This document shows, one piece after another, positions 1 to 64,000 of a DNA stretch of 64,000 nt (its first letter is position 1; each line of letters begins with the position of its first letter). The notes below the pieces were generated by a model. It was not told the DNA's origin and did not search any database. It was given only the letters and a program-made list of their open reading frames with translations. The DNA is from Methanoplanus limicola DSM 2279 (GTDB lineage: Archaea > Halobacteriota > Methanomicrobia > Methanomicrobiales > Methanomicrobiaceae): NCBI RefSeq assembly GCF_000243255.1, contig NZ_CM001436.1, positions 2,010,957 through 2,074,956 of the forward strand, read 5' to 3'. Position numbers and translations under genes: made by a program.

Positions 1-167
1 CACATCAAACTACTGAATTTTTACCGGATCATGACTTAAGCAATGTGCATACATTTAACCTCAGTCAGTACATATTCGGATTAAAGGGAGCATCTGAATC
101 CGCCCATATCACAGAAATATTAAAACACCCATCTCAAATACTAAATAATTACGGGCAGATATTATAA
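1..167 (+). CDS. C-terminal end of an unidentified protein (partial)
   Basis: An open frame enters from the left edge and ends at TAA 165-167, giving about 54 residues that finish in NNYGQIL. There is no stop in the frame and the composition is protein-like (Asn, Ile, Leu and Ser rich). The next gene on the same strand starts 25 bases later, so the two may be co-transcribed. I do not recognise the family from this fragment. Confidence 0.5.
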   Translation, partial: HQTTEFLPDHDLSNVHTFNLSQYIFGLKGASESAHITEILKHPSQILNNYGQIL

Positions 168-192
168 CAGAAGTTTTCTAACGGAGTTTTTG

Positions 193-1932
193 ATGGATAA
201 AGCCGGACTTATAAAATACATTACATTATCTGCCGCAGTTTTTTTCTGCCTTTCCGGAATTGCAGGTGCTATGGGCAGCGGTCCCGATCTTTCCGGTAAC
301 ATCACCGAATTATTCCCGGAAAATTATGAAGAACCTTCAGCAGCAATTCCCTCATATGAAGATAATTTTCAGTCAGCACTAGATACAGTTCTTAGTTCTG
401 AAGAAAAATCAGAAGAATCTGTACTTAAAAACTCAAATACTTCCATAAATTTCTTTTACAGCGAACGGTGCGGAGCCTGCCATAAGGTGCTTCCGATAGT
501 AAAAGAGATTTCAGCAAAATACCCCAACATTCCGGTTTACTACTACGACACCTATAACTCCCCAAAAAACCGCTCGTTTATGTACACATTTGCAGAAAAC
601 TACGGTGTCGATTACCCTGCATACCCAAATCTCTTTGCCGGAGATTCAATATATCTTGAGGGTTTTACTGAAATTAAAAATAATATTGAGGATCTCTTCA
701 CTGCATATAATGAAGGCCTTATTCCGGACCCTGAATATGAAGCAGAATGGCAGGAGAAAAGGAAAGGCAGTATCAGCACGGATAATTCACAGAGTAACAG
801 TTTAAACGGAAGTTCAGGCAGCGCTGCAGGAGAGATTACACTGCCCCTTGTGATAATCGGAGGACTGCTTGACGGGATAAACCCCTGTGCAATATCGGTT
901 CTTCTGATACTTCTTGCATCACTTTCTGCGGCAGGGAGCAGAAAAACCATTATCTCAGCCGGAATTTCATATACAACAGCTGTTTTTATCTTCTATACAC
1001 TTGCCGGAGCCGGAATTTTAGCTATAACCGGTTTTGCCGGCATATCGGTTTACTTCTCAGTCTTTGCTTTTGTCATTGCCCTCATTGCCGGAATATTGAG
1101 TATTTATGAAGGAGTTACAGGAAGGCAGCAGAATCTTATAAGAATTCCAAAGTCTGCCAAAGGAATTCTGAAGAAATATCTCAGGCTGTCCGGTGACGGC
1201 AAAGATTCTGAAGGAAACAAAGATTCTGATTATAAAACCATAAATAAAGATCATTCAGCAGATAAACCTTTAAACAGCAATCCGGCATTATCATACGGAC
1301 AGTTCTCAGATGAACTCAAAATAGAGATACCCACATCAGATAAAGATGCCGGAGATGAGCAAATATCAGCAGAATCATATGAGAACAGAGCAGATGAGCA
1401 AATATCAGCAGAATCATATGAGAACAGAGCAGATGAGCAAATATCAGAGAACGGAAATACAGAGAGCATAATTCCGGCAGAAAAGAGCAACCCTGAGACA
1501 GGCCGGAATACCAAAGGCACACAGGATTCTCCGGTCAGAAAAACGGGCTGTATAATTACAACGGCCTTTATCCTCGGAACATTTGCCTCGATGTTTGAAC
1601 TTCCATGCACAGGAGGCATTTATATTGCCGTCCTTTCGATGATCTCGTCCACTTTTTCTGAAAGTGCCGCAGGTCAGGAAGTATCAGATATTTCAGGATT
1701 AATAACAGGAGAACTCTCAACCGGAATTATTTACCTGCTGATCTACAATTTAATGTTCATACTCCCGTTAATTATCATCATTGCCCTGATGGCATCCGGA
1801 CTTCCGGCAGGGAAAATTGAGAAGATTGACACCTTCAGAACAGAGAAGAGAAGGGCCATAAGAATAATCACCGGCATTGTGATGATTGTCCTTGCCATTT
1901 ATCTTGCACTTGGCATTGCCGGATTAATCTGA
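193..1932 (+). CDS. Thioredoxin-like domain fused to a CcdA/DsbD-type membrane thiol transporter
   Basis: The protein probably moves reducing equivalents across the membrane to extracytoplasmic thiols. It has a signal-like N-terminus and then a thioredoxin-fold region with the redox motif CGAC inside FFYSERCGACHKV, near residue 95. A CcdA-like part follows with about six membrane segments. That part carries the first conserved cysteine in GINPCAISVL and the second in FELPCTGGIY. A long hydrophilic insert (about residues 330-460) with 13-residue repeats splits the membrane domain between its two halves. The ATG at 193 is preferred over TTG at 190 because CGGAG lies six bases upstream of the ATG. 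The family assignment rests on motifs; the partner proteins are unknown. Confidence 0.75.
   Translation: MDKAGLIKYITLSAAVFFCLSGIAGAMGSGPDLSGNITELFPENYEEPSAAIPSYEDNFQSALDTVLSSEEKSEESVLKNSNTSINFFYSERCGACHKVLPIVKEISAKYPNIPVYYYDTYNSPKNRSFMYTFAENYGVDYPAYPNLFAGDSIYLEGFTEIKNNIEDLFTAYNEGLIPDPEYEAEWQEKRKGSISTDNSQSNSLNGSSGSAAGEITLPLVIIGGLLDGINPCAISVLLILLASLSAAGSRKTIISAGISYTTAVFIFYTLAGAGILAITGFAGISVYFSVFAFVIALIAGILSIYEGVTGRQQNLIRIPKSAKGILKKYLRLSGDGKDSEGNKDSDYKTINKDHSADKPLNSNPALSYGQFSDELKIEIPTSDKDAGDEQISAESYENRADEQISAESYENRADEQISENGNTESIIPAEKSNPETGRNTKGTQDSPVRKTGCIITTAFILGTFASMFELPCTGGIYIAVLSMISSTFSESAAGQEVSDISGLITGELSTGIIYLLIYNLMFILPLIIIIALMASGLPAGKIEKIDTFRTEKRRAIRIITGIVMIVLAIYLALGIAGLI
1354..1448 (+). 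repeat. 39-bp in-frame tandem repeat
   Basis: A 39-bp unit starts at 1354, 1393 and 1432 (two full copies plus a partial one). Each unit encodes DEQISAESYENRA, and the third keeps only DEQIS. The copies are nearly identical at the DNA level, which suggests recent slippage. They lie in the hydrophilic loop of the thioredoxin-CcdA protein. Confidence 0.85.
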
Positions 1933-2073
1933 ACCTGAAATTATGAATGCTCCCATTATAGGGTTATCTGGAGATATAATCCAATTAATTACGATAAAAA
2001 ATTCCGGCAAAAAAATATAACAGACCACAGGTGAGGGGGCGTTTCACCCATGGCAACAGATATGCATATTAAG

Positions 2074-2091
2074 GCGGGCTTATCAGCCCGT
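2074..2091 (-). terminator. Hairpin downstream of cheW copy 1
   Basis: CGGGC, the loop TTATCA and GCCCG form a five-pair stem that a G-T pair extends. It lies 33 bases past the cheW stop, between two convergent genes. A second weaker inverted repeat (GGTGA...TCACC) lies just beyond it. Position suggests 3'-end formation or protection; there is no clear oligo-T tract, so the terminator call is tentative. Confidence 0.35.
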
Positions 2092-2123
2092 CAGAGGTTT
2101 CGTTGTATTTATCAGACTAAAAT

Positions 2124-2633
2124 CTAAGCAGCTGTAATACTTCCCTTATCCTCCTCAGGTTTTTTCACCGCATCACTAACTCCGACAATCTCAGAGAGAA
2201 TCTTTGATATATCTGTCCAGATAACCAGTGATTTCTCTTCACCGGCCTTATCCTCACCTATTTTTATTATTCCCTTCACATAGGCCTCAGTGGAGATTGA
2301 GTTGTCCATCTGTTCAATATTCTCTTCCGGAACCTGAAGGACACTGTGAACATTATCAACTATAATTCCCACATTTGTACCTCCGGTAGCCTCTGCAACA
2401 AGCACAATTATCTTCTGGTTCTCAGGATTTGCCTGCATAGGAAGTCCCATCAGGCAGTTTAAATTGAGGATGTTTGTAATTTCTCCTCTTAAATTTATTA
2501 TGCCTGCAATATAGTCCGGGGAACGGGGCACAGGAGTGATCGGCATCATCTCCACAATTTCACGTGCAAGATGGATGTCAAGTGCATAACGTGTCCCGCC
2601 GATCTCATATTCTACTACGTCAATTATCGCCAT
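2124..2633 (-). CDS. cheW: Chemotaxis coupling protein CheW (copy 1)
   Basis: CheW links chemoreceptors to the kinase CheA in the signalling array. The 169-residue product is a single CheW domain: IGGTRYALDI at the start, the IAGIINLRGEI motif near residue 45, and VGIIVDNVHSVLQ in the second half. GGTGAG lies nine bases upstream of the ATG. The gene follows the receptor gene by 22 bases, so the two are probably one transcript. It is almost identical to the copy at 8465-8974. No cheA, cheY, cheB or cheR is present in the window, so the array must use proteins encoded elsewhere. Confidence 0.95.
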   Translation of the reverse strand: MAIIDVVEYEIGGTRYALDIHLAREIVEMMPITPVPRSPDYIAGIINLRGEITNILNLNCLMGLPMQANPENQKIIVLVAEATGGTNVGIIVDNVHSVLQVPEENIEQMDNSISTEAYVKGIIKIGEDKAGEEKSLVIWTDISKILSEIVGVSDAVKKPEEDKGSITAA

Positions 2634-2654
2634 AATTTACTCACCGGCTATATA

Positions 2655-4418
2655 TCAGATATTAAATTTACTCATTTCAGAACCAAGTTCATTTGATAAA
2701 CTGTTAACTTCCTGAATTGCACTTCCAATCTCCTCTATTGAAGCACTCGCCTCTTCAGCAAGAGACGCAAGTTCTTCGGATTCTCTCTGGACCTCCTTTG
2801 TCATCCGGGTACCCATTTCAGTATCACTTACAACCTTTGCTGAAATATTGGCCTGGCTCTCAATAGCTTCGGTAATCTCGCCAATATCTTTTGTAACCTG
2901 GGTTGCATTCTTAATAATCGTATTTAGAGCTTCAAGTGCTTTATTGACACTTGAAACACCATCAATTATCTCATTATTGGCATTATTAATTGCGCTGGCA
3001 GTCTTTTCGCTTCCGCTCTGAACAGAATTTACAACATTTTCAATCGAATCAGTTGCAGCCCGTGCCTCTGCTGCGAGATTTTTAACTTCTCCGGCAACCA
3101 CTGCAAAACCACGACCATGCTCACCCGCACGGGCAGCCTCAATAGCGGCATTAAGTGCAAGAAGGTTGATCTGGCTGGCAATGTCATTTATGAGCTTGAC
3201 AACATTATTAACTTCCTTTACCTGGACTGTGAGCTGGTTAATTTCATCAACGCTCTGCTTTGCAATATTCTCAACATTTGCCATTTTAAGATTTGCATCA
3301 TTGCCTAGTCCCTGCGCTTCCCGGCCAATATTTACAACCTCATTTGCAGCATTCAGAACTTCCTGAGAAGTACCTGCAATCTCTTCGTTGGAGGCAGAAA
3401 GGTCATTGATATCCCGGTTAATATCTTCGATCTTCTCCAGCAGGTCCCTTGTAAGTTCAGCAGTCTTTTGGCTGGAATTTGCCACTCCCTCGGCTGCTCT
3501 TGCAACTTCATCAGCACCTTTGCCGACCTCATTGCTGCCTTCGGAAACACGCTTTGCAATTACATTTGCAGAGCCTATGGCATCACCCACAGATGCTCCG
3601 ATATTATTGAGAGCGTCTTTAAATCCGATAAATTCTCCGGCTACATTAATATTCTCATCAAAACGTGTCCTGAAATTCCCGGCAGACAACTCATCCGAGA
3701 CTTTTATTGCCTCATATACCGGAATTGCAAAAGCGTCAAGAGTCCCATTTACACCTTCAATGAGATTTTTATACTCACCATTTAACTGTGACGAATCGGC
3801 ACGGAAATCAAGTTTACCCTGAACAGCCGCCTCAGTTAAATCCCGCGTATCATCGACAAGAAGCTGAATATTGCTCATCATGGAGATATAGGCAGGCAGC
3901 AGTCTGTCATTGTCACAGCGCTTACCAACAGCCCTGTAAGCCGGAAGCCTTTCCAGATTTCCGTCAGCGATCTGTGAGACAGTCTCCTGGACATAGATGT
4001 TATGATCAATAACGTCATTTAAGGCATCACATAATTCCTTAAAGATTCCTTCATAGCTTCCTTTCGTCTTCTCAGTGAAATCATTAACCTTGATATTCTG
4101 TAAAATCTTATCCGCCTCAACAAGGCCGCCAAGACCGTCAATGCACATATTCAGGTTATTCTTGATCTCATTGAAATCGCCGTAATATTCACCGGTAATC
4201 TTTGCCGGAATGTCACCCCTGCTTATTCTCTCAATATATTCAGCAGCAATATTCATAGGCCCCATAAATTCGTCAATCGTCTGGTTGACTCCTTCGATGA
4301 GGTTTTTATACTCACCTTTCAGCTGTGACGAATCGGCACGGACATCAAGCTTACCATCAGCAGCGGCTCTGGTCAGATCATTTGTCTCATCGACAAGAAG
4401 CTGAATATTGCTCATCAT
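2655..4418 (-). CDS. Methyl-accepting chemotaxis protein, C-terminal part (split gene)
   Basis: These 587 residues are the 3' part of a receptor that reads through from 6050 except for one in-frame stop. They begin at an internal Met in a HAMP-like repeat. Several HAMP-like units follow, then the coiled-coil signalling hairpin with the canonical tip [20 protein letters not shown], and the protein ends in SKFNI. No membrane segment is visible, so the receptor is cytoplasmic. It is very similar to the C-terminus of the intact paralogue at 8993. On its own this piece has no sensor domain. I found no convincing ribosome-binding site at 4418, so independent translation is doubtful. Confidence 0.8.
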
Positions 4419-5334
4419 GGAGATATAGGCAGGCAGCAGTCTGTCATTGTCACAGCGCTTACCAACAGCCCTGTAAGCCGGAAGCCTTTCCAGATTTCCG
4501 TCAGCGATCTGTGAGACAGTCTCCTGGACATAGATGTTATGATCAAATACCTCATTTTAGGGCATCCCCATATTTCCCTTAAAGATTCCTTCATAGCTTC
4601 CTTTCGTCTTCTCAGTGAAATCATTAACCTTGATATTCTGTAAAATCTTATCCGCCTCAACAAGACCGCCAAGACCGTCAATGCACATATTCAGGTTATT
4701 CTTGATCTCATTGAAATCGCCGTAATATTCACCGGTAATCTTTGCCGGAATGTCACCCCTGCTTATTCTCTCAATATATTCAGCAGCAATATTCATAGGG
4801 CCCATAAATTCGTCAATTGTCTGGTTGACACCTTCAATGAGATTTTTATACTCACCTTTAAGCCGGGATGAATCAGCACGGACATCAAGCTTACCATCAA
4901 CAGCGGCTTTGGTCAGATCATTTGTCTCATCGACAAGGAGCTGAATATTGCTCATCATGGAGATATAGGCAGGCAGCAGTCTGTCATTGTCACAGCGCTT
5001 ACCAACAGCCCTGTAAGCCGGAAGCCTTTCCAGATTTCCGTCAGCGATCTGTGAGACAGTCTCCTGGACATAGATGTTATGATCAATAACGTCATTTAAG
5101 GCATCACATAATTCCTTAAAGATTCCTTCATAGCTTCCTTTCGTCTTCTCAGTGAAATCATTAACCTTGATATTCTGTAAAATCTTATCCGCCTCAACAA
5201 GACCGCCAAGACCGTCAATGCACATATTCAGGTTATTCTTGATCTCATTGAAATCGCCGTAATATTCACCGGTAATCTTTGCCGGAATGTCACCCCTGCT
5301 TATTCTCTCAATATATTCAGCAGCAATATTCAGT
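3850..5334 (-). repeat. 537-bp tandem repeats in the chemoreceptor gene
   Basis: A 537-bp (179-codon) unit is repeated about 2.8 times. Landmarks are the string TTATGATCAA, seen near 4001, 4538 and 5078, and the similarity breaks at 3850 and 5334. Each unit encodes two HAMP-like modules and a linker. The copies are nearly identical in DNA, so homologous recombination could add or remove modules. The middle copy carries the stop-creating changes and is three bases longer. Confidence 0.85.
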
Positions 5335-6050
5335 GGACCGATGACCGCATCAAGAGTGTCATTTACTCCGGCAACGATTCCTGCGAATTCACCTTCATGC
5401 CTGGAAGCATCTGCCCTTGTGTCAAGTCTGCCCTCAACTCCGGCCTTTGCAAGCATGCCGGCATCCTCAACAAGCAGTTTTACAGCATCGCGTGCCCTGT
5501 CAAATGATTCATTTATTTTAATGACCTGCTCTCTTATGTCCACAGTATATTCATCGGCATCAGCCACATCAAATTCAAGATCAAAATTACCTGAAGCAAA
5601 TCTATCAAGATTCTCCCTGAGCTTTGCAAATTCATTATCAAGATAATCAGAAATTTCTGCAACATCCGAAATGTCCTGAATAATCTCCATCATACCAATA
5701 TTGTGGCCTTCATTATCCTGAACATAAGCCATATTACACTTGTATTTTTTATCAGTATGATCCAGATATGCCTCATTTTTGCCACTGTGCAGCTGTTTAA
5801 AAGCACAATGTTCTGTATTGCATAATGAAGTACTCCAGTTGCTGCAATGAAGACCAATAGATTCCCCTGGGTCCATATCGGCAATCATTGCAGTTGCAGG
5901 ATTCATATAAATCCATTTCATATCCATATCTGTAACCGAAACAGGAAATGGAATAGCATCAAGAATTGATTTATATAATAACATAGTTTTTCTCAATTCT
6001 GCATTCTCTTTCCTGTAATCCTCAATCTTTAATCCTGTTTCACCTTCCAT
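4557..6050 (-). CDS. PAS/poly-HAMP chemoreceptor, N-terminal part (split gene)
   Basis: This is the sensor half of the split receptor. A PAS domain (about residues 22-140) contains the cysteine cluster HCSNWSTSLCNTEHCAF (Cys 69, 77, 82) and Cys 105. HAMP-like repeats with motifs such as [13 protein letters not shown] and [16 protein letters not shown] follow. The frame ends at TAA 4557-4559 after the aberrant residues KGNMGMP, where the sister repeats read [13 protein letters not shown] 6050 is chosen over TTG 6068 because GGGAG lies upstream and because the intact paralogue also begins ME at the same alignment position. The fragment lacks the signalling hairpin. Confidence 0.8.
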   Translation of the reverse strand: MEGETGLKIEDYRKENAELRKTMLLYKSILDAIPFPVSVTDMDMKWIYMNPATAMIADMDPGESIGLHCSNWSTSLCNTEHCAFKQLHSGKNEAYLDHTDKKYKCNMAYVQDNEGHNIGMMEIIQDISDVAEISDYLDNEFAKLRENLDRFASGNFDLEFDVADADEYTVDIREQVIKINESFDRARDAVKLLVEDAGMLAKAGVEGRLDTRADASRHEGEFAGIVAGVNDTLDAVIGPLNIAAEYIERISRGDIPAKITGEYYGDFNEIKNNLNMCIDGLGGLVEADKILQNIKVNDFTEKTKGSYEGIFKELCDALNDVIDHNIYVQETVSQIADGNLERLPAYRAVGKRCDNDRLLPAYISMMSNIQLLVDETNDLTKAAVDGKLDVRADSSRLKGEYKNLIEGVNQTIDEFMGPMNIAAEYIERISRGDIPAKITGEYYGDFNEIKNNLNMCIDGLGGLVEADKILQNIKVNDFTEKTKGSYEGIFKGNMGMP

Positions 6051-6246
6051 GTACGGCGCTCCCGGCAACCATCACATGACTATATCATAAGAATTACAAC
6101 CAATGAGTATCATGAAGTGTAATATTTTACAGTATGCAAAATTGTCATGCAACAGAAGTATATTTTATGTTCAATATCAATAACATATAAATCATTTTAG
6201 TGCCAATCAGATATGCAAGGCACTACAAACAGAACGGAAATTAAAA
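6051..6246. promoter_or_regulatory. Divergent promoter region between receptor 1 and regulator 1
   Basis: Both flanking genes are transcribed outwards from these 196 bases. A TATA-like CATATAAAT near 6184 suits the plus-strand regulator, and an ATAAAATATA-type element near 6160-6170 suits the minus-strand receptor. The string AATCATTTTAG-TG-CCAAT (6190-6207) recurs without the TG at 12702-12717, and CATGCAACA (6146-6154) recurs at 12498-12506. Both elements are therefore shared with the other divergent region and are candidate operators for the PAS regulators. Confidence 0.45.
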
Positions 6247-8229
6247 ATGGGAATTGAATTTAATGATTTAAAGGAGATCAAAGAGATCATTAACGAAAAC
6301 AGGAACGGAATTACCATAAGTGAAATTTCAGAATTATTCAGTATAAACAGAAATACGATCTCCAAATATCTTGAAATACTCCACCTTAAAGGTGACCTGG
6401 AGATTAAGGAATCCGGAAATTTAAAGATCTATTATCCCGCCAGAAGAATACCTGAAACTGTAATTAAAAACTATTTCCACGAACCCTGCATCATAATAAA
6501 TAAAAAAATGGAAGTGGAATATGCAAACAATGCCTTTCTAAGCCTGTCCAATACAAAAACAGAAGAAATTACCGGGAAAAAGATTTTTTCCTTAAATATA
6601 CCTTTATTTCACAATACAGAATTAAAAGAAAACTACAAATACGCAATAGACGGAGAACCGGTCACAAAAAATATTCAGACATCTTTTTCTGAAGAGAATT
6701 ATTACATGACTGTCAGGCTTATACCCGCAATATTCGAAGACAGGAGAAAAGGATTTTCTTTAATACTTAATGACCAGACCAGATTTAAACAGGAGATCAC
6801 ATCTGAGCAGATCAGTGAACACAGGTACAGGGAGATTGTTGAGGACCAGACGGAATACATCCTGCGCCTGCTTCCGGATATGACAATAACATTTGTAAAT
6901 ACGGCCTTCTGCAAATATCTCGGCAGAAAAAAGGAAGAGGTTATCGGTACAAAATTCGACCCCGTTCTTTCAGATGACAAAATTGTAAGCCTGGAGAATA
7001 TATTTGGAGGGCTGTCTATTGAAAATCCTTCCGGATTCATTACAATGAGATCAATAACCTATGAAGGAAAAATTAACTGGCTGGAATGGAATATAAAAGG
7101 AATTTTTAAAAACAACAGCGAATTAATTGAATACCAGGGCATCGGAAGAAATATATCCAAATTAAAATCCGCTGAAGAAAAATTAAAAGTATATAAAAAT
7201 AATCTTGAGGATTTGGTTGAAAAAAGAACCATAGAACTTCAGAATGTCAATAAAAGATTATATGATGAAATATTAAAACAGAGAGAGACTGAAAAACAAC
7301 TGGATAATTCATTAAAGAAGATTAATACAATCAGGGATGAAATCAGTGCAAAGGACAAAAAAATAGATTTTATACTGAACACGGCTAATCTGGGCATGTG
7401 TGATATAAATTACCTTAAGGGTGAAATAGAATTCAACCAGAAATGCGTCGATATTTTAGGATATTCAGCCAAAGAAATACCACAAACTCTGGAAGACTGG
7501 AATAAATTAATTCACCCGGACGATTACAGAGAACTTCTTAAAAAAAGAGAAGACTTCATCAGAGGAACAACACCGCATATTCATCAGTCAGAATACAGGG
7601 TACTGTGTAAAAACGGAAACTGGAAATGGATATCCTATACCAGTACAACAACGATAAGGGATAATAAGGCAAAACTTGTCAGCGCTATAGGACTTATAGA
7701 GGATATAAGTAAGAGGAAAAATATTGAGAATAACATAAATGCTCTGCTAAATCTGGATCAAAGACTGTCTGAATCATCCAGCGAAGCTGAAGCTCACAGC
7801 CAGTGCATAAAAGGGATATTATCAATACTTGGAATGGAATCTGCTATCTATCTCAAAATTAACAGAAACAATGAAAATATCTTTGTTTCAGATTCAGTAA
7901 ATGCTGATAAGAAAATAATAAATCTCTTTCCACTCCTGAAATACAGCCCCCCGCACGAATATATTACAGAGCTGAAAGAACCGGTTATAATTAAAGATAA
8001 AAAGACCGCCAGTCAGATATTAAATAAATTAAATAATGACTATTGTAATTATGATAATGAGATCCTGTCTGCAATCATTATTCCGGTAACGGACAATTAT
8101 AATATCTACGCCTATTATCTGATATATTCTAAAAATGAAATATGCATCACAGAATACAACATAAAGTCACTTAAATTAGTCATAAGAAATCTATTAAACT
8201 GCATTAATAATATCATAATGAAGAATTAA
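6247..8229 (+). CDS. Winged-helix transcription regulator with PAS and GAF-like sensor domains (copy 1)
   Basis: The 660-residue cytoplasmic protein begins with a winged helix-turn-helix (about residues 5-70; recognition segment ISELFSINRNTISKYLEIL). Three PAS-like domains follow (about 75-185, 195-320 and 380-500), with a coiled coil after the second. The C-terminal region (510-650) resembles a GAF domain. There is no kinase or receiver domain, so it is best read as a one-component sensor-regulator. It is divergent from receptor 1 and may control it. The paralogue at 12893 has the same plan plus one more PAS domain. The ligand or redox signal is unknown. The start is supported by the matching MGIE N-terminus of the paralogue. 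Confidence 0.75.
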   Translation: MGIEFNDLKEIKEIINENRNGITISEISELFSINRNTISKYLEILHLKGDLEIKESGNLKIYYPARRIPETVIKNYFHEPCIIINKKMEVEYANNAFLSLSNTKTEEITGKKIFSLNIPLFHNTELKENYKYAIDGEPVTKNIQTSFSEENYYMTVRLIPAIFEDRRKGFSLILNDQTRFKQEITSEQISEHRYREIVEDQTEYILRLLPDMTITFVNTAFCKYLGRKKEEVIGTKFDPVLSDDKIVSLENIFGGLSIENPSGFITMRSITYEGKINWLEWNIKGIFKNNSELIEYQGIGRNISKLKSAEEKLKVYKNNLEDLVEKRTIELQNVNKRLYDEILKQRETEKQLDNSLKKINTIRDEISAKDKKIDFILNTANLGMCDINYLKGEIEFNQKCVDILGYSAKEIPQTLEDWNKLIHPDDYRELLKKREDFIRGTTPHIHQSEYRVLCKNGNWKWISYTSTTTIRDNKAKLVSAIGLIEDISKRKNIENNINALLNLDQRLSESSSEAEAHSQCIKGILSILGMESAIYLKINRNNENIFVSDSVNADKKIINLFPLLKYSPPHEYITELKEPVIIKDKKTASQILNKLNNDYCNYDNEILSAIIIPVTDNYNIYAYYLIYSKNEICITEYNIKSLKLVIRNLLNCINNIIMKN

Positions 8230-8414
8230 CCAATAATATAAACAGGAAGTTAAGTGACAGACTTTACTCCAAAGAGCAGGGAAATTGTACATCCTGCATG
8301 AGAGATAAACTCACATCAGCAGGACAATATCCAAATCCAGAAAAACGGCAAAAAAATATAACAGACCACAGGTGAGGGGGCGTTTCACCCATGGCAACAG
8401 ATATGCATATTAAG

Positions 8415-8432
8415 GCGGGCTTATCAGCCCGT
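8415..8432 (-). terminator. Hairpin downstream of cheW copy 2
   Basis: The stem CGGGC/GCCCG with loop TTATCA is identical to the hairpin at 2074-2091. It lies between the converging ends of regulator 1 and cheW copy 2. It may be a 3'-end element; no oligo-T tract supports this. Confidence 0.35.
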
Positions 8433-8464
8433 CAGAGGTTTCGTTGTATTTATCAGACTAAAAT

Positions 8465-8974
8465 CTAAGCAGCTGTAATACTTCCCTTATCCTCCTCAGG
8501 TTTGTTCACCGCATCACTTACTCCGACAATCTCAGAGAGAATCTTTGATATATCTGTCCAGATAACCAGTGATTTCTCTTCACCGGCCTTATCCTCACCT
8601 ATTTTTATTATTCCCTTCACATAGGCCTCAGTGGAGATTGAGTTGTCCATCTGTTCAATATTCTCTTCCGGAACCTGAAGGACACTGTGAACATTATCAA
8701 CTATAATTCCCACATTTGTACCTCCGGTAGCCTCTGCAACAAGCACAATTATCTTCTGGTTCTCAGGATTTGCCTGCATAGGAAGTCCCATCAGGCAGTT
8801 TAAATTGAGGATGTTTGTTATTTCTCCTCTTAAATTTATTATGCCTGCAATATAGTCCGGGGAACGGGGCACAGGAGTGATCGGCATCATCTCCACAATT
8901 TCACGTGCAAGATGGATGTCAAGTGCATAACGTGTCCCGCCGATCTCATATTCTACTACGTCAATTATCGCCAT
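8465..8974 (-). CDS. cheW: Chemotaxis coupling protein CheW (copy 2)
   Basis: This 169-residue CheW adaptor differs from copy 1 by one residue that I can see (DAVNKPEE instead of DAVKKPEE) and a few silent bases. GAGGTAAATT precedes the ATG. It follows the intact receptor gene by 18 bases, so receptor and adaptor are probably co-transcribed. Having two nearly identical adaptors, each with its own receptor, suggests that dosage or coupled expression matters more than adaptor specificity. Confidence 0.95.
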   Translation of the reverse strand: MAIIDVVEYEIGGTRYALDIHLAREIVEMMPITPVPRSPDYIAGIINLRGEITNILNLNCLMGLPMQANPENQKIIVLVAEATGGTNVGIIVDNVHSVLQVPEENIEQMDNSISTEAYVKGIIKIGEDKAGEEKSLVIWTDISKILSEIVGVSDAVNKPEEDKGSITAA

Positions 8975-8992
8975 AATTTACCTCAGAATACT

Positions 8993-11900
8993 TCATACCC
9001 TGAACTTATCCATGTTCTCTTTTAAGCCGCCGGAAAGACCGCTCACTTCATGAATTGCACTGCCAATCTCTTCAATAGAGGCGCTGGCTTCTTCTGCAAG
9101 GGCCGCAAGTTCTTCTGCCTGGCCCTGAACGTCCTTTGTCATCCTCATGCCGTTTTCAGTGGCAACAACAACATTGTTTGCAATACCTGCCTGATCTTCA
9201 ATCGCTCTTGTAATCTCAGTTATATCAAGCGTAACCTGGCCTGCATTCTCAATAATCCGGTTAAGTGCCTTAATTGCTGTGTTTACACTGCCAACACCAT
9301 CAACAATTTCATTGTTCGCCAGATTGATTGCATCTGCTGTCCTGATACTGTTTGCCTGAACCGCCGAGACAACCTTTTCAATATTTCCGGTAGCCTCACG
9401 TGCCTCAGCCGCCAGATTCTTGACTTCTCCGGCAACAACAGCGAATCCACGCCCGTGTTCTCCGGCACGGGCAGCTTCAATTGCAGCATTCAGAGCCAGC
9501 AGATTGATCTGACTTGCAATGTCGTTTATGAGCTTTACAACATTATTAACTTCCTTGATCTGTTCGGTAAGGCCGTTAATTTCGTCCACGCTCTGTTTAG
9601 CTATAGCCTCAACATTGCCCATCTTTGCGTTGGCATCATCGCCGGCGACCTGGGCTTCCTTTCCAATTGCAACAACCTCATTGGCACGGTTAAGGACTTC
9701 CTGTGATGTGCCCGCAATCTCTTCGTTGGACGATGAAAGGTCTGCAATCTGCTGATTTATGCCCTCAATTCTGCCAAGCAGCTCTTTGGTCATATTTGCC
9801 GCATTCTGGCTTGTGGTGGCGACACCTTCGGCAGCCCTTGAAACTTCGTCAGTACCTTTGCTCACTTCATCAGAACTTCTGTTGACTCTGTCAACAGCAA
9901 CTTTCACATCTGAAATTGCACCTGAAACAACTTCTCCGACATTGTTTAATCCCTGCTTGATTGCCACAATATCACCGACAACATTGAGTCTCTCATCAAC
10001 ACGGGTATCGAAATGTCCGGCTTCAAACTCATCTGCAATACGCTGAATTTCATTTACAATTGCACCAACGGCAACACCAACATTGTTAAGGGCATTCTTG
10101 AGTTTAAGGAAATCTCCCTTTACAGTAATATTCTCATTAACCCGGGTATCAAACCGGCATGCTTCATAGGCATTGGCCATACGCAGTGTCTCCTGGACAG
10201 GTACATCAATTGCTTCCATGATAGCATTGGCTCCATCGATAACTTTGGCATATGCACCTTCAAACTGAGAAGAATCAGCACGTTTGTCAAGATTTCCATC
10301 CACGGCAGCTTTAATGAGAATATTCAGTTCCTTCTCAAAGGACTGAAGCGTGAAAGCTATTGCATTGATATTTTTCTTGATATTTTCATATTCACCCTTA
10401 TACGTCCTGGTCATCGGCTCAATATTGCCGTGTGAAATACGGTCAAGTGCAGCAAATCCTTCATTGAGAGGAGTCAGAATATTATCCAGAACCTGATTTG
10501 CACCGTCAATAACTTCAGCATATGCACCCTCGAATTTAGAAGAATCAAGGCGCTCATTAATTGCACCTTCGTCAGCATACTTGACGACCTTATCAAATTC
10601 AGCCTTAAATTCCTGCAGAACTGAAGCTATTGCATTGATATTCTTCTTGATGTCCTCATAATCACCCTTGTATGTCTTGGTCATCAGAGCAATATTGCCA
10701 TGTGATATACGGTCAAGGGCTTCAAATCCTTCATTGAGCGGAGTTAAGATATTATCCAGAACCTGATTTGCTCCGGTAATGATATTATTGTATATACCAT
10801 TGAATTCAGAGGCGTTTGCACGCATTCCGGTCTTACCTTCGGCTGCGAAGTTTACAAGTTTGCCAAACTCAATCTCAAATGCCTTCATTACCTCCATCAT
10901 ACCAATAAAGGCAGGAACAAGTTTATCATTCTGTGAGAGTTTACCTGCACCATTACCAAGTGACTTTAAGCGCCCAAGGTCCCCAAGATCTCCTGCTGCA
11001 ATATTTTCGGCAACCTTCTGGGCAAGATTTACAGTATCATAGACATCATTGACTGCATTTGCAACCTCGGCAAAAGTGCCTTTATATCTTCCTTCAACCT
11101 TTCTGGTATAGTCATTGACAGCAAAATTCTTTGTAATTTCAGTTATCTCCTTAACAGGAGCCTCAATAGCTGCAAGAGTGTCATTCACACCAACAACGAT
11201 CTTTCTGAAGTCGCCTCTGTGGCGTGTCGCATCCGCACGGATGTCAACCCTGCCCCCAATTGCACCCTCAGCAAGCATGCCGGCATCCTCAACAAGCTGG
11301 TTTACAGCATCAATACACTGATTTAAACTGTCCTTAATCTGATTAAAATCGCCTTTAAAATCTGCAGTAATCTTCTCAGGGATATCACCCTTACTTATAC
11401 GATCAAGAACATCTGCTGACAGGCCGAGCGGCCCGACAACCGCGTCAAGTGTGTCATTGACACCCTTAACAATGACCGCAAAGTCTCCGTTATGCTTTGA
11501 AGCATCTGCCCTGGTATTAAGTCTGCCATCTACTCCGGCCTGTGCAAGGGTGCCTGCATCTTTAACAAGGAGGTTTACAGCATCAATACACTGGTTTAAA
11601 TTATCCTTGATCTTATTGAAATCACCGTTCAGCTCTGCGGTAATTCTTTCAGGAATATCTCCTTTACTGATCCTGTCAAGGTTCTCAGCTGCAAGGTTCA
11701 GCGGGTCAACAACAGCATCAAGAGTATTGTTAACACCCTGAACAATCTTTCTGAACTCACCATTATGCCTTGATTCATCAGCCCTTGTATCAAGCCTGCC
11801 TTCGACTCCGGCTTTTCCAAGCATGACAGAATCTTCAACAAGAAGCTGTACTGCATCACGTGCCTTGCCTATGGACTGATTTATAAGCACAAACTGATCC

Positions 11901-12418
11901 CTCACATCACGGGTGTACTCATCTGCCTCGGCAACATCAAGTCTGAGATTCAGATTTCCGCCTGCAAGGAGTTCCAGATTATCCGCAGCTTTTGATACTT
12001 CATTGTTCAGATAATTTGCGACACGAATCATGTCGGAAACATCCTGAACAATCTCCATCATACCAATATCCTGCCCGCTTTCATCCCTGACATATGCCAT
12101 ATTGCATTTAAAGTTCTGCCCGGCCTGATCAAAGAAGGCGTCATTTTTACCCTGCCGGAGCTGTTTAAAAGCACAGTTTTCTGTATTGCATATAGCAGTC
12201 CCCCAGCTGCTGCAATGGGTTCCCTTTGCCCTTTCAGGATCAACATTTGCCATTCTGGCGGTTGCCGGATTCATATAAATCCAGTTCATATCCATATCAG
12301 TTACAGAGATTGGAAATGGCACGGCATCCAGAATTGATTTATACAACGAAATCCCGCTGGTCAGTTCTTCAATTTTACTTTCGTACTCTTTTAACTTTAA
12401 CTGCAAATTATCTTCCAT
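8993..12418 (-). CDS. Soluble PAS/poly-HAMP methyl-accepting chemotaxis protein (intact)
   Basis: This 1141-residue cytoplasmic receptor has an N-terminal PAS domain (about 20-140) with Cys 69, 77, 82 and 105 at the same positions as in receptor 1. A long array of HAMP-like modules follows (about 190-830; repeated motifs include [26 protein letters not shown] and LDRISHGNI). The C-terminus is a methyl-accepting signalling domain with the tip [20 protein letters not shown]. No hydrophobic segment is long enough to span the membrane. A strong GGAGGG lies seven bases upstream of the ATG. Conserved cysteines suggest sensing of redox state or a metal cofactor, but this is inference. cheW copy 2 lies directly downstream. 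Confidence 0.92.
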
Positions 12419-12892
12419 ATTTTACCCTCCGGACAAATGTTTAGCATTAAATTGTGACAGATTTTAAGGAACAAAACTATTCCAATCGCCCATATGACAT
12501 GCAACAATACCAAACGATAGTCGGATAATCAATATAGAATTGCATAACATATATACAAATCCGATGCACACAAACAATGCACAGCACAATTTCCAATGGA
12601 AACGCACAGATTTACAATCCTCCAGGAGATCAATATCAGCAGGATATAATTTCATAAAAGCAGCAAAAAAAACTGAGCTTAAATATTTGGAAACTACAAA
12701 TAATCATTTTAGCCAATATTAAATTGAATTTAATTAACAAAATGTTCCTTTGGCACAGATCCCACGGAGTCAGACACTCACCAGTGCAATAACTTAAAGC
12801 ATATCAAATTTATATCACCGGAGCATAAAACATATACACGGCACAATAGAAATAATAGTCCTGCGAATCCAGATATAAAGGAGAATTTAAAG
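12419..12892. promoter_or_regulatory. Long divergent regulatory region between receptor 2 and regulator 2
   Basis: These 474 bases contain no convincing gene. A TATA-like run (GTATATATG on the minus strand, near 12546-12556) could serve the receptor, leaving a leader of over 100 bases. TTTATATC near 12809 could serve the regulator, whose GGAG lies just before the ATG. A perfect 15-bp palindrome TTAAATT-G-AATTTAA is at 12719-12733. The shared strings AATCATTTTAGCCAAT (12702-12717) and CATGCAACA (12498-12506) match the other divergent region. Confidence 0.45.
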
Positions 12893-15199
12893 ATGGGAAT
12901 TGAATTGGGGGATTTACAACAGATTAAAGAGATAGTCAATGATCATAAAGATGGCATCTGCATCAATGAAATCTCAGACAGGGTCAACCTTCACAGAAAC
13001 ACAGTCTCAAAATATCTCAGCATTCTCCATCTCAAAGGAAATGTCGATATTATAACATCAGGAAGTTCAAAGAAATATTATCCCTCAAAAAGAATTTCAG
13101 AAACAACAGTCAAAAATTTTTTTTTCAATCCATATATAATTGTAAACTCCGGTTTAAACATTCATTACGCAAATGAGTCATTTTATAAAATTACCGGATC
13201 AAATCAAAAACAGATCATCGGTTTTAACCTGGATTCAGTTCAGATACCCCTGTTCAATGATCCAAATTTAAAAAATCAATACAAAAGAACAATAAACGGT
13301 GAAATTTTCACCAGACATATCAGTACAAAAATAAAAGGTACTGACTACTACCTCTATGTAAGATTAATCCCGACTATTTTTGAGGACCGGACAAAGGGTA
13401 TTACCATAGTGCTCATTGATAATACCAAATTCAAAGAGCATATAACACCAATCAAAACCGGAGACTGCCACTACAGAAATATACTTGAGAACCAGACGGA
13501 GTATGTCTGCCGTTTACTTCCGGATATGACAATAACCTTTGCAAACAAAGCATTCTGCGGGTACATTCATAAAAAAGAGGATGAAGCAACAGGATTGAAA
13601 TTCAACCCGGTAATTGTGGATGAAAATACAGTTCTGGAAGAGATATTTGATGAAATATCACCGGAAAAACCAACAAAAAAAATAACGCTAAAATCCTTAA
13701 ACTATGAAGGCACAGTCAGGCACATAGAGTGGAACATAAAAGGAATTTTTGACATCAATAACATATTAACAGAATATCAGTCAACAGGCAGAGATATTAC
13801 TGAACTAAAAAACGCTGAAGAGAAGCTTGAAGTATATAAAAATAATCTTGAAGAGCTTATTAAAAAAAGAACAGAAGAACTTCAGGCAGTCAATAAAAAA
13901 CTTTTCCATGAGATTCTGAAACAGAGGGATACTGAAGAGCATCTCAATGAACTAATTAAAGAGATCAGAACAGTAAAATATGAACTGAGCGAAAATGAAA
14001 CAAAATTAAATTTCATTATGAAGGCTGCGGACCTGGGGACCTGTGACATCAATTACAAAAAAGGCACCATCTCACTTAATAAAAACGCACTGGTAATTAT
14101 TGGCTATTCGGCGAAAGATTTTTCAAAAAACCTAAAAGACTGGGATCTGATGATCCATCCTGAAGATTACAGTTCTGTAATGAAGAAGAGAAAATGCTTC
14201 ATAGATGGAGATATCCCCCACGTCATTATAGAATTCAGAATATTATGCGGCAAAGGCTGGTGGAAATGGATCTCATACACCAACACCACAACAATAAGGG
14301 ATAATATGGCAACACTTGTAAGTGCCACAGGGATATTGCAGGATATTGACAGAAGAAAAAATATTGAAAAAAATATTGAAATACAGAAGGATATCGGCCT
14401 AAGGTTATCAGAGTCCTCCGGAAAATCTGAAGCTATATCATATTGCCTGGATTCGCTATTGTCGATTCTTGATATGGAATTTGGCATATACTATGAAAAA
14501 TATCCGGATTCAGGAGATTTCGCGCTTTCTGAATCCAGAAATGTTGATGAAACAACAAATCCTTTCTGCCTGCAATATAATCAGCATTCGCATTTTAGTT
14601 CAATAGCGGATTCAGGCACAACCATAATATCCGGGCACAAAGAAGTCGAATGTATAACTCTCCGGCATGAATTAAAGGATGAGATCAAATCCGCAATAAT
14701 GATTCCGGTAAAGAATAACAGGGCAGATTATGGCTGCTACCTGATATATTCATACAAAAGAACAGATATACCGGAATATTCAATAAATGCCACAGAGTCA
14801 GTCATTACAAATCTGATCAATACCATAAAGAAAATAGATGCACAAAAACGCCTGAAAAAATCAAACAAATACCACAGGGGACTGATAGAAATCTGTCCGG
14901 ATGCACTTGTACTGATCAGTCCGGCAGGGAAAATCAATGATGTCAATTCAGCCTGTGAAGAGATTACCGGCTATATCCGCGAAGAACTGATAGGAAATGA
15001 CTTCTCAGATTATTTCAGCGATCCTGAGAGGGCCAGTCACGGGTACAAAACAGCTTATAAAAACGGATCGCTTATTGACTACAGACTTGAGATAAAACAC
15101 AAAAACGGCAGTCTCATTAAAGTGTCCTACAATGTATCGGTGTACCGGAATGATGACGGAACTATCACCGGAATTTTTGCTGTTGCAAGAAAAATCTGA
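12893..15199 (+). CDS. Winged-helix transcription regulator with PAS and GAF-like sensor domains (copy 2)
   Basis: This 768-residue paralogue of the protein at 6247 has a winged helix (about 5-70, with LHRNTVSKYLSILHLKG), PAS-like domains near 75-185, 195-320 and 380-500, and a GAF-like region near 510-640. It adds a C-terminal PAS domain (about 650-768, with LIEICPDALVLISPAGKI and EEITGYIREELIG) that copy 1 lacks. There is no kinase, receiver or membrane segment. GGAG lies 12 bases before the ATG. It probably regulates the divergent receptor/cheW genes or its own gene; the signal is unknown. The extra domain shows that the two modules have diverged outside the cheW repeat. Confidence 0.75.
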   Translation: MGIELGDLQQIKEIVNDHKDGICINEISDRVNLHRNTVSKYLSILHLKGNVDIITSGSSKKYYPSKRISETTVKNFFFNPYIIVNSGLNIHYANESFYKITGSNQKQIIGFNLDSVQIPLFNDPNLKNQYKRTINGEIFTRHISTKIKGTDYYLYVRLIPTIFEDRTKGITIVLIDNTKFKEHITPIKTGDCHYRNILENQTEYVCRLLPDMTITFANKAFCGYIHKKEDEATGLKFNPVIVDENTVLEEIFDEISPEKPTKKITLKSLNYEGTVRHIEWNIKGIFDINNILTEYQSTGRDITELKNAEEKLEVYKNNLEELIKKRTEELQAVNKKLFHEILKQRDTEEHLNELIKEIRTVKYELSENETKLNFIMKAADLGTCDINYKKGTISLNKNALVIIGYSAKDFSKNLKDWDLMIHPEDYSSVMKKRKCFIDGDIPHVIIEFRILCGKGWWKWISYTNTTTIRDNMATLVSATGILQDIDRRKNIEKNIEIQKDIGLRLSESSGKSEAISYCLDSLLSILDMEFGIYYEKYPDSGDFALSESRNVDETTNPFCLQYNQHSHFSSIADSGTTIISGHKEVECITLRHELKDEIKSAIMIPVKNNRADYGCYLIYSYKRTDIPEYSINATESVITNLINTIKKIDAQKRLKKSNKYHRGLIEICPDALVLISPAGKINDVNSACEEITGYIREELIGNDFSDYFSDPERASHGYKTAYKNGSLIDYRLEIKHKNGSLIKVSYNVSVYRNDDGTITGIFAVARKI

Positions 15200-15212
15200 A
15201 TGATGGTTTATC

Positions 15213-15926
15213 CTACCAATCCTTCCTCATCGCCTCAGTCCTCATATCCTCCGGCATCCTCTCTATGGCATACCTTAGTGATACCCTTGGCATCCTCCTC
15301 TTATTTTTCATGACATAATCAAAGACATCCTTCTGCCTTGTAATTGCCAGGTCCTTCAAAAGCCAGCCATATCCCTTCCGGACCATATCGTCCCCGTCCT
15401 CAAGTAAAATATCAGCTATCTCAAAGATGTCATCCGGAAATTCACCACGCTTTGCCGGAATAATAAGTGAGACGGCAGCAGCCCTCCTCATCCACCGGTT
15501 TTCAGACAGTGCCCAGCCTTTAAGGTGAGAAATATCACCCGGAAACATTACCAGATAATCCCCGACTGCATGGTTGCAGAAAGAATCACACTTGGCCCAG
15601 TTGTCAATATAGTCCTCAATCCAGCCGGCAAAGATCTCAATATCTCCCTCTGAAAATTTATCAGAGATCCCCGCAAGCCATTCTGCGGCAATAAACGCCT
15701 CCTCATTATATCCGGATGAGAACAGATCCTCACATAAATCAAAGATCTCTTCCTTCTCCAAACCCTTAATCTTCTTAAAATAATCCTTTGATATTTTTCC
15801 CGTAAGCGCATTCTTAACGCCGTGAAATTTTACATCCTCTTTAAAAAAACGTTTATTACTCTCGTTAACAGCCGGATCAGCGTTAGCAGTGAGTTCAAGA
15901 CGTAATGATTCTACAACATTGTCCAT
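15213..15926 (-). CDS. AlkD-like DNA alkylation repair protein (HEAT repeats)
   Basis: The 237-residue product resembles the AlkD/AlkC family, whose HEAT-like helical repeats recognise alkylated bases and remove them as a DNA glycosylase. Visible family-like stretches are EAFIAAEWLAG, the Trp-Asp-rich CDSFCNHAVGDYL, NRWMRRAAAVSLI and DDMVRKGYGWLLKDLA. The frame opens at 15998, but the extra N-terminus is rich in Phe and Ile, unlike the family, so I prefer the ATG at 15926. The gene converges on regulator 2 with a 13-base gap. No membrane or signal segments are seen. Confidence 0.75.
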   Translation of the reverse strand: MDNVVESLRLELTANADPAVNESNKRFFKEDVKFHGVKNALTGKISKDYFKKIKGLEKEEIFDLCEDLFSSGYNEEAFIAAEWLAGISDKFSEGDIEIFAGWIEDYIDNWAKCDSFCNHAVGDYLVMFPGDISHLKGWALSENRWMRRAAAVSLIIPAKRGEFPDDIFEIADILLEDGDDMVRKGYGWLLKDLAITRQKDVFDYVMKNKRRMPRVSLRYAIERMPEDMRTEAMRKDW

Positions 15927-16027
15927 AAAATATAATGGAATAAAACGGTCATCAAAATTCCGGTAAAAAAAACAAAAAATATTTCCCGGAAATATCACAC
16001 TGATAATTCCAGAATATTATTCTAAAA

Positions 16028-16924
16028 TTATTCCCTTTTGAAGATGCAGTCCTGAACATCCTCTCCGAGAAGGCCGATTGCATCAGACCTGCATCTCTTG
16101 CAGTGCCTCATCTGGCGGACATACGGAAGGCATGCATCCTGCATCTCTTTCTTCTCCTTGCCGGTCGGAGGAGTTATATCTTTAAATTTATACTGCGGAA
16201 TTACAGGAATCAGGTTGAATGTAAAAACACCCATCTCACCTACAGTCTTTGCAATATCAACGATATGATGATCGTTTATACCCGGAATATAGACCGTATT
16301 TATCTTGACAAGCATCTTGTTTGCAACCGCCATCTCAATACCCTTCAGCTGCTGGGACAGAAGCTTTTCTGCTGCTTCCCGGCCATGAAGCTTTTTACCG
16401 TCCCACTCAACAAAGGAATAGATCTTCTCGCCGATCTCAGGATCAACTGCATTTAATGTTACAGTGATATTGCCGACATCGTACTCCACAAGTTTGTCAA
16501 TGCTCTCCGGAAGCATAAGCCCGTTAGTGCTCAGGCATTTGATTGGTGTCGGAAACTCCTCCTTTAAAAGCTTCAGGGTCTCAAATGTCTCCTCATTTGC
16601 AAGAGGATCTCCCGGCCCTGCAATACCAATAACCTTAATGTAAGGGAATTTGTCCATAACCTCCCGTACGAGTTCAACTGCCTCCTGTGGGTTTAAGACC
16701 TTGCTGCATACGCCCGGACGGCTCTCATTTACGCAGTCATAATCCCTGACACAGTAATTGCACTGAATATTGCACTTTGGTGCCACAGCCAGGTGCATCC
16801 TCCCGAATTTATGGCAGGCCTCTTTGCTGTAACAGGGGTGCTCCTTTATTTTTCTCAACTGCTCAGGGTCATAAGGGACCTCTTCCCCATCAACCATCGC
16901 ATTGAGATAACCATCGTCAGACAT
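16028..16924 (-). CDS. nifB: NifB, radical SAM nitrogenase cofactor maturase
   Basis: NifB builds the NifB-co precursor of the nitrogenase FeMo cofactor from iron-sulfur clusters and SAM. The 298-residue protein has the radical SAM motif CNIQCNYC (Cys 51, 55, 58) and downstream segments typical of NifB (VIGIAGPGDPLANEETFETL; LSTNGLMLPE; a C-terminal HCKRCRSDAIGLLGED). It lacks the NifX-like tail of bacterial NifB, as usual in archaea. No other nif gene lies in the window, so the cofactor acceptor genes must be elsewhere. Archaeal NifB homologues also occur in organisms without nitrogenase, so nitrogen fixation cannot be concluded. Confidence 0.92.
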   Translation of the reverse strand: MSDDGYLNAMVDGEEVPYDPEQLRKIKEHPCYSKEACHKFGRMHLAVAPKCNIQCNYCVRDYDCVNESRPGVCSKVLNPQEAVELVREVMDKFPYIKVIGIAGPGDPLANEETFETLKLLKEEFPTPIKCLSTNGLMLPESIDKLVEYDVGNITVTLNAVDPEIGEKIYSFVEWDGKKLHGREAAEKLLSQQLKGIEMAVANKMLVKINTVYIPGINDHHIVDIAKTVGEMGVFTFNLIPVIPQYKFKDITPPTGKEKKEMQDACLPYVRQMRHCKRCRSDAIGLLGEDVQDCIFKRE

Positions 16925-17088
16925 TTAATTACCAATTAAAGAATTGTCCTTAATATTAAAAAATATTCTGGAAATATCACAGGATTATGGAGAATCTTTC
17001 GGGTTAATCTTATCATGCCCGAAAATTTGTATTGTCATCCAGAAAGCCATGCCAACTATTATATCCCTATATATCAATCTAAAAAGTT

Positions 17089-17637
17089 ATGAAGAGAGTT
17101 TTGCCCATATTATTGCTTATAATAGTCGGATGCGCAGTTGCAGTATCAGGATGCACATCCGACAGTGAACCGATAGCCGACACACAGCCCGTAATTACAG
17201 CACCGCCAACAGAGTTTCAGACTCCGGCGCCAACAGAGGCAGTACCGGCTGTAACCGAACCGATTATTGTTAAGGATGAGGATATTTATTCAGTAAAAGT
17301 TACACTAAATGCAGAGGAAATGACGGATAACAACCTTGCATTATCAGTAAACTATGACTACTCAAATCCTTTTGGAGCAACTGGGGAAGGCATAAATCTC
17401 CTTGCCACATTATTCGCATACAATTATGATGATGTCCCTGCCGGATTTAACCCTACAACTAAAGCAGAAATCATCGCAGCAGGAATTCCATACAAAACAG
17501 TAGGCGAGACGCTTTATCCAAACAATGTAAAGAAGACCGGAACCGAACTCCCGGCAGAATCGACTCAGGGCGCCCTGAACCTTGCAAAACCATACAACTA
17601 TGGTGTAATTGTAGATGAAGGGAATCCAAGAAACTGA
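17089..17637 (+). CDS. Small putative lipoprotein of unknown function
   Basis: The 182-residue protein starts with a hydrophobic signal and the lipobox-like AVSGCTSD (Cys near residue 22). A Thr/Pro/Glu linker follows, and then a compact domain of about 120 residues containing YSVKVTLNAEEM and NLALSVNYDYSNPFG. A TATA-like TATATATC lies about 22-25 bases before the ATG and there is no Shine-Dalgarno sequence, so the transcript may be leaderless. The function is unknown. FeoA follows after 16 bases, but a link to iron uptake is only positional. Confidence 0.6.
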   Translation: MKRVLPILLLIIVGCAVAVSGCTSDSEPIADTQPVITAPPTEFQTPAPTEAVPAVTEPIIVKDEDIYSVKVTLNAEEMTDNNLALSVNYDYSNPFGATGEGINLLATLFAYNYDDVPAGFNPTTKAEIIAAGIPYKTVGETLYPNNVKKTGTELPAESTQGALNLAKPYNYGVIVDEGNPRN

Positions 17638-17653
17638 GGGAAGACGAATAACA

Positions 17654-17884
17654 ATGAACAGTTATTTGATCTGTGAACTGAAAAGAGGAGATAAAGGAAG
17701 GGTAACTGAAGTAAAAAAGTACACAGAAGAGCTTGGCAGCATGGGAATTTCCCCCGGCTCACATTTTAAGGTTCTGACAAAAGACCCGGAATCAGGCCCG
17801 GTCAAACTCCTTGTTGATAAAGGGAGGAGCAGAGTCCTGATAAAAAAAGAGATTGCAGAGAATGTCCTTGTGATAAAGGACTAA
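17654..17884 (+). CDS. feoA: FeoA-domain protein
   Basis: FeoA is a small cytoplasmic SH3-like protein that works with the ferrous iron transporter FeoB; related domains occur in metal-dependent regulators. The 76-residue product has the family pattern: ELKRGDKGRVTEV at the start, the turn LGSMGISPGSHFKVL, and a final RVLIKKEIAENVLV. ATG 17654 is chosen because GAGGG lies about 13 bases upstream and because it removes a non-family N-terminal extension (frame open from 17615). No feoB is adjacent. Confidence 0.8.
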   Translation: MNSYLICELKRGDKGRVTEVKKYTEELGSMGISPGSHFKVLTKDPESGPVKLLVDKGRSRVLIKKEIAENVLVIKD

Positions 17885-17893
17885 AAAACACCC

Positions 17894-19318
17894 CTATTTC
17901 CGGGCAAAAACTATCAGCTTCTCCTCTGTCATCTCACGTATTGCATAGTAAGGTCCTTCTTTACCAAGCCCGGAGCTTTTTATCCCGCCGTAAGGCATTG
18001 CATCTGTTCTGAATGTCGGAATGTCATTGATGATTACTCCGCCATACTTCAGGTGACCGGCAGCGTAGGAGGCATTCTTCATACTGTCAGTAAAAACTCC
18101 TGCCTGAAGGCCGTATTTTGTATCATTTGCCCGGTCCACAGCTTCTTTAAAAGACTCATAAGAATTTACTGTCACAACCGGAGCAAAAATCTCTTCACAT
18201 TCAACTTCCATTGAGCGGCATGTGCCTGCAAGTATGGTAGGGGTGATCACACGCCCTTCATAGCCTCCGCCATAATACTGAAGAGCACCGTCCTCTATAG
18301 ACTGAAGCATCATATCAACAGCTTTCTCACATGCTTCATCTGAGATCAGCGGCCCTGTAAAGGTCTCTTCATCCATCGGATCTCCGGTTTTGATACTCTC
18401 AAAAATATTACTTAACTTTTCCAGGAATTTTTCATATACAGAATTCTGAACAAGCACCCTCTGAACAGAAATGCAGACCTGGCCGGCATTGAGGCATGCA
18501 CCAAAAGCAATTCTTTCTGCGGCACGGTCAAGATCTGCATCACTGTGGACAATGACAGGGGCATTCCCGCCAAGTTCAAGACCGACACGCTTCCTTCCGG
18601 AGACTGACTTTAAATGCCAGCCAACATCAGGACTGCCGGTAAAACTGAGATAAGCAATTCTCTCGTCCTTTGCCATGGATTCAGCAACGGAGTTACAGCA
18701 CGGAAGAACATTCACTGCTCTCTTCGGGTATCCGGCTTTGAGGATAAGTTCCCCTAAAAGAAGGGCAGATAGTGGAGTCTTAGAGGACGGTTTCAGAATG
18801 AAAGGATTTCCGGCAGCGATCGCCGGGCCGATCTTATGGCAGGCGAGATTAAGCGGATAATTGAAAGGTGTTATCGCAAGAACTGTACCTACCGGAAAAC
18901 GCTTGATTATCCCTTCACGCCCCTCTCCGGCAGGCGTTCTGTCAAGAGGAATCAGTTCCCCGTTTATCCTCACGGCCTCTTCAGCCGAGATCATTAATGT
19001 GTCAACCGAGCGTGCAACCTCAGCACCTGCAAGGGTTATCGTCTTGCCACTCTCTTTAACAAGAATCTCTGCAAATCTCCCGGCATTGTCTCTGACAAGT
19101 TCTGCAAGCCTCTCAAGAATTTCTTTTCTTCTGTATGCCGGGAGATGTACCGTCTCCTTAAACGACTCTTTTGCCAGAATTATCGCTTCTTCTGCCTCAG
19201 CACACCCGGCAAGACAGACTTTAGAGAATACTTCTCCGGTATATGGATATATTACATCAATGGTCTCCCCGCTTTCCTTAAATTCCCCGCCGATTATCAT
19301 TTTATATAGCTCTCCCAT
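17894..19318 (-). CDS. NAD(P)-dependent aldehyde dehydrogenase, possibly lactaldehyde dehydrogenase
   Basis: This is a 474-residue member of the aldehyde dehydrogenase superfamily, which oxidises aldehydes to acids. It has the N-terminal cofactor segment PFNYPLNLACHK, the Rossmann turn FTGSPDVG, the general base Glu 248 in LELGGNAP, and the catalytic Cys 282 in NAGQVCISVQR. In methanogens the closest functional candidate is lactaldehyde dehydrogenase (CofA), which supplies lactate for coenzyme F420, but motifs alone do not fix the substrate. It converges with feoA with a 9-base gap and has no operon partner here. Confidence 0.85.
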   Translation of the reverse strand: MGELYKMIIGGEFKESGETIDVIYPYTGEVFSKVCLAGCAEAEEAIILAKESFKETVHLPAYRRKEILERLAELVRDNAGRFAEILVKESGKTITLAGAEVARSVDTLMISAEEAVRINGELIPLDRTPAGEGREGIIKRFPVGTVLAITPFNYPLNLACHKIGPAIAAGNPFILKPSSKTPLSALLLGELILKAGYPKRAVNVLPCCNSVAESMAKDERIAYLSFTGSPDVGWHLKSVSGRKRVGLELGGNAPVIVHSDADLDRAAERIAFGACLNAGQVCISVQRVLVQNSVYEKFLEKLSNIFESIKTGDPMDEETFTGPLISDEACEKAVDMMLQSIEDGALQYYGGGYEGRVITPTILAGTCRSMEVECEEIFAPVVTVNSYESFKEAVDRANDTKYGLQAGVFTDSMKNASYAAGHLKYGGVIINDIPTFRTDAMPYGGIKSSGLGKEGPYYAIREMTEEKLIVFARK

Positions 19319-19484
19319 ACTGAGATGTTACTATAGCGGTCTTAAAATAAGTAACTGATCATGATTAGGATAGTAAACAGGTAATTCTCCGGAACTAAAA
19401 AAAATATATGCCGGAGAATATTCATAAATACTGTACACCAAAAATAATCCGGTTTACAGACCGGATTTTAGTTTGGATTTTGGT

Positions 19485-19736
19485 TTAGTTTCCGGATTTA
19501 AGTCTTTCAAATAGAAATCTTATTGCATAATAGGCAATGACAATCACAAGTGCTGATGCAATAACCGAAACAACAGAATTTCCGGAATACTGGTAGGCCC
19601 ATGTGCCGGCAAGGTAGCCAAAACATACTGAGGCAAAAAGCTCGGCAAGTTCAGTCCGGTCCGTTTTAAACATTATAATATATTTCCGGATAATCTCTAA
19701 ATATCTTTGTGAATCTGATGCACTGAAATACCGCAC
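19485..19736 (-). CDS. Small membrane protein of unknown function
   Basis: An 83-residue frame (GTG start) or 62 residues from ATG 19673 has two hydrophobic stretches (LFASVCFGYLAGTWAY; VVSVIASALVIVIAYYAI) and a short basic tail. It is most likely an integral membrane protein with both ends in the cytoplasm. The internal ATG has AT-rich promoter-like DNA just upstream and may be the true leaderless start. I do not recognise the family. Confidence 0.5.
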   Translation of the reverse strand: MRYFSASDSQRYLEIIRKYIIMFKTDRTELAELFASVCFGYLAGTWAYQYSGNSVVSVIASALVIVIAYYAIRFLFERLKSGN

Positions 19737-19858
19737 CGCAAATTAAATTCAGGTGATAAAATCTCCGGCACAAAAAAATAATAAAAAGATATAATAGAGA
19801 ACAACCATAATAAAATCTACAATATTCAGGATAAATTCATCTGCCCCGTGAGAATGAC

Positions 19859-21169
19859 ATGATAATTAAAAAATTAAAAGTGCATAATTATAAAGGCATT
19901 AAAGACCTTGAAATTCAGTTCACAGAGAATATAACAATTTTTGCAGGCGTAAACGGCTCAGGAAAGACTACAGTTCTGGACGCAGCGGCAGTATTATTAT
20001 CATGGTTTATTGCAAGGACAGAATCAATAAAAAAGAATGGCCAGATAATTCCCGAAACTGACATTAATAATGATGAATCTGAGTCATCACTTGAAATATA
20101 TACAGAGTTAAAAGAAGCTTTTGAACCGGGAACAAATAATACAGTAATTAACTGGAAACAGGCAAAAACAAGGAAAGGCAGAGTAAAAAAAGATGAGAGT
20201 GACTACTCAAATCTGAATAAAGCAGTCAAAAAAATTCAGAACCATATAGAATCAGGGAATAATATTCCTTTAATTGTTTATTACCCAATTAACAGAAGTG
20301 TAATTGACATTCCTCTCAGGATCAGAAAAAAACACCAGTTTGATGGTTCAGTTACAGCTTATGAAAATTCATTAACGGGAAAAACAAATTTCAGAACATT
20401 TTTTGAATGGTTCAGAGAGAGAGAAGATTTTGAAAACGAAAAAAAAGCTTCAGAATTTGATGAAAATATAAATATTCAAAATAAAATATCAGAATATTCT
20501 GACTATTCAGGAGACATACAGCTTAATGCGGTCCGAAGTGCCATCCGGACATTTACCGGATTTGAAGATCTAAGAGTCAGGCGCAATCCTCTAAGAATGC
20601 TTGTAAATAAAGGCAATAATATTTTAACAGTCGGCCAGCTCTCAGACGGGGAAAAATGTCTTCTGGCAATGGTTGGTGATCTGGCAAGGAGACTTTCAAT
20701 CGCCAATCCAAAAATGGATAATCCACTAAATGGATCAGGGATAATTTTAATTGATGAAATTGATCTTCATCTGCATCCAAAGTGGCAGAGAATGATTATT
20801 CCAAAGTTAAAAGAGACTTTTCCGGCCTGCCAGTTTATCCTGACCACACACTCACCACAGATCATAAGCCATGTTAGACCAGAAGAGATTATCCTTCTTT
20901 ATCCGGATGAAAAATCAGGAATTTCAGTTAAAATGCCTCTGGATTCATATGGGATGAATTCAGACAGAATACTGGAAGAAATTCTGGAAGTACCCTCAAG
21001 ACCGATAGAAATAGAAAATAAGATCTCTGAATTATTCATGTTGATTGATAAAAATAAAACTGAAGAAGCAAAAAAAGTTCATTCGGAGCTAAAAGATTTA
21101 ATCGGAGCCGATCCAGAGTTAAGCAAAGCAGAAATCATTATTCGTAAACTGGTAATGCTGAATAAATGA
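19859..21169 (+). CDS. ptuA: ABC-type AAA ATPase of a Septu-like defence pair (PtuA-like)
   Basis: The 436-residue protein is a RecF/SMC-like ATPase. Walker A is GVNGSGKT (30-37), the ABC signature is QLSDGEKCLLAMVGDLARRL, Walker B is IILIDEIDLHLHP, and a switch TTHSPQIIS follows. The centre (about 150-250) is helical and variable. Its stop overlaps the start of the HNH gene by four bases (ATGA), so the two are translationally coupled. An ATPase of this kind followed by a TIGR02646-type HNH protein is the arrangement of Septu (PtuA-PtuB) anti-phage systems and of retron effectors; no reverse transcriptase is present here. The defence role is inferred from homology. Confidence 0.78.
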   Translation: MIIKKLKVHNYKGIKDLEIQFTENITIFAGVNGSGKTTVLDAAAVLLSWFIARTESIKKNGQIIPETDINNDESESSLEIYTELKEAFEPGTNNTVINWKQAKTRKGRVKKDESDYSNLNKAVKKIQNHIESGNNIPLIVYYPINRSVIDIPLRIRKKHQFDGSVTAYENSLTGKTNFRTFFEWFREREDFENEKKASEFDENINIQNKISEYSDYSGDIQLNAVRSAIRTFTGFEDLRVRRNPLRMLVNKGNNILTVGQLSDGEKCLLAMVGDLARRLSIANPKMDNPLNGSGIILIDEIDLHLHPKWQRMIIPKLKETFPACQFILTTHSPQIISHVRPEEIILLYPDEKSGISVKMPLDSYGMNSDRILEEILEVPSRPIEIENKISELFMLIDKNKTEEAKKVHSELKDLIGADPELSKAEIIIRKLVMLNK

Positions 21170-21747
21170 AATATATCAAAAAAACAATACCTTCAGAATA
21201 TTATGCATGGGCAAAAAAATGGCCTTCAGATTATCCTCTGCACTGGGATGACCTTGATTCAGACAGTCAGATAAAATCAAGGATGAAGGAAGGATTACTC
21301 AAAGAGCAGGGCTTTATCTGTTGTTACTGTGAGATCCGGATAAATGATAATAACAGCCATATAGAACATTTCAGACCAAGATCGTTATTTCCGGAGGATT
21401 CGGCAGATTACAATAATCTTCTCTGTTCATGCCAGAAAAACCCACCGAAAGGCGAGCCAAAGCACTGTGGGAATAAAAAAGGGAACTGGTATGAAAAAGA
21501 TCTTATCATCTCACCTCTTGAGAAGAACTGTGAAGAGAGATTCAGGTACACTTTTGACGGAAGGATCAACCCCGCGGATGAAAATGATGATGCTGCAAGA
21601 GAGACCATAGAAAGACTTGGATTAAACGTAAAAAAGTTAACAGATTCAAGAAAAATGATTCTTGAGCCATTTATTGAAGAACTTAATATTAAAAGCTATG
21701 CAGATATTGTTTCAGAGATAAACAGATTAATTGAAATTGACTCTTAA
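21166..21747 (+). CDS. ptuB: HNH endonuclease of a Septu-like pair (PtuB-like), probably C-terminally truncated
   Basis: The 193-residue product has the HNH/zinc pattern of the TIGR02646 family: CCYCEIRIN, then HIEHFRPRS with the catalytic histidines, then NNLLCSCQKNPP and HCGNKKG. It should be the DNA- or RNA-cutting partner of the ATPase directly upstream (ATGA overlap). The frame stops at TAA 21745-21747, but reading through it gives 27 more residues beginning GRYPEFCATLKYFSDFIEKI before TGA at 21829. That stretch looks like the normal end of such proteins, so the stop may be a nonsense mutation or sequence error. Promoter and regulation are not visible. Confidence 0.78.
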   Translation: MKYIKKTIPSEYYAWAKKWPSDYPLHWDDLDSDSQIKSRMKEGLLKEQGFICCYCEIRINDNNSHIEHFRPRSLFPEDSADYNNLLCSCQKNPPKGEPKHCGNKKGNWYEKDLIISPLEKNCEERFRYTFDGRINPADENDDAARETIERLGLNVKKLTDSRKMILEPFIEELNIKSYADIVSEINRLIEIDS

Positions 21748-21977
21748 GGCAGATATCCGGAATTTTGTGCAACACTGAAATATTTCTCAGATTTCATAGA
21801 GAAAATTACAGGGAATAAACAGCAAACCTGAAACAATGAATCTGTCAGCATATGCCGTATCAGAAGTTTAAATTTACCAAATAAAATCGGAAAAAATTAA
21901 AATTTATTCCGGATTTATGAAGTCATGATCATCTGACCATATCTTCATCCAGTTATAATCTCCAATCTTCTTTTATT

Positions 21978-23861
21978 TTACTCATTCTTCCGGATATACC
22001 GGCCAACAAGGCAAATTCCGGCAAGAACAGTTATTATTCCAAATCCGGGCGATGCCTGCTGTCCTTTGCCGGACTGTCCGCCCTGTGATGGACTTAGCGA
22101 GACAGAAACCGATGAAGTTTTGCCGGCCTCGACTTCGGTTGTACCTTCAGACTTACTGTAGCCGTCAAGCATGAGTGTGATTTTATGGTTTCCCGCCGGA
22201 ACATCATTCAGGGTTACAGGAGTTATACCCTTGTAGCTGTCATCAAGATATACATTGGCGCCTGACGGCGTGGATGTAACCTCAACTGAACCGGTTAACG
22301 GTGCGATAATATGTGTAAGTGCCTCTTCTATTGTCGAGGTTGTCCCGCCGTTGAAATACCGGGTAGTATCATAATCCCTGTATCCGACCTTCTCAATAGA
22401 GATTTTATGATTTCCGGGTGTTGTTGCAAGAGTTAGTGCACCGGGCACTCCGTCATCGTTTGTGTATCCTGCAAGGGTTCCGTCAAGATATACCTCTGCA
22501 TTTCCCGGATGGGAAATTACCCTGATATGAGCAATATTCGGGTTTTCCTTTCTCTGCATGCCTGCGTGAACAGTTGTGACACCATTTGCAGGGACATATT
22601 TTGTGGTTGTCCAGTCGGTAAAACCATTTGCTGTAACTCTTATCTGGTGATTGCCCACAGCAATATTCTTAACAGTCACTGCCGTTCTTCCGACTCCGCT
22701 GCCGTCAATATAAACATAGGCATTGTCCGGTTCGGAAGTTATCACAAGTGTACCGTAATTGTCATGTTTCTGAAGCGTTACAGACCTTGATATTGTCTGT
22801 CCGGCAGTGATAATTACATTCTCAGAATGATCTTCATAACCGGACATTGTTATCTTCAGCCCATATGTGCCAGGGCTGAGTGAAAATGTCAGGGGTGTTG
22901 TTCCTTTGTATGTTTTATCTATGTAAACCGATGCACCGGATGGTGATGTACTCACAGTGAGCTGCCCTCCTGTCGGACCTGCGGGTTGAAGGGTTGCATA
23001 GACACTGACGGTTTCACCTGCTTTTGGTGAAGCCGGAAGACTGTATCTATAAGTATTATAGCCGGATTTAGAGACTGTGAACTGCTTATAGCTGTCAGTT
23101 CCGGCTGTAACCGGGACAGTGAGCGAGCCTCCCTGGATTCTGCCCATATATGTATTATCAAAGGTGACCTCCGCAGATTCAACATTGCAGCTCACTTTAT
23201 ACCAGCCAACTCCGGGAGCAGGTGTTGATGTTGGTGAAGGAGTCGGTGAAACTGTAACAGTTGCTGTGGGCGTTGGTGTAGCAGTAGCAGTCGGTGTCGC
23301 GGTTGCTGTGGGCGTTGGTGTAGCAGTAGCAGTCGGTGTCGCGGTTGCTGTGGGTGTTGGTGTAGCAGTAGCAGTCGGAGTTGCGGTTGCTGTAGGCGTT
23401 GGTGTAGCAGTAGCAGTCGGAGTTGCGGTTGCTGTAGGTGTCGGTGTAGCAGTGGCAGTCGGAGTTGCGGTTGCTGTAGGTGTCGGTGTAGCAGTCGGTG
23501 TCGCGGTTGCTGTAGGCGTTGGTGTAGCAGTAGCAGTCGGTGTCGCGGTTGGAATTGCTTCCAGAGTAAGCGCAACTGCCTTATCCTCTCCGTTCCCAAG
23601 CGTAACTGTTTTGGATGCACTCTTATAACCTGACATTGAAGCGGAGATTGTATGCGAAACTCCGGATGAGAGACCCGATTCAGTCACAGGAGAACTTCCT
23701 TTATTAATACCGTCAATTGAAACAGCTGCACCTGATGGTGTGGTAGTGACAGTGACAGAACCTGTCTGTTCAGAAGTGGCATTATCTGCCGCGGCTGCCG
23801 GACATACCGGTAGTCCCAGAAGTACCAGGACAAATATAAGACATAATAATTTTTTTAGCAT
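21978..23861 (-). CDS. PEGA-repeat surface protein with PGF-CTERM-like anchor
   Basis: The 627-residue exported protein has a signal peptide ([18 protein letters not shown]), one PEGA domain, a long Thr/Pro/Ala linker of about 110 residues, and five further PEGA or PEGA-like beta domains (motifs such as [17 protein letters not shown] and [13 protein letters not shown]). The C-terminus is [19 protein letters not shown] plus basic residues, the tripartite PGF-CTERM pattern that archaeosortase A recognises, so it is probably anchored to the cell-surface lipid. The frame is open to 23906, but ATG 23861 begins the signal peptide and is preferred. It is probably part of the envelope; partners are unknown. 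Confidence 0.78.
23256..23551 (-). repeat. 42-bp minisatellite coding for a Thr/Pro/Ala linker
   Basis: About seven copies of a 42-bp unit encode [14 protein letters not shown] in the linker of the PEGA protein. The copies differ mainly at silent positions, and one unit is shortened to eight codons. Because the unit is a multiple of three, copy changes alter linker length without breaking the frame. Open frames on the other strand here are a by-product of the repeat. Confidence 0.88.
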
Positions 23862-24441
23862 AGATACCAGACCAGAATAGATATTTAACACTAAATAGAC
23901 TTTCAAAACTATTTAACTCTGCTGAAAAAGTAAAAATTGAGGTGGAGGTTTATTGCGTATTTATGAAATATTATTTCATAAATACAGGTCAATTTGCCAA
24001 AATATTCTCCGAGGGAGGTTTTTTCAGAGAATATCTTTCCGGCAGACCATAATAATTAGTAATATTTAATGTTATTTAATACCATAGATCGGGGAAATTA
24101 ACAGTTCATTTTTGACTTATGACAGGATGATTTATTTACATATAGCCGATAAAATAATGTTTTTAACTCACCTGCATCCGTGATAAAAAAGAGGAACAGA
24201 TATCATAATACGCCGGGAAAAAATAAAATCTGGGAGGTTTAGGGATAAGATAAACATCACTATACGCCCGGATAATTATAATTATATTGAAAGAAACAAC
24301 CCAAAAAACTCAGGATTTACAGACAGTTATCCAAATGAACTCAGAAATATCTGATCAATATACCTTCCCAAAAATTGGAGAAGAGTCAGAAATAATACTA
24401 AAGAGAAAATGGCTATTGTATGAGAAAATAATAGAGAAGAG
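23862..24441. other. 580-base region with two inverted repeats and no clear gene
   Basis: Upstream of the PEGA gene lies a perfect inverted repeat, GTATTTATGAAAT / ATTTCATAAATAC, with a three-base centre (23957-23985). A second has arms ATATTCTC and GAGAATAT at 24002-24009 and 24027-24034. The string GGAGGTTT occurs three times (near 23944, 24013 and 24234). Very short frames follow these Shine-Dalgarno-like strings, but none exceeds about 40 codons or looks like a protein. The rest is AT-rich with nothing recognisable. The inverted repeats may be operators or RNA hairpins. Confidence 0.4.
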
Positions 24442-24515
24442 TGGGCCCGTTGAGATTCGAACTCAAGATCTTCGCCGTGTAAAGGCGACGTCATAACCAG
24501 CTAGACCACGAGCCC
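24442..24515 (-). tRNA. tRNA-Val (anticodon UAC)
   Basis: On the minus strand GGGCTCG (24509-24515) pairs with CGGGCCC (24443-24449) to form the acceptor stem. The anticodon arm is TCGCC-TTTACAC-GGCGA with anticodon TAC, and the T arm is TTGAG-TTCGAAT-CTCAA. The D arm contains TCTAGCTGGTTATGAC, the discriminator base is A, and CCA is not encoded. No intron is needed to fold it. It reads valine codons ending in A or G. Confidence 0.94.
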
Positions 24516-24819
24516 CGTGTCATCAGACTGCTCTATAAAGTATGCACTTGTTCTTATTAAAGCATTTGATTTGTATCTGTCATGGAGAGCAACAGTTCAA
24601 AAAACAGGCAGAATAAGCTGCGGAGGAGATGACTGCCGGAGATATAAGTAGCATAAAAAAAATAACAGAACTGCAAAGAAATAATGCGTAGAATATCGTT
24701 AAAATCAGGTGATTCATGTTAAAATCTGAGGATTAAAACCCGTTTTTTGGCAGGAAATGTCATTTCCGGCAGGTTGAAATCAAACAGATTATTGCATATA
24801 AAATATTAATCAAAAAAAG
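24516..24819. other. Intergenic region between tRNA-Val and the Cache lipoprotein gene
   Basis: This AT-rich stretch shows no convincing gene. The promoter of the tRNA should lie just right of 24515. CATATAAAAT near 24795 lies about 22-25 bases before the ATG at 24820 and is a good TATA box for a leaderless lipoprotein transcript. Confidence 0.4.
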
Positions 24820-25851
24820 ATGACTAAAAAATCAGCTATAAACTTCAAAGGAATTATTATTGCAGCGCTGATAGTAACAGCGCTAATCCTCTCGGCAGGA
24901 TGCACCGGAGAAGCACCCTCAGAGGCAGAAAGCGCAGAAACTTCCGCCATAACACCGGAGATTACCCCGGCAGGGGCAGCAGAACCTCTCACAGAAGAGA
25001 CTCCGGAAAAACTCATAATCGGTGAAGAAGAGCTTGTCAGTTTCGTTGACATGGCCTCACAGTTTGCCAATGAAAACGGAGAAGAGTCTGCATTTGCGGA
25101 ATACAACAAAAAAGACGGAATATTCTCAAAAGGTGACCTCTACATCTACGCATATGACTTTGAAGGAGTACTTCTTGCACATCCCTACCAGCAGGACAAA
25201 ATAGGAACGGACAGACTTGACTGGACAACAGCTAACGGACTTGAATTTGTCAGAGCCGCTATGGACACAGCAGAGAATGGCGAAGGATATGTCATGTATA
25301 TGTATCCTGCACCGGAATCAGGCATAATAAATGAAGCAGAATCCTCAGAATATATCCCAAAAATTGGATATGTCAAGAAAGTGAATGAGAATCTCTGGAT
25401 AGGTTCAGGCATTTATCTCAGAGACTATACCGACAGTAAAACAGGTGCGATGCCGGAAGCAATTAAAAATATGAGAGAACTTGTTGAGGAAACGGTTCAA
25501 TTTGCAGAGAAAAACGGTGATGAAGCCACACTAAAGGAGATTGATCTCACAGATGGTCAGTTCACCAAAGGAAACCTCTACGACTATGCCTATGACTATA
25601 ACTGCACAATGCTTGCGCATCCTTATATGCCGGAAAAAATAGGCACAAACCTTAAAGACTATACAGGGCCATACGGAGTGAAAGTAATCAGTGTCCTTGC
25701 TGAAACCGCCAAAAACGGTGGAGGATATGTAGTTTTTGGATGGGAAAATCCGGAAAACGACAATAAACCGGAACTGAAACTCGGATACGTAAAACCTGTC
25801 AATGACAAATGGTGGGTCGGGTCAGGCGTTTATCTCTCTGACCTCTACTGA
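24820..25851 (+). CDS. Lipoprotein with two tandem Cache-type sensing domains
   Basis: The 343-residue protein has a signal peptide ending in the lipobox LSAGC (Cys near 28) and a Ser/Glu/Pro linker. Two homologous Cache-like domains follow (about 70-205 and 215-343). Each repeats the pattern F..GDLYIYAYDFEGVLLAHP, KIGTD and a closing WIGSGIYL / WWVGSGVYL. Cache domains bind small ligands such as organic acids or amino acids outside the cell. Here there is no attached kinase or receptor part, so the protein would act as a stand-alone binding lipoprotein. No operon partner is evident. Confidence 0.75.
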   Translation: MTKKSAINFKGIIIAALIVTALILSAGCTGEAPSEAESAETSAITPEITPAGAAEPLTEETPEKLIIGEEELVSFVDMASQFANENGEESAFAEYNKKDGIFSKGDLYIYAYDFEGVLLAHPYQQDKIGTDRLDWTTANGLEFVRAAMDTAENGEGYVMYMYPAPESGIINEAESSEYIPKIGYVKKVNENLWIGSGIYLRDYTDSKTGAMPEAIKNMRELVEETVQFAEKNGDEATLKEIDLTDGQFTKGNLYDYAYDYNCTMLAHPYMPEKIGTNLKDYTGPYGVKVISVLAETAKNGGGYVVFGWENPENDNKPELKLGYVKPVNDKWWVGSGVYLSDLY

Positions 25852-25940
25852 AAAACTTCCACAATATCAAAACAGGAATAACAAAAACTCTTTTTTTCAG
25901 ATGATGAACGGGTATCAGAGAGAATGTTCAGATCCATTTA

Positions 25941-26087
25941 TTATCATTTAACAGAATTTTCAACGGTTAATTCAGATATTCAGATATTATTATCATTTAG
26001 CAGAATTTTCAACGGTTAATTCAGATATTCAGATATTATTATCATTTAGCAGAATTTTCAACGGTTAATTCAGATATTCAGATATTA
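25941..26087. repeat. Three 49-bp tandem repeats upstream of the antiporter gene
   Basis: Copies start at 25941, 25990 and 26039 and are identical except for one base (TTTAAC in the first, TTTAGC in the others). A fourth copy breaks off after TTATC at 26088. The unit contains AATTTTCAACGGTTAATTC followed by doubled TCAGATAT. There are no spacers, so this is not a CRISPR array. The array ends about 50 bases before the ATG of the antiporter, so it may be a regulatory iteron-like array or a neutral variable repeat. Confidence 0.9.
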
Positions 26088-26140
26088 TTATCTGCCGGAA
26101 ACAGAATAGTTAGGCTAAGAATGATCTCCGGAGAAACATA

Positions 26141-28228
26141 ATGATTGGGACTGAAATAGGAGATATAATAGCACTGGTGCTTCTGCTGCTCTTTATTGCA
26201 GTTGTATCCGGAATATTATTTAAGAAAATTAAAATCCCCTACACAATAGGACTGTTTCTCATTGGACTTGGAATTTCGGTCATATCCTCAAATATTGCTG
26301 AAATCGGTTATATCTTTGACTTTGTCCTCTCACCTGAAATAATACTCTTCCTCTTCCTGCCCCCGCTCGTATTTGAGGCTGCATACCATATCAACAAGAG
26401 ACTTATGGCACGAAAGATCACCCCGATTCTGGTTCTTGCAGTTCCGGGACTGATATTTTCAACATTAATTGTCGGATTAATCATAGGCTTTGCAACACCC
26501 CTCCCGATCATATATGCCATGCTTTTTGGTGCACTCATCTCTGCAACCGACCCCGTCTCTGTGATAGGACTTTTTAAGAATATGGGTGCTCCGGCAGGGC
26601 TTACAACAATTCTTGAGGGTGAAAGCCTCTTTAATGACGCTTCAGCAATTGTCACATTCAATATTGTCCTGGGCATTATAGCCGCCGGGACATTCAATAT
26701 ATCAACAATAATCTATGGTGCAGAAGGCATCATGTGGAGTTTCTCAGGCGGAATATTAACCGGAATTATCACAGGAATACTGATCGGAGGCCTGATAGCC
26801 ATATCAGGTAAAAATGCTGTGATATCATCAGTAATTTCACTGATCACCGCCTATGCCTCCTACCTGATTGCAGAGTCGGTCCTTCATGCTTCAGGCATAA
26901 TTGCAGTTGTGACAGCCGGCCTTATAGTCGGCCGGTTCACATCCGTCTGGCTCAAGTCCGAGGATTCAAAAGAGATTTCTGAATTTCAGGATTTTTCAGC
27001 CTACCTTGTAAACAGCCTCATATTTCTCTTAATGGGAATTACAACGGCAAACCTTCTGGGCAATTACCGTATTGACCAGGAACTTGCATTACTTATTCCG
27101 GCAGGGATTATTGCCGTTATGATATCAAGGGCAGCAGTTGTCTATATCTTCTCCGGAATTATGAATCTCTTTAAGGGGGGAGATTATATACCACTGAAAT
27201 ACCAGCATGCACTTTTCTGGGGCGGGCTTCGTGGTGCGGTTGCAATTGCACTTGCCCTCTCTATAAGTGAAGATATGCCATTTAGAGACGAAATTATAAT
27301 GATGACTGTCGGGGTTGTTCTCTTTACAGTTACTGTTGACGGGATAACCACAAAACCGCTTGCAAAAAAGCTTGGACTTGACAGGCCAAGCCATCTTGCT
27401 GTATATGAGTATTTCTCAACCATCATTCATGCAAAAAAAGAGGGAATCTCAGTACTTAACAGACTTCTGAAAGAAAAGAGGATTAACCGGGAGATTGCAG
27501 ATACAATCAGGAACGACTACGAAAATGAGATAAAAGAGGCAATGGCGGAGCTGAAAGTTCTCTTCTCACAGGTCAGACCTGATGAGAGCAAATTAAAAAA
27601 ACTTCTCTGGACCAGGCTCATTATGGTTGAAAGGAGTATTTATCAGGAGATCTACGGCTATGGGTATATCTCCGAAGTCGTCCTGGATGAGCTTAAATAT
27701 TATATTAATGTAAAACTTGACGAGATATCTGTCGGAACTGTGCCTCCGCATGAGGTTATAAAATCAGATTCTCTGGAGTACAGAATATTTGTAACTCCTG
27801 CGTGGTGGATCTCCGCCCTCTTTAAAAGGTTTAAATTTGCTAAAAATCTCAGGAAATTTACACTGACAACCGAGTACCAGAAGCAGATTGCGCTGATTTC
27901 ATCGGCCAGGCAGATGGAATTATCAATTGATATAATAACTGAAGGGTTCGGATTTCCGGATGAGATTATAAATGAGGCAAAAGATGAATTCAGAAATATC
28001 TCAGATAGAGCCGAAAAGATAATTGAGGATATGGCAATGAGGTACCCTGAGCTTTCAGAAGACATAGAGAATTATTACCTCCGTCTGAGCCTGCTAATTC
28101 AGGATGAGGACTACTATGAAGAGATGAAAATAAAGGGACTTATCTTTCCAAATGTTCATGAAGACCTCTTAAAGAGAGTCGATAAGGAGAGAAAAAAGCT
28201 TGAAGAGCATATCTTCAATATGATCTGA
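26141..28228 (+). CDS. NhaP-type (CPA1) Na+/H+ antiporter with long cytoplasmic tail
   Basis: The protein exchanges sodium or potassium for protons across the cytoplasmic membrane. The first 430 of 695 residues form about twelve membrane segments with CPA1 signatures: the ISATDPVSVIGLF motif with the ion-binding Asp, and GESLFNDASAIVTF with the second Asp. HALFWGGLRGAVAIALAL lies in the later helices. The remaining 260 residues are charged and helical and probably regulatory. CCGGAGAAACATA precedes the ATG. In a methanogen it would balance the sodium gradient that the A1Ao synthase and methyltransferase also use, but substrate preference cannot be read from sequence. Confidence 0.9.
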   Translation: MIGTEIGDIIALVLLLLFIAVVSGILFKKIKIPYTIGLFLIGLGISVISSNIAEIGYIFDFVLSPEIILFLFLPPLVFEAAYHINKRLMARKITPILVLAVPGLIFSTLIVGLIIGFATPLPIIYAMLFGALISATDPVSVIGLFKNMGAPAGLTTILEGESLFNDASAIVTFNIVLGIIAAGTFNISTIIYGAEGIMWSFSGGILTGIITGILIGGLIAISGKNAVISSVISLITAYASYLIAESVLHASGIIAVVTAGLIVGRFTSVWLKSEDSKEISEFQDFSAYLVNSLIFLLMGITTANLLGNYRIDQELALLIPAGIIAVMISRAAVVYIFSGIMNLFKGGDYIPLKYQHALFWGGLRGAVAIALALSISEDMPFRDEIIMMTVGVVLFTVTVDGITTKPLAKKLGLDRPSHLAVYEYFSTIIHAKKEGISVLNRLLKEKRINREIADTIRNDYENEIKEAMAELKVLFSQVRPDESKLKKLLWTRLIMVERSIYQEIYGYGYISEVVLDELKYYINVKLDEISVGTVPPHEVIKSDSLEYRIFVTPAWWISALFKRFKFAKNLRKFTLTTEYQKQIALISSARQMELSIDIITEGFGFPDEIINEAKDEFRNISDRAEKIIEDMAMRYPELSEDIENYYLRLSLLIQDEDYYEEMKIKGLIFPNVHEDLLKRVDKERKKLEEHIFNMI

Positions 28229-28445
28229 AAACCTGAGGTGAAGAGAGAACTCCCGCCATATCCGGACTGCCAATCCGGATTTGTCTGGTATTTCTGCAAT
28301 AACATCCCGTAAACCCGGACAGAATACAGAGAATAAATTCCATATTAATCAGTAAGCCGCCAGTCCGCCAAAAACAGCCCTAAATAGAAGAAGAGAATAT
28401 GCAACAACACAGACCCGACAGATACAGCACGAAATATGATCCACC

Positions 28446-28589
28446 CTAATTAAATATTACAATCAGAAGAAACTCCAGAACAAATGTTAAAACTAAACCA
28501 AGGATGAAAGTGACTATAATTACCAGAATAACCCAGGAAAACAGCTTGGCTACACTACCAAATATCTTAATCAGAGCATTTTTCAGCAT
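28446..28589 (-). CDS. 47-residue membrane peptide at the end of the tubulin-like operon
   Basis: A short frame (ATG 28589, TAG 28446) encodes a peptide with a basic amphipathic start (MLKNALIKIFG) and one long hydrophobic segment of about 30 residues rich in Val, Ile, Leu and Phe. It lies 67 bases after the PEGA gene on the same strand and could be the last cistron of that operon. There is no recognisable family and the Shine-Dalgarno match is weak. The continuous membrane-segment character makes a real gene plausible. Confidence 0.45.
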   Translation of the reverse strand: MLKNALIKIFGSVAKLFSWVILVIIVTFILGLVLTFVLEFLLIVIFN

Positions 28590-28656
28590 AGGCTACCGTT
28601 CCGGAAATATCACAGCAGAACAGTTCTTCTGAAATGCCGGGCCTTTATTCAGTTCA

Positions 28657-30336
28657 TCATTTCTGTTCTTTTTCATCATCCCTCTCCTCATACAACTCCT
28701 CAATCCCGGAACTATCATCATCAGTATCAATAATTGGCACAGGCTCAGGCACTTTTTCTGCTTTGGATTCTTCTGACTTTTCTGCCCCATATGACTCATC
28801 ATAAGCACCATCACCGTCAGACTCAACAGTAAAGCTTCCCTCAGCCTTCCTCTCAGCAGTTCCGGACCTCTCCTTTGCAACCTGAAGCAGCACAAAGACC
28901 GTATGAACACCGGGGCGTTTTCCGGCAAGGCTGACAGCATAACTTCCGGGATCAGTGAAATGATCCACAGGAGTGCCGTCAATATACACAGTACAGACAA
29001 AACCACGGTAAGGGCCGCCTTTCACATCCGCAGTTATCTCCGCACGGGCAAGCATATCATCTTCCTTAAATGAACCCGGAAGATGCAGGGTAATCTCCGG
29101 CTTAACCCTCCGCCGCACAAAATCTCCTGATACAAACCACCCAATAAGCAGAATGACAAGAACCGGCAGAAGATACAGCACATTATTGTTGAGATTCGGA
29201 CTGATGTCAAGCGTATTTTTCAGACCGTCGCCATCGACATCATAAGCACCGGATATTGCAGCCTCTGCATAACTGACAGCACTCCCGGAGTCTCCGGCAT
29301 TATAACTCTCCCTGGCCTTATCAAGAAGTTTCCTGGCATTATCAGGGCCATATGCAAGATTTAAAGAGATCGCCATCTCCGCCTCCTCTATCGCCTGGGG
29401 GACCATAGAGAGAAGAGAATATGATAAAGATGCACCGGTAGCCCCGACATCCACTTCCTCCTCAACACTCTCATAGCCAAACTTCTCAACGAGAATCGTA
29501 TGCCCCCCCTGGTTTACAGAAATCTCAGCCGGAGTAACACCCGACAGAACACCGTCAATATAGAGATCAGCACCGGCAGGGACAGTAATTACTGAAATAT
29601 TAACCTTAGAGAGTGTAAGCTCTGCCCTAACCTCAGAGATCTTTCCGGCTGCGACATCAACCCTGCCGGTCCAGTCATCGTATCCGGCTTTCCGGATAAC
29701 AGCATCATAAGTTCCGGGTTCGACTTCATCAAGCTCAAGCCTCGTATTACCCTTAAATTCACCGTCAAGATATATTCCGGCATTGGTCGGCTCAGACTCA
29801 AAGGTAATCCTTCCGGTAGTCGGGACCGGCTCAAAATTATGAATAAGTGACTGCGACATATCCTCATTAATCCAGACAGTCTCAGAATAGTCCGAGTAAT
29901 TGTCAAGTGTTAAAAGGACAGTATGTGCTCCGGCAGGGAGATTATTTAGAACCGTATTCGACCGGCCGGAGTATTCACCATCAATATAGATTGCCGCACC
30001 TTCAGGCTTTGTCAGAACAGAAAAGGCATCCCCCACAACCGGTTCCATATTATGGCTGACATAGGAGATCTCACCCTCCCTCACCTCAAATATATCCTCC
30101 CAGGTCCGGTATCCCGCCATCTCAAGCCGGACATAATGAATTCCGGGGAAGACATCCTCAATCACCGCATTGGTCTGACGGCCGAGGTTCTCATCATTCA
30201 GATAAATATCTGCACCCTGCGGATAGGAGGTGACGGAGATTATACCTTTGGTGACCTGTCCGGAGACGGGAATAGTCAGCACTGAAAATATCAGGAGCAG
30301 CAGAATAATCATCCGCAGTGCAGGGTTAATTTTCAT
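28657..30336 (-). CDS. PEGA-repeat membrane protein of the tubulin-like operon
   Basis: The 559-residue protein has a signal peptide (MKINPALRMIILLLLIFSVL), four PEGA domains (about 30-320; motifs SYPQGADIYLNDENLGR, PEGAAIYIDGEYSGR and VPAGADLYIDGVLSG), a short helical region, and one membrane helix near 385 (VLYLLPVLVILLIGWFV). A beta-rich domain follows (about 415-520, with a predicted fold like an Ig domain), and the tail is acidic. Topology suggests that the PEGA domains lie outside and the C-terminus inside. AGGT precedes the ATG. It probably senses or binds the envelope for the intracellular GTPase/tubulin-like proteins encoded upstream. This role is inference from operon context. Confidence 0.72.
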   Translation of the reverse strand: MKINPALRMIILLLLIFSVLTIPVSGQVTKGIISVTSYPQGADIYLNDENLGRQTNAVIEDVFPGIHYVRLEMAGYRTWEDIFEVREGEISYVSHNMEPVVGDAFSVLTKPEGAAIYIDGEYSGRSNTVLNNLPAGAHTVLLTLDNYSDYSETVWINEDMSQSLIHNFEPVPTTGRITFESEPTNAGIYLDGEFKGNTRLELDEVEPGTYDAVIRKAGYDDWTGRVDVAAGKISEVRAELTLSKVNISVITVPAGADLYIDGVLSGVTPAEISVNQGGHTILVEKFGYESVEEEVDVGATGASLSYSLLSMVPQAIEEAEMAISLNLAYGPDNARKLLDKARESYNAGDSGSAVSYAEAAISGAYDVDGDGLKNTLDISPNLNNNVLYLLPVLVILLIGWFVSGDFVRRRVKPEITLHLPGSFKEDDMLARAEITADVKGGPYRGFVCTVYIDGTPVDHFTDPGSYAVSLAGKRPGVHTVFVLLQVAKERSGTAERKAEGSFTVESDGDGAYDESYGAEKSEESKAEKVPEPVPIIDTDDDSSGIEELYEERDDEKEQK

Positions 30337-30370
30337 GATTTATACCTGCCTGACTGTATAGACAAATGTT

Positions 30371-31828
30371 CTAAACCTCTTCATCCGCCCCAAAAATTCC
30401 GTCAGAAAAAAGCCGGTATATTCCGGAATCAGCAATAAAAACCTCAGCAGACTCATCTGACACTGAGAGAGGAATGCCTGCATAATCCCATATCTGTCCG
30501 GACTCATTGTATCTCATAAGGCGGTATGACTTATCGGGTTTATACTCCGCAGTATTGTTCACAACTATATTCTGGGGGCCAAAAACTCTAATCTCATAGG
30601 CACTGCCAAACCCAATGAGACCCTCAGGAACATTGCCCGGCGCTGTACTCAGGCGGGTTATTATCACCGTACTCTCCTCCGGAGTAATGGTTGCCGAAGG
30701 AGTTATAGTCGTAACTGCGGGCGGTTCGTCACCGGAATTTCCCGGACTCATGACAAAAAAAATAAGCAGACCTGCAAGAAGAATTAAAAATATTCCAAGA
30801 ACTGCGAGAAGGCGGACCCGCCCCTTCTTCTTTCTTGCCATATGCTCTTCATACTCATTTTTAAGGCTCTCCCTGTCAAGTTCATTGATCTTCCACTTGC
30901 CATAATCAGACTCAGCAGGGACATTAAAATCGTTCTTCACCTGCGGCTCATAGGCAGAAGATGAGAAGTCTGCCAAAGAATCAGTAGCACCAATCCTCTC
31001 ATCAGAGAGGAATTTCTCAAAAACAGCAGATTTTTCCTTCGGGAATCTGCTGCTCCCTTTAAATTCAGAAATTATCCTGAGAGCAAGGTCGCCACGTGAA
31101 GTTATCCCGGACAGTTTCCGCCTGACAACAGGACTCTGTGCAAAAGTGCCCATACTCCTGTACAGCCTGCCAGTCTCAGAACTGTCAGTCTTTTCGGTTT
31201 TAAGGTCAATATCAACCCTGCCGGAATACTTCTCCGCCACATTCAGATCAGCATCCTTAAAGGTCATCTTTGAGACCGCTATCGTAAAACCTGCCGGCAG
31301 ATATGAATGAAGCTTCTCTGCAACAGCAACCACAAAATCGACAGACTTTGAGAGATCATCAGATACACATACGGTATCCCTGCCGAGAATGAGCCTTCCG
31401 ACAGTATAATCAGCAGCATCATAACCCGAAAGTCCGGTTACGACCTTACTTTTCCGGTCATCAAAAAAACCATGGTCAGATGCAAGGTCACGGACCTCAT
31501 ACTCAATCAGAGACAGTTTATGCTGCACACGGGCGTAAAATTCATGAATATAGGAGAGGTCAATCCTCGGCAGAAGCCCGCCATTAAATCCGGTCTTTTC
31601 AAGATATATGAAAGTATCCGGCCTTCTCCCTTTCTTCTGTACATTTACGGCCGTTCCAAGCAGAAGGATCCCGTTCTTTGTGCTGATATACAGAGATGCC
31701 GTACTCTCGTCAAGCCTCTCGGCAAGGTTTACAGCATATTCATCATGCAGGGTTCCTGCAACAGTCCCCCCGTCTGTAGTGAATATTCCGTATGAATCAT
31801 ACATTTTATAAAAACCCCATGAAATCAC
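30371..31828 (-). CDS. Single-pass membrane protein of the tubulin-like operon (unknown, possibly GTPase-associated)
   Basis: The 485-residue protein has a cytoplasmic N-terminal region of about 340 residues. It starts YDSYGIFTTDGGTVAGTLHD and later contains YTVGRLILGRDTVCVSDDL and LPAGFTIAVSKMTF. One membrane helix follows a basic stretch (VRLLAVLGIFLILLAGLLIF, about 350-372), and an outside domain of about 110 residues follows. It begins three bases after the GTPase gene if GTG 31828 is used; ATG 31804 is an alternative. The arrangement recalls the GTPase-associated (GAP1-like) proteins that accompany DO-GTPases in predicted conflict systems, but I see no decisive motif, so this is a guess. 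Confidence 0.6.
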   Translation of the reverse strand: MISWGFYKMYDSYGIFTTDGGTVAGTLHDEYAVNLAERLDESTASLYISTKNGILLLGTAVNVQKKGRRPDTFIYLEKTGFNGGLLPRIDLSYIHEFYARVQHKLSLIEYEVRDLASDHGFFDDRKSKVVTGLSGYDAADYTVGRLILGRDTVCVSDDLSKSVDFVVAVAEKLHSYLPAGFTIAVSKMTFKDADLNVAEKYSGRVDIDLKTEKTDSSETGRLYRSMGTFAQSPVVRRKLSGITSRGDLALRIISEFKGSSRFPKEKSAVFEKFLSDERIGATDSLADFSSSAYEPQVKNDFNVPAESDYGKWKINELDRESLKNEYEEHMARKKKGRVRLLAVLGIFLILLAGLLIFFVMSPGNSGDEPPAVTTITPSATITPEESTVIITRLSTAPGNVPEGLIGFGSAYEIRVFGPQNIVVNNTAEYKPDKSYRLMRYNESGQIWDYAGIPLSVSDESAEVFIADSGIYRLFSDGIFGADEEV

Positions 31829-31831
31829 AGC

Positions 31832-33397
31832 CTAAAGGCCGAATTTAAATACCTCGGTAAATCTCCACGGTGCAATTGCGGTAGGTGAAATCTCCTCCTC
31901 CACCCCTTCTTCAGTAGGGAAAGGCTCAGCCGTTGCATCCACAGAAACGGCAATAAAATACATAGAGAGATCATTCATCATATTTACGAGATTTTTAAAG
32001 ACTTTGTTTGCACTGAGCAGCTCAAAGAGACTCTCCTCAATGGCCTGTGCCTCCCTTGACCTCTCAGGGATATCCGACAGTTTTCCGGCACTCATGGAAT
32101 GAATAAGGTCCCGAATCTCCTTATTCTTCCAGAATACAAGGTCGGTCTTTGTAACCGCAAGAGCATACTTTTTATCCGGCCTGAAAAATCCAAGATAATT
32201 CCTCCCTTCAAGATCGATTAAAGTCTTCATATAACCGCCAAACTCCCTTGCAAGCTGGGCATGCCCCTTCCTGTCATCAGTAATTTTTTCACCGTCTATC
32301 AGAAAGATAACCTTACCCGCCCGGAGAAAATTGCCGTACATTGTGGCAATAATAACGCTCTTTGTAAACTCCGGGTCTAAAAGCTCCTCAGAATGATGCA
32401 GTTTTATATTTCTGACAAAATCAATTGTGCCGGCATTCTTCCGGATGTCAGCCCTGGCAATTCTCATCCTGTCGCTTAAGAGAGCAACCGCCTTTTTGAA
32501 GTTGATCTCATTGAGTTCATCGTAATACTCACCGGCATAATCAACAACAGTCCACTTCACAGGAATTATACCATATTTCTTCCCTGTAAGCTGGTACATA
32601 ACCATCTGGTAGCGGTATGTCCTTGACAGTATCTTTCCGTCTAAAACATTTGCATAAAGGCTTGATATTCTGAGCTCGTCACCTTCGTCATTTGGATCGC
32701 CGGTCAGGACAACGCCCTCATTGGAGTGCCCCCTCTCAAAGTTCTCAGAGATATAACTCCAGAGTCCGAGGACAAAATATGTCTTGCCCGATGACCTCGG
32801 TCCGAATATGAATATCTCGGATGCCCTGACACCGACAGTTATCTTAATTGCAAGCCAGTAAAGAATCAGGGAGAGAACAATTCCAATCCCGTAAAAGAAG
32901 ATGTTCTGCACCGCATAAGCAGAATCCACAGCTGTTTCCGGAGATAGTGCTGTGGCATACATCTCATAGGCTAAAAAACCGACAATAATTGCAAAGAACA
33001 CCGTAAATAAAACCCGGGCAAACTTTGCAAGATTGTCATAACGGTTCGTCATAACCGCTTTTATATCAAATACAGCCCCGCAGAAAACTCCGGCAAAAAA
33101 AGCAAGCATCAGAAGGGAAACATCTGCCCACGGGGTCAGGTAGACATAAAATGCCGGGACCCCTGCAAAAATTCCGGCATAGATCACCCCGTTTATCCTT
33201 GAATCTTCATTAAAGAGCATCCCTGCCGCAACTGCAAAAAAAAGCCCACATAAAAACTCAACAAAGAAGGTCAGCTCAGGAGGTGTCGGATGAAGCTTGA
33301 ATACCGGAGCAATGGTCATGAAGATATATGCAACGGCAATGCTTATTGGCAGAGCCAAAAGAAGGTAGATTTTTCTTCTTTTATTATTTATTATCAT
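31832..33397 (-). CDS. Membrane-anchored GTPase, DO-GTPase-like
   Basis: The 521-residue protein has about six membrane helices in residues 9-187 and a cytoplasmic GTPase domain after them. The G1 loop is GPRSSGKT (199-206), G3 is DYAG (286-289) and G4 is TKTD (416-419), giving a GTPase-like order. Its length and layout resemble predicted double-GTPase/TRAFAC-type membrane NTPases. It overlaps the tubulin-like gene by four bases (ATGA, with GGTGA just upstream), so the two are translationally coupled and probably made in fixed ratio. It may anchor or regulate assembly of the tubulin-like protein at the membrane; this is inference. Confidence 0.72.
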   Translation of the reverse strand: MIINNKRRKIYLLLALPISIAVAYIFMTIAPVFKLHPTPPELTFFVEFLCGLFFAVAAGMLFNEDSRINGVIYAGIFAGVPAFYVYLTPWADVSLLMLAFFAGVFCGAVFDIKAVMTNRYDNLAKFARVLFTVFFAIIVGFLAYEMYATALSPETAVDSAYAVQNIFFYGIGIVLSLILYWLAIKITVGVRASEIFIFGPRSSGKTYFVLGLWSYISENFERGHSNEGVVLTGDPNDEGDELRISSLYANVLDGKILSRTYRYQMVMYQLTGKKYGIIPVKWTVVDYAGEYYDELNEINFKKAVALLSDRMRIARADIRKNAGTIDFVRNIKLHHSEELLDPEFTKSVIIATMYGNFLRAGKVIFLIDGEKITDDRKGHAQLAREFGGYMKTLIDLEGRNYLGFFRPDKKYALAVTKTDLVFWKNKEIRDLIHSMSAGKLSDIPERSREAQAIEESLFELLSANKVFKNLVNMMNDLSMYFIAVSVDATAEPFPTEEGVEEEISPTAIAPWRFTEVFKFGL

Positions 33398-36300
33398 TCA
33401 CCGGCTGCCTCTCTGATGTCCCTTACGGAATAAAGGTCCATCACCCTCTTCTTTGCCTCCTCAATCTGAGCCTTGCCGCCGGATTCAAGATCTGCTATCT
33501 CAGCCGCATCTGTTAAAAGCAGAGTCTTTTCACGGGCGATATACTTACCCTGGTGGAGATAAAGGGCATGATGGAGGATGTTATTCCTGCTCTTCTCATA
33601 CTTCTCCCAGTATCCCCCTCCGGTTGTAAGCGGTGAGATATTCTCAAGGAAACCTGCGGCTGCGAAGAATGTAAGTGAGATCTCCCACGGTTTTGTGTAA
33701 TTGTGGGAGTTTACCTTTGCACTGTCAAAACCTTTGAGGTCAAGAGATTTTACAAGATAACGCCTGAAATCACTGCCCTTATTCTCAGTGAGCTGTGACA
33801 GCCATCTCGAAGGGGATGAAACTACAAGAGCCGCCTTGTCAAAACTCCATCTCTCAGTGCCGGCAGCTCCATATCCTATGGATATATTGTTGATTCCAAG
33901 CTTATGGGCGTCAACAAGCTCTTTGTACTTCCACTGAACAATGTTGTACAGCTTTTCTATCTCCGATTTGCCTTCCTCGTCATAGTCAAGGACAGAGAGA
34001 TCGGAGTCATCATTGAGGAGTGAGAGGATATTCGGATTGATCTCGCCAAACCACGTCCTGTACATCCCCTCAATCGTCTTATTGCCGCTGCTTCTCTTCT
34101 CATCAATTGCCCGGAGTCCGGACTCATAGGACTCAGTCTCTGCATTGTACTTCTTTCTCGGCTCAAAGGTTGAGCTGACGAGGTCATCGGTCTTTTGCAG
34201 GAATTCAATCTGCTGCTGCATCACCTTCTGCGACTGGATCAGGAGATCAATCTCGGTATTGAGATTGCCTCTCTTTGAGGAGTATCCTTCACGTATGTTT
34301 ATAATGTCAGTCAACCTCTCCCTGACACCTGTGATAATTGATGCAGTGTCCCTCCCGGAGAAGGAGTTTATCAGCATGGCCTTCTCATCCGATTCAAGAT
34401 TGAACTGTGAGACAAGCGGCCCGATTGTTGCCTCCCTTAACGAACCAAGCCTTGTATCAAACTCCCTTGTAAGGAATTTATCCTGGACAAATACCTCAAA
34501 CGGATCACGTATGGAGATCTTTCCGGGATGCATCTGTGAGATCTTTCTTATTCTCTCCTCTTTTGTATCCTTCTCACTCCTGAAGATCTCCGGGTTGAGC
34601 TTCCTGCCCAAAATTCCGTCTGCGAAACCCTGCTTTTTGGCAACCCTGAGCATATAGTCGTTGTAGAAGTACAGGGATACAGACTCTGCAAGGTCCCTTA
34701 AGTAAGAGAAGTCTGCTGATGTCGCACCTTCAAGGTTCTCAATATCTCCCTGGATATCGCCAAGCGGCAGTGATGAGAGCCAGACATCACGTTTTATAGG
34801 TTTGGCCTTCTTACTGCCGGATTTATTGAGCTTCTCCTTTAAGACAAAGAGCAGTGCTGAGAATTTTTCAAGAAATGCCCGCTCAAGGTCCTCTACAGAA
34901 TCACGTCCGGTTCCTTCAGCAGTCCCGTGCCCGAGTAAGACATAGTCCTCAACAGGTTTTGCAAGTGCATTGACCTCCGATTTGATCAGGTCAAGCATAT
35001 CACTCTCTTCTCTCTTAATCTCTTCAAGTTCAGAGCGCTTCTTTCTTACCTTTGCATCTGCCTCACTAATCTCAACCTTAAGTCCGGACTGGCGTGACGA
35101 GAGGTCACCGGAAATTTTACCAAAGTTCTCCTCGCCCCTGATGATGTTTAAAAGAGCCATTCTTGCCGATTTTTCATTTACAGAGAATGTCTTCCTCTCA
35201 AGGTGTGACATCTCCTCTAAAAGCAGCAGATTCTTCTTTATGACCTCGTAAAGCTCCTGATCTTTGGCATTTTCATGCGGCTTGCTCTCATTGTCAAGGG
35301 ATTTTTTCAGCCTGGAGACATATTCTGTCAGTTTGTCAAAGTCCTTTAATGAAGAGACGTCCTTTAACTCTTCAGGCATGTTGTTCGTAACCGCAGATTC
35401 GATTATGGACTGGGTCTTAAAGTTTAAGAGATCAGTTATATCATTCTCCCATCCCTTCTTTATCCGCTCGATCTCCTTTTTATAAAGATTTACATCATCG
35501 TGGGTGATCTCTGTGTCAGTCTTTGAAAATTCATTGGGGTAGAGGTTTTCACCTGCGGTGATGAAATCTGAGACCTCTTTTAGGATCTTTGCCCTGTTAT
35601 GTGAAATTCCGGCGAGGTTTTCTATAACATCCTCAAAGCCTTTCTTCAGCGACCGGAGGTTTTCCACCGGATATTCGATTACATGCGAATCTGCGAATAT
35701 AAAACCGGAGTAGTCCTTTTTGGCGTCCACTATCGCGGATATATCTGCTGTCGGGAGATAAAATGAGTTTATGAAGAGGTACGGGAATGCAGAGTCAAAC
35801 TCAACTACTTCCTGTTTCCTGTCACCTCCGTCAACATAGCCCGTGGGACTGAGTGACGAGACGATTATATAATTGAAGAGCTTGTCCTCTTTCATATTGA
35901 GGTATTCAATCTCAGATAGTGCAATTGCAGCATTTAACTGCTCCTTTTCGCCTTCGCTTGCTGCCGGAAGAACGACAAATAGCCAGATCTTTGACTCCTG
36001 ACCGCGTTTCTCCTTGATGTAGCGGGCAAGGTCTATAAACATGCCTGAACCTGTTCCCCCGCCAAGTCCGACTATTATCGCAACGGGCCCATGTCCCTGA
36101 AATGAGGGGAACTGCTCTCCGCCCTGTGTTATGGCTTTGTAAAATACCGCTTTTGATATGGCACGCCTGCGGTGAACTCCGCCGCCGAAGTCGTCAACAA
36201 TATTTTTATCAACTTTTTTGAGCATCTGGTAGTCAAAACCGTATTCGGGATCATTCATCCACCAGACATCGACAAGAGGCTTTTCACGCCGTCTCTTCAT

Positions 36301-36654
36301 CTGCTCTGCAATATCCCTTGACGTCAGGGAAGAGACCCTCTCGACATTTGCAAGGTCCGGCAGGTGATAATGGAGACTCTTTACACTCCCACCCATCTGA
36401 TTGTTTGTCCTCTGGATATCCCCAAGCCTTGCCATGACAGCTTCAGATCTCTTTATGTCATCCTTTCTCTGGTTCGAGTCGGTATCTATCGTATATAATG
36501 AAAGGCGCTTGCCGTCTTTCAGGTAATGTTTTAAGAACCATTCATGATCATAAAGATTTGATATAAGTTTCTTGCCACAGCCGCCGATCGCAACAACGGT
36601 CAGTTCGTCCGGCATCTGGAAGGGTTTTCCCTCGATTATTTCATCATGAGCCAT
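33394..36654 (-). CDS. Large tubulin/FtsZ-superfamily protein (Tubulin_2-like)
   Basis: The 1086-residue protein has an N-terminal tubulin/FtsZ-like nucleotide-binding domain. The first glycine loop is VAIGGCGKKL (about 21-30) and the tubulin signature loop is GLGGGTGSGM (196-205). LNAAIALSEIEYLN, resembling the tubulin/FtsZ helix after it, lies near 241-254. The rest is long and helical with coiled-coil-like stretches (about 400-620 and 800-900), unlike FtsZ or CetZ, which are 350-450 residues. Members of this Pfam-type family (Tubulin like) are about this long. GGGGG lies eight bases before the ATG. It may form GTP-dependent filaments or a nucleotide switch at the membrane with the GTPase encoded next; the function is not established. 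Confidence 0.8.
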   Translation of the reverse strand: MAHDEIIEGKPFQMPDELTVVAIGGCGKKLISNLYDHEWFLKHYLKDGKRLSLYTIDTDSNQRKDDIKRSEAVMARLGDIQRTNNQMGGSVKSLHYHLPDLANVERVSSLTSRDIAEQMKRRREKPLVDVWWMNDPEYGFDYQMLKKVDKNIVDDFGGGVHRRRAISKAVFYKAITQGGEQFPSFQGHGPVAIIVGLGGGTGSGMFIDLARYIKEKRGQESKIWLFVVLPAASEGEKEQLNAAIALSEIEYLNMKEDKLFNYIIVSSLSPTGYVDGGDRKQEVVEFDSAFPYLFINSFYLPTADISAIVDAKKDYSGFIFADSHVIEYPVENLRSLKKGFEDVIENLAGISHNRAKILKEVSDFITAGENLYPNEFSKTDTEITHDDVNLYKKEIERIKKGWENDITDLLNFKTQSIIESAVTNNMPEELKDVSSLKDFDKLTEYVSRLKKSLDNESKPHENAKDQELYEVIKKNLLLLEEMSHLERKTFSVNEKSARMALLNIIRGEENFGKISGDLSSRQSGLKVEISEADAKVRKKRSELEEIKREESDMLDLIKSEVNALAKPVEDYVLLGHGTAEGTGRDSVEDLERAFLEKFSALLFVLKEKLNKSGSKKAKPIKRDVWLSSLPLGDIQGDIENLEGATSADFSYLRDLAESVSLYFYNDYMLRVAKKQGFADGILGRKLNPEIFRSEKDTKEERIRKISQMHPGKISIRDPFEVFVQDKFLTREFDTRLGSLREATIGPLVSQFNLESDEKAMLINSFSGRDTASIITGVRERLTDIINIREGYSSKRGNLNTEIDLLIQSQKVMQQQIEFLQKTDDLVSSTFEPRKKYNAETESYESGLRAIDEKRSSGNKTIEGMYRTWFGEINPNILSLLNDDSDLSVLDYDEEGKSEIEKLYNIVQWKYKELVDAHKLGINNISIGYGAAGTERWSFDKAALVVSSPSRWLSQLTENKGSDFRRYLVKSLDLKGFDSAKVNSHNYTKPWEISLTFFAAAGFLENISPLTTGGGYWEKYEKSRNNILHHALYLHQGKYIAREKTLLLTDAAEIADLESGGKAQIEEAKKRVMDLYSVRDIREAAGE

Positions 36655-36657
36655 TAT

Positions 36658-37443
36658 TTATTCCCCCTTGTATTCTTTCTGAAAGTCCTGCATATTTTTT
36701 GCCCTTATCTGGCCAAATACCATCCCTGCGCCAAATCCGATTACAAGCAGTACAACCCCGATCAAAACTGCGGTTGTCAAAGGCAGGGTTGCCTCTTTTG
36801 GTGACCCGGCATATCTTAAAAGCTCTTTTGCCTCATCCCTCAGACCTCTTGAGTAGAGGTCGTCTATAATCCCCCGCATCTCAGGGTCATTTATGGCATT
36901 AAGCTCTGACATGAACTGCTCGTCATCAGGTATTGTTATGGAGAATGTCTTTGTTGTGCCTGTTCCGAGGGCATCCATGTTTCCGTCAAGCGCTTTTATG
37001 TGATAATATATATAGCCGGTAGTCTGTGTAACTCTTCTGGTCACAACCACCCCGTCAACAATTTCAACAGATGTTAAAACCGGAACTCTCCCATATACTG
37101 TTACTGCAATCTTATCCGGAAATCCGCTGTCGGCTGTAAGCTCAATTTTATGATCATTTAAAGATTCTTCTCCGCCGGAGATGTTAAAGCCGGATTCTTC
37201 AATCTGCCAGAGACTGGCCTGTGGGACAGGTATAAGATCAGTATTCATCTCAATGACCTCTGCCTGTTTCGGGATGCCGCTCACTTCAATTGTATATTGT
37301 ATTATTCCGCCTTCATTCTGTGATTCAACGAGGCTGCCTTCCTTTAAATCCGCAATTACAGCAGATGCCGGAAGACAGAAGAGCAGCATTGAAATAATTA
37401 ATGCCAGTGAGATAAATATTGACGATCGGTACCTTATATGCAT
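36658..37443 (-). CDS. Exported single-pass membrane protein, first gene of the tubulin-like operon
   Basis: The 261-residue protein has a signal peptide (SIFISLALIISMLLFCLP), a beta-rich outer domain of about 150 residues, a short helical stretch (about 175-210), and a C-terminal membrane helix (TAVLIGVVLLVIGFGAGMVF) with a basic/acidic cytoplasmic tail of about 20 residues. Its stop lies three bases before the tubulin-like start. There is no Shine-Dalgarno sequence, but TATA-like DNA is 20-35 bases upstream, so it probably starts a leaderless transcript. It may be an outside sensor or anchor for the operon; the family is not recognised. Confidence 0.65.
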   Translation of the reverse strand: MHIRYRSSIFISLALIISMLLFCLPASAVIADLKEGSLVESQNEGGIIQYTIEVSGIPKQAEVIEMNTDLIPVPQASLWQIEESGFNISGGEESLNDHKIELTADSGFPDKIAVTVYGRVPVLTSVEIVDGVVVTRRVTQTTGYIYYHIKALDGNMDALGTGTTKTFSITIPDDEQFMSELNAINDPEMRGIIDDLYSRGLRDEAKELLRYAGSPKEATLPLTTAVLIGVVLLVIGFGAGMVFGQIRAKNMQDFQKEYKGE

Positions 37444-37465
37444 ACTGAAAAGATTTATTTTAAAA

Positions 37466-37504
37466 TAGTTAAATATATCTCAATGTTCCCGGATTACTTC
37501 CGGG
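37466..37504 (-). promoter_or_regulatory. Hairpin and TATA-like promoter separating the atp and tubulin-like operons
   Basis: CCCGGA (37488-37493), a TTACT loop and TCCGGG (37499-37504) form a perfect six-pair hairpin. Reading on the minus strand, ATATATTTAA follows at about 37467-37476, some 25-30 bases before the ATG at 37443. The hairpin may mark the 3' end of the ATP synthase transcript and the AT-rich box the start of the next. This supports separate expression of two operons on the same strand. Confidence 0.45.
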
Positions 37505-37562
37505 TCCGGTCAAAAATACCTGCAAAAACAAATTAATAATACCACTCTGAAAAAAAAGAGAT

Positions 37563-37661
37563 TCATATATAAATCAGCAGAAAGATTAAAGCACCGGCAA
37601 AAAGCGACAGAAATCCGGCTACCTGCACCAGAACATAGAGCTTTCCGGTATTCAACGCCAC
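37563..37661 (-). CDS. 32-residue membrane peptide ending the ATP synthase operon (AhaG-like position)
   Basis: A GTG start at 37661 overlaps the end of atpD by ten bases and is preceded by GGTGAG at the right spacing. The frame ends at TGA 37563. The peptide is one membrane segment: a short start (MALNTGKLYVLVQ), then VAGFLSLFAGALIFLLIYI. In Methanosarcina the aha operon ends with a small gene, ahaG, after the D subunit, and this frame occupies that position. Homology to AhaG is not shown by sequence and the role is unknown. Confidence 0.5.
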   Translation of the reverse strand: MALNTGKLYVLVQVAGFLSLFAGALIFLLIYI

Positions 37662-38305
37662 CGCCTCTCACCGCCAAGAGCAGACTTTGCCCATTTCCGC
37701 CTGAAAAGCTCCTCTCTTTCAAGCTCTTCAAGGTAGCTCTCAATATATCCCGCCGTTGCATTAAGTGACGGGATCATTACGTTCTCAAGTGCATTCACCC
37801 TACGCCGTGTCTTCCTGATCTCACCGTTCAATGACCGGATGACACCTTCAGCCTCTGCCACCCGGAGATATGCCAGGGTAAGCTCCTCAAACTCAGCCCT
37901 TGCGGAATCGAGATATGAGGTTGTCCCGGAGAGGGTGTATCCCGGGAGAGGTGAATCCCTTAATCTGTCAGGGACCTCAATTTCAGGCACTCTCCGCCCC
38001 ATGATATTGCGGGTATGCATATCTACATCCTTCATCTCATCCGATGTTGAGGCAAGGGCTGAGAGGTTTCGCCAGCCCATGCTCATCCCTGCACGGGTTA
38101 AAGCAGGATACGCAGTCTTTACATGCTTCATGCACTCCTCTGCAAGGGCATTATACTCAGCTTTCATCCCCGTCATCTCACGGATCATAGCATCAAGCTT
38201 ATCCTGCAAAAGTTCAAGACCCCTCTCTGAAAGGACAATTCTCTTCCTGATCTTCTGAAGCTCAATCCTTGTCGGCCTGACGCTACGCATAATCTTTGCT
38301 TTCAT
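37652..38305 (-). CDS. atpD: A-type ATP synthase subunit D (central stalk)
   Basis: Subunit D is the coiled-coil rotor shaft that turns inside the A3B3 head. The 217-residue product begins with the typical VRPTRIELQKIRKRIVLSERG, has the central loop with Pro/Gly-rich LPGYTLSGTTSYLDSA, and ends in a second long helix (RRRVNALENVMIPSL). It starts four bases after atpB. The last ten bases overlap the small membrane-peptide gene. Confidence 0.96.
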   Translation of the reverse strand: MKAKIMRSVRPTRIELQKIRKRIVLSERGLELLQDKLDAMIREMTGMKAEYNALAEECMKHVKTAYPALTRAGMSMGWRNLSALASTSDEMKDVDMHTRNIMGRRVPEIEVPDRLRDSPLPGYTLSGTTSYLDSARAEFEELTLAYLRVAEAEGVIRSLNGEIRKTRRRVNALENVMIPSLNATAGYIESYLEELEREELFRRKWAKSALGGERRWR

Positions 38306-38309
38306 TTCG

Positions 38310-39701
38310 TCATGCCCCGCCTGAAATATAATATCTCTCTATATCCTCCTCACCTATACGCTTCAGCTCCTCCTTCGGGAATATCGAGAGCAGTTTCCAG
38401 GCGAGAGAAAGAGTCTCCTCTATGCTCCTGCCCTCATTGTGCCTCTGCCTGACAAACTCATCCTCAAAACGGTCAGCAAATGTGAGATAAAGCCTGTCAG
38501 CAGGAGAGAGGCTCTCATCCCCGATAACGGCAACAAGGTTCTGAATCCTCCGGCCACGGGCATAGGAGGCATAAAGCTGATTGTTCACCGATGAATGATC
38601 ACCGCGGGTCTTTCCCTCCCCTATACCTCCCTTCATCAGGCGTGAGAGGCAGGGCAGGACATCCACCGGCGGGTAAATTCCTTTTCTGTGCAGTTCACGG
38701 GAGAGCACAATCTGGCCCTCAGTGATATAACCGGTCAGATCAGGCACAGGATGGGTTATATCGTCATCAGGCATTGTTAAAATCGGAAGCTGGGTAATTG
38801 ATCCTTTTTTTCCTTTGATCCTTCCGGCACGCTCGTATATCGAGGCGAGATCAGTGTACATATATCCCGGATAGCCACGGCGGGCAGGGATCTCCTCCCT
38901 TGCCGCCGAGACTTCACGGAGTGCCTCGCAATAGCTTGTTATATCCTGAAGAATCACCAGCACATGCATATCCTCATGGAATGCAAGGTACTCGGCTGCC
39001 GTTAATGCAAGCCTTGGCGTTATTATTCTCTCAATTGCCGGGTCATCGGCATGATTGACGAAAAGAACTGTATGCTCAAGTGCACCTGTCTCCCGAAACT
39101 CCTTCTCAAAGTAGTGAGCCTCCTCATAGGTAATCCCCATAGCACCAAAGACCAGTGCGAAATCCTCCTCTTCACCAAGTACACGTGCCTGTCTTGCAAT
39201 CTGTGCTGCAAGGTGCGAATGCGGCATTCCGGAACCTGAAAAGACAGGTAATTTCTGGCCCCGGACCAGAGTATTCATACCGTCAATTACCGAAATTCCG
39301 GTCTCGATGAAATCCTGCGGGTACTCGCGGGCAAAGGGATTTATCGAATAACCGGATACATCCATCACAACATCGGGAATAACCTCGCCGCCGCCGTCTG
39401 CCGGCTCACCCCCGCCACTAAGTATCCTGCCCAGCATATCACGCGAAACACCAATCTTCATCGGAGAGCCTGTAAACCGCACAGAAGTTATGTCAGTATC
39501 GAGATCACTTGTCCCGCCAAAGACCTGAACAATTGCAAGGCCCCTTCTCGTCTCAAGCACTTCCCCCCTCCGGACTGTGCCGTCCGGAAATCTGACATCG
39601 ACAAGTTCACCATAGCTTGCGTCATCCACACCTTCCACCGCAATGAGCGGCCCTTCAACCCTCACAACCGATACAAACTCCCGGATATTTCCCGGCATCA
39701 T
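38310..39701 (-). CDS. atpB: A-type ATP synthase subunit B (non-catalytic)
   Basis: Subunit B is the non-catalytic partner of A in the hexameric head. The 463-residue protein has the expected core: [19 protein letters not shown] with a degenerate P-loop [28 protein letters not shown], and [17 protein letters not shown]. Its ATG overlaps the atpA stop (ATGATG), which indicates translational coupling. The length is normal. Confidence 0.96.
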
Positions 39702-41467
39702 GCATCCCTCCCTTTAAGCTCCTCAATCTCAGACTTCAGATCATGCATAATTTTGTTGCAGATGGATGAAATCTCACTCTCAGGCCTGCTGCCAAGACGG
39801 CTGAAACTCTGTATAACCGGCAGTGCAGCGATATCAGATGAGAGAACGCCTGACCCTACCGCATCTTTTGCCAGGCGGTAAAAGCCTGAAATCACCTTCA
39901 GCATTGCATTCTGCTTAAAAGGTGCACAGTAGCGATCTTCTCTGTCAGTTGCATACTGAATAAGGAATGACTCCTTAATTATCCCGGCAGTCAGCAATAC
40001 AAGGCGGTCCTCCTCAGGAAGGACATCAGGCCCGACAAGCTGTACAATCTCTTCAAGCTCACTCTCTTTCTGAAGCAGAGCCATTATCTCCTGCCTCATA
40101 TCCTTCCAGCCGCCTTCAAACCGCTCCTCCCACCAGGGAGAGATCAGGTCAGTGTACAGAGAATAGGAGAGCAGCCAGTTCACTGCCGGAAAATGGCGCT
40201 CGTGTGCAAGCTCGGCATCCAGTGCCCAAAACACCCTTACAATGCGCAGAGTGTTCTGCGTTACAGGCTCTGAGAAATCCCCGCCGGGAGGCGATACAGC
40301 TCCTATAACTGATATCGAACCGATATTCCCGCTATTGCCGCAGACCTTCACCCTGCCGGCACGCTCATAAAAATCAGCAAGGCGTGATGCAAGATATGCC
40401 GGATAGCCCTGTTCTCCCGGCATCTCCTCAAGCCTTCCGGAAATTTCCCTCATAGCCTCTGCCCAGCGTGAAGTCGAATCTGCCATAAGTGCAACATTAT
40501 ATCCCATATCACGGTAATATTCCGCAATCGTTATTCCGGTGTACACACTCGCCTCCCTTGCAGCGACAGGCATGTTGCTTGTGTTTGCAATCAGAACCGT
40601 CCTTTTCATAAGCGGTTCATGAGTCTTAGGGTCTTCCAGCCGTGGAAATTCCCTCAGGACATCAGCCATCTCATTGCCGCGTTCACCACAGCCGACATAG
40701 ACAATAATATCGGCATCTGACCATTTTGCAAGCTGATGCTGCACTATGGTTTTTCCGGCTCCAAAAGGACCCGGAACTGCCGATGTGCCGCCTTTTGCAA
40801 TCGGAAAAAGAGTATCAATTACCCGCTGGCCTGTAATTAAAGGCTCTATAGGGTCAAGTTTTCCACCAGTCGGCCTTGGCTTTCTGACCGGCCAGTGCCT
40901 CACCATAAGAATCTCAGTCTCGCCTTTATCTGTCTTAACAGTGGCTACAGGCTCTTCTATTGTATAACGGCCCGGTGGTGCTGCCCGGATAAGCTCACCT
41001 TTTATTCCGGGAGGGACTAAAATTCTGTGTGTGATATTTCCCTCAGGCACAGTGCCAAGAATATCGCCCTCAGATACCTGGCTGCCTGCCGTAATTTCCG
41101 GAGAATAATCCCAGAGGCGTTCACGGTCAAGAGCAGGAATGTTTGTTCCCTTAATTATGAAATCTCCCACCGAATTCCACATACTCTCAAGCGGTCTCTG
41201 GATGCCGTCATATATCATACCGAGAAGTCCGGGTCCAAGTTCTGCCGGAAGAGGCATGCCTGCGCCTTCTACAGCCTGGCCGGGGAAAAGTCCGGTCGTG
41301 TCCTCATAGACCTGAATGGTGGCGACATCCCTCTCAAGCCTGATAACCTCCCCGATTAACCTGTCCTTTCCTACACGGACAAGTTCATACATCTGTACAC
41401 CCCGCATACCCTCGGCCTCGATAACCGGGCCTGCAATCCTTATTATTGTCCCTTTAGTATTCATCAT
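39698..41467 (-). CDS. atpA: A-type ATP synthase subunit A (catalytic)
   Basis: Subunit A makes or splits ATP in the head. The 589-residue product has the P-loop GPFGAGKT, the archaeal non-homologous insertion region before it (about 115-190), the Walker B-like [19 protein letters not shown], and [25 protein letters not shown] precedes the start, with ATG at 41467 and a second ATG three bases on. The gap to atpF is three bases. There is no intein or frameshift. Confidence 0.97.
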
Positions 41468-41470
41468 CAG

Positions 41471-41731
41471 TCACCATTTTTTATCTGCATATGAGGGAAT
41501 GGCTATAATAAGCGGATATGAATCCCTGACCTGCATAAGACTCTCAATCTCCTTTTGCATATCTTCTGCATAATTATTCTCAATAAGAATTACTCCGATA
41601 TCATTCCGGTGTGCAAACTCTTTCAGGGCTGATTTAGCCTCCCAAATCTCTGTGCAGACCTTCGTACAGGATACACCTGCAAGTGCAAATCCGGCTGCAA
41701 CCTCACGCCCCCCGATAACAGCAGTCTTCAT
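41471..41731 (-). CDS. atpF: A-type ATP synthase subunit F
   Basis: The 86-residue F subunit belongs to the central stalk and modulates ATPase activity. It has the small Rossmann-like pattern TAVIGGREVAAGFALAG and IGVILIENNYAEDMQ, close in size to other archaeal F subunits, though slightly short (usually about 100). It overlaps atpC by four bases (ATGA). Confidence 0.92.
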   Translation of the reverse strand: MKTAVIGGREVAAGFALAGVSCTKVCTEIWEAKSALKEFAHRNDIGVILIENNYAEDMQKEIESLMQVRDSYPLIIAIPSYADKKW

Positions 41732-42885
41732 GAAGCTCTCTCCCAGACCATCATATTCATAATCTCCTCAGCCGGCATTTTTGCACAGACTCCGTTGTAT
41801 GCAATTATAAGATTATTCTGCTCAATTCCACGTGCAAAGGCATACCTTATGAGCGGCCCGCTTCCAAGATGGTACTTTGTTGCAATACCGTCCCCGGTAT
41901 CAAGGAGCAGGCGGTCCATCTCAATCTCAGGGTCACCCCTGACAGATGCCTTCTCAATGGCAGTGTGATACAGAGTGCCCCGGCACGCCTCAGCCACAGC
42001 TTCATGTGTGGTGCATGATGCCAGATCCTTAAGCCTCTCGCCGTGAAATTCAATTCCTTCCTCAATAAGCTGCCTAATCTTTTCATCCCTCTCAAGTCCG
42101 AGAGTGACCGCCCGGTAGATATTCTTCAGGTTTTTAATATCAATGGTATGCCCGACAAAAAGTCCGATTGGCTCAGCAAGACTGACATCGACTTCTCCTG
42201 CCGCATTAAGAAGGGTATGATACAGATGACGGTCAATCATCTCCTCCAGTTGTGCCGGTGAGAGGTCACTTATGTCTTTGTCCGGAGGGATAAATCCGAG
42301 ATCTTTTAATATACCCTTTATCTCCCCACTGCTCTCTGCATGGGCCAGTTTTCGTATCAGCACCGGATTCAGACGGCCTACCGGGAGGGCCTGAAGTTCA
42401 GCTCCGGTTTTTGATGCCCGGAGAATATACTTGGCCTCTTCGGCCTCAGAAAATTTCATGTAGGCTAAGAAAAAAGGTTTTACAGAGCCGGGAACAGTTT
42501 CTAAAAGCTTTTCAAGCGAAGAATAATATTCCTCCCGGAGTAAACGCTCACTTTCGTCCACAGTATAACTTTTGTGCAGGGGGATATCATAGTTATACTG
42601 CCTCAGATGCTCCATCACCTCATCGGGGGAATATGACCCGGCAAGTATCCGGAGGTTCTCTTTTTCAACAAAGGGATTTCCAATAGACCTTACTCTTGCC
42701 ACAGGATGTGCAAAACCTGCAATATTGAGAATAAGCCTGATATAACCTGATGAAATGGCCGCACCTATGATAATTGCAATAAGTATTGCAAAAACCAGGA
42801 GGATTAATGCATAATCCCCACCCTCTCCGGAAAAAGAACCGGATATGAGATCAGATACTGCCTGTCCGGGGTCAAAGCCTGTCAT
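41728..42885 (-). CDS. atpC: A-type ATP synthase subunit C
   Basis: Subunit C (V-type d/AC39 family) sits between the central stalk and the proteolipid ring. The 385-residue protein begins with a hydrophobic stretch (ILLVFAILIAIIIGAAI) followed by the typical helical domain with RVRSIGNPFVEKENL and SYTVDESERLLREEYYSSLE. It ends in MMVWERAS. It overlaps atpE by 14 bases and atpF by four. The N-terminal hydrophobic extension is somewhat longer than in many homologues. Confidence 0.93.
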   Translation of the reverse strand: MTGFDPGQAVSDLISGSFSGEGGDYALILLVFAILIAIIIGAAISSGYIRLILNIAGFAHPVARVRSIGNPFVEKENLRILAGSYSPDEVMEHLRQYNYDIPLHKSYTVDESERLLREEYYSSLEKLLETVPGSVKPFFLAYMKFSEAEEAKYILRASKTGAELQALPVGRLNPVLIRKLAHAESSGEIKGILKDLGFIPPDKDISDLSPAQLEEMIDRHLYHTLLNAAGEVDVSLAEPIGLFVGHTIDIKNLKNIYRAVTLGLERDEKIRQLIEEGIEFHGERLKDLASCTTHEAVAEACRGTLYHTAIEKASVRGDPEIEMDRLLLDTGDGIATKYHLGSGPLIRYAFARGIEQNNLIIAYNGVCAKMPAEEIMNMMVWERAS

Positions 42886-43456
42886 AAAGCATCATTGCAG
42901 TGTCATGTGCCAGTTTTTTCTTCATTCTCTTCATCCGTTCACTAAACGTCTGGTCAATCCTGATACTCCCTTCATCGGCATATACAACAACCCCGGCATC
43001 ACGGGTCTCCTCATCACTGAGGTCTAAACCGTTTATATCCGGAATCAGGGCTGTTATCAGTTCTCTGTCCTCCCTCCGTACAGCTGCTGCAATCCTGCTG
43101 TCACCTGCCTCCAATTTCGCCTCATTTATAAGCAGGGCAAGGACAGAAGGATAATTTCCGGATGACGAAATCTCTGAGATTCTTCGTTCTGCTTCAAAGA
43201 AGCAGTTTGCAATCCCTTTTTCCTTTGCCTTACGCACAATTTCACGTGCCTGCATATTTGCAAGTGAGATCTGCCGTCTCTTCTCATCGCGGATCTCTTT
43301 TAAACCGGCTTTCATGACGGCGTTATATCCGGCTTTCGCCTCCTTTTCTGCCTCTTCTCTTATCGCTTTCTTCCTCTCTTCAGTCTCTTTCCTGACAGCT
43401 GCAACTCTCTCCTCCGCCTCACGCCTGATCTCTTCTATAATAGCTTCAGAACTCAT
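42872..43456 (-). CDS. atpE: A-type ATP synthase subunit E (peripheral stalk)
   Basis: Subunit E pairs with H to form the peripheral stalks. The 194-residue protein has a long charged helix (EEIRREAEERVAAVRKETEE) and a globular C-terminal part with GVVVYADEGSIRIDQTF. ATG 43456 is chosen over TTG 43462 because GGTGA lies six bases before it. The atpK stop is only a few bases upstream. Confidence 0.94.
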   Translation of the reverse strand: MSSEAIIEEIRREAEERVAAVRKETEERKKAIREEAEKEAKAGYNAVMKAGLKEIRDEKRRQISLANMQAREIVRKAKEKGIANCFFEAERRISEISSSGNYPSVLALLINEAKLEAGDSRIAAAVRREDRELITALIPDINGLDLSDEETRDAGVVVYADEGSIRIDQTFSERMKRMKKKLAHDTAMMLYDRL

Positions 43457-43462
43457 CTGCAA

Positions 43463-44911
43463 TCACCCGGTGAAAAGACCGATGCCAAACATTATCAGAA
43501 TTGCAATAAGGAGACCAAATATTGCAAAGGTCTCTGCCATGACGGCAAAAATAAGGCTCCGGCCCATAGCTTCTGCATGTGCCGTTGTTGCCGCAATTCC
43601 GGAGGCAGCCGTCATTCCCTGACCGATAGCCGAAAGGCCGGCAAGTCCGACAGCAATTCCGGAGCCAAGTGAGGCAAAACCGACTGCTGCTGTAATGGTT
43701 ATATCTCCGGTGATAATTCCTGTAAAGGCCATAAGAAGTATTGCAACGAGCAGGCCATAGATTGCCTGTGTCTCAGGGATGACAGTAAACACAAGTGATT
43801 TCCCAAACATTGAATCCTTCTCGGAGGTTGCCGCTATACCTGATGATGCAGCAATACCCTGCCCGATTCCTGAAAAACCGGCGAGACCGACGGCAACTCC
43901 CGAAGCGATGGCAGCCATTCCGGCGGCAGCAGTAGTTATTACATCTCCGGTGACAATACCTGTAAAGGCCATGATCAGTATGGCAACAAGCAGACCGTAT
44001 ATGGCCTGAGTTTCCGGAATAACTGAAAAAACAAGTCCTTTACCAAACATGGAGTCCTTCTCGGCTGTTGCGGCTATCCCTGCCGCAGAAGCGATACCCT
44101 GACCGATTGCAGATACCGCAGCAAGACCGACAGCAAGACCGCAGCCAAGCGCCGCAATTCCAAGCGAGATGTCGGATACCGGACTGTCTGTGACAATTCC
44201 GGTAAATGTCATCAGAAGAATTGCGACAAGCAGCCCGTAAATTGCCTGTGTCTCAGGTATAACTGAGAAGACAAGTGCCTTGCCAAATATCTCCTGCTTC
44301 TCAGAGGCTGCGGCAATTCCGCCGGATGCCGCAATTCCCTGCCCAATTGCAGAAAGGCCGGCAAGACCTACTGCAAGGCCGCAGCCGACAGCAGCAAGCC
44401 CGGTGGCAGTGGTCGCAACCGGACTTCCGGAGAGGAGGCCTGAAAAGGCGAGTATCAGGATAGCAACGAGCAGACCATAGATGGCCTGTGTCTCAGGGAT
44501 GACAGAGAATACAAGTGATCTTCCAAGTGCCTCATCACGCTGTGCTGTTGCTGCAATACCTGACGATGCGGCAATTCCCTGCCCGATTGCCGAAAGGCCG
44601 GAGACTCCTGCTGCTATTCCTGCACCAAGTGCGGCAAGTCCTGAAGCAACTGAGATCTCCTCACCGGTTCCGCCTATAATTCCGGTTGAGAGAAGTATCA
44701 AAATCGCAACAAGAAGGCCGTATATGCCCTGCGTCTGTGGAACAGCCTGAAAGACAAGCGCCTTGCCGAACTTCTCCGGTCTGACTGCCGCAACTCCCGC
44801 CCCGGTGGCACCGGCAATCCCCACACCTATTCCTGAGCCTACAGCCGCCATTCCAACGGCAGTTCCGGCACCGATGAGTGCCAGTGCAAGTCCCGGAGTT
44901 ACAACTGTCAT
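43463..44911 (-). CDS. atpK: A-type ATP synthase proteolipid (K/c) with six tandem hairpins
   Basis: The rotor-ring subunit is normally one hairpin of about 80 residues. This 482-residue protein contains six hairpins with an exact 80-residue period. Ion-binding Glu residues lie at 140, 220, 300, 380 and 460 (context IPETQAIYG, or MAETFAIFG in the last), with Gln partners in the first helix at 111, 191, 271, 351 and 431 (AIGQG). Hairpin 1 has PQTQ (Gln 59) instead of Glu and lacks the first-helix Gln, so it should not carry an ion. The Gln plus Glu-Thr pattern is compatible with Na+ coupling. GGTGATC precedes the ATG, which overlaps the atpI stop. Confidence 0.94.
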   Translation of the reverse strand: MTVVTPGLALALIGAGTAVGMAAVGSGIGVGIAGATGAGVAAVRPEKFGKALVFQAVPQTQGIYGLLVAILILLSTGIIGGTGEEISVASGLAALGAGIAAGVSGLSAIGQGIAASSGIAATAQRDEALGRSLVFSVIPETQAIYGLLVAILILAFSGLLSGSPVATTATGLAAVGCGLAVGLAGLSAIGQGIAASGGIAAASEKQEIFGKALVFSVIPETQAIYGLLVAILLMTFTGIVTDSPVSDISLGIAALGCGLAVGLAAVSAIGQGIASAAGIAATAEKDSMFGKGLVFSVIPETQAIYGLLVAILIMAFTGIVTGDVITTAAAGMAAIASGVAVGLAGFSGIGQGIAASSGIAATSEKDSMFGKSLVFTVIPETQAIYGLLVAILLMAFTGIITGDITITAAVGFASLGSGIAVGLAGLSAIGQGMTAASGIAATTAHAEAMGRSLIFAVMAETFAIFGLLIAILIMFGIGLFTG

Positions 44912-46884
44912 TTGAGATCACCCTTCTGACCGGTATAAAATCTTTTATATGTAAACGGCTTAAAACTCTCCCCGCCGCCGACATAGAATTTCCCGAAGAA
45001 CTCAACGTACTGTAGCCTTAGAGAGTGGATAAAACCCCCAAGAACCTGGAGTATGAAATTTACCATATGTCCGGCAACGCAGAATACAGCCGCTGCTATG
45101 ACGACTATTCCGCCAATCCCGGCCATCATTCCTGTAATTATATTAATTGTCATAGCAATGCCTCCTGTTGCAAGTGCCAGCGCAAGTATGCGGGAATATG
45201 ACAGCCAGTCGCCCAGAAAACCTGTCAGGCTGAAAAATCCAAGTGGCCCTTCAAAAAGCATTATGGCTGCTACTGCTACAAAGGTGCCTGCAATTGCCGC
45301 TGTCTTTACACTCTGATCAAATTCTGCCCAGCCAAAGAACGAGAAGAGCAGAACTGCCGCACAAGGCTGAAGCAGAAACCATACGCCCTGTTCTTTAAGA
45401 ATACCACTTCTGTTTCCGGCAGATAAATTTTTCCATGCTCCAAGAATCAGTCCGGCATTGAGGTGCAGGATACCAAATATCAGTGCGATTACCAGCATAA
45501 GAATGGGGTCTGCAAGCGGGTCTATAATTCCGGAAGTATAGTTTACCCCGGCAAATTTCGGCAGCAGGTCTCCAAAAAAACCACCTTCAAAAAATCCAAA
45601 GAACATCCCTGAAAAACCACAGGCGACAAGTGTCAGGGAGAGATCACGGAGATCTCCGTCATCCCTGCCGGCACCGTTGAGAATTAAGGCACTGAGAATT
45701 ACAAGAAGAAGGCCATAGCCGACATCCCCAAGCATTATGCCAAACGTTATTACGAGGACCGGTGCTAAAAAGAGAGTCGGATCAATTTCTCCGTATTTGG
45801 GCGTTGAAAAGAGCTTTGTCAGCATCAGAAACGGACGAACGGCCGGGTGGTGAGTGCAGAGAACAGGGATCTCCTCAGATTCAGGATCGACCTTTTCAAA
45901 TATGCAAAGAGACAGTCCAAATGAGGCATTGTCACATAATGACTTCAGTTTTTCCTTCTCTTTTTCCGGGACAAAACCCCTGATGACGGTCAGGTTTTTA
46001 CCGGAATCTGCAAGCAAAAGTCCCTCACCACGACTTTTTATTACTGCAAGTTCTTCATGAAGGACCTGAAATTCCGGTAAATACTTCTCTTTAAGCTCAG
46101 CCTGCTCAGTTTTTATCTCAGCAGAACGTTCCTCAAGCAGTTTAATATTTCTGTCTATTACGGCTATTGCCTCAGCCGGTTTTCCGGACTCAAATCCCAT
46201 ACTGAATTCACGAAATGAGAATTTTTTCAGTGCACGCTCCACCTCGTCCGAGCAGTGCAGAAGTGAGGCTATTGCGATCACATGGCCGCCGCCGGTCTCC
46301 GTCTTTCTGAGGATATATCCGTCAATTTCCTTCGATTTCAGCTCGGTTATCAGCAGATCCGCCTCATCTTCCTCAAAAAATCCGGCTTTGACAGAGAGAA
46401 ATTCTGACCTCCCGAGATATCCAAGATCGAAATCAAAAGGGTTCAGAAGGGTTAACAGCTCCCGTTCATCCTTCAGCCGCCCCTTCTCCTCCCGGATCTC
46501 TTCGGATTCTGTTCTCAGAGCTATTGCCCGGAGGATTTCAGGACGCAGTTTTTCAATGTCATCCTTTGTTTCATCAGGGGTTCTTTGCCGGAGATCTGCC
46601 TTCTGCCGTTTTGGCGGGGAGAAAAATGCCATAATCTCCCCGATACTTCCCAAAGGTTCTTCCTTTAAGGCCTCTATGCTACGTTCAAGAAATGACTTTA
46701 GCTCAGTTATCTGTTTGTCAGGCCGCCTCTGCTCACCTTCAAGAAGTTCTTTCAGGTCGTCAGGAGCATCTGCAATATCCGTTATTTCAATTAATCCGGA
46801 TTCATGCAGCGCGGATATGAGCTTCTCTTCGCTTTTTTTATGGATGACCAGTGTAAGCCTGCTCATCTCTGCCGGAGTCAGCAT
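44908..46884 (-). CDS. atpI: A-type ATP synthase subunit I (membrane stator, a-type)
   Basis: Subunit I provides the ion half-channels against the proteolipid ring. The 658-residue protein has a cytoplasmic N-terminal half with coiled coils (about 1-345) and a membrane half with about eight helices. Conserved family stretches are PKYGEIDPTLFLAPVLVITF, FGIMLGDVGYGLLLVI and the late SLRLQYVEFFGKFYVGGG. A strong GGAGGG lies five bases before ATG 46884. The start overlaps atpH by 47 bases. Confidence 0.95.
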   Translation of the reverse strand: MLTPAEMSRLTLVIHKKSEEKLISALHESGLIEITDIADAPDDLKELLEGEQRRPDKQITELKSFLERSIEALKEEPLGSIGEIMAFFSPPKRQKADLRQRTPDETKDDIEKLRPEILRAIALRTESEEIREEKGRLKDERELLTLLNPFDFDLGYLGRSEFLSVKAGFFEEDEADLLITELKSKEIDGYILRKTETGGGHVIAIASLLHCSDEVERALKKFSFREFSMGFESGKPAEAIAVIDRNIKLLEERSAEIKTEQAELKEKYLPEFQVLHEELAVIKSRGEGLLLADSGKNLTVIRGFVPEKEKEKLKSLCDNASFGLSLCIFEKVDPESEEIPVLCTHHPAVRPFLMLTKLFSTPKYGEIDPTLFLAPVLVITFGIMLGDVGYGLLLVILSALILNGAGRDDGDLRDLSLTLVACGFSGMFFGFFEGGFFGDLLPKFAGVNYTSGIIDPLADPILMLVIALIFGILHLNAGLILGAWKNLSAGNRSGILKEQGVWFLLQPCAAVLLFSFFGWAEFDQSVKTAAIAGTFVAVAAIMLFEGPLGFFSLTGFLGDWLSYSRILALALATGGIAMTINIITGMMAGIGGIVVIAAAVFCVAGHMVNFILQVLGGFIHSLRLQYVEFFGKFYVGGGESFKPFTYKRFYTGQKGDLK

Positions 46885-47200
46885 TATATCCCTCCGTGAC
46901 TGTTTTTACAATATACATAACTGCACTTTCGTGCCTCTCTGCACTGTTTTTCCGGAACAGTTCTGCTTTTTTTTCTGCTTTTTTTAGGATTTCTTCCCTT
47001 TCACGGGCAGTTTCATCATGTGAGATAGCTGAAAGCTGACGGCATTCTTCCTCTGCACGCTCAGCTTCAGCTCTGATTATCTCCCTGCCTCCTGCCTCTG
47101 CATCATTAAGGGCCGCCTCAGCTTCCTTTTTTGCCTCACTGATTAAATTCAGGGCTTCCCTTTCACATTTTTTTATAAGTTCGATCTCATGAAACGGCAT
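46838..47200 (-). CDS. atpH: A-type ATP synthase subunit H (peripheral stalk)
   Basis: Subunit H forms a long coiled coil with E. The 120-residue protein is almost all charged helix (IKKCEREALNLISEAKKEAE and later REREEILKKAEKKAELF), with no membrane segment. GGAGG lies nine bases before the ATG. It is the first gene of the operon H-I-K-E-C-F-A-B-D, the gene order seen in Methanosarcina. Confidence 0.88.
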   Translation of the reverse strand: MPFHEIELIKKCEREALNLISEAKKEAEAALNDAEAGGREIIRAEAERAEEECRQLSAISHDETAREREEILKKAEKKAELFRKNSAERHESAVMYIVKTVTEGYNADSGRDEQAYTGHP

Positions 47201-47245
47201 ACGGGAATTCCTCCGGTGTGGTTATATGATAATATTACGATAGGG

Positions 47246-47251
47246 TTTAAA
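47246..47251 (-). promoter_or_regulatory. Probable TATA box of the ATP synthase operon
   Basis: TTTAAA (in TCTTTTAAACCC on the minus strand) lies about 46-51 bases before the atpH start. Transcription would begin about 25 bases downstream, leaving a short leader that contains the GGAGG ribosome-binding site. No other strong box is visible in the 156-base gap. Confidence 0.45.
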
Positions 47252-47356
47252 AGAGTATCCCAGTAAAAAAATATGGAGAAGTGATGAAGTATAAATTACA
47301 GAATATTTGGGATGATATTTAATTTCGCCAGCCTGACACTGAATCATCAGTTATGA

Positions 47357-48253
47357 TTACAGATTATCCTTAAAGAAACCGACAGCCTTCTGCTGTGCCT
47401 CTTCAGCATAATCCGAGACCCAGAATCCAAAATGTGTGCCTTCCTTTATGAGATAGAATTCAGCACCGGGAATGTGTGAAACCGCATATTCGGCATGTGC
47501 CATCACCACGTCACTGTCACGGTTACCGTGCATTACCAGTGCGGGACAGGTGATGGTGTCAAGGCCCTCAATCTTATCAATTGCCGCCAGTTTCTCAACA
47601 TCATTCCAGAGTCCTGCCTTTCTGTCACTGTATGGATACATCGTCTGGTAAAATTTCATAATGAAATCAAGTTTCACCGGGTCATCAATGATATGTTCAG
47701 TCCGTTCCTTAAGCTCTGCCGGAGTTAAATCACTCTCTTCCTCAAGTATCTTTTTTATCACCGCTTTAGGCAGCACTTTCAAAGACCATATCTGAAGCCT
47801 CTGTCCCGGATCGGATAAGAAGAGCATTTCATTTAATTTGCTGACCTCACCCTGGTCATAATACCGGCTGACACCATCAATAACAACAAAGGCCTTTGTC
47901 CGCTCAGGATAGCGTTTGGAAAACTCATAGGTCGGCGGCCCTCCGGCAGATGCACCGACAACGCCCACTTCATCAATTCCAAGTTCATCCAGCAGTGCGG
48001 CAGAGAGTTCTGCCTGTTCAGCAAATGTTTTTCCGGAGGAAAGAGGCGTTTTAAGATAACCCGGACGGGACGGACATATAACAGAAAATCCGGCATCAGC
48101 AAATATACCATATATCAGCACCGACATATCATATCCTCCGCCGCCTCCGTGATATGCCAGAATAGGTTTTCCCTCTCCGATAACTGTGTATTCAACCGGA
48201 CCTTTGTCTGTATCAATAACTGTACTTTCAGGAACCTTGAATAATTTCCCCAT
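47357..48253 (-). CDS. Alpha/beta hydrolase (copy 1)
   Basis: The 298-residue cytoplasmic enzyme has the alpha/beta hydrolase fold: oxyanion-loop HGGGGGYDM, nucleophile elbow GASAGG (Ser), an acid in HGNRDSDV, and the final His in KEGTHFGFW. It is about 75-80 percent similar by eye to the hydrolase at 48387 and shares an almost identical C-terminus. The substrate is unknown; the family includes esterases, enol-lactonases and dehalogenases. No Shine-Dalgarno sequence is seen. The 133-base gap to its paralogue suggests tandem duplication. Confidence 0.82.
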   Translation of the reverse strand: MGKLFKVPESTVIDTDKGPVEYTVIGEGKPILAYHGGGGGYDMSVLIYGIFADAGFSVICPSRPGYLKTPLSSGKTFAEQAELSAALLDELGIDEVGVVGASAGGPPTYEFSKRYPERTKAFVVIDGVSRYYDQGEVSKLNEMLFLSDPGQRLQIWSLKVLPKAVIKKILEEESDLTPAELKERTEHIIDDPVKLDFIMKFYQTMYPYSDRKAGLWNDVEKLAAIDKIEGLDTITCPALVMHGNRDSDVVMAHAEYAVSHIPGAEFYLIKEGTHFGFWVSDYAEEAQQKAVGFFKDNL

Positions 48254-48386
48254 AACTTTAGATTTTCAGCTAAGAGGAGAAATAACCTATCTGTCCGGAG
48301 GTAAGCAAAATGCAAAATCTTTGTTCCGGTGTACTTTCTAAGATTTTCAGGTATGTTTTTATCCGGAAATCGGGAGAAAAAAGTGA

Positions 48387-49286
48387 TTAAAGATTATCCT
48401 TAAAGAAGTCCACGGCCTTCTTCTGTGCCTCTTCAGCATAATCCGAGACCCAGAATCCAAAATGTGTGCCTTCCTTTATGAGATAAAATTCAGCACCGGG
48501 AATTTCTGACACTGCATATTCGGCATGTGCCATTACCACGTCATTGTCCCGGTTCGCATGCATAATCAGCGCCGGGCAGGTGATGGTGTCAAGGTCTTCA
48601 ATCTTATCAATTTCAGCCTCAGTCTCCACATCGTTCCACGTCCCCTCTTTTCGCTCGCTGTACGGGTATAATGTCCGGAAGAATTTATTGATGAAGTCGT
48701 GCTTTACCGGGTCATCATAGATATTTTTCACCCGCTCTTTTAGTTCTTCATGGGTCAGGTCACCTTCAAGAGCCACAATCTGCTTAATGACAGTCTTTGG
48801 CATAAGACCTGCAAGCCAGAACTGAAATTTCTGCCCCTTATCGCTCAGGAAAATCTTCTCTGAGACCTTGTCAATCGGCTGGTACTCATATTTCATGCTG
48901 ATGCCGTCAATGACAACAATTGCCTTTGTCTTATCAGGATGCCGTTTTGCAAACTCATATGCAAGCGGCCCTCCGGCAGATGCACCTACAACACCAACTT
49001 CATCAAGCCCAAGTTCATCAAGAAGTGCTGCACAGAGGTCAACCTGTGCAGGAATGCTTTTTCCGGACGTTAGCGGAGTTCTCAGGTATCCGGGACGTGA
49101 CGGACAGATCAGGGAAAAACCGGCATCTGAGAACATTGAATATATGAGAACAGCCATATCATAGCCGCCACCTCCGCCGTGAAACGCAAGGACCGGCTTA
49201 CCTTCTCCGACTATTGCGTATTCTACCGGGCCGAATTCTGTCTCTATAACTTTGCTCTCCGGAATGTCGTATTCAGGACTGGTCAT
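48387..49286 (-). CDS. Alpha/beta hydrolase (copy 2)
   Basis: This 299-residue paralogue has the same catalytic landmarks: HGGGGGYDMAVL, the elbow GASAGGPLAYEFAKR, HANRDNDVVMAHAEY and KEGTHFGFWVSDYAEEAQ. ATG 49286 is preferred over TTG 49310 because a TATA-like CTTATATT lies about 25-32 bases before it, giving a leaderless transcript. A carboxymuconolactone-decarboxylase-like gene is 113 bases upstream on the same strand, so an aromatic or lactone-related pathway is possible but unproven. Confidence 0.82.
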   Translation of the reverse strand: MTSPEYDIPESKVIETEFGPVEYAIVGEGKPVLAFHGGGGGYDMAVLIYSMFSDAGFSLICPSRPGYLRTPLTSGKSIPAQVDLCAALLDELGLDEVGVVGASAGGPLAYEFAKRHPDKTKAIVVIDGISMKYEYQPIDKVSEKIFLSDKGQKFQFWLAGLMPKTVIKQIVALEGDLTHEELKERVKNIYDDPVKHDFINKFFRTLYPYSERKEGTWNDVETEAEIDKIEDLDTITCPALIMHANRDNDVVMAHAEYAVSEIPGAEFYLIKEGTHFGFWVSDYAEEAQKKAVDFFKDNL

Positions 49287-49399
49287 ATCAGAGTCTTTGG
49301 ACTGGCACAATATAAGATTTACGAACTTTTTAAATCAGAATTTTACGTCCCAAAAAGAGACTGATGCCATAATTATCCCCATTATAAATGAGGGAGAGA

Positions 49400-49804
49400 T
49401 TATTCCTGCTTCCCGGCAGCATTGGCGTCCCATAACTCAAATGCCTCACGGGCAGTCTGAAGGGCATTAAGTGCAGCCGGAAATCCGGCAAAGACCGTTA
49501 TCTGCACTAAAATTTCCTGTATCTCTCTCTTTGTAAGCCCGGTCACCATCCCTGTAAAGATGTGATCCATAAGCTGAGGTTTGCTCCCGACAACCGCCAG
49601 TGCGGAAATTGAAGCGATTTCACGGGATTTCAGGTCAAGTCCATCTCTTGAATAGATATCACCATAGCAGAACTCGACAACCGAAACTGAAAGCCCCGGG
49701 GCCAGTTCTTCTATAGTTTTTAAGCTTTCAGCGACCATTTTTCCGTCCGGATCTCCCATCGTTCTGAGGACTTTCATTCCTTTTTGGTATTTTTCCGGTT
49801 CCAT
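49400..49804 (-). CDS. Carboxymuconolactone decarboxylase (CMD/AhpD-like) family protein
   Basis: The 134-residue protein is all-helical with the CMD family core LDLKSREIASISALAVVGSK, GMVTGLTKREIQEIL and VFAGFPAALNALQTAREAF. The peroxidase Cys pair of AhpD is absent, so it resembles PcaC-type members more than alkylhydroperoxidase partners. Proteins of this type act on gamma-lactones or in poorly defined redox roles. Two alpha/beta hydrolases lie downstream on the same strand. Confidence 0.8.
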   Translation of the reverse strand: MEPEKYQKGMKVLRTMGDPDGKMVAESLKTIEELAPGLSVSVVEFCYGDIYSRDGLDLKSREIASISALAVVGSKPQLMDHIFTGMVTGLTKREIQEILVQITVFAGFPAALNALQTAREAFELWDANAAGKQE

Positions 49805-49961
49805 AACAGAAATTTGCGGTGGACATTAAAAAAGATATACGCCTGACTTTCCATCTGCCGGATGTCCGGATAAACGGAGATATGAACTTTGGAAATGGAA
49901 CAGTTTCAGATTTAATCTACAAAGGGATAATTTCAATACCAAATATAGGAATATAACTATC

Positions 49962-51377
49962 ATGGAAGGGTCTTTAGCCGGGGAGATAATATATGAGATA
50001 ATCAATTACTCAAAAAAAGGGATTATTCATAATTATAAAGGGCTTAATATTCATATTCAGAGAGTTTTCAGAGAGAGGCCGGAAAATCTTTCATTGATAT
50101 CCAAAGAACTGACTGACAGAGCAGTCCGGGAGCTAATCAGCAGCGGAGTACTGTATAAGACAAAAAAGGAGAGCTTCTGCATAACACAGAAAGGAAATGA
50201 ATATGCAAAAAACAGTACAAAATCAGATATTATTGAAGAATACAGTAATTTTTCACTTACAGGTGCATTAAAACCAGTACCTGAATTTCCTGAAGCATCC
50301 GCCGATAATCCGGTAGAGGCGCTGAATATTCCGGATAAGAACAATTTTTCAGGTTCAAAACCCTACTCTGACATAATTAACAGATTCAGTACGTTTAAAG
50401 TGGCAGAACCTGCTTCAGGGCCGGAGATATACGGTTCTAAAAATAAGAACACCTATTATGAGATTATAAGCAGATTTAACACGGAGGATAAGCCCGAAGC
50501 AGTAGCTGCAAAAGAAGACTGCATCGGTGAGGTTTATCTCATCGGCAGTTCTGAAGAGATACGAAATATCACGGATAAGGAGGAAGAATCCGGATATATT
50601 CCGGTAAAAAGCTGTGCAGAGGGGAGAACAGATACTGATAAGAATTCTGAGGAGAGGGCAGGCTCAGAGATTTCGGGGAGTACCGTACCGGTAAAAGAGA
50701 ACTCAGAAGAAGAGATTTCCGGGACATCTGAAGAGGAAACAGGAACAGAGACAGAAAATTACACTGCGGGCAGGCCGGAGGCAGCGCCGGCAGGGACAAA
50801 AGAGTCTAAATCTCCGGGTAAGAACCATTTTTCAGATTCAGAAGCATACCGGGATATAATTAACCGGTTCTGTCCGGCAAAGGAGGCAGGACAGGCTCCG
50901 GAGACGAAGACAGAGATGGAGAGAAAGAGGGAGACGAAGAGGAAGACAGAGGCAGAGCCGGCTCCGGAGAAGGAGACAGAGGCAGGGACAGAGACAGAAA
51001 AATTTCTTTTCGGAAATTTCAGCCCAAAAAGAGATACAATTAACGGTTTTAAACCGGGAACTGGTGACGAAGCTGCTGCTTTGGAGGTGAACCATGCCGT
51101 TGAGGATTTAACCGGTGAGGCATCAGCCGGGGATAATCAGGAGGGAGATGACCTGAAGATAGTATTGTCAGGCGGAAGTTTGGATACTGACGAGCTGTTA
51201 TTAAAACTGAACTCCGAAGACGAGGAGATTTTAAAGAGAAGCCTGGCCATGCTTGGTGAGAAAGGGGACGCTTCAGTTGCCCCGGAGATTGAAAAATTCC
51301 TCAATAATAAGAGCTATGAAATATTTGAAGCAGCATTTGAGGCACTCACAAAGATCAGGAATGAAAACCGGCAGTAA
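49962..51377 (+). CDS. Winged-helix/HEAT protein with repeated YxxIINRF motifs (unknown function)
   Basis: The 471-residue protein begins with a winged-helix-like domain (about 1-85, ending SGVLYKTKKESFCITQKG). A long disordered acidic region (about 90-385) follows, and a short HEAT-like helical end (about 400-471, with EEILKRSLAMLGEKGDASVA). The disordered part contains four spaced copies of a short motif: PYSDIINRF, TYYEIISRF, AYRDIINRF and a degenerate KRDTINGF. They look like docking motifs for a partner protein. Glu/Lys/Thr-rich repeats (ETETE, KRETKRKTE) fill the gaps. It converges with the helicase gene. I do not recognise the family. Confidence 0.65.
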   Translation: MEGSLAGEIIYEIINYSKKGIIHNYKGLNIHIQRVFRERPENLSLISKELTDRAVRELISSGVLYKTKKESFCITQKGNEYAKNSTKSDIIEEYSNFSLTGALKPVPEFPEASADNPVEALNIPDKNNFSGSKPYSDIINRFSTFKVAEPASGPEIYGSKNKNTYYEIISRFNTEDKPEAVAAKEDCIGEVYLIGSSEEIRNITDKEEESGYIPVKSCAEGRTDTDKNSEERAGSEISGSTVPVKENSEEEISGTSEEETGTETENYTAGRPEAAPAGTKESKSPGKNHFSDSEAYRDIINRFCPAKEAGQAPETKTEMERKRETKRKTEAEPAPEKETEAGTETEKFLFGNFSPKRDTINGFKPGTGDEAAALEVNHAVEDLTGEASAGDNQEGDDLKIVLSGGSLDTDELLLKLNSEDEEILKRSLAMLGEKGDASVAPEIEKFLNNKSYEIFEAAFEALTKIRNENRQ

Positions 51378-51439
51378 AATAAGCCGGCAGGGGTCTGTTT
51401 ATCAGGCATAGATTAGCTAAAAACATCCGGATATAAATA

Positions 51440-53023
51440 TCATTCACGAAGAAATTCCGGCAGAAACTTCCGGAATGAACCGTAATTTACAATAAGAGGA
51501 AAGCCCGCCTCACCATAGCCTTTTTTTACCGCCTTTGCAAAGATTCTGAATTTCTCAGTCCTTACTATCTCCCATATTTTTCCGGCAAGGATGAAATTTC
51601 CGGATACTGACAGATTGTCAGCTGAGATATATATCTCACCGACTTCCCTTTCGGTCCTGACATCAATAACAATCATTCCGGCAGAGTCCGGAATGTTGGA
51701 ATGAATTTTGCCGGAATCTCCAAGGTTCATCATATCTTCGGATAAAAAGAGTCCAAAACCGTTTGTATTAAGACAACCGGTATCTGTGAGATGGTCTATA
51801 ATAAGATCAACGGTCTTTCTGCTGTCACAGAAATCGCGAAACAGGTCATAGAAATACTCCCTGTTAAGCCCCTTTGGGTTTGAGAACAGGACTGAGAATA
51901 TCTGCTGAACCATTACTGAGTCATCTCTTCTGTAATCCGGGAATCTTACAGACCCGTTTTCATAATCACAGACAACCTCCTCAAACTTTTGCCTGTTCAT
52001 CCGGTCAGCCAGCATAAACATCCGGATTTTTCCGGATCTTCTGCCAGAGCGGCCGATTCTCTGAACAAGCGTAAAGGAATCTTTGGGGGGATCTGCAAGG
52101 ATAACAGCGTCAATATCTCCGACATCAATGCCGGTCTCAAGTGTGCTTGTGGATATACATACAGCCTCTTTCAGATTACGCAGGCAGTTTTCGGTCTCAT
52201 TCCTGACGGATTTTTTAAGTGAGCCATGATGAACGAATACCTCTCTATTCAGGAATTTTCTGAACTCACCGGCAATATATTCGGTTTTTCTGCGGCTGTT
52301 GCAGAAGACTAAAACTTTTTTAAGCTTCTCATCTTTTATTCTGAGGCATAATTCCGGAACGGAAGAACAGTAGTCAGAGATTATCTCCCGATCTTTCCCG
52401 GTTGTAATCACCTCCGGATTTATCATATACCTCCCTGCAACTGCCAGCGGGCAATCAACAGTTGCCGAAACCGCATAGGTGCTGAAATCTCCGGAAAGCT
52501 CTTTTAATCTTGCAATAAGAATTCTTAACTGGTCACCCCTGTATGTACCGTCAATGACATGGACTTCGTCAATTATAAGAGCTTTTAGGGAAGCCAGAGC
52601 ATCCGGATGGCGGCAGATCATAGAATCGAGTGATTCAGGGGTTGTAATAATTATATCCGGAAGTTTGCCCCAGTTGATATAAGGGCTGTCTCCGGTCTTA
52701 ATCTGAATTGTAATCTCAAGCTGTGCCAGTGTGTCGCTGAGCCTCTCTTTCAGGTCGTTTGCCAGTGCCCTTGTCGGGGTAATATATAATACTGACAGAC
52801 CGGTCAGTCTTTTCCTTAGAATTCTCTCACAGAGAGGGGCAATTATAGCCTCGGTCTTTCCGGTTGCAGTTCCGGATATAATAATGGCATTTCTGCCTTT
52901 CAGAACAACCGGGACTGTAATCGACTGGATTTCAGTCATTCGGCCATAGCGAAGAAAAAAGGCATTCCAGGTCCTTTTAAGAAGCTTTTTTTCGTCCTGG
53001 AAATTTCTAAGTGAAGAAGTCAT
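51440..53023 (-). CDS. Lhr/BrxHI-like superfamily 2 helicase
   Basis: The 527-residue ATP-dependent helicase has the Q-like RMTEIQ, motif I GTATGKTEAI, DEVH box LIIDEVHVID, motif III SATVD, a second RecA domain with GIDVGDIDAVILADPP, and motif VI QRIGRSGRR. A small C-terminal domain follows. It is shorter than full Lhr proteins. Its start overlaps the upstream BrxD-like ATPase by 17 bases, so the two are coupled. BrxD plus an Lhr-like helicase (BrxHI) occurs in type 2 BREX, and an ATPase plus helicase also occurs in Shango, which suggests a defence role here. Confidence 0.8.
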   Translation of the reverse strand: MTSSLRNFQDEKKLLKRTWNAFFLRYGRMTEIQSITVPVVLKGRNAIIISGTATGKTEAIIAPLCERILRKRLTGLSVLYITPTRALANDLKERLSDTLAQLEITIQIKTGDSPYINWGKLPDIIITTPESLDSMICRHPDALASLKALIIDEVHVIDGTYRGDQLRILIARLKELSGDFSTYAVSATVDCPLAVAGRYMINPEVITTGKDREIISDYCSSVPELCLRIKDEKLKKVLVFCNSRRKTEYIAGEFRKFLNREVFVHHGSLKKSVRNETENCLRNLKEAVCISTSTLETGIDVGDIDAVILADPPKDSFTLVQRIGRSGRRSGKIRMFMLADRMNRQKFEEVVCDYENGSVRFPDYRRDDSVMVQQIFSVLFSNPKGLNREYFYDLFRDFCDSRKTVDLIIDHLTDTGCLNTNGFGLFLSEDMMNLGDSGKIHSNIPDSAGMIVIDVRTEREVGEIYISADNLSVSGNFILAGKIWEIVRTEKFRIFAKAVKKGYGEAGFPLIVNYGSFRKFLPEFLRE

Positions 53024-54731
53024 ACCGCTTCAGGAACTCCTCCGGATCTTTTTCCGGGTGAAACCTCAGAAGGTCAAGGGCTTCAACTGTGGATTTCACA
53101 AAAATTCTTGTCTTTTCGGTGGGCAGTTTCTGATTGGGATTATATTTTGTTTTGAAGCTATAAGCTTTCTCATAGGCATCAACAATTTTTTTGAGGAGTT
53201 TTGCCATCTCATATCTGTCAAGGTCGATGATTTCTATGACCCTGAGGTTTCTCACTTCCTTTGTCAGGGGGGACTCATCACTCAGCGAATCGATCATTCC
53301 GGGGACAAAAGAGAACAATAGTTTCACATGGGATTTATCCATCCAGATATAAGGATACTGCTGCCTGTTCTGTCCGCAATATCTAAGTCCGGTCTCTGTT
53401 CCGGTATAGCTGTGTATTTTTTCGGTTCTTAATACCGGCTCAGAATTTGACATTTTTATAAGTCCGCCGATCATATTCTCTGACTGCCGGTACTGGTATA
53501 CAGAATAATAGGCAGGATCAATTCCTTCAGCTTCGTCAAATAATATGAGCAGGCCATCAAGATTTAAGAGATTTTTGCAGATCCAGCCCAGGGTGCTGAT
53601 GAGATATGAATATATATTGGCTGAGACCTGCGTATCCATCATTTTAGGGAGAATATTAGCTGTTCCGGGCAGAGATTCCTGCTTACCTCTCATCCAGTCT
53701 CTTATGGATTCGTCATACCCATAGAGTTCACAGTACCGGAGAAATCCTCTGATAAATTCATTGTCATAAAGGATTCTGTAATCCGGATTTTTACCGTTGA
53801 TAAGGATATAGGCAAGAAGGTCATCAAAATATTTTGTTTCTCCATTGCAGTGATATGTAAATGACTCTGTAATTCCGGCATATATGTTTCTTGGACGGTT
53901 AAAAGCATTTTCACGCGGGTCTATCTCCACTTTGGCAACTGCCAGATTATTTAAGAGAGCTTTTTCTGCCGTGAAACTGATAAGATGGCTTTTTCCGGCT
54001 CCGTATTCACCTTCAATGGCAATACTTCCACTGCTGTCTTTCAGCCAGTCTGTAATCTGTTTAAGCTCTTTATCCCTTCCGCAGGTGAAGTCGAATATCT
54101 TCTCCTGAGGCACTCCGCCAAGCCTCAGGGCTTCAATGACTTCTCTGTAAAACTGCCTTTCGGAGAACTCCTGGCAGTCAGCCGGGGATGAATCCTCACG
54201 CGGATTTTTTCCGGAAACTATAACCGCAGAATTCAGAGTCTTTTCATTCTTATCTTCACCTCTGCCACCCTCTTTCTCTATCTCCTTCTCTTTCTCTATC
54301 TCCTTCTCTTTCTCTATCTCCTTCTCTTTCTCTGTCTCCTTCTCTTTCTCTGTCTCCTTCTCTTTCTCTGTCTCCTTCTCTTTCTCTATCTCCTTCTCTT
54401 TCTCTGTCTCCTTCTCTTTCTCTATCTCCTTCTCTATGTTTTTGTTATCCGGAAGAATGTCCCGGACTTTGGAAACGGGATTACCATCTCTGCTGTCACT
54501 TTCTCTGCTGTTACTCTCTCTGCTGTTACTTTCTCTGCTGTTACTTTCCCTGCTGTTACTTTCTCTGCTGTTACTTTCGTCCGGGAGAGTATTCAGGAAT
54601 TTGAGCTGTGAATCATAGATCCAGATTTCATTTTCATCCGTAAACCTTACAAGTTTCTGAACTCCACCGTACCTTTCACCGATAATTATGCCTTTTCCGT
54701 GCCTGAAGTGCTCAACCGGTTCTTCCGTGAT
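53007..54731 (-). CDS. BrxD-like ATPase 2 with an N-terminal Tudor/SH3-like segment and Glu/Lys-rich linker
   Basis: The core (from GTG 54113, 368 residues) is a P-loop ATPase with Walker A GEYGAGKSHL and Walker B LLILFDEAEG. The same frame stays open upstream to a stop at 54810. It encodes first VEHFRHGKGIIIGERYGG..VRF (a Tudor/SH3-like pattern), then SNSRE repeats, then EKEKEI repeats. Just before GTG 54113 it encodes FYREVIEALRLGG, a segment expected at the start of BrxD-type domains. No ATG, GTG or TTG occurs in this extension. ATC 54731, six bases after GGTGG, is only a candidate start. The protein would have about 574 residues. I infer it joins the neighbouring ATPase and helicase in one complex. 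Confidence 0.6.
   Translation of the reverse strand: MTEEPVEHFRHGKGIIIGERYGGVQKLVRFTDENEIWIYDSQLKFLNTLPDESNSRESNSRESNSRESNSRESNSRESDSRDGNPVSKVRDILPDNKNIEKEIEKEKETEKEKEIEKEKETEKEKETEKEKETEKEKEIEKEKEIEKEKEIEKEGGRGEDKNEKTLNSAVIVSGKNPREDSSPADCQEFSERQFYREVIEALRLGGVPQEKIFDFTCGRDKELKQITDWLKDSSGSIAIEGEYGAGKSHLISFTAEKALLNNLAVAKVEIDPRENAFNRPRNIYAGITESFTYHCNGETKYFDDLLAYILINGKNPDYRILYDNEFIRGFLRYCELYGYDESIRDWMRGKQESLPGTANILPKMMDTQVSANIYSYLISTLGWICKNLLNLDGLLILFDEAEGIDPAYYSVYQYRQSENMIGGLIKMSNSEPVLRTEKIHSYTGTETGLRYCGQNRQQYPYIWMDKSHVKLLFSFVPGMIDSLSDESPLTKEVRNLRVIEIIDLDRYEMAKLLKKIVDAYEKAYSFKTKYNPNQKLPTEKTRIFVKSTVEALDLLRFHPEKDPEEFLKRYDFFT
54270..54578 (-). repeat. Two in-frame microsatellites in the BrxD-like ATPase 2 linker
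   Basis: From about 54270 to 54435 an 18-bp unit recurs about nine times with small changes and encodes EKEKEI or EKEKET. From about 54488 to 54578 a 15-bp unit recurs about six times and encodes SNSRE. Both units are multiples of three, so slippage would lengthen or shorten the linker without shifting the frame. The second strand shows only Leu/Ser-rich shadows. Confidence 0.85.
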
Positions 54732-54745
54732 ATGACCACCCCGGG

Positions 54746-55981
54746 TTAATTGCTGCCCCGCACCTTCAGTGCGTTCAGTTCCTGTATTGCCCTCTGGACA
54801 AATTCTCTTTTATAACCGATCTCACCAAATCTCTGATCATATGCCGCTTTTGCAGTATCCGCCATTATCTGCTCTATGGTTTTCTTATCAAATGTTATAC
54901 CATAAGCTGTTTCATAGATTTTTGACAGTTTGAGTCCGATCTCTCTTAGAAGTTCTTCAGGTTCAAGCTCTGATCTCTCAAGGTCGATTTTAACTCCGGA
55001 AGGATTAATCTCACCGTCGAATACTGTCTGCAGCCTCTGGTTTAATGCCTCATATACGGCAGTTCTGCCTTCAAGGAAGTTTTCATCCGGAACTGCATAA
55101 AAGATCATTGAGCCGCCTATTGTGCCTTTGCTGCATGCATCAATAAGCTCTCTTAAATTATTCAGAAGGGTCTCTCTCTGCTTTGTGGTCATGCTGGGGG
55201 TCTGCTCTGCTTCATCCATCAACACGATTAAGCCTTTAAACTCAATCTCTTTTATCCACGATATAAGGGACCTTATCATTTTAAAGGCGTTTGAACGGTC
55301 AATTTTCTCAAATATCCGATATTCCTTCAGAACAGTTTTTGAGAGATTTTCACCTTTCAGGTACTGAATGATGAGGCTGAATTTATCATAGTCTTCATCC
55401 GTAAGGGCAAGGAAGGCATGTTTTATTGCATTCTGAAAACTTGTGCTTGGATAAGGGCCAATCTCTGAGATATAGCTGATGAGATAATCACGGGAGTTAT
55501 CTTCATCAGGTTCCTCCTCCTCAATTTCAGCCTTCTTACGGAGATACCAGTATCTGATTAAGGATTCAATTCCTCTCTCATATCCTGACAGTAATTTTTC
55601 ATACTTCTGAGGATAGATAAGATTTTCAGCTATTGCCCTGTAAACAGTCTCAAGTTTATGAAATGGGGTTGAGTCTGCACTCAGTTCAACATATGATGTG
55701 ACATAATTGTTAAGCCATCCCCTGCCCTGCACTGAGTACAGGAAATGGGTTTTCCCGCCGCCATATGTACCGATTACGAGCTTAAATGAACTTCCTCCAC
55801 AATTAATATAGTCACGGAGGTATTCTTCATCTATTGTATTTATGTACCTGTCAATTCCGGATGTAAAATACTGGTAGCCATAGAAAGGTGGCTGTCCCGT
55901 GCTTCCGACGTCATGAATGATCCTTTTTGCGAGGAGGACATCAGGTTCTTTTTTTTCTTCGTAATCGGGGATAATGGTCAT
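54746..55981 (-). CDS. BrxD-like ATPase 1 (DUF2791-type P-loop)
   Basis: The 411-residue protein has an N-terminal region typical of BREX ATP-binding proteins (LAKRIIHDVGSTGQPPFYGY), Walker A GTYGGGKTHFLYSV, Walker B LIVLMDEAEQTPS, and a sensor-like region before a helical C-terminus (IGYKREFVQRAIQELNAL). It belongs with AAA+ STAND-like ATPases of unknown mechanism used in phage defence. The next ATPase frame begins only 15 bases after its stop. Together with that ATPase and the helicase it forms a likely three-protein NTP-driven complex. No PglZ or methylase is present. Confidence 0.75.
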   Translation of the reverse strand: MTIIPDYEEKKEPDVLLAKRIIHDVGSTGQPPFYGYQYFTSGIDRYINTIDEEYLRDYINCGGSSFKLVIGTYGGGKTHFLYSVQGRGWLNNYVTSYVELSADSTPFHKLETVYRAIAENLIYPQKYEKLLSGYERGIESLIRYWYLRKKAEIEEEEPDEDNSRDYLISYISEIGPYPSTSFQNAIKHAFLALTDEDYDKFSLIIQYLKGENLSKTVLKEYRIFEKIDRSNAFKMIRSLISWIKEIEFKGLIVLMDEAEQTPSMTTKQRETLLNNLRELIDACSKGTIGGSMIFYAVPDENFLEGRTAVYEALNQRLQTVFDGEINPSGVKIDLERSELEPEELLREIGLKLSKIYETAYGITFDKKTIEQIMADTAKAAYDQRFGEIGYKREFVQRAIQELNALKVRGSN

Positions 55982-56104
55982 AGTAATCAGTTAAACTAAT
56001 TTATTTGTGCATTATTAATAATTATATCAATCACCAGATGGATTTTTAATTATCATATCAGTCATCAGATGGGTTGATTATTATAATAACAATACCGAAT
56101 GAAT

Positions 56105-57052
56105 TTACAAGACTGATTTTTCAAATTTAATTCCGGAGAATGTTTCGCCTATGGCTCTTGTCTTTGACGGGATCCAGATAACTCCTTTCTGGCTTCTGGT
56201 ATTGCTTCTCTTTGCGGCTGTAAGTTTTAATTCGGAATTTCCGGTTGTTCTGGCGTTTAACCTTGAAAGGTCATAGCTGAGCTGTACCCTGGTATAATCT
56301 TTAAAGCGGAGTTTTGAGGGACTGGTTCTGAATCTTAAATCCTGTTTTATAAATGCGATCTCAGGGAGAAGGTCAACAATTTTTACTTCGGAGTTCTTCT
56401 CTGCATTGTTTTTAAACAGCCATATATCATACGCTGCTTTAAGTTCGGAGAGGAAAGATTCATCATCGAATTCACGTTCAAATATTGTATTTTGAGCGTT
56501 GATAATCAGTTTTGCAATCGGTTCAGGATCTGTTTTGCATTCGCCGATTTTTTCTATCTCATTGCCATAAAAGAGTTTTGTTTTTCCGGATGAGAGATCT
56601 GCTATAATATATAACAGCCCGTTAAAGAGTTTATATTTTGGATACTGTCCTTCATGGGCGATATTTAGTTCAGAAAGTTTATCGTGGAGTTCTTTTCCGA
56701 AAGTTGCCCTGCAGCTGTTTTCTGTCCGGAGAATTTCCCCATCAAATTCAGACAGTATATTATTTATTTCGCCGGAAAAATCCTCATTTAAGTTTGCCTT
56801 CTCTGATTTTCTCCTGATGTTTGCAACTTCGGTTTTCATCAGGATTAGTTTTTTTACCGGGTTTTCTTCCGGTTTATTCAGTTTTTTTAAAGAATTAACA
56901 ATATCAGTTCGTGCCCTGTTTTCTGCGGATAAATTTTTGATTAATTCTTCCATATGCTTCATTGAAATAGGTGTGATTATCCGGCATATATGTTTTGGAA
57001 TTGAACGAAAAAATGACTCACTCTCTATTGCTATATTTGTTATGCCGGTCAT
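56105..57052 (-). CDS. Unknown protein, probably part of the ATPase/helicase operon
   Basis: The 315-residue protein has a helical N-terminal third (about 35-110, EELIKNLSAENRARTDIVNS) and a central mixed domain (about 130-250, with YKLFNGLLYIIADLSSGKTK, a GKT without a P-loop context). The C-terminus is basic (AAKRSNTRSQKGVIWIP) and might bind nucleic acid. It is 123 bases upstream of BrxD-like ATPase 1 on the same strand. I do not recognise a family; it could be the recognition or effector part of the system. Confidence 0.6.
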   Translation of the reverse strand: MTGITNIAIESESFFRSIPKHICRIITPISMKHMEELIKNLSAENRARTDIVNSLKKLNKPEENPVKKLILMKTEVANIRRKSEKANLNEDFSGEINNILSEFDGEILRTENSCRATFGKELHDKLSELNIAHEGQYPKYKLFNGLLYIIADLSSGKTKLFYGNEIEKIGECKTDPEPIAKLIINAQNTIFEREFDDESFLSELKAAYDIWLFKNNAEKNSEVKIVDLLPEIAFIKQDLRFRTSPSKLRFKDYTRVQLSYDLSRLNARTTGNSELKLTAAKRSNTRSQKGVIWIPSKTRAIGETFSGIKFEKSVL

Positions 57053-57214
57053 GACACATTAAAAATATCATAACCGCAACTATATAAATCACAATACGTA
57101 TCATAAGACAGAGATGTTACACATGAGAAGAAGAATGCAGACAATAATAAGTGAAAAAAGAATGGAAATGGATAGAGAATGGATGGAAAATGACTAATAA
57201 GAGAATAAATAGAT

Positions 57215-57496
57215 TCACTCCAGTTCCCCGGCATCGAGATAACGGACAGTTAAATCTTCTTCACTCATTTTACAGTCTATAAGCCTGTCAAGTTCTTCAA
57301 TGCCAATTTTAAGCTGACCCGCCATTTTAGAACGCAGTTTTGGACTTACTTCTTTTGTACTGTGACTAAGATATGTGTAAATATGGGTTTTTTTACCATT
57401 GTACTGAAAAGTGTAATAGACATGGTGCTTATTTTCCTTCAAAAAACCCTTTTTCTGAAGAGCTGAAGAAACTTTCTGAAATTTCCGGTTTGACAA
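57215..57496 (-). CDS. HicA-like small toxin candidate
   Basis: The 93-residue protein has the HicA-like double-stranded RNA-binding fold pattern: FQKVSSALQKKGFLKENKHH with the conserved Gly-Phe and the catalytic-type His, then the strand KTHIYTYLSHSTKEVS, and helical MAGQLKIGIEELDRLIDC. HicA toxins cut mRNA. TTG 57496 directly follows the upstream stop (TAATTG), with GGGGTGG as ribosome-binding site, so it is coupled to the larger partner gene. Assignment is by pattern only. Confidence 0.6.
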   Translation of the reverse strand: MSNRKFQKVSSALQKKGFLKENKHHVYYTFQYNGKKTHIYTYLSHSTKEVSPKLRSKMAGQLKIGIEELDRLIDCKMSEEDLTVRYLDAGELE

Positions 57497-58552
57497 TTAT
57501 TCCACCCCAAAAAGGACTGCAATTCTCTTTTTAAGCTCAATTGCTTTATTTGTAAGTTTTTTATCATCTTCCAGAAGATATTCATCATAAAGAAACTGAA
57601 CTCCAACTTCAATCTCAGCCATAGCATCTTTCAGATTTCCCGCAACTCCCAAAAGACTGAATTCATCATTAGTCAGAATATACTCCGACTCTTCATTATC
57701 CCATTCAACAGTTACATCAAGAGGATAAGATAAATTCATATTTTCATCAGGGAATGAAGTCAGTTTATCAAGAGGAATAGATTCTATCTCACCAACAGAT
57801 TCTTCTTCCGGATTAATAATTATATTAACTTTATTCCCCTTTTCTTCAATCATTCCGGATATTCGTACAAAATGACCAAGAAGTTCCTTAAATTTTGATT
57901 CCTGGATAGTGTGATAATTTCCCTCAACTATTCCGATTGTTGAATCAATTTCAAATTTCTGTCTGTTGTCAACTCTCACATCAATGATCCGACCATATAG
58001 ATCACCTGAATATCTCATAGGCCTGATATTTTTTGCCTTCTGAATTACTTCCTTCCTTTCCGGAGAGAATTTAATTATTTCATCCCACCCATAAGCCATT
58101 TCTATTGAATATCCTGAATTTTTTCCGGGCCAGACGCTGTCAATTTCTTTTAATATCCGGTTTGTTCTGAACTCATCAGGCAAAATATCGAACAGTTTTT
58201 CGTTAATATTCCGTTCATAATTAATTGTTTTTATCACTTCTTTTGTTAGATCAAATATCTTTCCTTCTACGGGTTCTTCTTCAGGAAAAAGTGTACTGTT
58301 CGTCTGCTGAATTGTAATTGTTGCATCTATGCTTCCGAGTTTTAATTCTTTAAAGATAAGTTTACAGCTATCTTTTACTTTTTTTGGGAAATTCCCTCCG
58401 GATCTGTAGTTATTTTTATATATATAATCCCCAGTAATGTATGTAATATTCTGAATTGATCTTATGTAATCTGCAAGAATTATTGCAGGAACTTCTTTGC
58501 CTTCGCAATTCTCAGATTTTATCAGAACCCTGAAATACTTGTCAAAATTCAT
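57497..58552 (-). CDS. Large putative antitoxin with HicB-like C-terminal domain
   Basis: The 351-residue protein precedes the HicA-like gene with no gap. Residues 1-250 are of no recognised family (LADYIRSIQNITYITGDYIY near 30; RIIDVRVDNRQKFEIDSTIG near 190). About residues 275-330 resemble the HicB partial RNase H-like fold: LDVTVEWDNEESEYILTNDE, followed by LLGVAGNLKDAMAEIEVGV. Ordinary HicB proteins have 70-150 residues, so the fused N-terminal part is unusual. The pair order here is antitoxin first. The function of the N-terminal region is unknown; the HicB resemblance is a motif judgement. Confidence 0.55.
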   Translation of the reverse strand: MNFDKYFRVLIKSENCEGKEVPAIILADYIRSIQNITYITGDYIYKNNYRSGGNFPKKVKDSCKLIFKELKLGSIDATITIQQTNSTLFPEEEPVEGKIFDLTKEVIKTINYERNINEKLFDILPDEFRTNRILKEIDSVWPGKNSGYSIEMAYGWDEIIKFSPERKEVIQKAKNIRPMRYSGDLYGRIIDVRVDNRQKFEIDSTIGIVEGNYHTIQESKFKELLGHFVRISGMIEEKGNKVNIIINPEEESVGEIESIPLDKLTSFPDENMNLSYPLDVTVEWDNEESEYILTNDEFSLLGVAGNLKDAMAEIEVGVQFLYDEYLLEDDKKLTNKAIELKKRIAVLFGVE

Positions 58553-58685
58553 ATTAAAACACCCGGTCTAACTAAGATGAGATATATATTATTCCAAGAG
58601 ATTATAACTCTGAATATATATATCTATTCTGATCAGTGAGCAAGTAAAAAGTATATAATGCACAGGGTTTTTTGACCCAGTTAAA

Positions 58686-58832
58686 TCATTCCAGATTTAA
58701 AATGCCGCTATTCTCATCTCTTGTCTGCCACAAAACTTTTCTGCCGGCGGTTACTCCGGGATACTGCACTTTTGCTGTGTCAATACTGCAACGGCTATAA
58801 TCAACACCCGGTGCCTGGACCCAAAACCCCAT
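58686..58832 (-). CDS. Possible 48-residue protein downstream of the VOC gene
   Basis: A frame from ATG 58832 to TGA 58686 lies 15 bases after the VOC gene on the same strand. It reads MGFWVQAPGVDYSRCSID and ends in ENSGILNLE. Codon use looks like that of its neighbours, and AAAGG lies upstream of the ATG at a long spacing. I cannot assign it; it may instead be a gene remnant or chance frame. The rest of the 58553-58847 gap shows only AT-rich sequence. Confidence 0.35.
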   Translation of the reverse strand: MGFWVQAPGVDYSRCSIDTAKVQYPGVTAGRKVLWQTRDENSGILNLE

Positions 58833-58847
58833 CCGGGATTTCAGCCT

Positions 58848-59420
58848 TTAATTGTCAAGCATAAACTTAACAATCTCAGCCGGCATGGTAGTTTCCTCTG
58901 CAATTTTTTCAGCGGATTTCCCCTCCCGGAAAAGCCGCTTCACACAGACATCCATCCTCTCGCCAACCTCAATTATATGCCCGTCAGGGTCAAGAAATCT
59001 AACAGTAAGCTGCTTCCAGGGCTGCTCGATAACCTCATGCACAAATTCAACCCCGGCATCTTTAAGCTTCTCAAAAGAACCGGTCATATCATCCGTTTCA
59101 TAGTACAGTTCAAGCGTCCTCTCCGATGAAAAGGGCTTTTTTGCAGAACCATCTTCTCCGCTCCCTGACTCCCCTCCATCACCCGGCGCTGCATCACCGC
59201 CGCTCCCGGCTACATCCACTCCGGAATTATCAGTGCCAAATACAACCCCCTCTGCGTAATAGCCGTCCCATATCGCAAGACCGCCTTTAAACCCGACATT
59301 CAGACCAAGATCAAGCTCAATCTCCTCACCCATAATTCCGGTGTAAAATTTCTTTGAGACCTCAACGTCCTTAACAAAAAGAACAGTCGAACTGTATGAA
59401 AAGAGTCTTTTGGAATCCAT
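58848..59420 (-). CDS. Glyoxalase/bleomycin-resistance (VOC) family protein with a Gly/Asp-rich insert
   Basis: The 190-residue protein has a VOC fold: SSTVLFVKDVEVSKKFYTGI at the start, and the second half DMTGSFEKLKDAGVEFVHEV, WKQLTVRFLDPDGHIIEVGE with a metal-type Glu. Between them an acidic Gly/Asp/Ser insert of about 28 residues (around 70-100) interrupts the domain at a loop. The last 35 residues (RLFREGKSAEKIAEETTMP) look like a small helix-turn-helix. VOC enzymes act on small molecules such as methylglyoxal adducts or antibiotics; the substrate is not evident. Confidence 0.78.
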   Translation of the reverse strand: MDSKRLFSYSSTVLFVKDVEVSKKFYTGIMGEEIELDLGLNVGFKGGLAIWDGYYAEGVVFGTDNSGVDVAGSGGDAAPGDGGESGSGEDGSAKKPFSSERTLELYYETDDMTGSFEKLKDAGVEFVHEVIEQPWKQLTVRFLDPDGHIIEVGERMDVCVKRLFREGKSAEKIAEETTMPAEIVKFMLDN

Positions 59421-59431
59421 AATCCGGGATC

Positions 59432-59491
59432 AATTTCCAGGCAGATAAGATTTCCGGAATAAATTTCCAGGCAGATAAGATTTCCGGAATA
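59432..59491. repeat. 30-bp direct repeat, two copies
   Basis: The unit ATTTCCAGGCAGATAAGATT (first 20 bases of 30) starts at 59432 and 59462 with no visible difference. It lies in the short gap between the VOC gene and the PAS sensor gene. The core TTTTCAGGCAGG recurs near 59515 and again near 63393. The function is unknown; it may be a slippage product. Confidence 0.75.
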
Positions 59492-59566
59492 AATTTAACA
59501 TTAATTTTCAGGCAGGGAAACACCCTCCACAGAAAGAAACCATCAAAACAGACAGAAAGAGGCAGC

Positions 59567-61351
59567 TCACCCGCTCTCCTCATCTCTGACATCTTCCGCA
59601 TCATCAATACCAAGATGCTTCTTAAGATATTCCTGAATTTTTGCTGATTCAAGCCATCCGTGATCAAGCCGTTTAACAATACTATCAATCTCCTTTGCCT
59701 GATTCAGAATAATACCGGTGGAATCTTTCATATCCATATCCAGAGCACCAACAATAACAGTAAGGGGATTTCTAATCTCATCATTGAGTATTGCAAGCTG
59801 CGAGAGATTATGCTCAATCTGCTTTAATGCATCAGTCTCACGCTTCCGGGACTCCACCTCCTCAGTGATATCCCTTGCAAGCTGAAGAATGTATTTCCGG
59901 CTGCCAAACTCAAGGAGACGTGCCTTCACATGCACAGGGAAGACTGAGCCGTCTTTTCTTATATGCTCCGTGTGATATGAGGCATAACCCTCTTTATCAG
60001 CAATATCTGCCTGTATGGCATCGCATTTCTGTACCGGAAGCCTGACAACATCCTGAACTTTAAGTCTTAACAGTTCGTCACGTGAATAGCCAAGCCTCCG
60101 GCATGCAGTCTCATTCACCTCTGCAAATGTGCCCCCTTTCCCGCCGGGCAGAATCTCATTCAGAAATACAGCTTCATTGATGTTATTGAAAAGCTCATAA
60201 TATTTGTTCTCACTCTCTTTAAGAGCAGCTTTAATCTCTCTCTGCCTGATCAGCTCTTCCTTTAACTCAGATGATTTCCGTACAACCTCCCTCCTGAGCG
60301 AGAGCGACCAGACCAGCGCAACAACAAGTAAAAATAACGCAGGCAGAAGGAAAAACAGGACAAAATTGACGAGTGTTGAATAAAATTCCCTCTCCTCATA
60401 TACTCCAAACCACTTATCATATATCTCATCATACCTGCCTTTCTTCTTGACAATAGCAAGGCCTTCATTGAAAACCGGAATAAGATCGCTACTATCCGCC
60501 GAGAACGCAAAGCAGTATTCCCTTGGCTCAATCGGCGGCCCAACGGCCACAACATTCCGGAGATCATATCTGTTGATTAAATCTTCCCCGTGGATCTTTG
60601 TAAGAAGGGCACAGTCATATTTTCCGGATGCAAGAAGAAAAAGGGCTTCGGACTGACTGTCTTGTGTAATAATATCATCAGAAAAACCCATACTTATGAC
60701 ATAATCATGCAGATAATCAGAGTTTTCAACTATGATCTCTTTACCATAGAGATCCTCAGGCCCTTTAATCTCAGAACCAACTCTGACAAAAATTCCCTGT
60801 GACACCAGAATATACGGACTGGAAAAATTCAGGACCACATCACGATCTTTTGAATAAAACATCCCGGTCATCATATCAATTCTGCCGGCTTCGAGATCAC
60901 CTCTCGCCTCATACCAGGGGGTAAGTTTTATGCTCACATTCAGGCCCATCTCATCAGAAACCGCCCTTAACAGTTCGACGTTAAACCCGGAAGGCTGCCC
61001 GGAATGATCGAGATACTCATAAGGGGTAAAATTATCATCACCACCGGCAGTGATTACCCGGCTGCCGTCAGCCAGTGCAGAAGCCGGCGACAGTATAAAG
61101 AGAAGGAAAAAAAGGAGAATATACAGCGTAAATAACAGACGGGCAGATAAAAACGCTGCTGAGTTTAGAGGGGGCTGGGCAGATACGGAATCTGAAGAAC
61201 ATTTTAAACCGGAAAGATACCCGCAGCTTCTCTTTTTGGCGGATTCAGCCGGAGACCCCTTATGTAAAAACAGAGAGAGAATAAAACATTTAAAGTAACT
61301 GTTCAATCCGGCAAAATCCCCCTTCCCGTCTCTTCCGGTTTTAAGGTACAT
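59567..61351 (-). CDS. Solute-binding/PAS sensor with degenerate kinase box
   Basis: The 594-residue membrane sensor has an N-terminal hydrophobic segment (LLFTLYILLFFLLFIL) and an outer solute-binding family 3 domain (about 95-330, with NFTPYEYLDHSGQPSGFNVE and GRIDMMTGMFYSKDR). A membrane helix near 345-370 follows, a short coiled coil, and a PAS domain (about 385-500, with GYSRDELLRLKVQDVV). A dimerisation-like helix pair at the end contains NDEIRNPLTVIVG, in which the kinase histidine is replaced by Asp. There is no ATPase domain, so it cannot be an ordinary histidine kinase. ATG 61351 is chosen over GTG 61369 because GGAG lies nine bases upstream. Confidence 0.78.
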   Translation of the reverse strand: MYLKTGRDGKGDFAGLNSYFKCFILSLFLHKGSPAESAKKRSCGYLSGLKCSSDSVSAQPPLNSAAFLSARLLFTLYILLFFLLFILSPASALADGSRVITAGGDDNFTPYEYLDHSGQPSGFNVELLRAVSDEMGLNVSIKLTPWYEARGDLEAGRIDMMTGMFYSKDRDVVLNFSSPYILVSQGIFVRVGSEIKGPEDLYGKEIIVENSDYLHDYVISMGFSDDIITQDSQSEALFLLASGKYDCALLTKIHGEDLINRYDLRNVVAVGPPIEPREYCFAFSADSSDLIPVFNEGLAIVKKKGRYDEIYDKWFGVYEEREFYSTLVNFVLFFLLPALFLLVVALVWSLSLRREVVRKSSELKEELIRQREIKAALKESENKYYELFNNINEAVFLNEILPGGKGGTFAEVNETACRRLGYSRDELLRLKVQDVVRLPVQKCDAIQADIADKEGYASYHTEHIRKDGSVFPVHVKARLLEFGSRKYILQLARDITEEVESRKRETDALKQIEHNLSQLAILNDEIRNPLTVIVGALDMDMKDSTGIILNQAKEIDSIVKRLDHGWLESAKIQEYLKKHLGIDDAEDVRDEESG

Positions 61352-61502
61352 AATATCTCCGGGAATCACATAGTTCCCATATACTATCCAATGTCCCTGA
61401 ATGTAATAAAATATACGCCTTTATCCCGCAGAAAACATACGGACCGGGACAGAGAATGGTTCCGGGCAGATATCCGGTGAAAAATATTGGGACCGTAATC
61501 CA

Positions 61503-62177
61503 TCAAATTCTGCTCAGATTTTCAATTTTATCCAGCCACCCGTTAAAATGCCGGCACTTATCACGCATTTTTCCGGCTGCAACCAGATCTGCAATCAGCA
61601 CTCCGTCTGTGATCTTCTGATAGGACGGGTACAGGCGGATAAGCCTTTTGGAGGGAGCTGTATTTTCACCATCATTTATTCCCTCAGGATTTTGAAATGC
61701 GGATATTACTGATCTCAGTTCATTTATTTTTGTTCCGGATGAGAGCTTCATAACTCTGTCTATTGAATCAATATCGCTGAATAATAGTGATTCAAACTCA
61801 TGCAACTGAATATAAGGGATAAAACGCCGGTCACCTATATCTTCTGCCATTGAATTTTCAATAATTTCCACTTTCCCATATGGATCATTTATACCTGATG
61901 CCTCATCTTTTCCGGGAAAATCCTTTGAAAGTTTATAATAATCAAACATTGTAGTGACATATGCCTCTTTCTCATTCAATGCGCGAAGAATATCCTTCTT
62001 TGCTTTTGCATAACTGACAATTCCACCCCTGTATGTCTTTGACTTTACTGAAGTTATCAGGCGGAATGGTATGCAGTAAATCCCTTTCAGGGCTAACTTA
62101 TCATACAGGACTTTTGATACAAAAGTCTCTTCAGCCTGACCTTCACAGATAATTTTCAGCCGGATATAATCTGTCAT
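61503..62177 (-). CDS. DUF4276 family protein (TOPRIM-like), partner of the AAA ATPase
   Basis: The 224-residue protein has the DUF4276 pattern: LKIICEGQAEETFVSKVL at the start with acidic residues like a TOPRIM Glu, then YVTTMFDYYKLSKDFPG, and RFIPYIQLHEFESLLFSD. Such proteins are predicted nuclease-like partners of OLD/AAA ATPases. ATG 62177 overlaps the stop of the ATPase gene (ATGA), which marks it as the start and indicates coupling. The role may resemble the AriB-type or OLD TOPRIM effectors, but the activity is inferred. Confidence 0.78.
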   Translation of the reverse strand: MTDYIRLKIICEGQAEETFVSKVLYDKLALKGIYCIPFRLITSVKSKTYRGGIVSYAKAKKDILRALNEKEAYVTTMFDYYKLSKDFPGKDEASGINDPYGKVEIIENSMAEDIGDRRFIPYIQLHEFESLLFSDIDSIDRVMKLSSGTKINELRSVISAFQNPEGINDGENTAPSKRLIRLYPSYQKITDGVLIADLVAAGKMRDKCRHFNGWLDKIENLSRI

Positions 62178-63262
62178 CCGGTTGGTCTCCCGCCAAGAAT
62201 ATTCTTCTCCCACAATTCGCCTAATGTATAATCATCAAGCCAGTCTGTAAGTTCATCTTCATCAGGCCTGCTTATCCGGGTGTCTCCTTCTGCCCTGTCA
62301 ACTACAAGCAGAACTTCAGGTTCAAACTGATTGACAAGAGTCACTGACTGGGTAGAGATAAGCAATTGTGTTCTCTTTGATGCACTCTTTATCATTGAAG
62401 CGAGTACATTAATGGCATACGGATGCAGACCAAGTTCAGGCTCGTCAATTATAATCATCTCAGGCAGATTTGGCTGCTGAAGAAGAGCTGTAAGGCAGAT
62501 AAACCTCAGAGTTCCGTCTGAGAAATCATTTGCACCGAAAGGAAAATCGCTCCCTTTTTCATGCCATTCAAGTTTAATTGTCTCCGTATTGTAATTATCC
62601 GGGCGGAGAACAAAATCATCAAAGAACGGAGTTACAAGCCTGACCGTATCTCTTATTCTGTAATAATGTTCCGGATAAATATTCATCAGAAAATAAAGAA
62701 ATGCAGCAAGATTAGCACCGTCTTTCCTGAAGTATAAGTTGTCACTTATCTTATTCGTGGATTTTATCGGGGAGGTATCACCTGTGTCATGAAAATGATA
62801 TATCTTCCAGTTTTTCAGAGAATTAAGCACTATTTCTGATACTTTATGCTCCTTTGCATATGATGCGAGTTCACTCTCTTTATTCCCGGAAGCAGATAGA
62901 TCAATATACGGAAAACTGTCTTTCCCATTTCCATAAAAAACGGATGATTCATGTTCAAATATGAGGGTATCTCCGGCAGCGGGGGACAGTTTCAGAAAAT
63001 ATCCATTCTGCCCAAATGTGAAGGATATCTCTATGGAATCTGTATGTTTTTTACCATAATGAAGAAATTTGTCAGCACCGCCACCTTTCGCCACAGTCAT
63101 CTGAAGGTTTCCGTTCAGGATCTCACCAATCAGACCAAATACTCCTATGAAATTGGATTTACCGGAACCGTTTGCACCGATAAGTATATTCAGTTCTCCA
63201 AATCGGATATTCTGATTTAAAATTGATTTATATCCGGAAATTGTTATTTCACTGAGCTGCAT
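62174..63262 (-). CDS. AAA-family ABC-like ATPase of a DUF4276 pair
   Basis: The 362-residue protein is a RecF/OLD-like ATPase: Walker A GANGSGKS (about 32-39), signature FSDGTLRFICLTALL, Walker B MIIIDEPELGLHP, and the D-loop region LISTQSVTLVNQ. The central part (about 100-220) is variable. AGAGGG lies before the ATG. An ATPase of this type directly coupled to DUF4276 is a known genomic pairing in defence islands, related in plan to PARIS and Gabija but not the same families. I infer that the ATPase senses a trigger and controls its partner. Confidence 0.78.
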   Translation of the reverse strand: MQLSEITISGYKSILNQNIRFGELNILIGANGSGKSNFIGVFGLIGEILNGNLQMTVAKGGGADKFLHYGKKHTDSIEISFTFGQNGYFLKLSPAAGDTLIFEHESSVFYGNGKDSFPYIDLSASGNKESELASYAKEHKVSEIVLNSLKNWKIYHFHDTGDTSPIKSTNKISDNLYFRKDGANLAAFLYFLMNIYPEHYYRIRDTVRLVTPFFDDFVLRPDNYNTETIKLEWHEKGSDFPFGANDFSDGTLRFICLTALLQQPNLPEMIIIDEPELGLHPYAINVLASMIKSASKRTQLLISTQSVTLVNQFEPEVLLVVDRAEGDTRISRPDEDELTDWLDDYTLGELWEKNILGGRPTG

Positions 63263-63419
63263 AATTCCCTCTGCTCAAATGGCACAATATGACTTTAATT
63301 TATTAATATTAGTCTTTTTCCCAGACATAAGCGGCCCTCGGCATAACCCGCATCATACCATCCGGCACAATCCCGGCCAGGTCAGAATCATTATTTTCAG
63401 GCAGGGGAAATGTAAATAC

Positions 63420-64000
63420 ATGACTATTCGCAATTTCCGGATTCTCCTGATAATAACCCTTGCAGTTCTCACTGCGGTTCTCTCTGCCGGATGCACAGCA
63501 TCTGACACACAGCAGGACTCAAAAGAGACAATAATTAATAATTCAGATAATCTGCCGGTTTCTGACGATAAAGGAGAATATCATATCCATACAACTAAAT
63601 CTTCAGATCCAACCCTGGATGAGAAGATCGGCCAGATGCTCATGATTGGATTTCGCGGTTATACAGCAGACAATGATTCACAGATAGCAGATGATATAAG
63701 AAAGGGCAGAACCGGAGGTGTAATTCTCTTTGACCACGATGTTGCACTCGGCACAGATGAGAGAAATATCAGATCACCTGAGCAGGTGAGAACACTTAAT
63801 AATCAGCTTCAGGGTTATGCAGAAGATATACCCCTTTTCATTGCAGTGGATCAGGAGGGAGGTAAAATCTGCCGTCTTAAAGAAAAATACGGATTTCCGG
63901 CAACCGTCTCAGCAGAATATCTCGGTACTGAAAACAACGAAACGCTGACTAGAAATGCCGGGAGTAACCTCGCCGGGATGTTAAAGGAGAACGGATTCAA
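63420..64000 (+). CDS. Glycoside hydrolase family 3 lipoprotein (partial, N-terminal part)
   Basis: A frame from ATG 63420 runs off the right edge with 193 codons visible. It has a signal ending in the lipobox LSAGCTA (Cys near residue 26), a short linker, and a GH3 N-terminal domain with LDEKIGQMLMIGFRGY, TGGVILFDHDV and FIAVDQEGGKICRLKEKYGF. The last motif matches the NagZ-like beta-N-acetylhexosaminidase signature. GCAGGGGA lies about 12 bases upstream of the ATG. It would act outside the cell on amino-sugar polymers; archaea lack murein, so the natural substrate is unclear. Confidence 0.82.
   Translation, partial: MTIRNFRILLIITLAVLTAVLSAGCTASDTQQDSKETIINNSDNLPVSDDKGEYHIHTTKSSDPTLDEKIGQMLMIGFRGYTADNDSQIADDIRKGRTGGVILFDHDVALGTDERNIRSPEQVRTLNNQLQGYAEDIPLFIAVDQEGGKICRLKEKYGFPATVSAEYLGTENNETLTRNAGSNLAGMLKENGF

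Follow-up and report, generated by a model that had tools for sequence, protein, structure and literature searches.

An archaeal operon of the FtsZl1 kind pairing a coiled-coil tubulin-like protein with a membrane DO-GTPase

Introduction

The FtsZl1 family of tubulin relatives was described by Makarova and Koonin (2010; PMC2875224), together with an operon predicted to remodel membranes. As set out in the main text of that paper, the archaeal GTPases linked to FtsZl1 are membrane-associated, a membrane complex is predicted from the genomes, kinase and vWA genes are frequent companions (vWA being frequent and not required), and the organisms aligned include Methanosarcina and Methanospirillum. 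FtsZl1 ranks with the most diverged tubulin-superfamily branches and has a scattered distribution in archaea and bacteria. In a 2023 survey, Tubulin_2 proteins were separated from the main FtsZ/tubulin family by their divergence and domain architecture. Separately, DO-GTPases have been found paired with tubulins in predicted conflict systems (PMC7159879). Among the open-access papers searched, we found no experimental study of the FtsZl1 family.

Here we analyze an operon within a 64,000-nucleotide stretch (the window) of the closed 3.2 Mb genome of Methanoplanus limicola DSM 2279. The operon belongs to this known, predicted kind—a real and still unsolved machine—and adds detail to it. The first-pass annotation of the sequence had proposed an undescribed machine, a claim that does not survive the literature: the family, its architecture, the archaeal membrane GTPase and the membrane complex appear in PMC2875224, and the DO-GTPase/tubulin pairing in PMC7159879. 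The membrane-spanning complex that it envisaged is likely, though already predicted in the former paper.

Results

The operon and its gene starts

All six open reading frames previously placed at 28446–37443 were recovered at the same positions, each on the minus strand:

36658..37443, minus strand: exported anchor, 261 aa (open reading frame; family alignment)
33394..36654, minus strand: tubulin-like protein of FtsZl1 type, 1086 aa (Tubulin_2; AlphaFold; Foldseek)
36040..36069, minus strand: T4 nucleotide loop GLGGGTGSGM, residues 196–205 of the tubulin-like protein (alignment of relatives)
31832..33397, minus strand: membrane GTPase, 521 aa (DO-GTPase2 matches in relatives; hhalign)
30371..31804, minus strand: fourth gene, single-pass protein, 477 aa (AlphaFold; Foldseek; probable start from sister-species comparison)
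28657..30336, minus strand: PEGA membrane protein, 559 aa (PF08308)
28446..28589, minus strand: 47-aa membrane peptide (open reading frame; match in sister species only)

The tight spacing reported earlier holds for the first three genes, with 3 bases between the anchor and tubulin genes and a 4-base overlap between the tubulin stop and the GTPase start, an overlap seen again in many species. The fourth gene is another matter. Read from the GTG at 31828 it encodes 485 residues, and from the ATG at 31804 it encodes 477; the ATG is probably the start, since in the sister species the frame read from the equivalent upstream site soon meets a stop codon, and the N-terminus of the family agrees with the ATG. 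The gap between the GTPase and the fourth gene is therefore probably 27 bases rather than 3. The operon adjoins ATP synthase and antiporter genes in the window.

The tubulin-like protein

Profile searches bear out the assignment of the 1086-residue protein to the tubulin superfamily, with Pfam matches to Tubulin_2 (PF13809, 2.8e-13) and Tubulin (PF00091, 3.1e-9) that both exceed the curated cut-off and fall at the GLGGGTGSGM loop. Within this T4 loop G199, G200, T201, G202 and G204 are invariant in 30 relatives, and the tubulin head conserves its T1, T2 and T4 nucleotide motifs. A GTPase domain (~17–330) is followed by a helical/coiled-coil middle (~330–860) and a C-terminal alpha/beta domain (~890–1086); in the AlphaFold model (pLDDT 83.7; 30 sequences), ~500 residues of long helices follow the nucleotide domain. 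Foldseek ranks CetZ, FtsZ and TubZ best (probability 1.00), with a TM of ~0.48 by target length that covers the nucleotide half of the tubulin fold only, and it identified no polymer-forming C-terminal tubulin domain in the protein. A reading that treats the coiled coil as an insertion, and the C-terminal part as an ordinary tubulin C-domain, was dropped, as the order of strands and helices fits imperfectly and the Foldseek match stops short. CetZ, an archaeal cytoskeletal protein controlling cell shape and the best fold match of the head, is without the ~550-residue helical/coiled-coil middle present here.

Like FtsZl1 as characterized in the main text of PMC2875224, the protein joins a tubulin-like N-terminal domain, a GGGTG(S/T)G loop and a long coiled coil in ~1050 aa; its C-terminal part is likewise predicted to be mostly helical, with the last ~160 residues modeled as mixed alpha/beta. 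The genomic setting is also alike, i.e., an operon with a diverged membrane-associated GTPase and several membrane proteins, and an ordinary FtsZ in the same genome. The latter is represented by an FtsZ-type match, 58 residues long at the nucleotide loop, in a gene elsewhere in the genome, and cell division is therefore an unlikely role for the operon, division being probably served by FtsZ. Most FtsZl1 operons of that account include a vWA protein; the window operon holds no vWA or kinase gene.

The membrane GTPase

Six predicted helices precede a cytosolic DO-GTPase-like domain. The motifs noted at first pass are present (GPRSSGKT, 199–206; DYAG, 286–289; TKTD, 416–419), and in 17 relatives G199, G204, K205, D286, G289, T416 and D419 never vary. 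The suspected kinship to DO-GTPases is likewise upheld at the family level: 14 of the 17 family members match DO-GTPase2 in Pfam (best 3.6e-6), the window protein itself scoring 0.063, under the Pfam cut-off, and the GTPase profile aligns with Firmicute DO-GTPases in hhalign at 95.1% (E 3.2e-8, 247 columns), against 2.5% or less in unrelated control comparisons. Profile searches of PDB sequences returned P-loop matches only. On these profile comparisons we place the GTPase with the DO-GTPases (TRAFAC-type domain), an assignment that is new here.

As in the DO-GTPase/GAP1/tubulin systems (PMC7159879), a profile-related GTPase accompanies a tubulin-superfamily partner and a putative partner gene lies downstream of the GTPase gene. 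Unlike those systems, the operon shows no GAP1 similarity, FNIII, zinc ribbon or effector; its GTPase has six helices, and it is archaeal. A search of 22 bacterial genomes with distant relatives of FtsZl1 likewise found no GAP1-N2.

The single-pass fourth protein

The fourth protein comprises a cytosolic part, a helix at ~316–358 and an outside beta-sandwich at ~389–476 (numbering of the 485-aa ORF). In the AlphaFold model (pLDDT 80.3; 17 sequences) the cytosolic part starts with the secondary-structure order bbabbba, which fits a longin-type fold. Foldseek gave weak matches (4.4e-3 to 0.6, TagF best at 4.4e-3, none below 0.001), in a list that includes DENND10, LAMTOR-Rag and FLCN complexes, roadblock and longin proteins. 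Pfam returned no match for the protein, the fourth-gene profile found nothing usable among PDB sequences, and archaeal roadblock proteins showed no profile similarity to its N-terminal part. We therefore offer the predicted longin/DENN-like character of the cytosolic part, at the level of fold only and new here, as a lead and not an identification.

GAP1 had been suggested as a family to check, and an identification of the fourth protein as GAP1 was rejected (hhalign 0.1% against five GAP1 proteins from a bacterial phylum; no GAP1 Pfam match in 16 family members). In how it might work, the GTPase with its predicted longin/roadblock/DENN-type partner resembles the MglA-MglB, Rag-LAMTOR and Rab-DENN switches; unlike these, the GTPase is of a different family, the partner spans the membrane, and roadblock sequence similarity is absent. 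Two haloarchaeal relatives of the fourth gene carry PQQ beta-propeller domains.

Anchor, PEGA protein and small peptide

The anchor has a signal peptide, an outside domain of ~190 aa, one C-terminal helix and a short cytosolic tail, and its gene lies directly upstream of the tubulin gene in ~30 loci; topology of family members was taken from hydropathy. The 559-residue protein, encoded by the fifth gene in Methanomicrobiales loci, has a signal peptide, four PEGA domains as annotated (PF08308, 6.8e-54), a helix near 390 and a C-terminal domain. The label “envelope-binding,” earlier given to the proteins flanking the two nucleotide switches, is overstated; PEGA domains are common across the source genome (51 domain matches). 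Although it had been counted as part of the machine, the 47-residue peptide is matched in the sister species only (52% over 40 residues) and probably lies outside the conserved module.

Conservation and gene order

Among 232 genomes of the class, profiles matched the tubulin-like protein in 33, the GTPase in 35, the anchor in 34 and all three in 32. Most of the 232 have no tubulin profile match, and the system is therefore dispensable; several genera of the family nonetheless carry it in the majority of their genomes. The 120 relatives collected include full-length tubulin orthologues from many genera (28–95% identity), the remaining matches being short and resembling ordinary FtsZ. A collection-wide scan found 78 loci, with the order anchor-tubulin-GTPase intact in ~30 and the fourth gene next in most of these. 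This order recurs in Methanomicrobiales, Methanosarcinales and Geoglobus, while flanking genes are almost never common to the 13 representative loci compared, so that the expectation that these genes stay together was confirmed. Carriers of the operon include relatives from Methanosarcina, Methanogenium and Methanomicrobium. The PEGA or fourth gene is absent from some loci (e.g., in Methanofollis). Tree distances correlate across the four genes (r 0.94–0.97), shared ancestry contributing to the correlation.

Relative to the sister species, changes by codon position show purifying selection, the tubulin gene carrying 45, 20 and 320 changes at positions 1, 2 and 3. With orthologues in many genera and a strong third-position bias, the gene set is, on sequence comparison, far beyond chance.

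In three genomes of one genus the GTPase and fourth genes are also adjacent, while the stretch retrieved contains neither the tubulin nor the anchor gene; the tubulin profile matched none of the three. One such pair lies beside a protein kinase gene, another (L132) beside two vWA genes, a PP2C phosphatase gene and a PEGA gene, the only place where vWA was found. In haloarchaeal loci (L087-L090), the tubulin-like gene has nearby a gene for a membrane GTPase and a relative of the fourth gene. The tubulin-free pair and the haloarchaeal loci together suggest the GTPase and fourth protein as a core switch, and by gene neighborhood the two form a separable pair, new here. Neither PEGA nor a longin-like fourth protein nor the tubulin-free pair is mentioned in the main text of PMC2875224, whose supplements may list some of these (archaeal families A1-A2).

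Discussion

Computation shows a cytosolic coiled-coil protein of the tubulin superfamily co-inherited with a membrane DO-GTPase, an anchor and a one-helix protein. We propose, with a probability of roughly 0.5, that the operon is an archaeal FtsZl1 membrane module in which a switch-controlled tubulin assembly is tied to the surface layer and organizes the envelope. Specifically, the outside domain of the fourth protein would report on the condition of the cell surface, and its longin/DENN-like part would regulate or hold the neighboring GTPase. The GTPase would then recruit the tubulin-like protein to the inner face of the membrane and control its GTP-dependent assembly, with the anchor and PEGA protein tying that assembly to the surface layer; the assembly would serve to organize or remodel the envelope and not to divide the cell. 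A bolder formulation, advanced tentatively and in our view rather doubtful, is an archaeal receptor-to-cytoskeleton pathway that runs from a surface sensor with a longin/DENN-type part through a membrane DO-GTPase to a tubulin-like filament with a coiled coil; in it, the pair of GTPase and regulator would be ancient and portable and the tubulin optional. In any case, the module connects tubulin relatives with a membrane GTPase whose partner may be of longin/DENN type. It is a compact set of four to five genes, its topology is clear and its GTPase-partner pair can be separated, which makes the role of tubulin relatives at membranes directly testable.

DO-GTPases have been described with tubulins in predicted conflict systems (PMC7159879), and the kinship of the window GTPase to them, the patchy distribution and the flanks that differ between genera would all suit an immune system in which, once an invader is sensed by outside or membrane parts, the GTPase sets off a protective or suicidal tubulin assembly. 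Yet no operon protein has GAP1 or a recognized effector, peptidase or nuclease domain, and PADLOC matches are weak and short only. The conserved sequence, slow evolution and purifying selection, the retention by the majority of genomes in several genera of the family, and a position beside ATP synthase and antiporter genes also argue against defense. An immune role is thus possible, though unlikely and less supported than an envelope module. Another reading, raised as a reviewer's alternative in PMC2875224, is a transmembrane transport or surface-signaling complex whose tubulin-like protein is a non-polymerizing scaffold or nucleotide sensor. It would account for outside domains combined with cytosolic switches, for the unconfirmed polymer-forming C-terminal domain, for the PQQ beta-propellers of the haloarchaeal fourth-gene relatives and for the kinase, vWA and PP2C genes that neighbor the tubulin-free pair; however, no conserved component has a transporter domain, the tubulin head retains its T1, T2 and T4 motifs, and characterized members of the superfamily form filaments (PMC2875224, main text), and we consider it improbable.

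That the genes are neighbors by chance or extend the ATP synthase operon is scarcely credible and is refuted for the core by co-occurrence and gene order. Adjacency to A-type ATP synthase genes is seen in the source genus and in one Methanofollis genome, but in the other loci examined the module is intact with no ATP synthase match nearby, and the linkage is a genus-level accident.

Operon neighbourhood and partial versions

A-type ATP synthase genes adjoin the operon on its upstream side, an adjacency that, outside this genus, is conserved in just one Methanofollis genome, and the GTPase gene is found elsewhere paired with the fourth gene (that of the one-helix protein), with neither the tubulin-like nor the anchor gene present:

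Window 38310-42885: A-type ATP synthase genes
L130:6692-9776: GTPase and fourth-gene pair
L131:67-3355: GTPase and fourth-gene pair
L132:3944-7131: GTPase and fourth-gene pair

Neighbours of these tubulin-free pairs are protein kinase, TPR, or vWA/PP2C/PEGA genes. The fourth gene also has haloarchaeal relatives (L087-L090), which possess several membrane helices; two of these relatives additionally carry PQQ beta-propeller domains.

In Firmicute-type DO-GTPase/GAP1 operons (L138-L141), the two large presumed tubulin proteins have no similarity to the archaeal tubulin-like family that is detectable at the profile level.

Irregular loci and additional copies

One operon (L058) lies on a contig labelled Bacteroidota; its tubulin-like gene is identical in length and N-terminus to the Methanoculleus UBA430 counterpart (L060), and the contig is probably archaeal and mis-binned. 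In Methanogenium cariaci JCM 10550, the operon (L059:9201-18159) is broken into fragments across several genes, which we attribute to sequencing errors or decay.

One Methanofollis-group genome (G049) carries a second tubulin-like gene, 28% identical, immediately following the PEGA gene (L049:7171-10461), and a third copy on a separate contig. PEGA domain matches number 51 in the Methanoplanus limicola genome, including a many-repeat frame of ~3700 residues near genome position 960000; a further multi-PEGA protein (642 residues) is encoded at window 21978-23906.

Follow-up and report, generated by a model that had tools for sequence, protein, structure and literature searches.

Where does a protein begin when its conserved reading frame offers no ordinary start codon? 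This question is raised by a minus-strand frame at 53007-54809 in the 64,000-nucleotide stretch of Methanoplanus limicola DSM 2279 DNA analysed here (the window, whose numbering is used throughout), which belongs to a genome consisting of a single 3.2 Mb contig. The frame comprises 600 open codons, and its first ATG, GTG or TTG is the GTG at 54113; the roughly 690 nt of open frame that the initial annotation had described ahead of this GTG are present, with no ATG, GTG or TTG among them. Most likely the protein starts at an ACG codon instead, which would account for the absence of an ordinary start codon from the gene.

The frame encodes the second of two ATPases, here called the Tudor-ATPase, in a cassette (51440-57052) of four co-directional minus-strand genes:

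56105-57052, minus strand: first cassette gene; orthologues of 281-288 aa
54746-55981, minus strand: upstream gene, first BrxC/BrxD-like AAA ATPase, with an ATG start and TAA at 54748-54746 (PF10923, E 1.2e-43)
53007-54728, minus strand: proposed full coding sequence of the Tudor-ATPase, 573 residues plus stop
51440-53023, minus strand: downstream SF2 helicase, BrxHI/SngC-like (PADLOC BrxHI, E 4.5e-74)

The helicase gene overlaps the Tudor-ATPase gene by 17 nt. The order of all four genes is kept in the sister species, the second genome of the genus compared here, and in two more distant genomes, and the ATPase-ATPase-helicase part is kept in several further archaea.

The N-terminal extension as coding sequence

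The proposed protein and the only canonical in-frame codon that could shorten it are laid out as follows:

54594-54728, minus strand: N-terminal Tudor domain, a predicted five-strand barrel (AlphaFold2 pLDDT 86; Foldseek)
54487-54578, minus strand: linker 1, (ESNSR)n, a 15-nt tandem repeat of 6.1 copies
54270-54435, minus strand: charged linker 2, (EKEKE[TI])n, an 18-nt tandem repeat of 9.2 copies
53010-54185, minus strand: BrxC/BrxD-like AAA ATPase domain with GEYGAGKSH and LLILFDEAE (PF10923, E 2.3e-12)
54111-54113, minus strand: GTG, first canonical in-frame codon, within the conserved LRLGGVPQEK of the ATPase domain

Ranking of start-less coding extensions among 510 coding-like ORFs in 800 kb sampled from the genome placed this extension first, with a score of 53.5 against 14.4 for the runner-up, and the Tudor-ATPase was also the strongest start-less gene in 546 ortholog pairs with the sister species. 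The sister orthologue (74% identity) is likewise without a canonical start until codon 98 of its open frame. Between the two species, dN/dS was 0.20 for the Tudor segment (based on the N-terminal 43 codons of this one species pair, at a dS of 0.7) and 0.26 for the linker; the ATPase part (0.09) and the upstream gene (0.08) gave lower values. If substitutions fell at random, 16 amino-acid changes would be expected in the Tudor segment; 10 were seen (p 0.0012), the pattern of a region that evolves as coding sequence with no canonical in-frame start upstream.

Structure prediction for the 50 N-terminal residues gave a five-strand barrel from residue 3 onward (AlphaFold2, pLDDT 86), resembling solved Tudor domains; the best Foldseek matches were the Tudor domains of PHF19, PHF1 and UvrD (TM 0.64-0.73), at E-values of 0.02 or weaker. 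In this model the Tudor domain is complete when the protein starts at the ACG. The PcrA/UvrD-type Tudor family PF21196 did not match this protein, and a homologue (L019) reached 15.6 bits against a cut-off of 23.9. In the whole-protein model, which is loosely similar to ORC/Cdc6-type and RdrA AAA+ ATPases, the ATPase domain was confident and the linkers were disordered or helical.

Fold, dN/dS and homologues agree with the initial annotation that the N-terminus is genuine and Tudor-like, and the condition that it had named for refutation, homologues beginning at the GTG position, did not hold in the comparison: homologues with a Tudor domain have their starts ahead of it. By these comparisons of sequences the missing N-terminus is coding, under purifying selection and present in homologues. 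The two repeat linkers that had been reported are also confirmed, with the coordinates and copy numbers given above.

Two further observations concern these segments. The in-frame 15-nt and 18-nt repeats (54270-54578) lengthen the linker in this species, and the sister linker is shorter and without them. A similar Tudor N-terminus (VVKHHYYGVGRIIGERYKG) is carried by another protein family, seen in two further genomes of the order (L027 and L030).

Candidate start codons at the gene junction

Three elements are packed between the upstream stop codon and the first Tudor strand:

54734-54742, minus strand: Shine-Dalgarno sequence GGGGTGGTC (in the sister species, GGTGGTGATC), pairing with the 16S 3' end
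54729-54731, minus strand: ATC, start proposed by the initial annotation; CTC in the sister species
54726-54728, minus strand: ACG, the start codon proposed here; kept in the sister species and aligned without gaps to the ATG or GTG start of seven homologues

The junction reads TAA CCCGG GGTGGTCATATC ACG GAA GAA in the window and TAA TCC GGTGGTGATCTC ACG GAA GAA in the sister species, so that ACG GAA GAA is identical in both and the preceding codon is ATC in one and CTC in the other. In the sister species an in-frame TAA lies five codons 5' of the ACG, and the codons between them are TCC GGT GGT GAT CTC; since only the ACG is a single mismatch from AUG, it is left as the sole near-cognate there. 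From this TAA to the conserved VEHFRYGKG motif, ACG is likewise the sole AUG near-cognate, apart from an AGG inside the motif itself.

The ungapped alignment places an ATG start in five homologues and a GTG start in two at the ACG column, which is thus a conserved codon one mismatch from AUG at the initiator column; most of these seven homologues have at least two possible starts, one of which was chosen for the alignment, so the true start of each is uncertain because another canonical codon lies close by in most. Among 37 Tudor-ATPase sequences from archaea and bacteria, all but the 2 from this genus have a canonical start in the 40 codons preceding the Tudor domain, and an ACG in this gene was found in two genomes only, the host and its sister.

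The 16S 3' end, GGATCACCTCCT, forms a duplex with the Shine-Dalgarno sequence of -12.4 kcal/mol in the window and -11.0 kcal/mol in the sister species. Of 294 clean ATG genes in the genome, 46 have strong Shine-Dalgarno sites, and their offsets cluster at 12-16. The offset of the ACG is 13 in the sister species and 16 here, so that it has a ribosome binding site at a suitable distance in both; the offset of CTC is 10 in the sister species and that of ATC is 13 here. Taken together, sequence comparison makes it probable that the Tudor-ATPase is translated by non-AUG initiation at ACG 54728.

Alternative explanations for the missing start

Among the alternatives, initiation at ATC 54731 (CTC in the sister species), which would yield MTEEPVEH, retains the most weight but is unlikely. 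The ATC is the near-cognate at the best Shine-Dalgarno offset in the window (13, with the same -12.4 kcal/mol duplex, against 16 for the ACG), ATC and ATT occur at the presumed start column of a ParA-like gene described below, and the near-cognates in other genes are mostly AUU and AUA, which counts against ACG. The MTE product also resembles the MTETVDH of homologues, which a one-residue insertion could accommodate. However, the sister position is CTC, two mismatches from AUG and at an offset of 10, and a start at ATC requires a one-residue gap against every homologue of the same length. We therefore prefer ACG 54728, because the sister species keeps ACG and has CTC at the ATC position. The initial annotation had suggested a non-standard start at this ATC behind GGTGG; the codon (54731-54729) does follow these letters (GGGGTGG), and the suggestion of a non-standard start is most likely right, but the choice of ATC is probably one codon off, the conserved candidate being the ACG.

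Fusion of the Tudor-ATPase to the upstream ATPase, by frameshifting or stop readthrough at the junction, has very little probability. It draws on the overlap of the downstream frame with the final 61 nt of the upstream gene in the window, and on the arrangement in the sister species, in which both ORFs share one frame with a single TAA between them. These two arrangements differ by a 2-nt indel that alters the distance from the stop and hence the frame relative to the upstream gene, so that each species would need a different mechanism. In addition, inspection of the junction by eye revealed no slippery heptamer, the two genes are separated by a strong Shine-Dalgarno sequence, and the homologues start separately.

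An equally small chance attaches to a start at the internal GTG 54113, with the upstream frame as an untranslated relic. This GTG is the first canonical in-frame start, and the codon is also found in the sister species, but a relic would not be expected to retain the constraint seen in the Tudor segment over so substantial a divergence, and a start there would cut off the REVIEALRLGG helix that is conserved in homologues. The GTG is probably not the start codon of the Tudor-ATPase.

Initiation at an out-of-frame GTG (54739-54737) within GGTGGT, with a subsequent -1 shift to reach the Tudor frame, is more improbable still: the GTG is in the same place in both species, but it is itself part of the Shine-Dalgarno sequence, a slippery site was not seen, and its frame ends after about 18 codons in the window, whereas in the sister species it continues over several tens of codons. 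Least probable of all is an ATG hidden by a sequencing or assembly error; a base error or frameshift had been entertained in the initial annotation, but is very unlikely because the independently sequenced sister genome carries this ACG too and likewise lacks a canonical start there.

A possible mechanism of initiation at ACG

For initiation at the ACG, we propose that the strong Shine-Dalgarno sequence just past the stop codon of the upstream ATPase would position the ribosome at ACG 54728-54726, where the initiator tRNA would pair with ACG and give a product beginning M-EEPVEHFRHGKG. The mismatch at the second position may be tolerated because Shine-Dalgarno pairing holds the ribosome in place. 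An ancestral ATG would have become ACG by one transition before the split of the two species and been retained since, and the weak start may make the second ATPase less abundant than the first; both the decoding of ACG as Met and the lower level of the second ATPase are what we infer from this arrangement.

The upstream stop lies at a distance of 17 nt (15 nt in the sister species), and termination there may contribute through coupling. In Haloferax, reinitiation is down about 60% at a distance of 13 nt and abolished at 22 nt (PMC10666635); because of this steep fall over 13-22 nt, within which both gaps lie, direct Shine-Dalgarno initiation is preferred, and termination-reinitiation as the sole route is less likely. 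A downstream RNA hairpin as a helper was also considered, but folding there was unremarkable in the two species (z -0.43 and 0.19).

Other start-less genes in the genus and order

Comparison of 554 ortholog pairs of the two species showed ATG/ATG, TTG/TTG or GTG/GTG at the first shared start column of almost every pair. Among the 546 pairs of a stricter, non-overlapping set, a few genes had a conserved coding N-terminus with no canonical start in one or both species, namely the Tudor-ATPase, a PAS-domain protein, a response regulator, a ParA-like ATPase and RNase Z.

The ParA-like ATPase gene (L258:9048-9893, plus strand, G000:C1 1909048; loci L285-L322) occurs across Methanomicrobiales. Its presumed start column contained ATT in 19, ATA in 5, ATG in 4, ATC in 3 and ACG in 1 of 32 distinct sequences. 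In 13 of these, the interval between 25 codons before the column and 8 codons after it contained no canonical start; two of the 13 carried a stop codon immediately 5' of the column (ATT). In this column Ile is replaced by Met and Thr only, and in the neighbouring hydrophobic columns by Val, which fits a start. A conserved Ile residue could explain part of the pattern in the family that has a GTG three codons upstream; the argument for a start comes from the genomes without a canonical start and from the two with a stop directly before the column.

RNase Z (L259:2411-3370, minus strand, G000:C1 1923370) has no canonical start for 34 codons in either species of the genus, and its start is likely ATA (or ATT) after AGGAGG. 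The ATA column is ATG in two other genera, and most other genera have a GTG or ATG three codons upstream or a TTG downstream, none of which is present in this genus; the case for an AUA start is firm within this genus and weak outside it. The response regulator (L045:16723-17619, plus strand, G000:C1 556723) has ACG here and ATG in the sister species, with no further canonical start for 85 codons. The PAS-domain protein (L258:1643-3727, minus strand, G000:C1 1903727) has a conserved N-terminus with no canonical start there in either species, and ATA CCG / ATA CCA behind a G-rich stretch is its candidate start.

As a tentative extension, which we hold to be possible rather than probable, AUU, AUA, AUC and ACG starts may serve Methanomicrobiales as a conserved device under selection in certain genes, among them those for the ParA-like ATPase, RNase Z and the Tudor-ATPase, probably for translation that is low or regulated by initiation-factor fidelity.

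Comparison with known systems

The cassette resembles BREX (BrxD) and Shango (SngB), each with its BrxH/SngC helicase, in that a PF10923 AAA ATPase lies beside a related SF2 helicase. Shango consists of TerB, an ATPase and a helicase (PMC10250203). The cassette differs in having two unequal ATPases, the second with an N-terminal Tudor domain, and in that the five genes scanned here include no TerB, PglZ or methylase. The curated cut-off of 350 bits for BREX BrxD (NF033438) was not reached by the Tudor-ATPase (49.7) or the upstream ATPase (136.4), and TerB was not found in the adjacent upstream gene with Pfam or PADLOC; for these reasons the cassette was assigned to neither system. The product of 56105-57052 had no Pfam, PADLOC or NCBIfam match. 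By analogy, the cassette likely functions in DNA handling or defence, and it is a candidate system for such a role that matches no full BREX or Shango system.

Gene finders usually permit ATG, GTG and TTG as archaeal starts, and to our knowledge ACG almost never serves as a start codon in microbes. In the literature searched by term, with partial coverage, no archaeal or bacterial gene with an ACG start was described, and a review of archaeal initiation, searched in the same way, yielded only ATG, GTG and TTG as named start codons (PMC7531240). If initiation at a conserved ACG is true, and the presumed start column of other genes in the order moves among AUG near-cognates, some archaeal genes would be truncated or missed in annotation, and such genes would provide natural substrates for testing the start-codon fidelity of archaeal initiation factors.

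Genomic ACG at an initiator position has precedents elsewhere. We know of no plastid-like C-to-U mRNA editing in archaea. In chloroplasts, the ACG start codons of rpl2, psbL and ndhD are edited to AUG (PMC9845219). The genomic ACG at the initiator is shared with the gene described here, but the plastid route needs C-to-U editing of the mRNA. Initiation at ACG in eukaryotes and viruses, including mammalian mRNAs and the Sendai virus P/C mRNA, appears among the titles that the same source cites (PMC9845219). There, as proposed here, ACG itself is decoded as a start; the ribosome arrives by scanning, whereas the case here would involve Shine-Dalgarno placement within an operon. Near-cognate initiation in bacteria is known from E. 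coli infC, which has an AUU start. For measurements of such initiation, PMC11497404 and PMC9845219 refer to Hecht et al. (2017). The Tudor-ATPase gene is like infC in being a conserved gene whose proposed start codon is one mismatch from AUG and is helped by a Shine-Dalgarno sequence, but it is archaeal, has its mismatch at the second (ACG) rather than the third position, and has no known feedback regulation.
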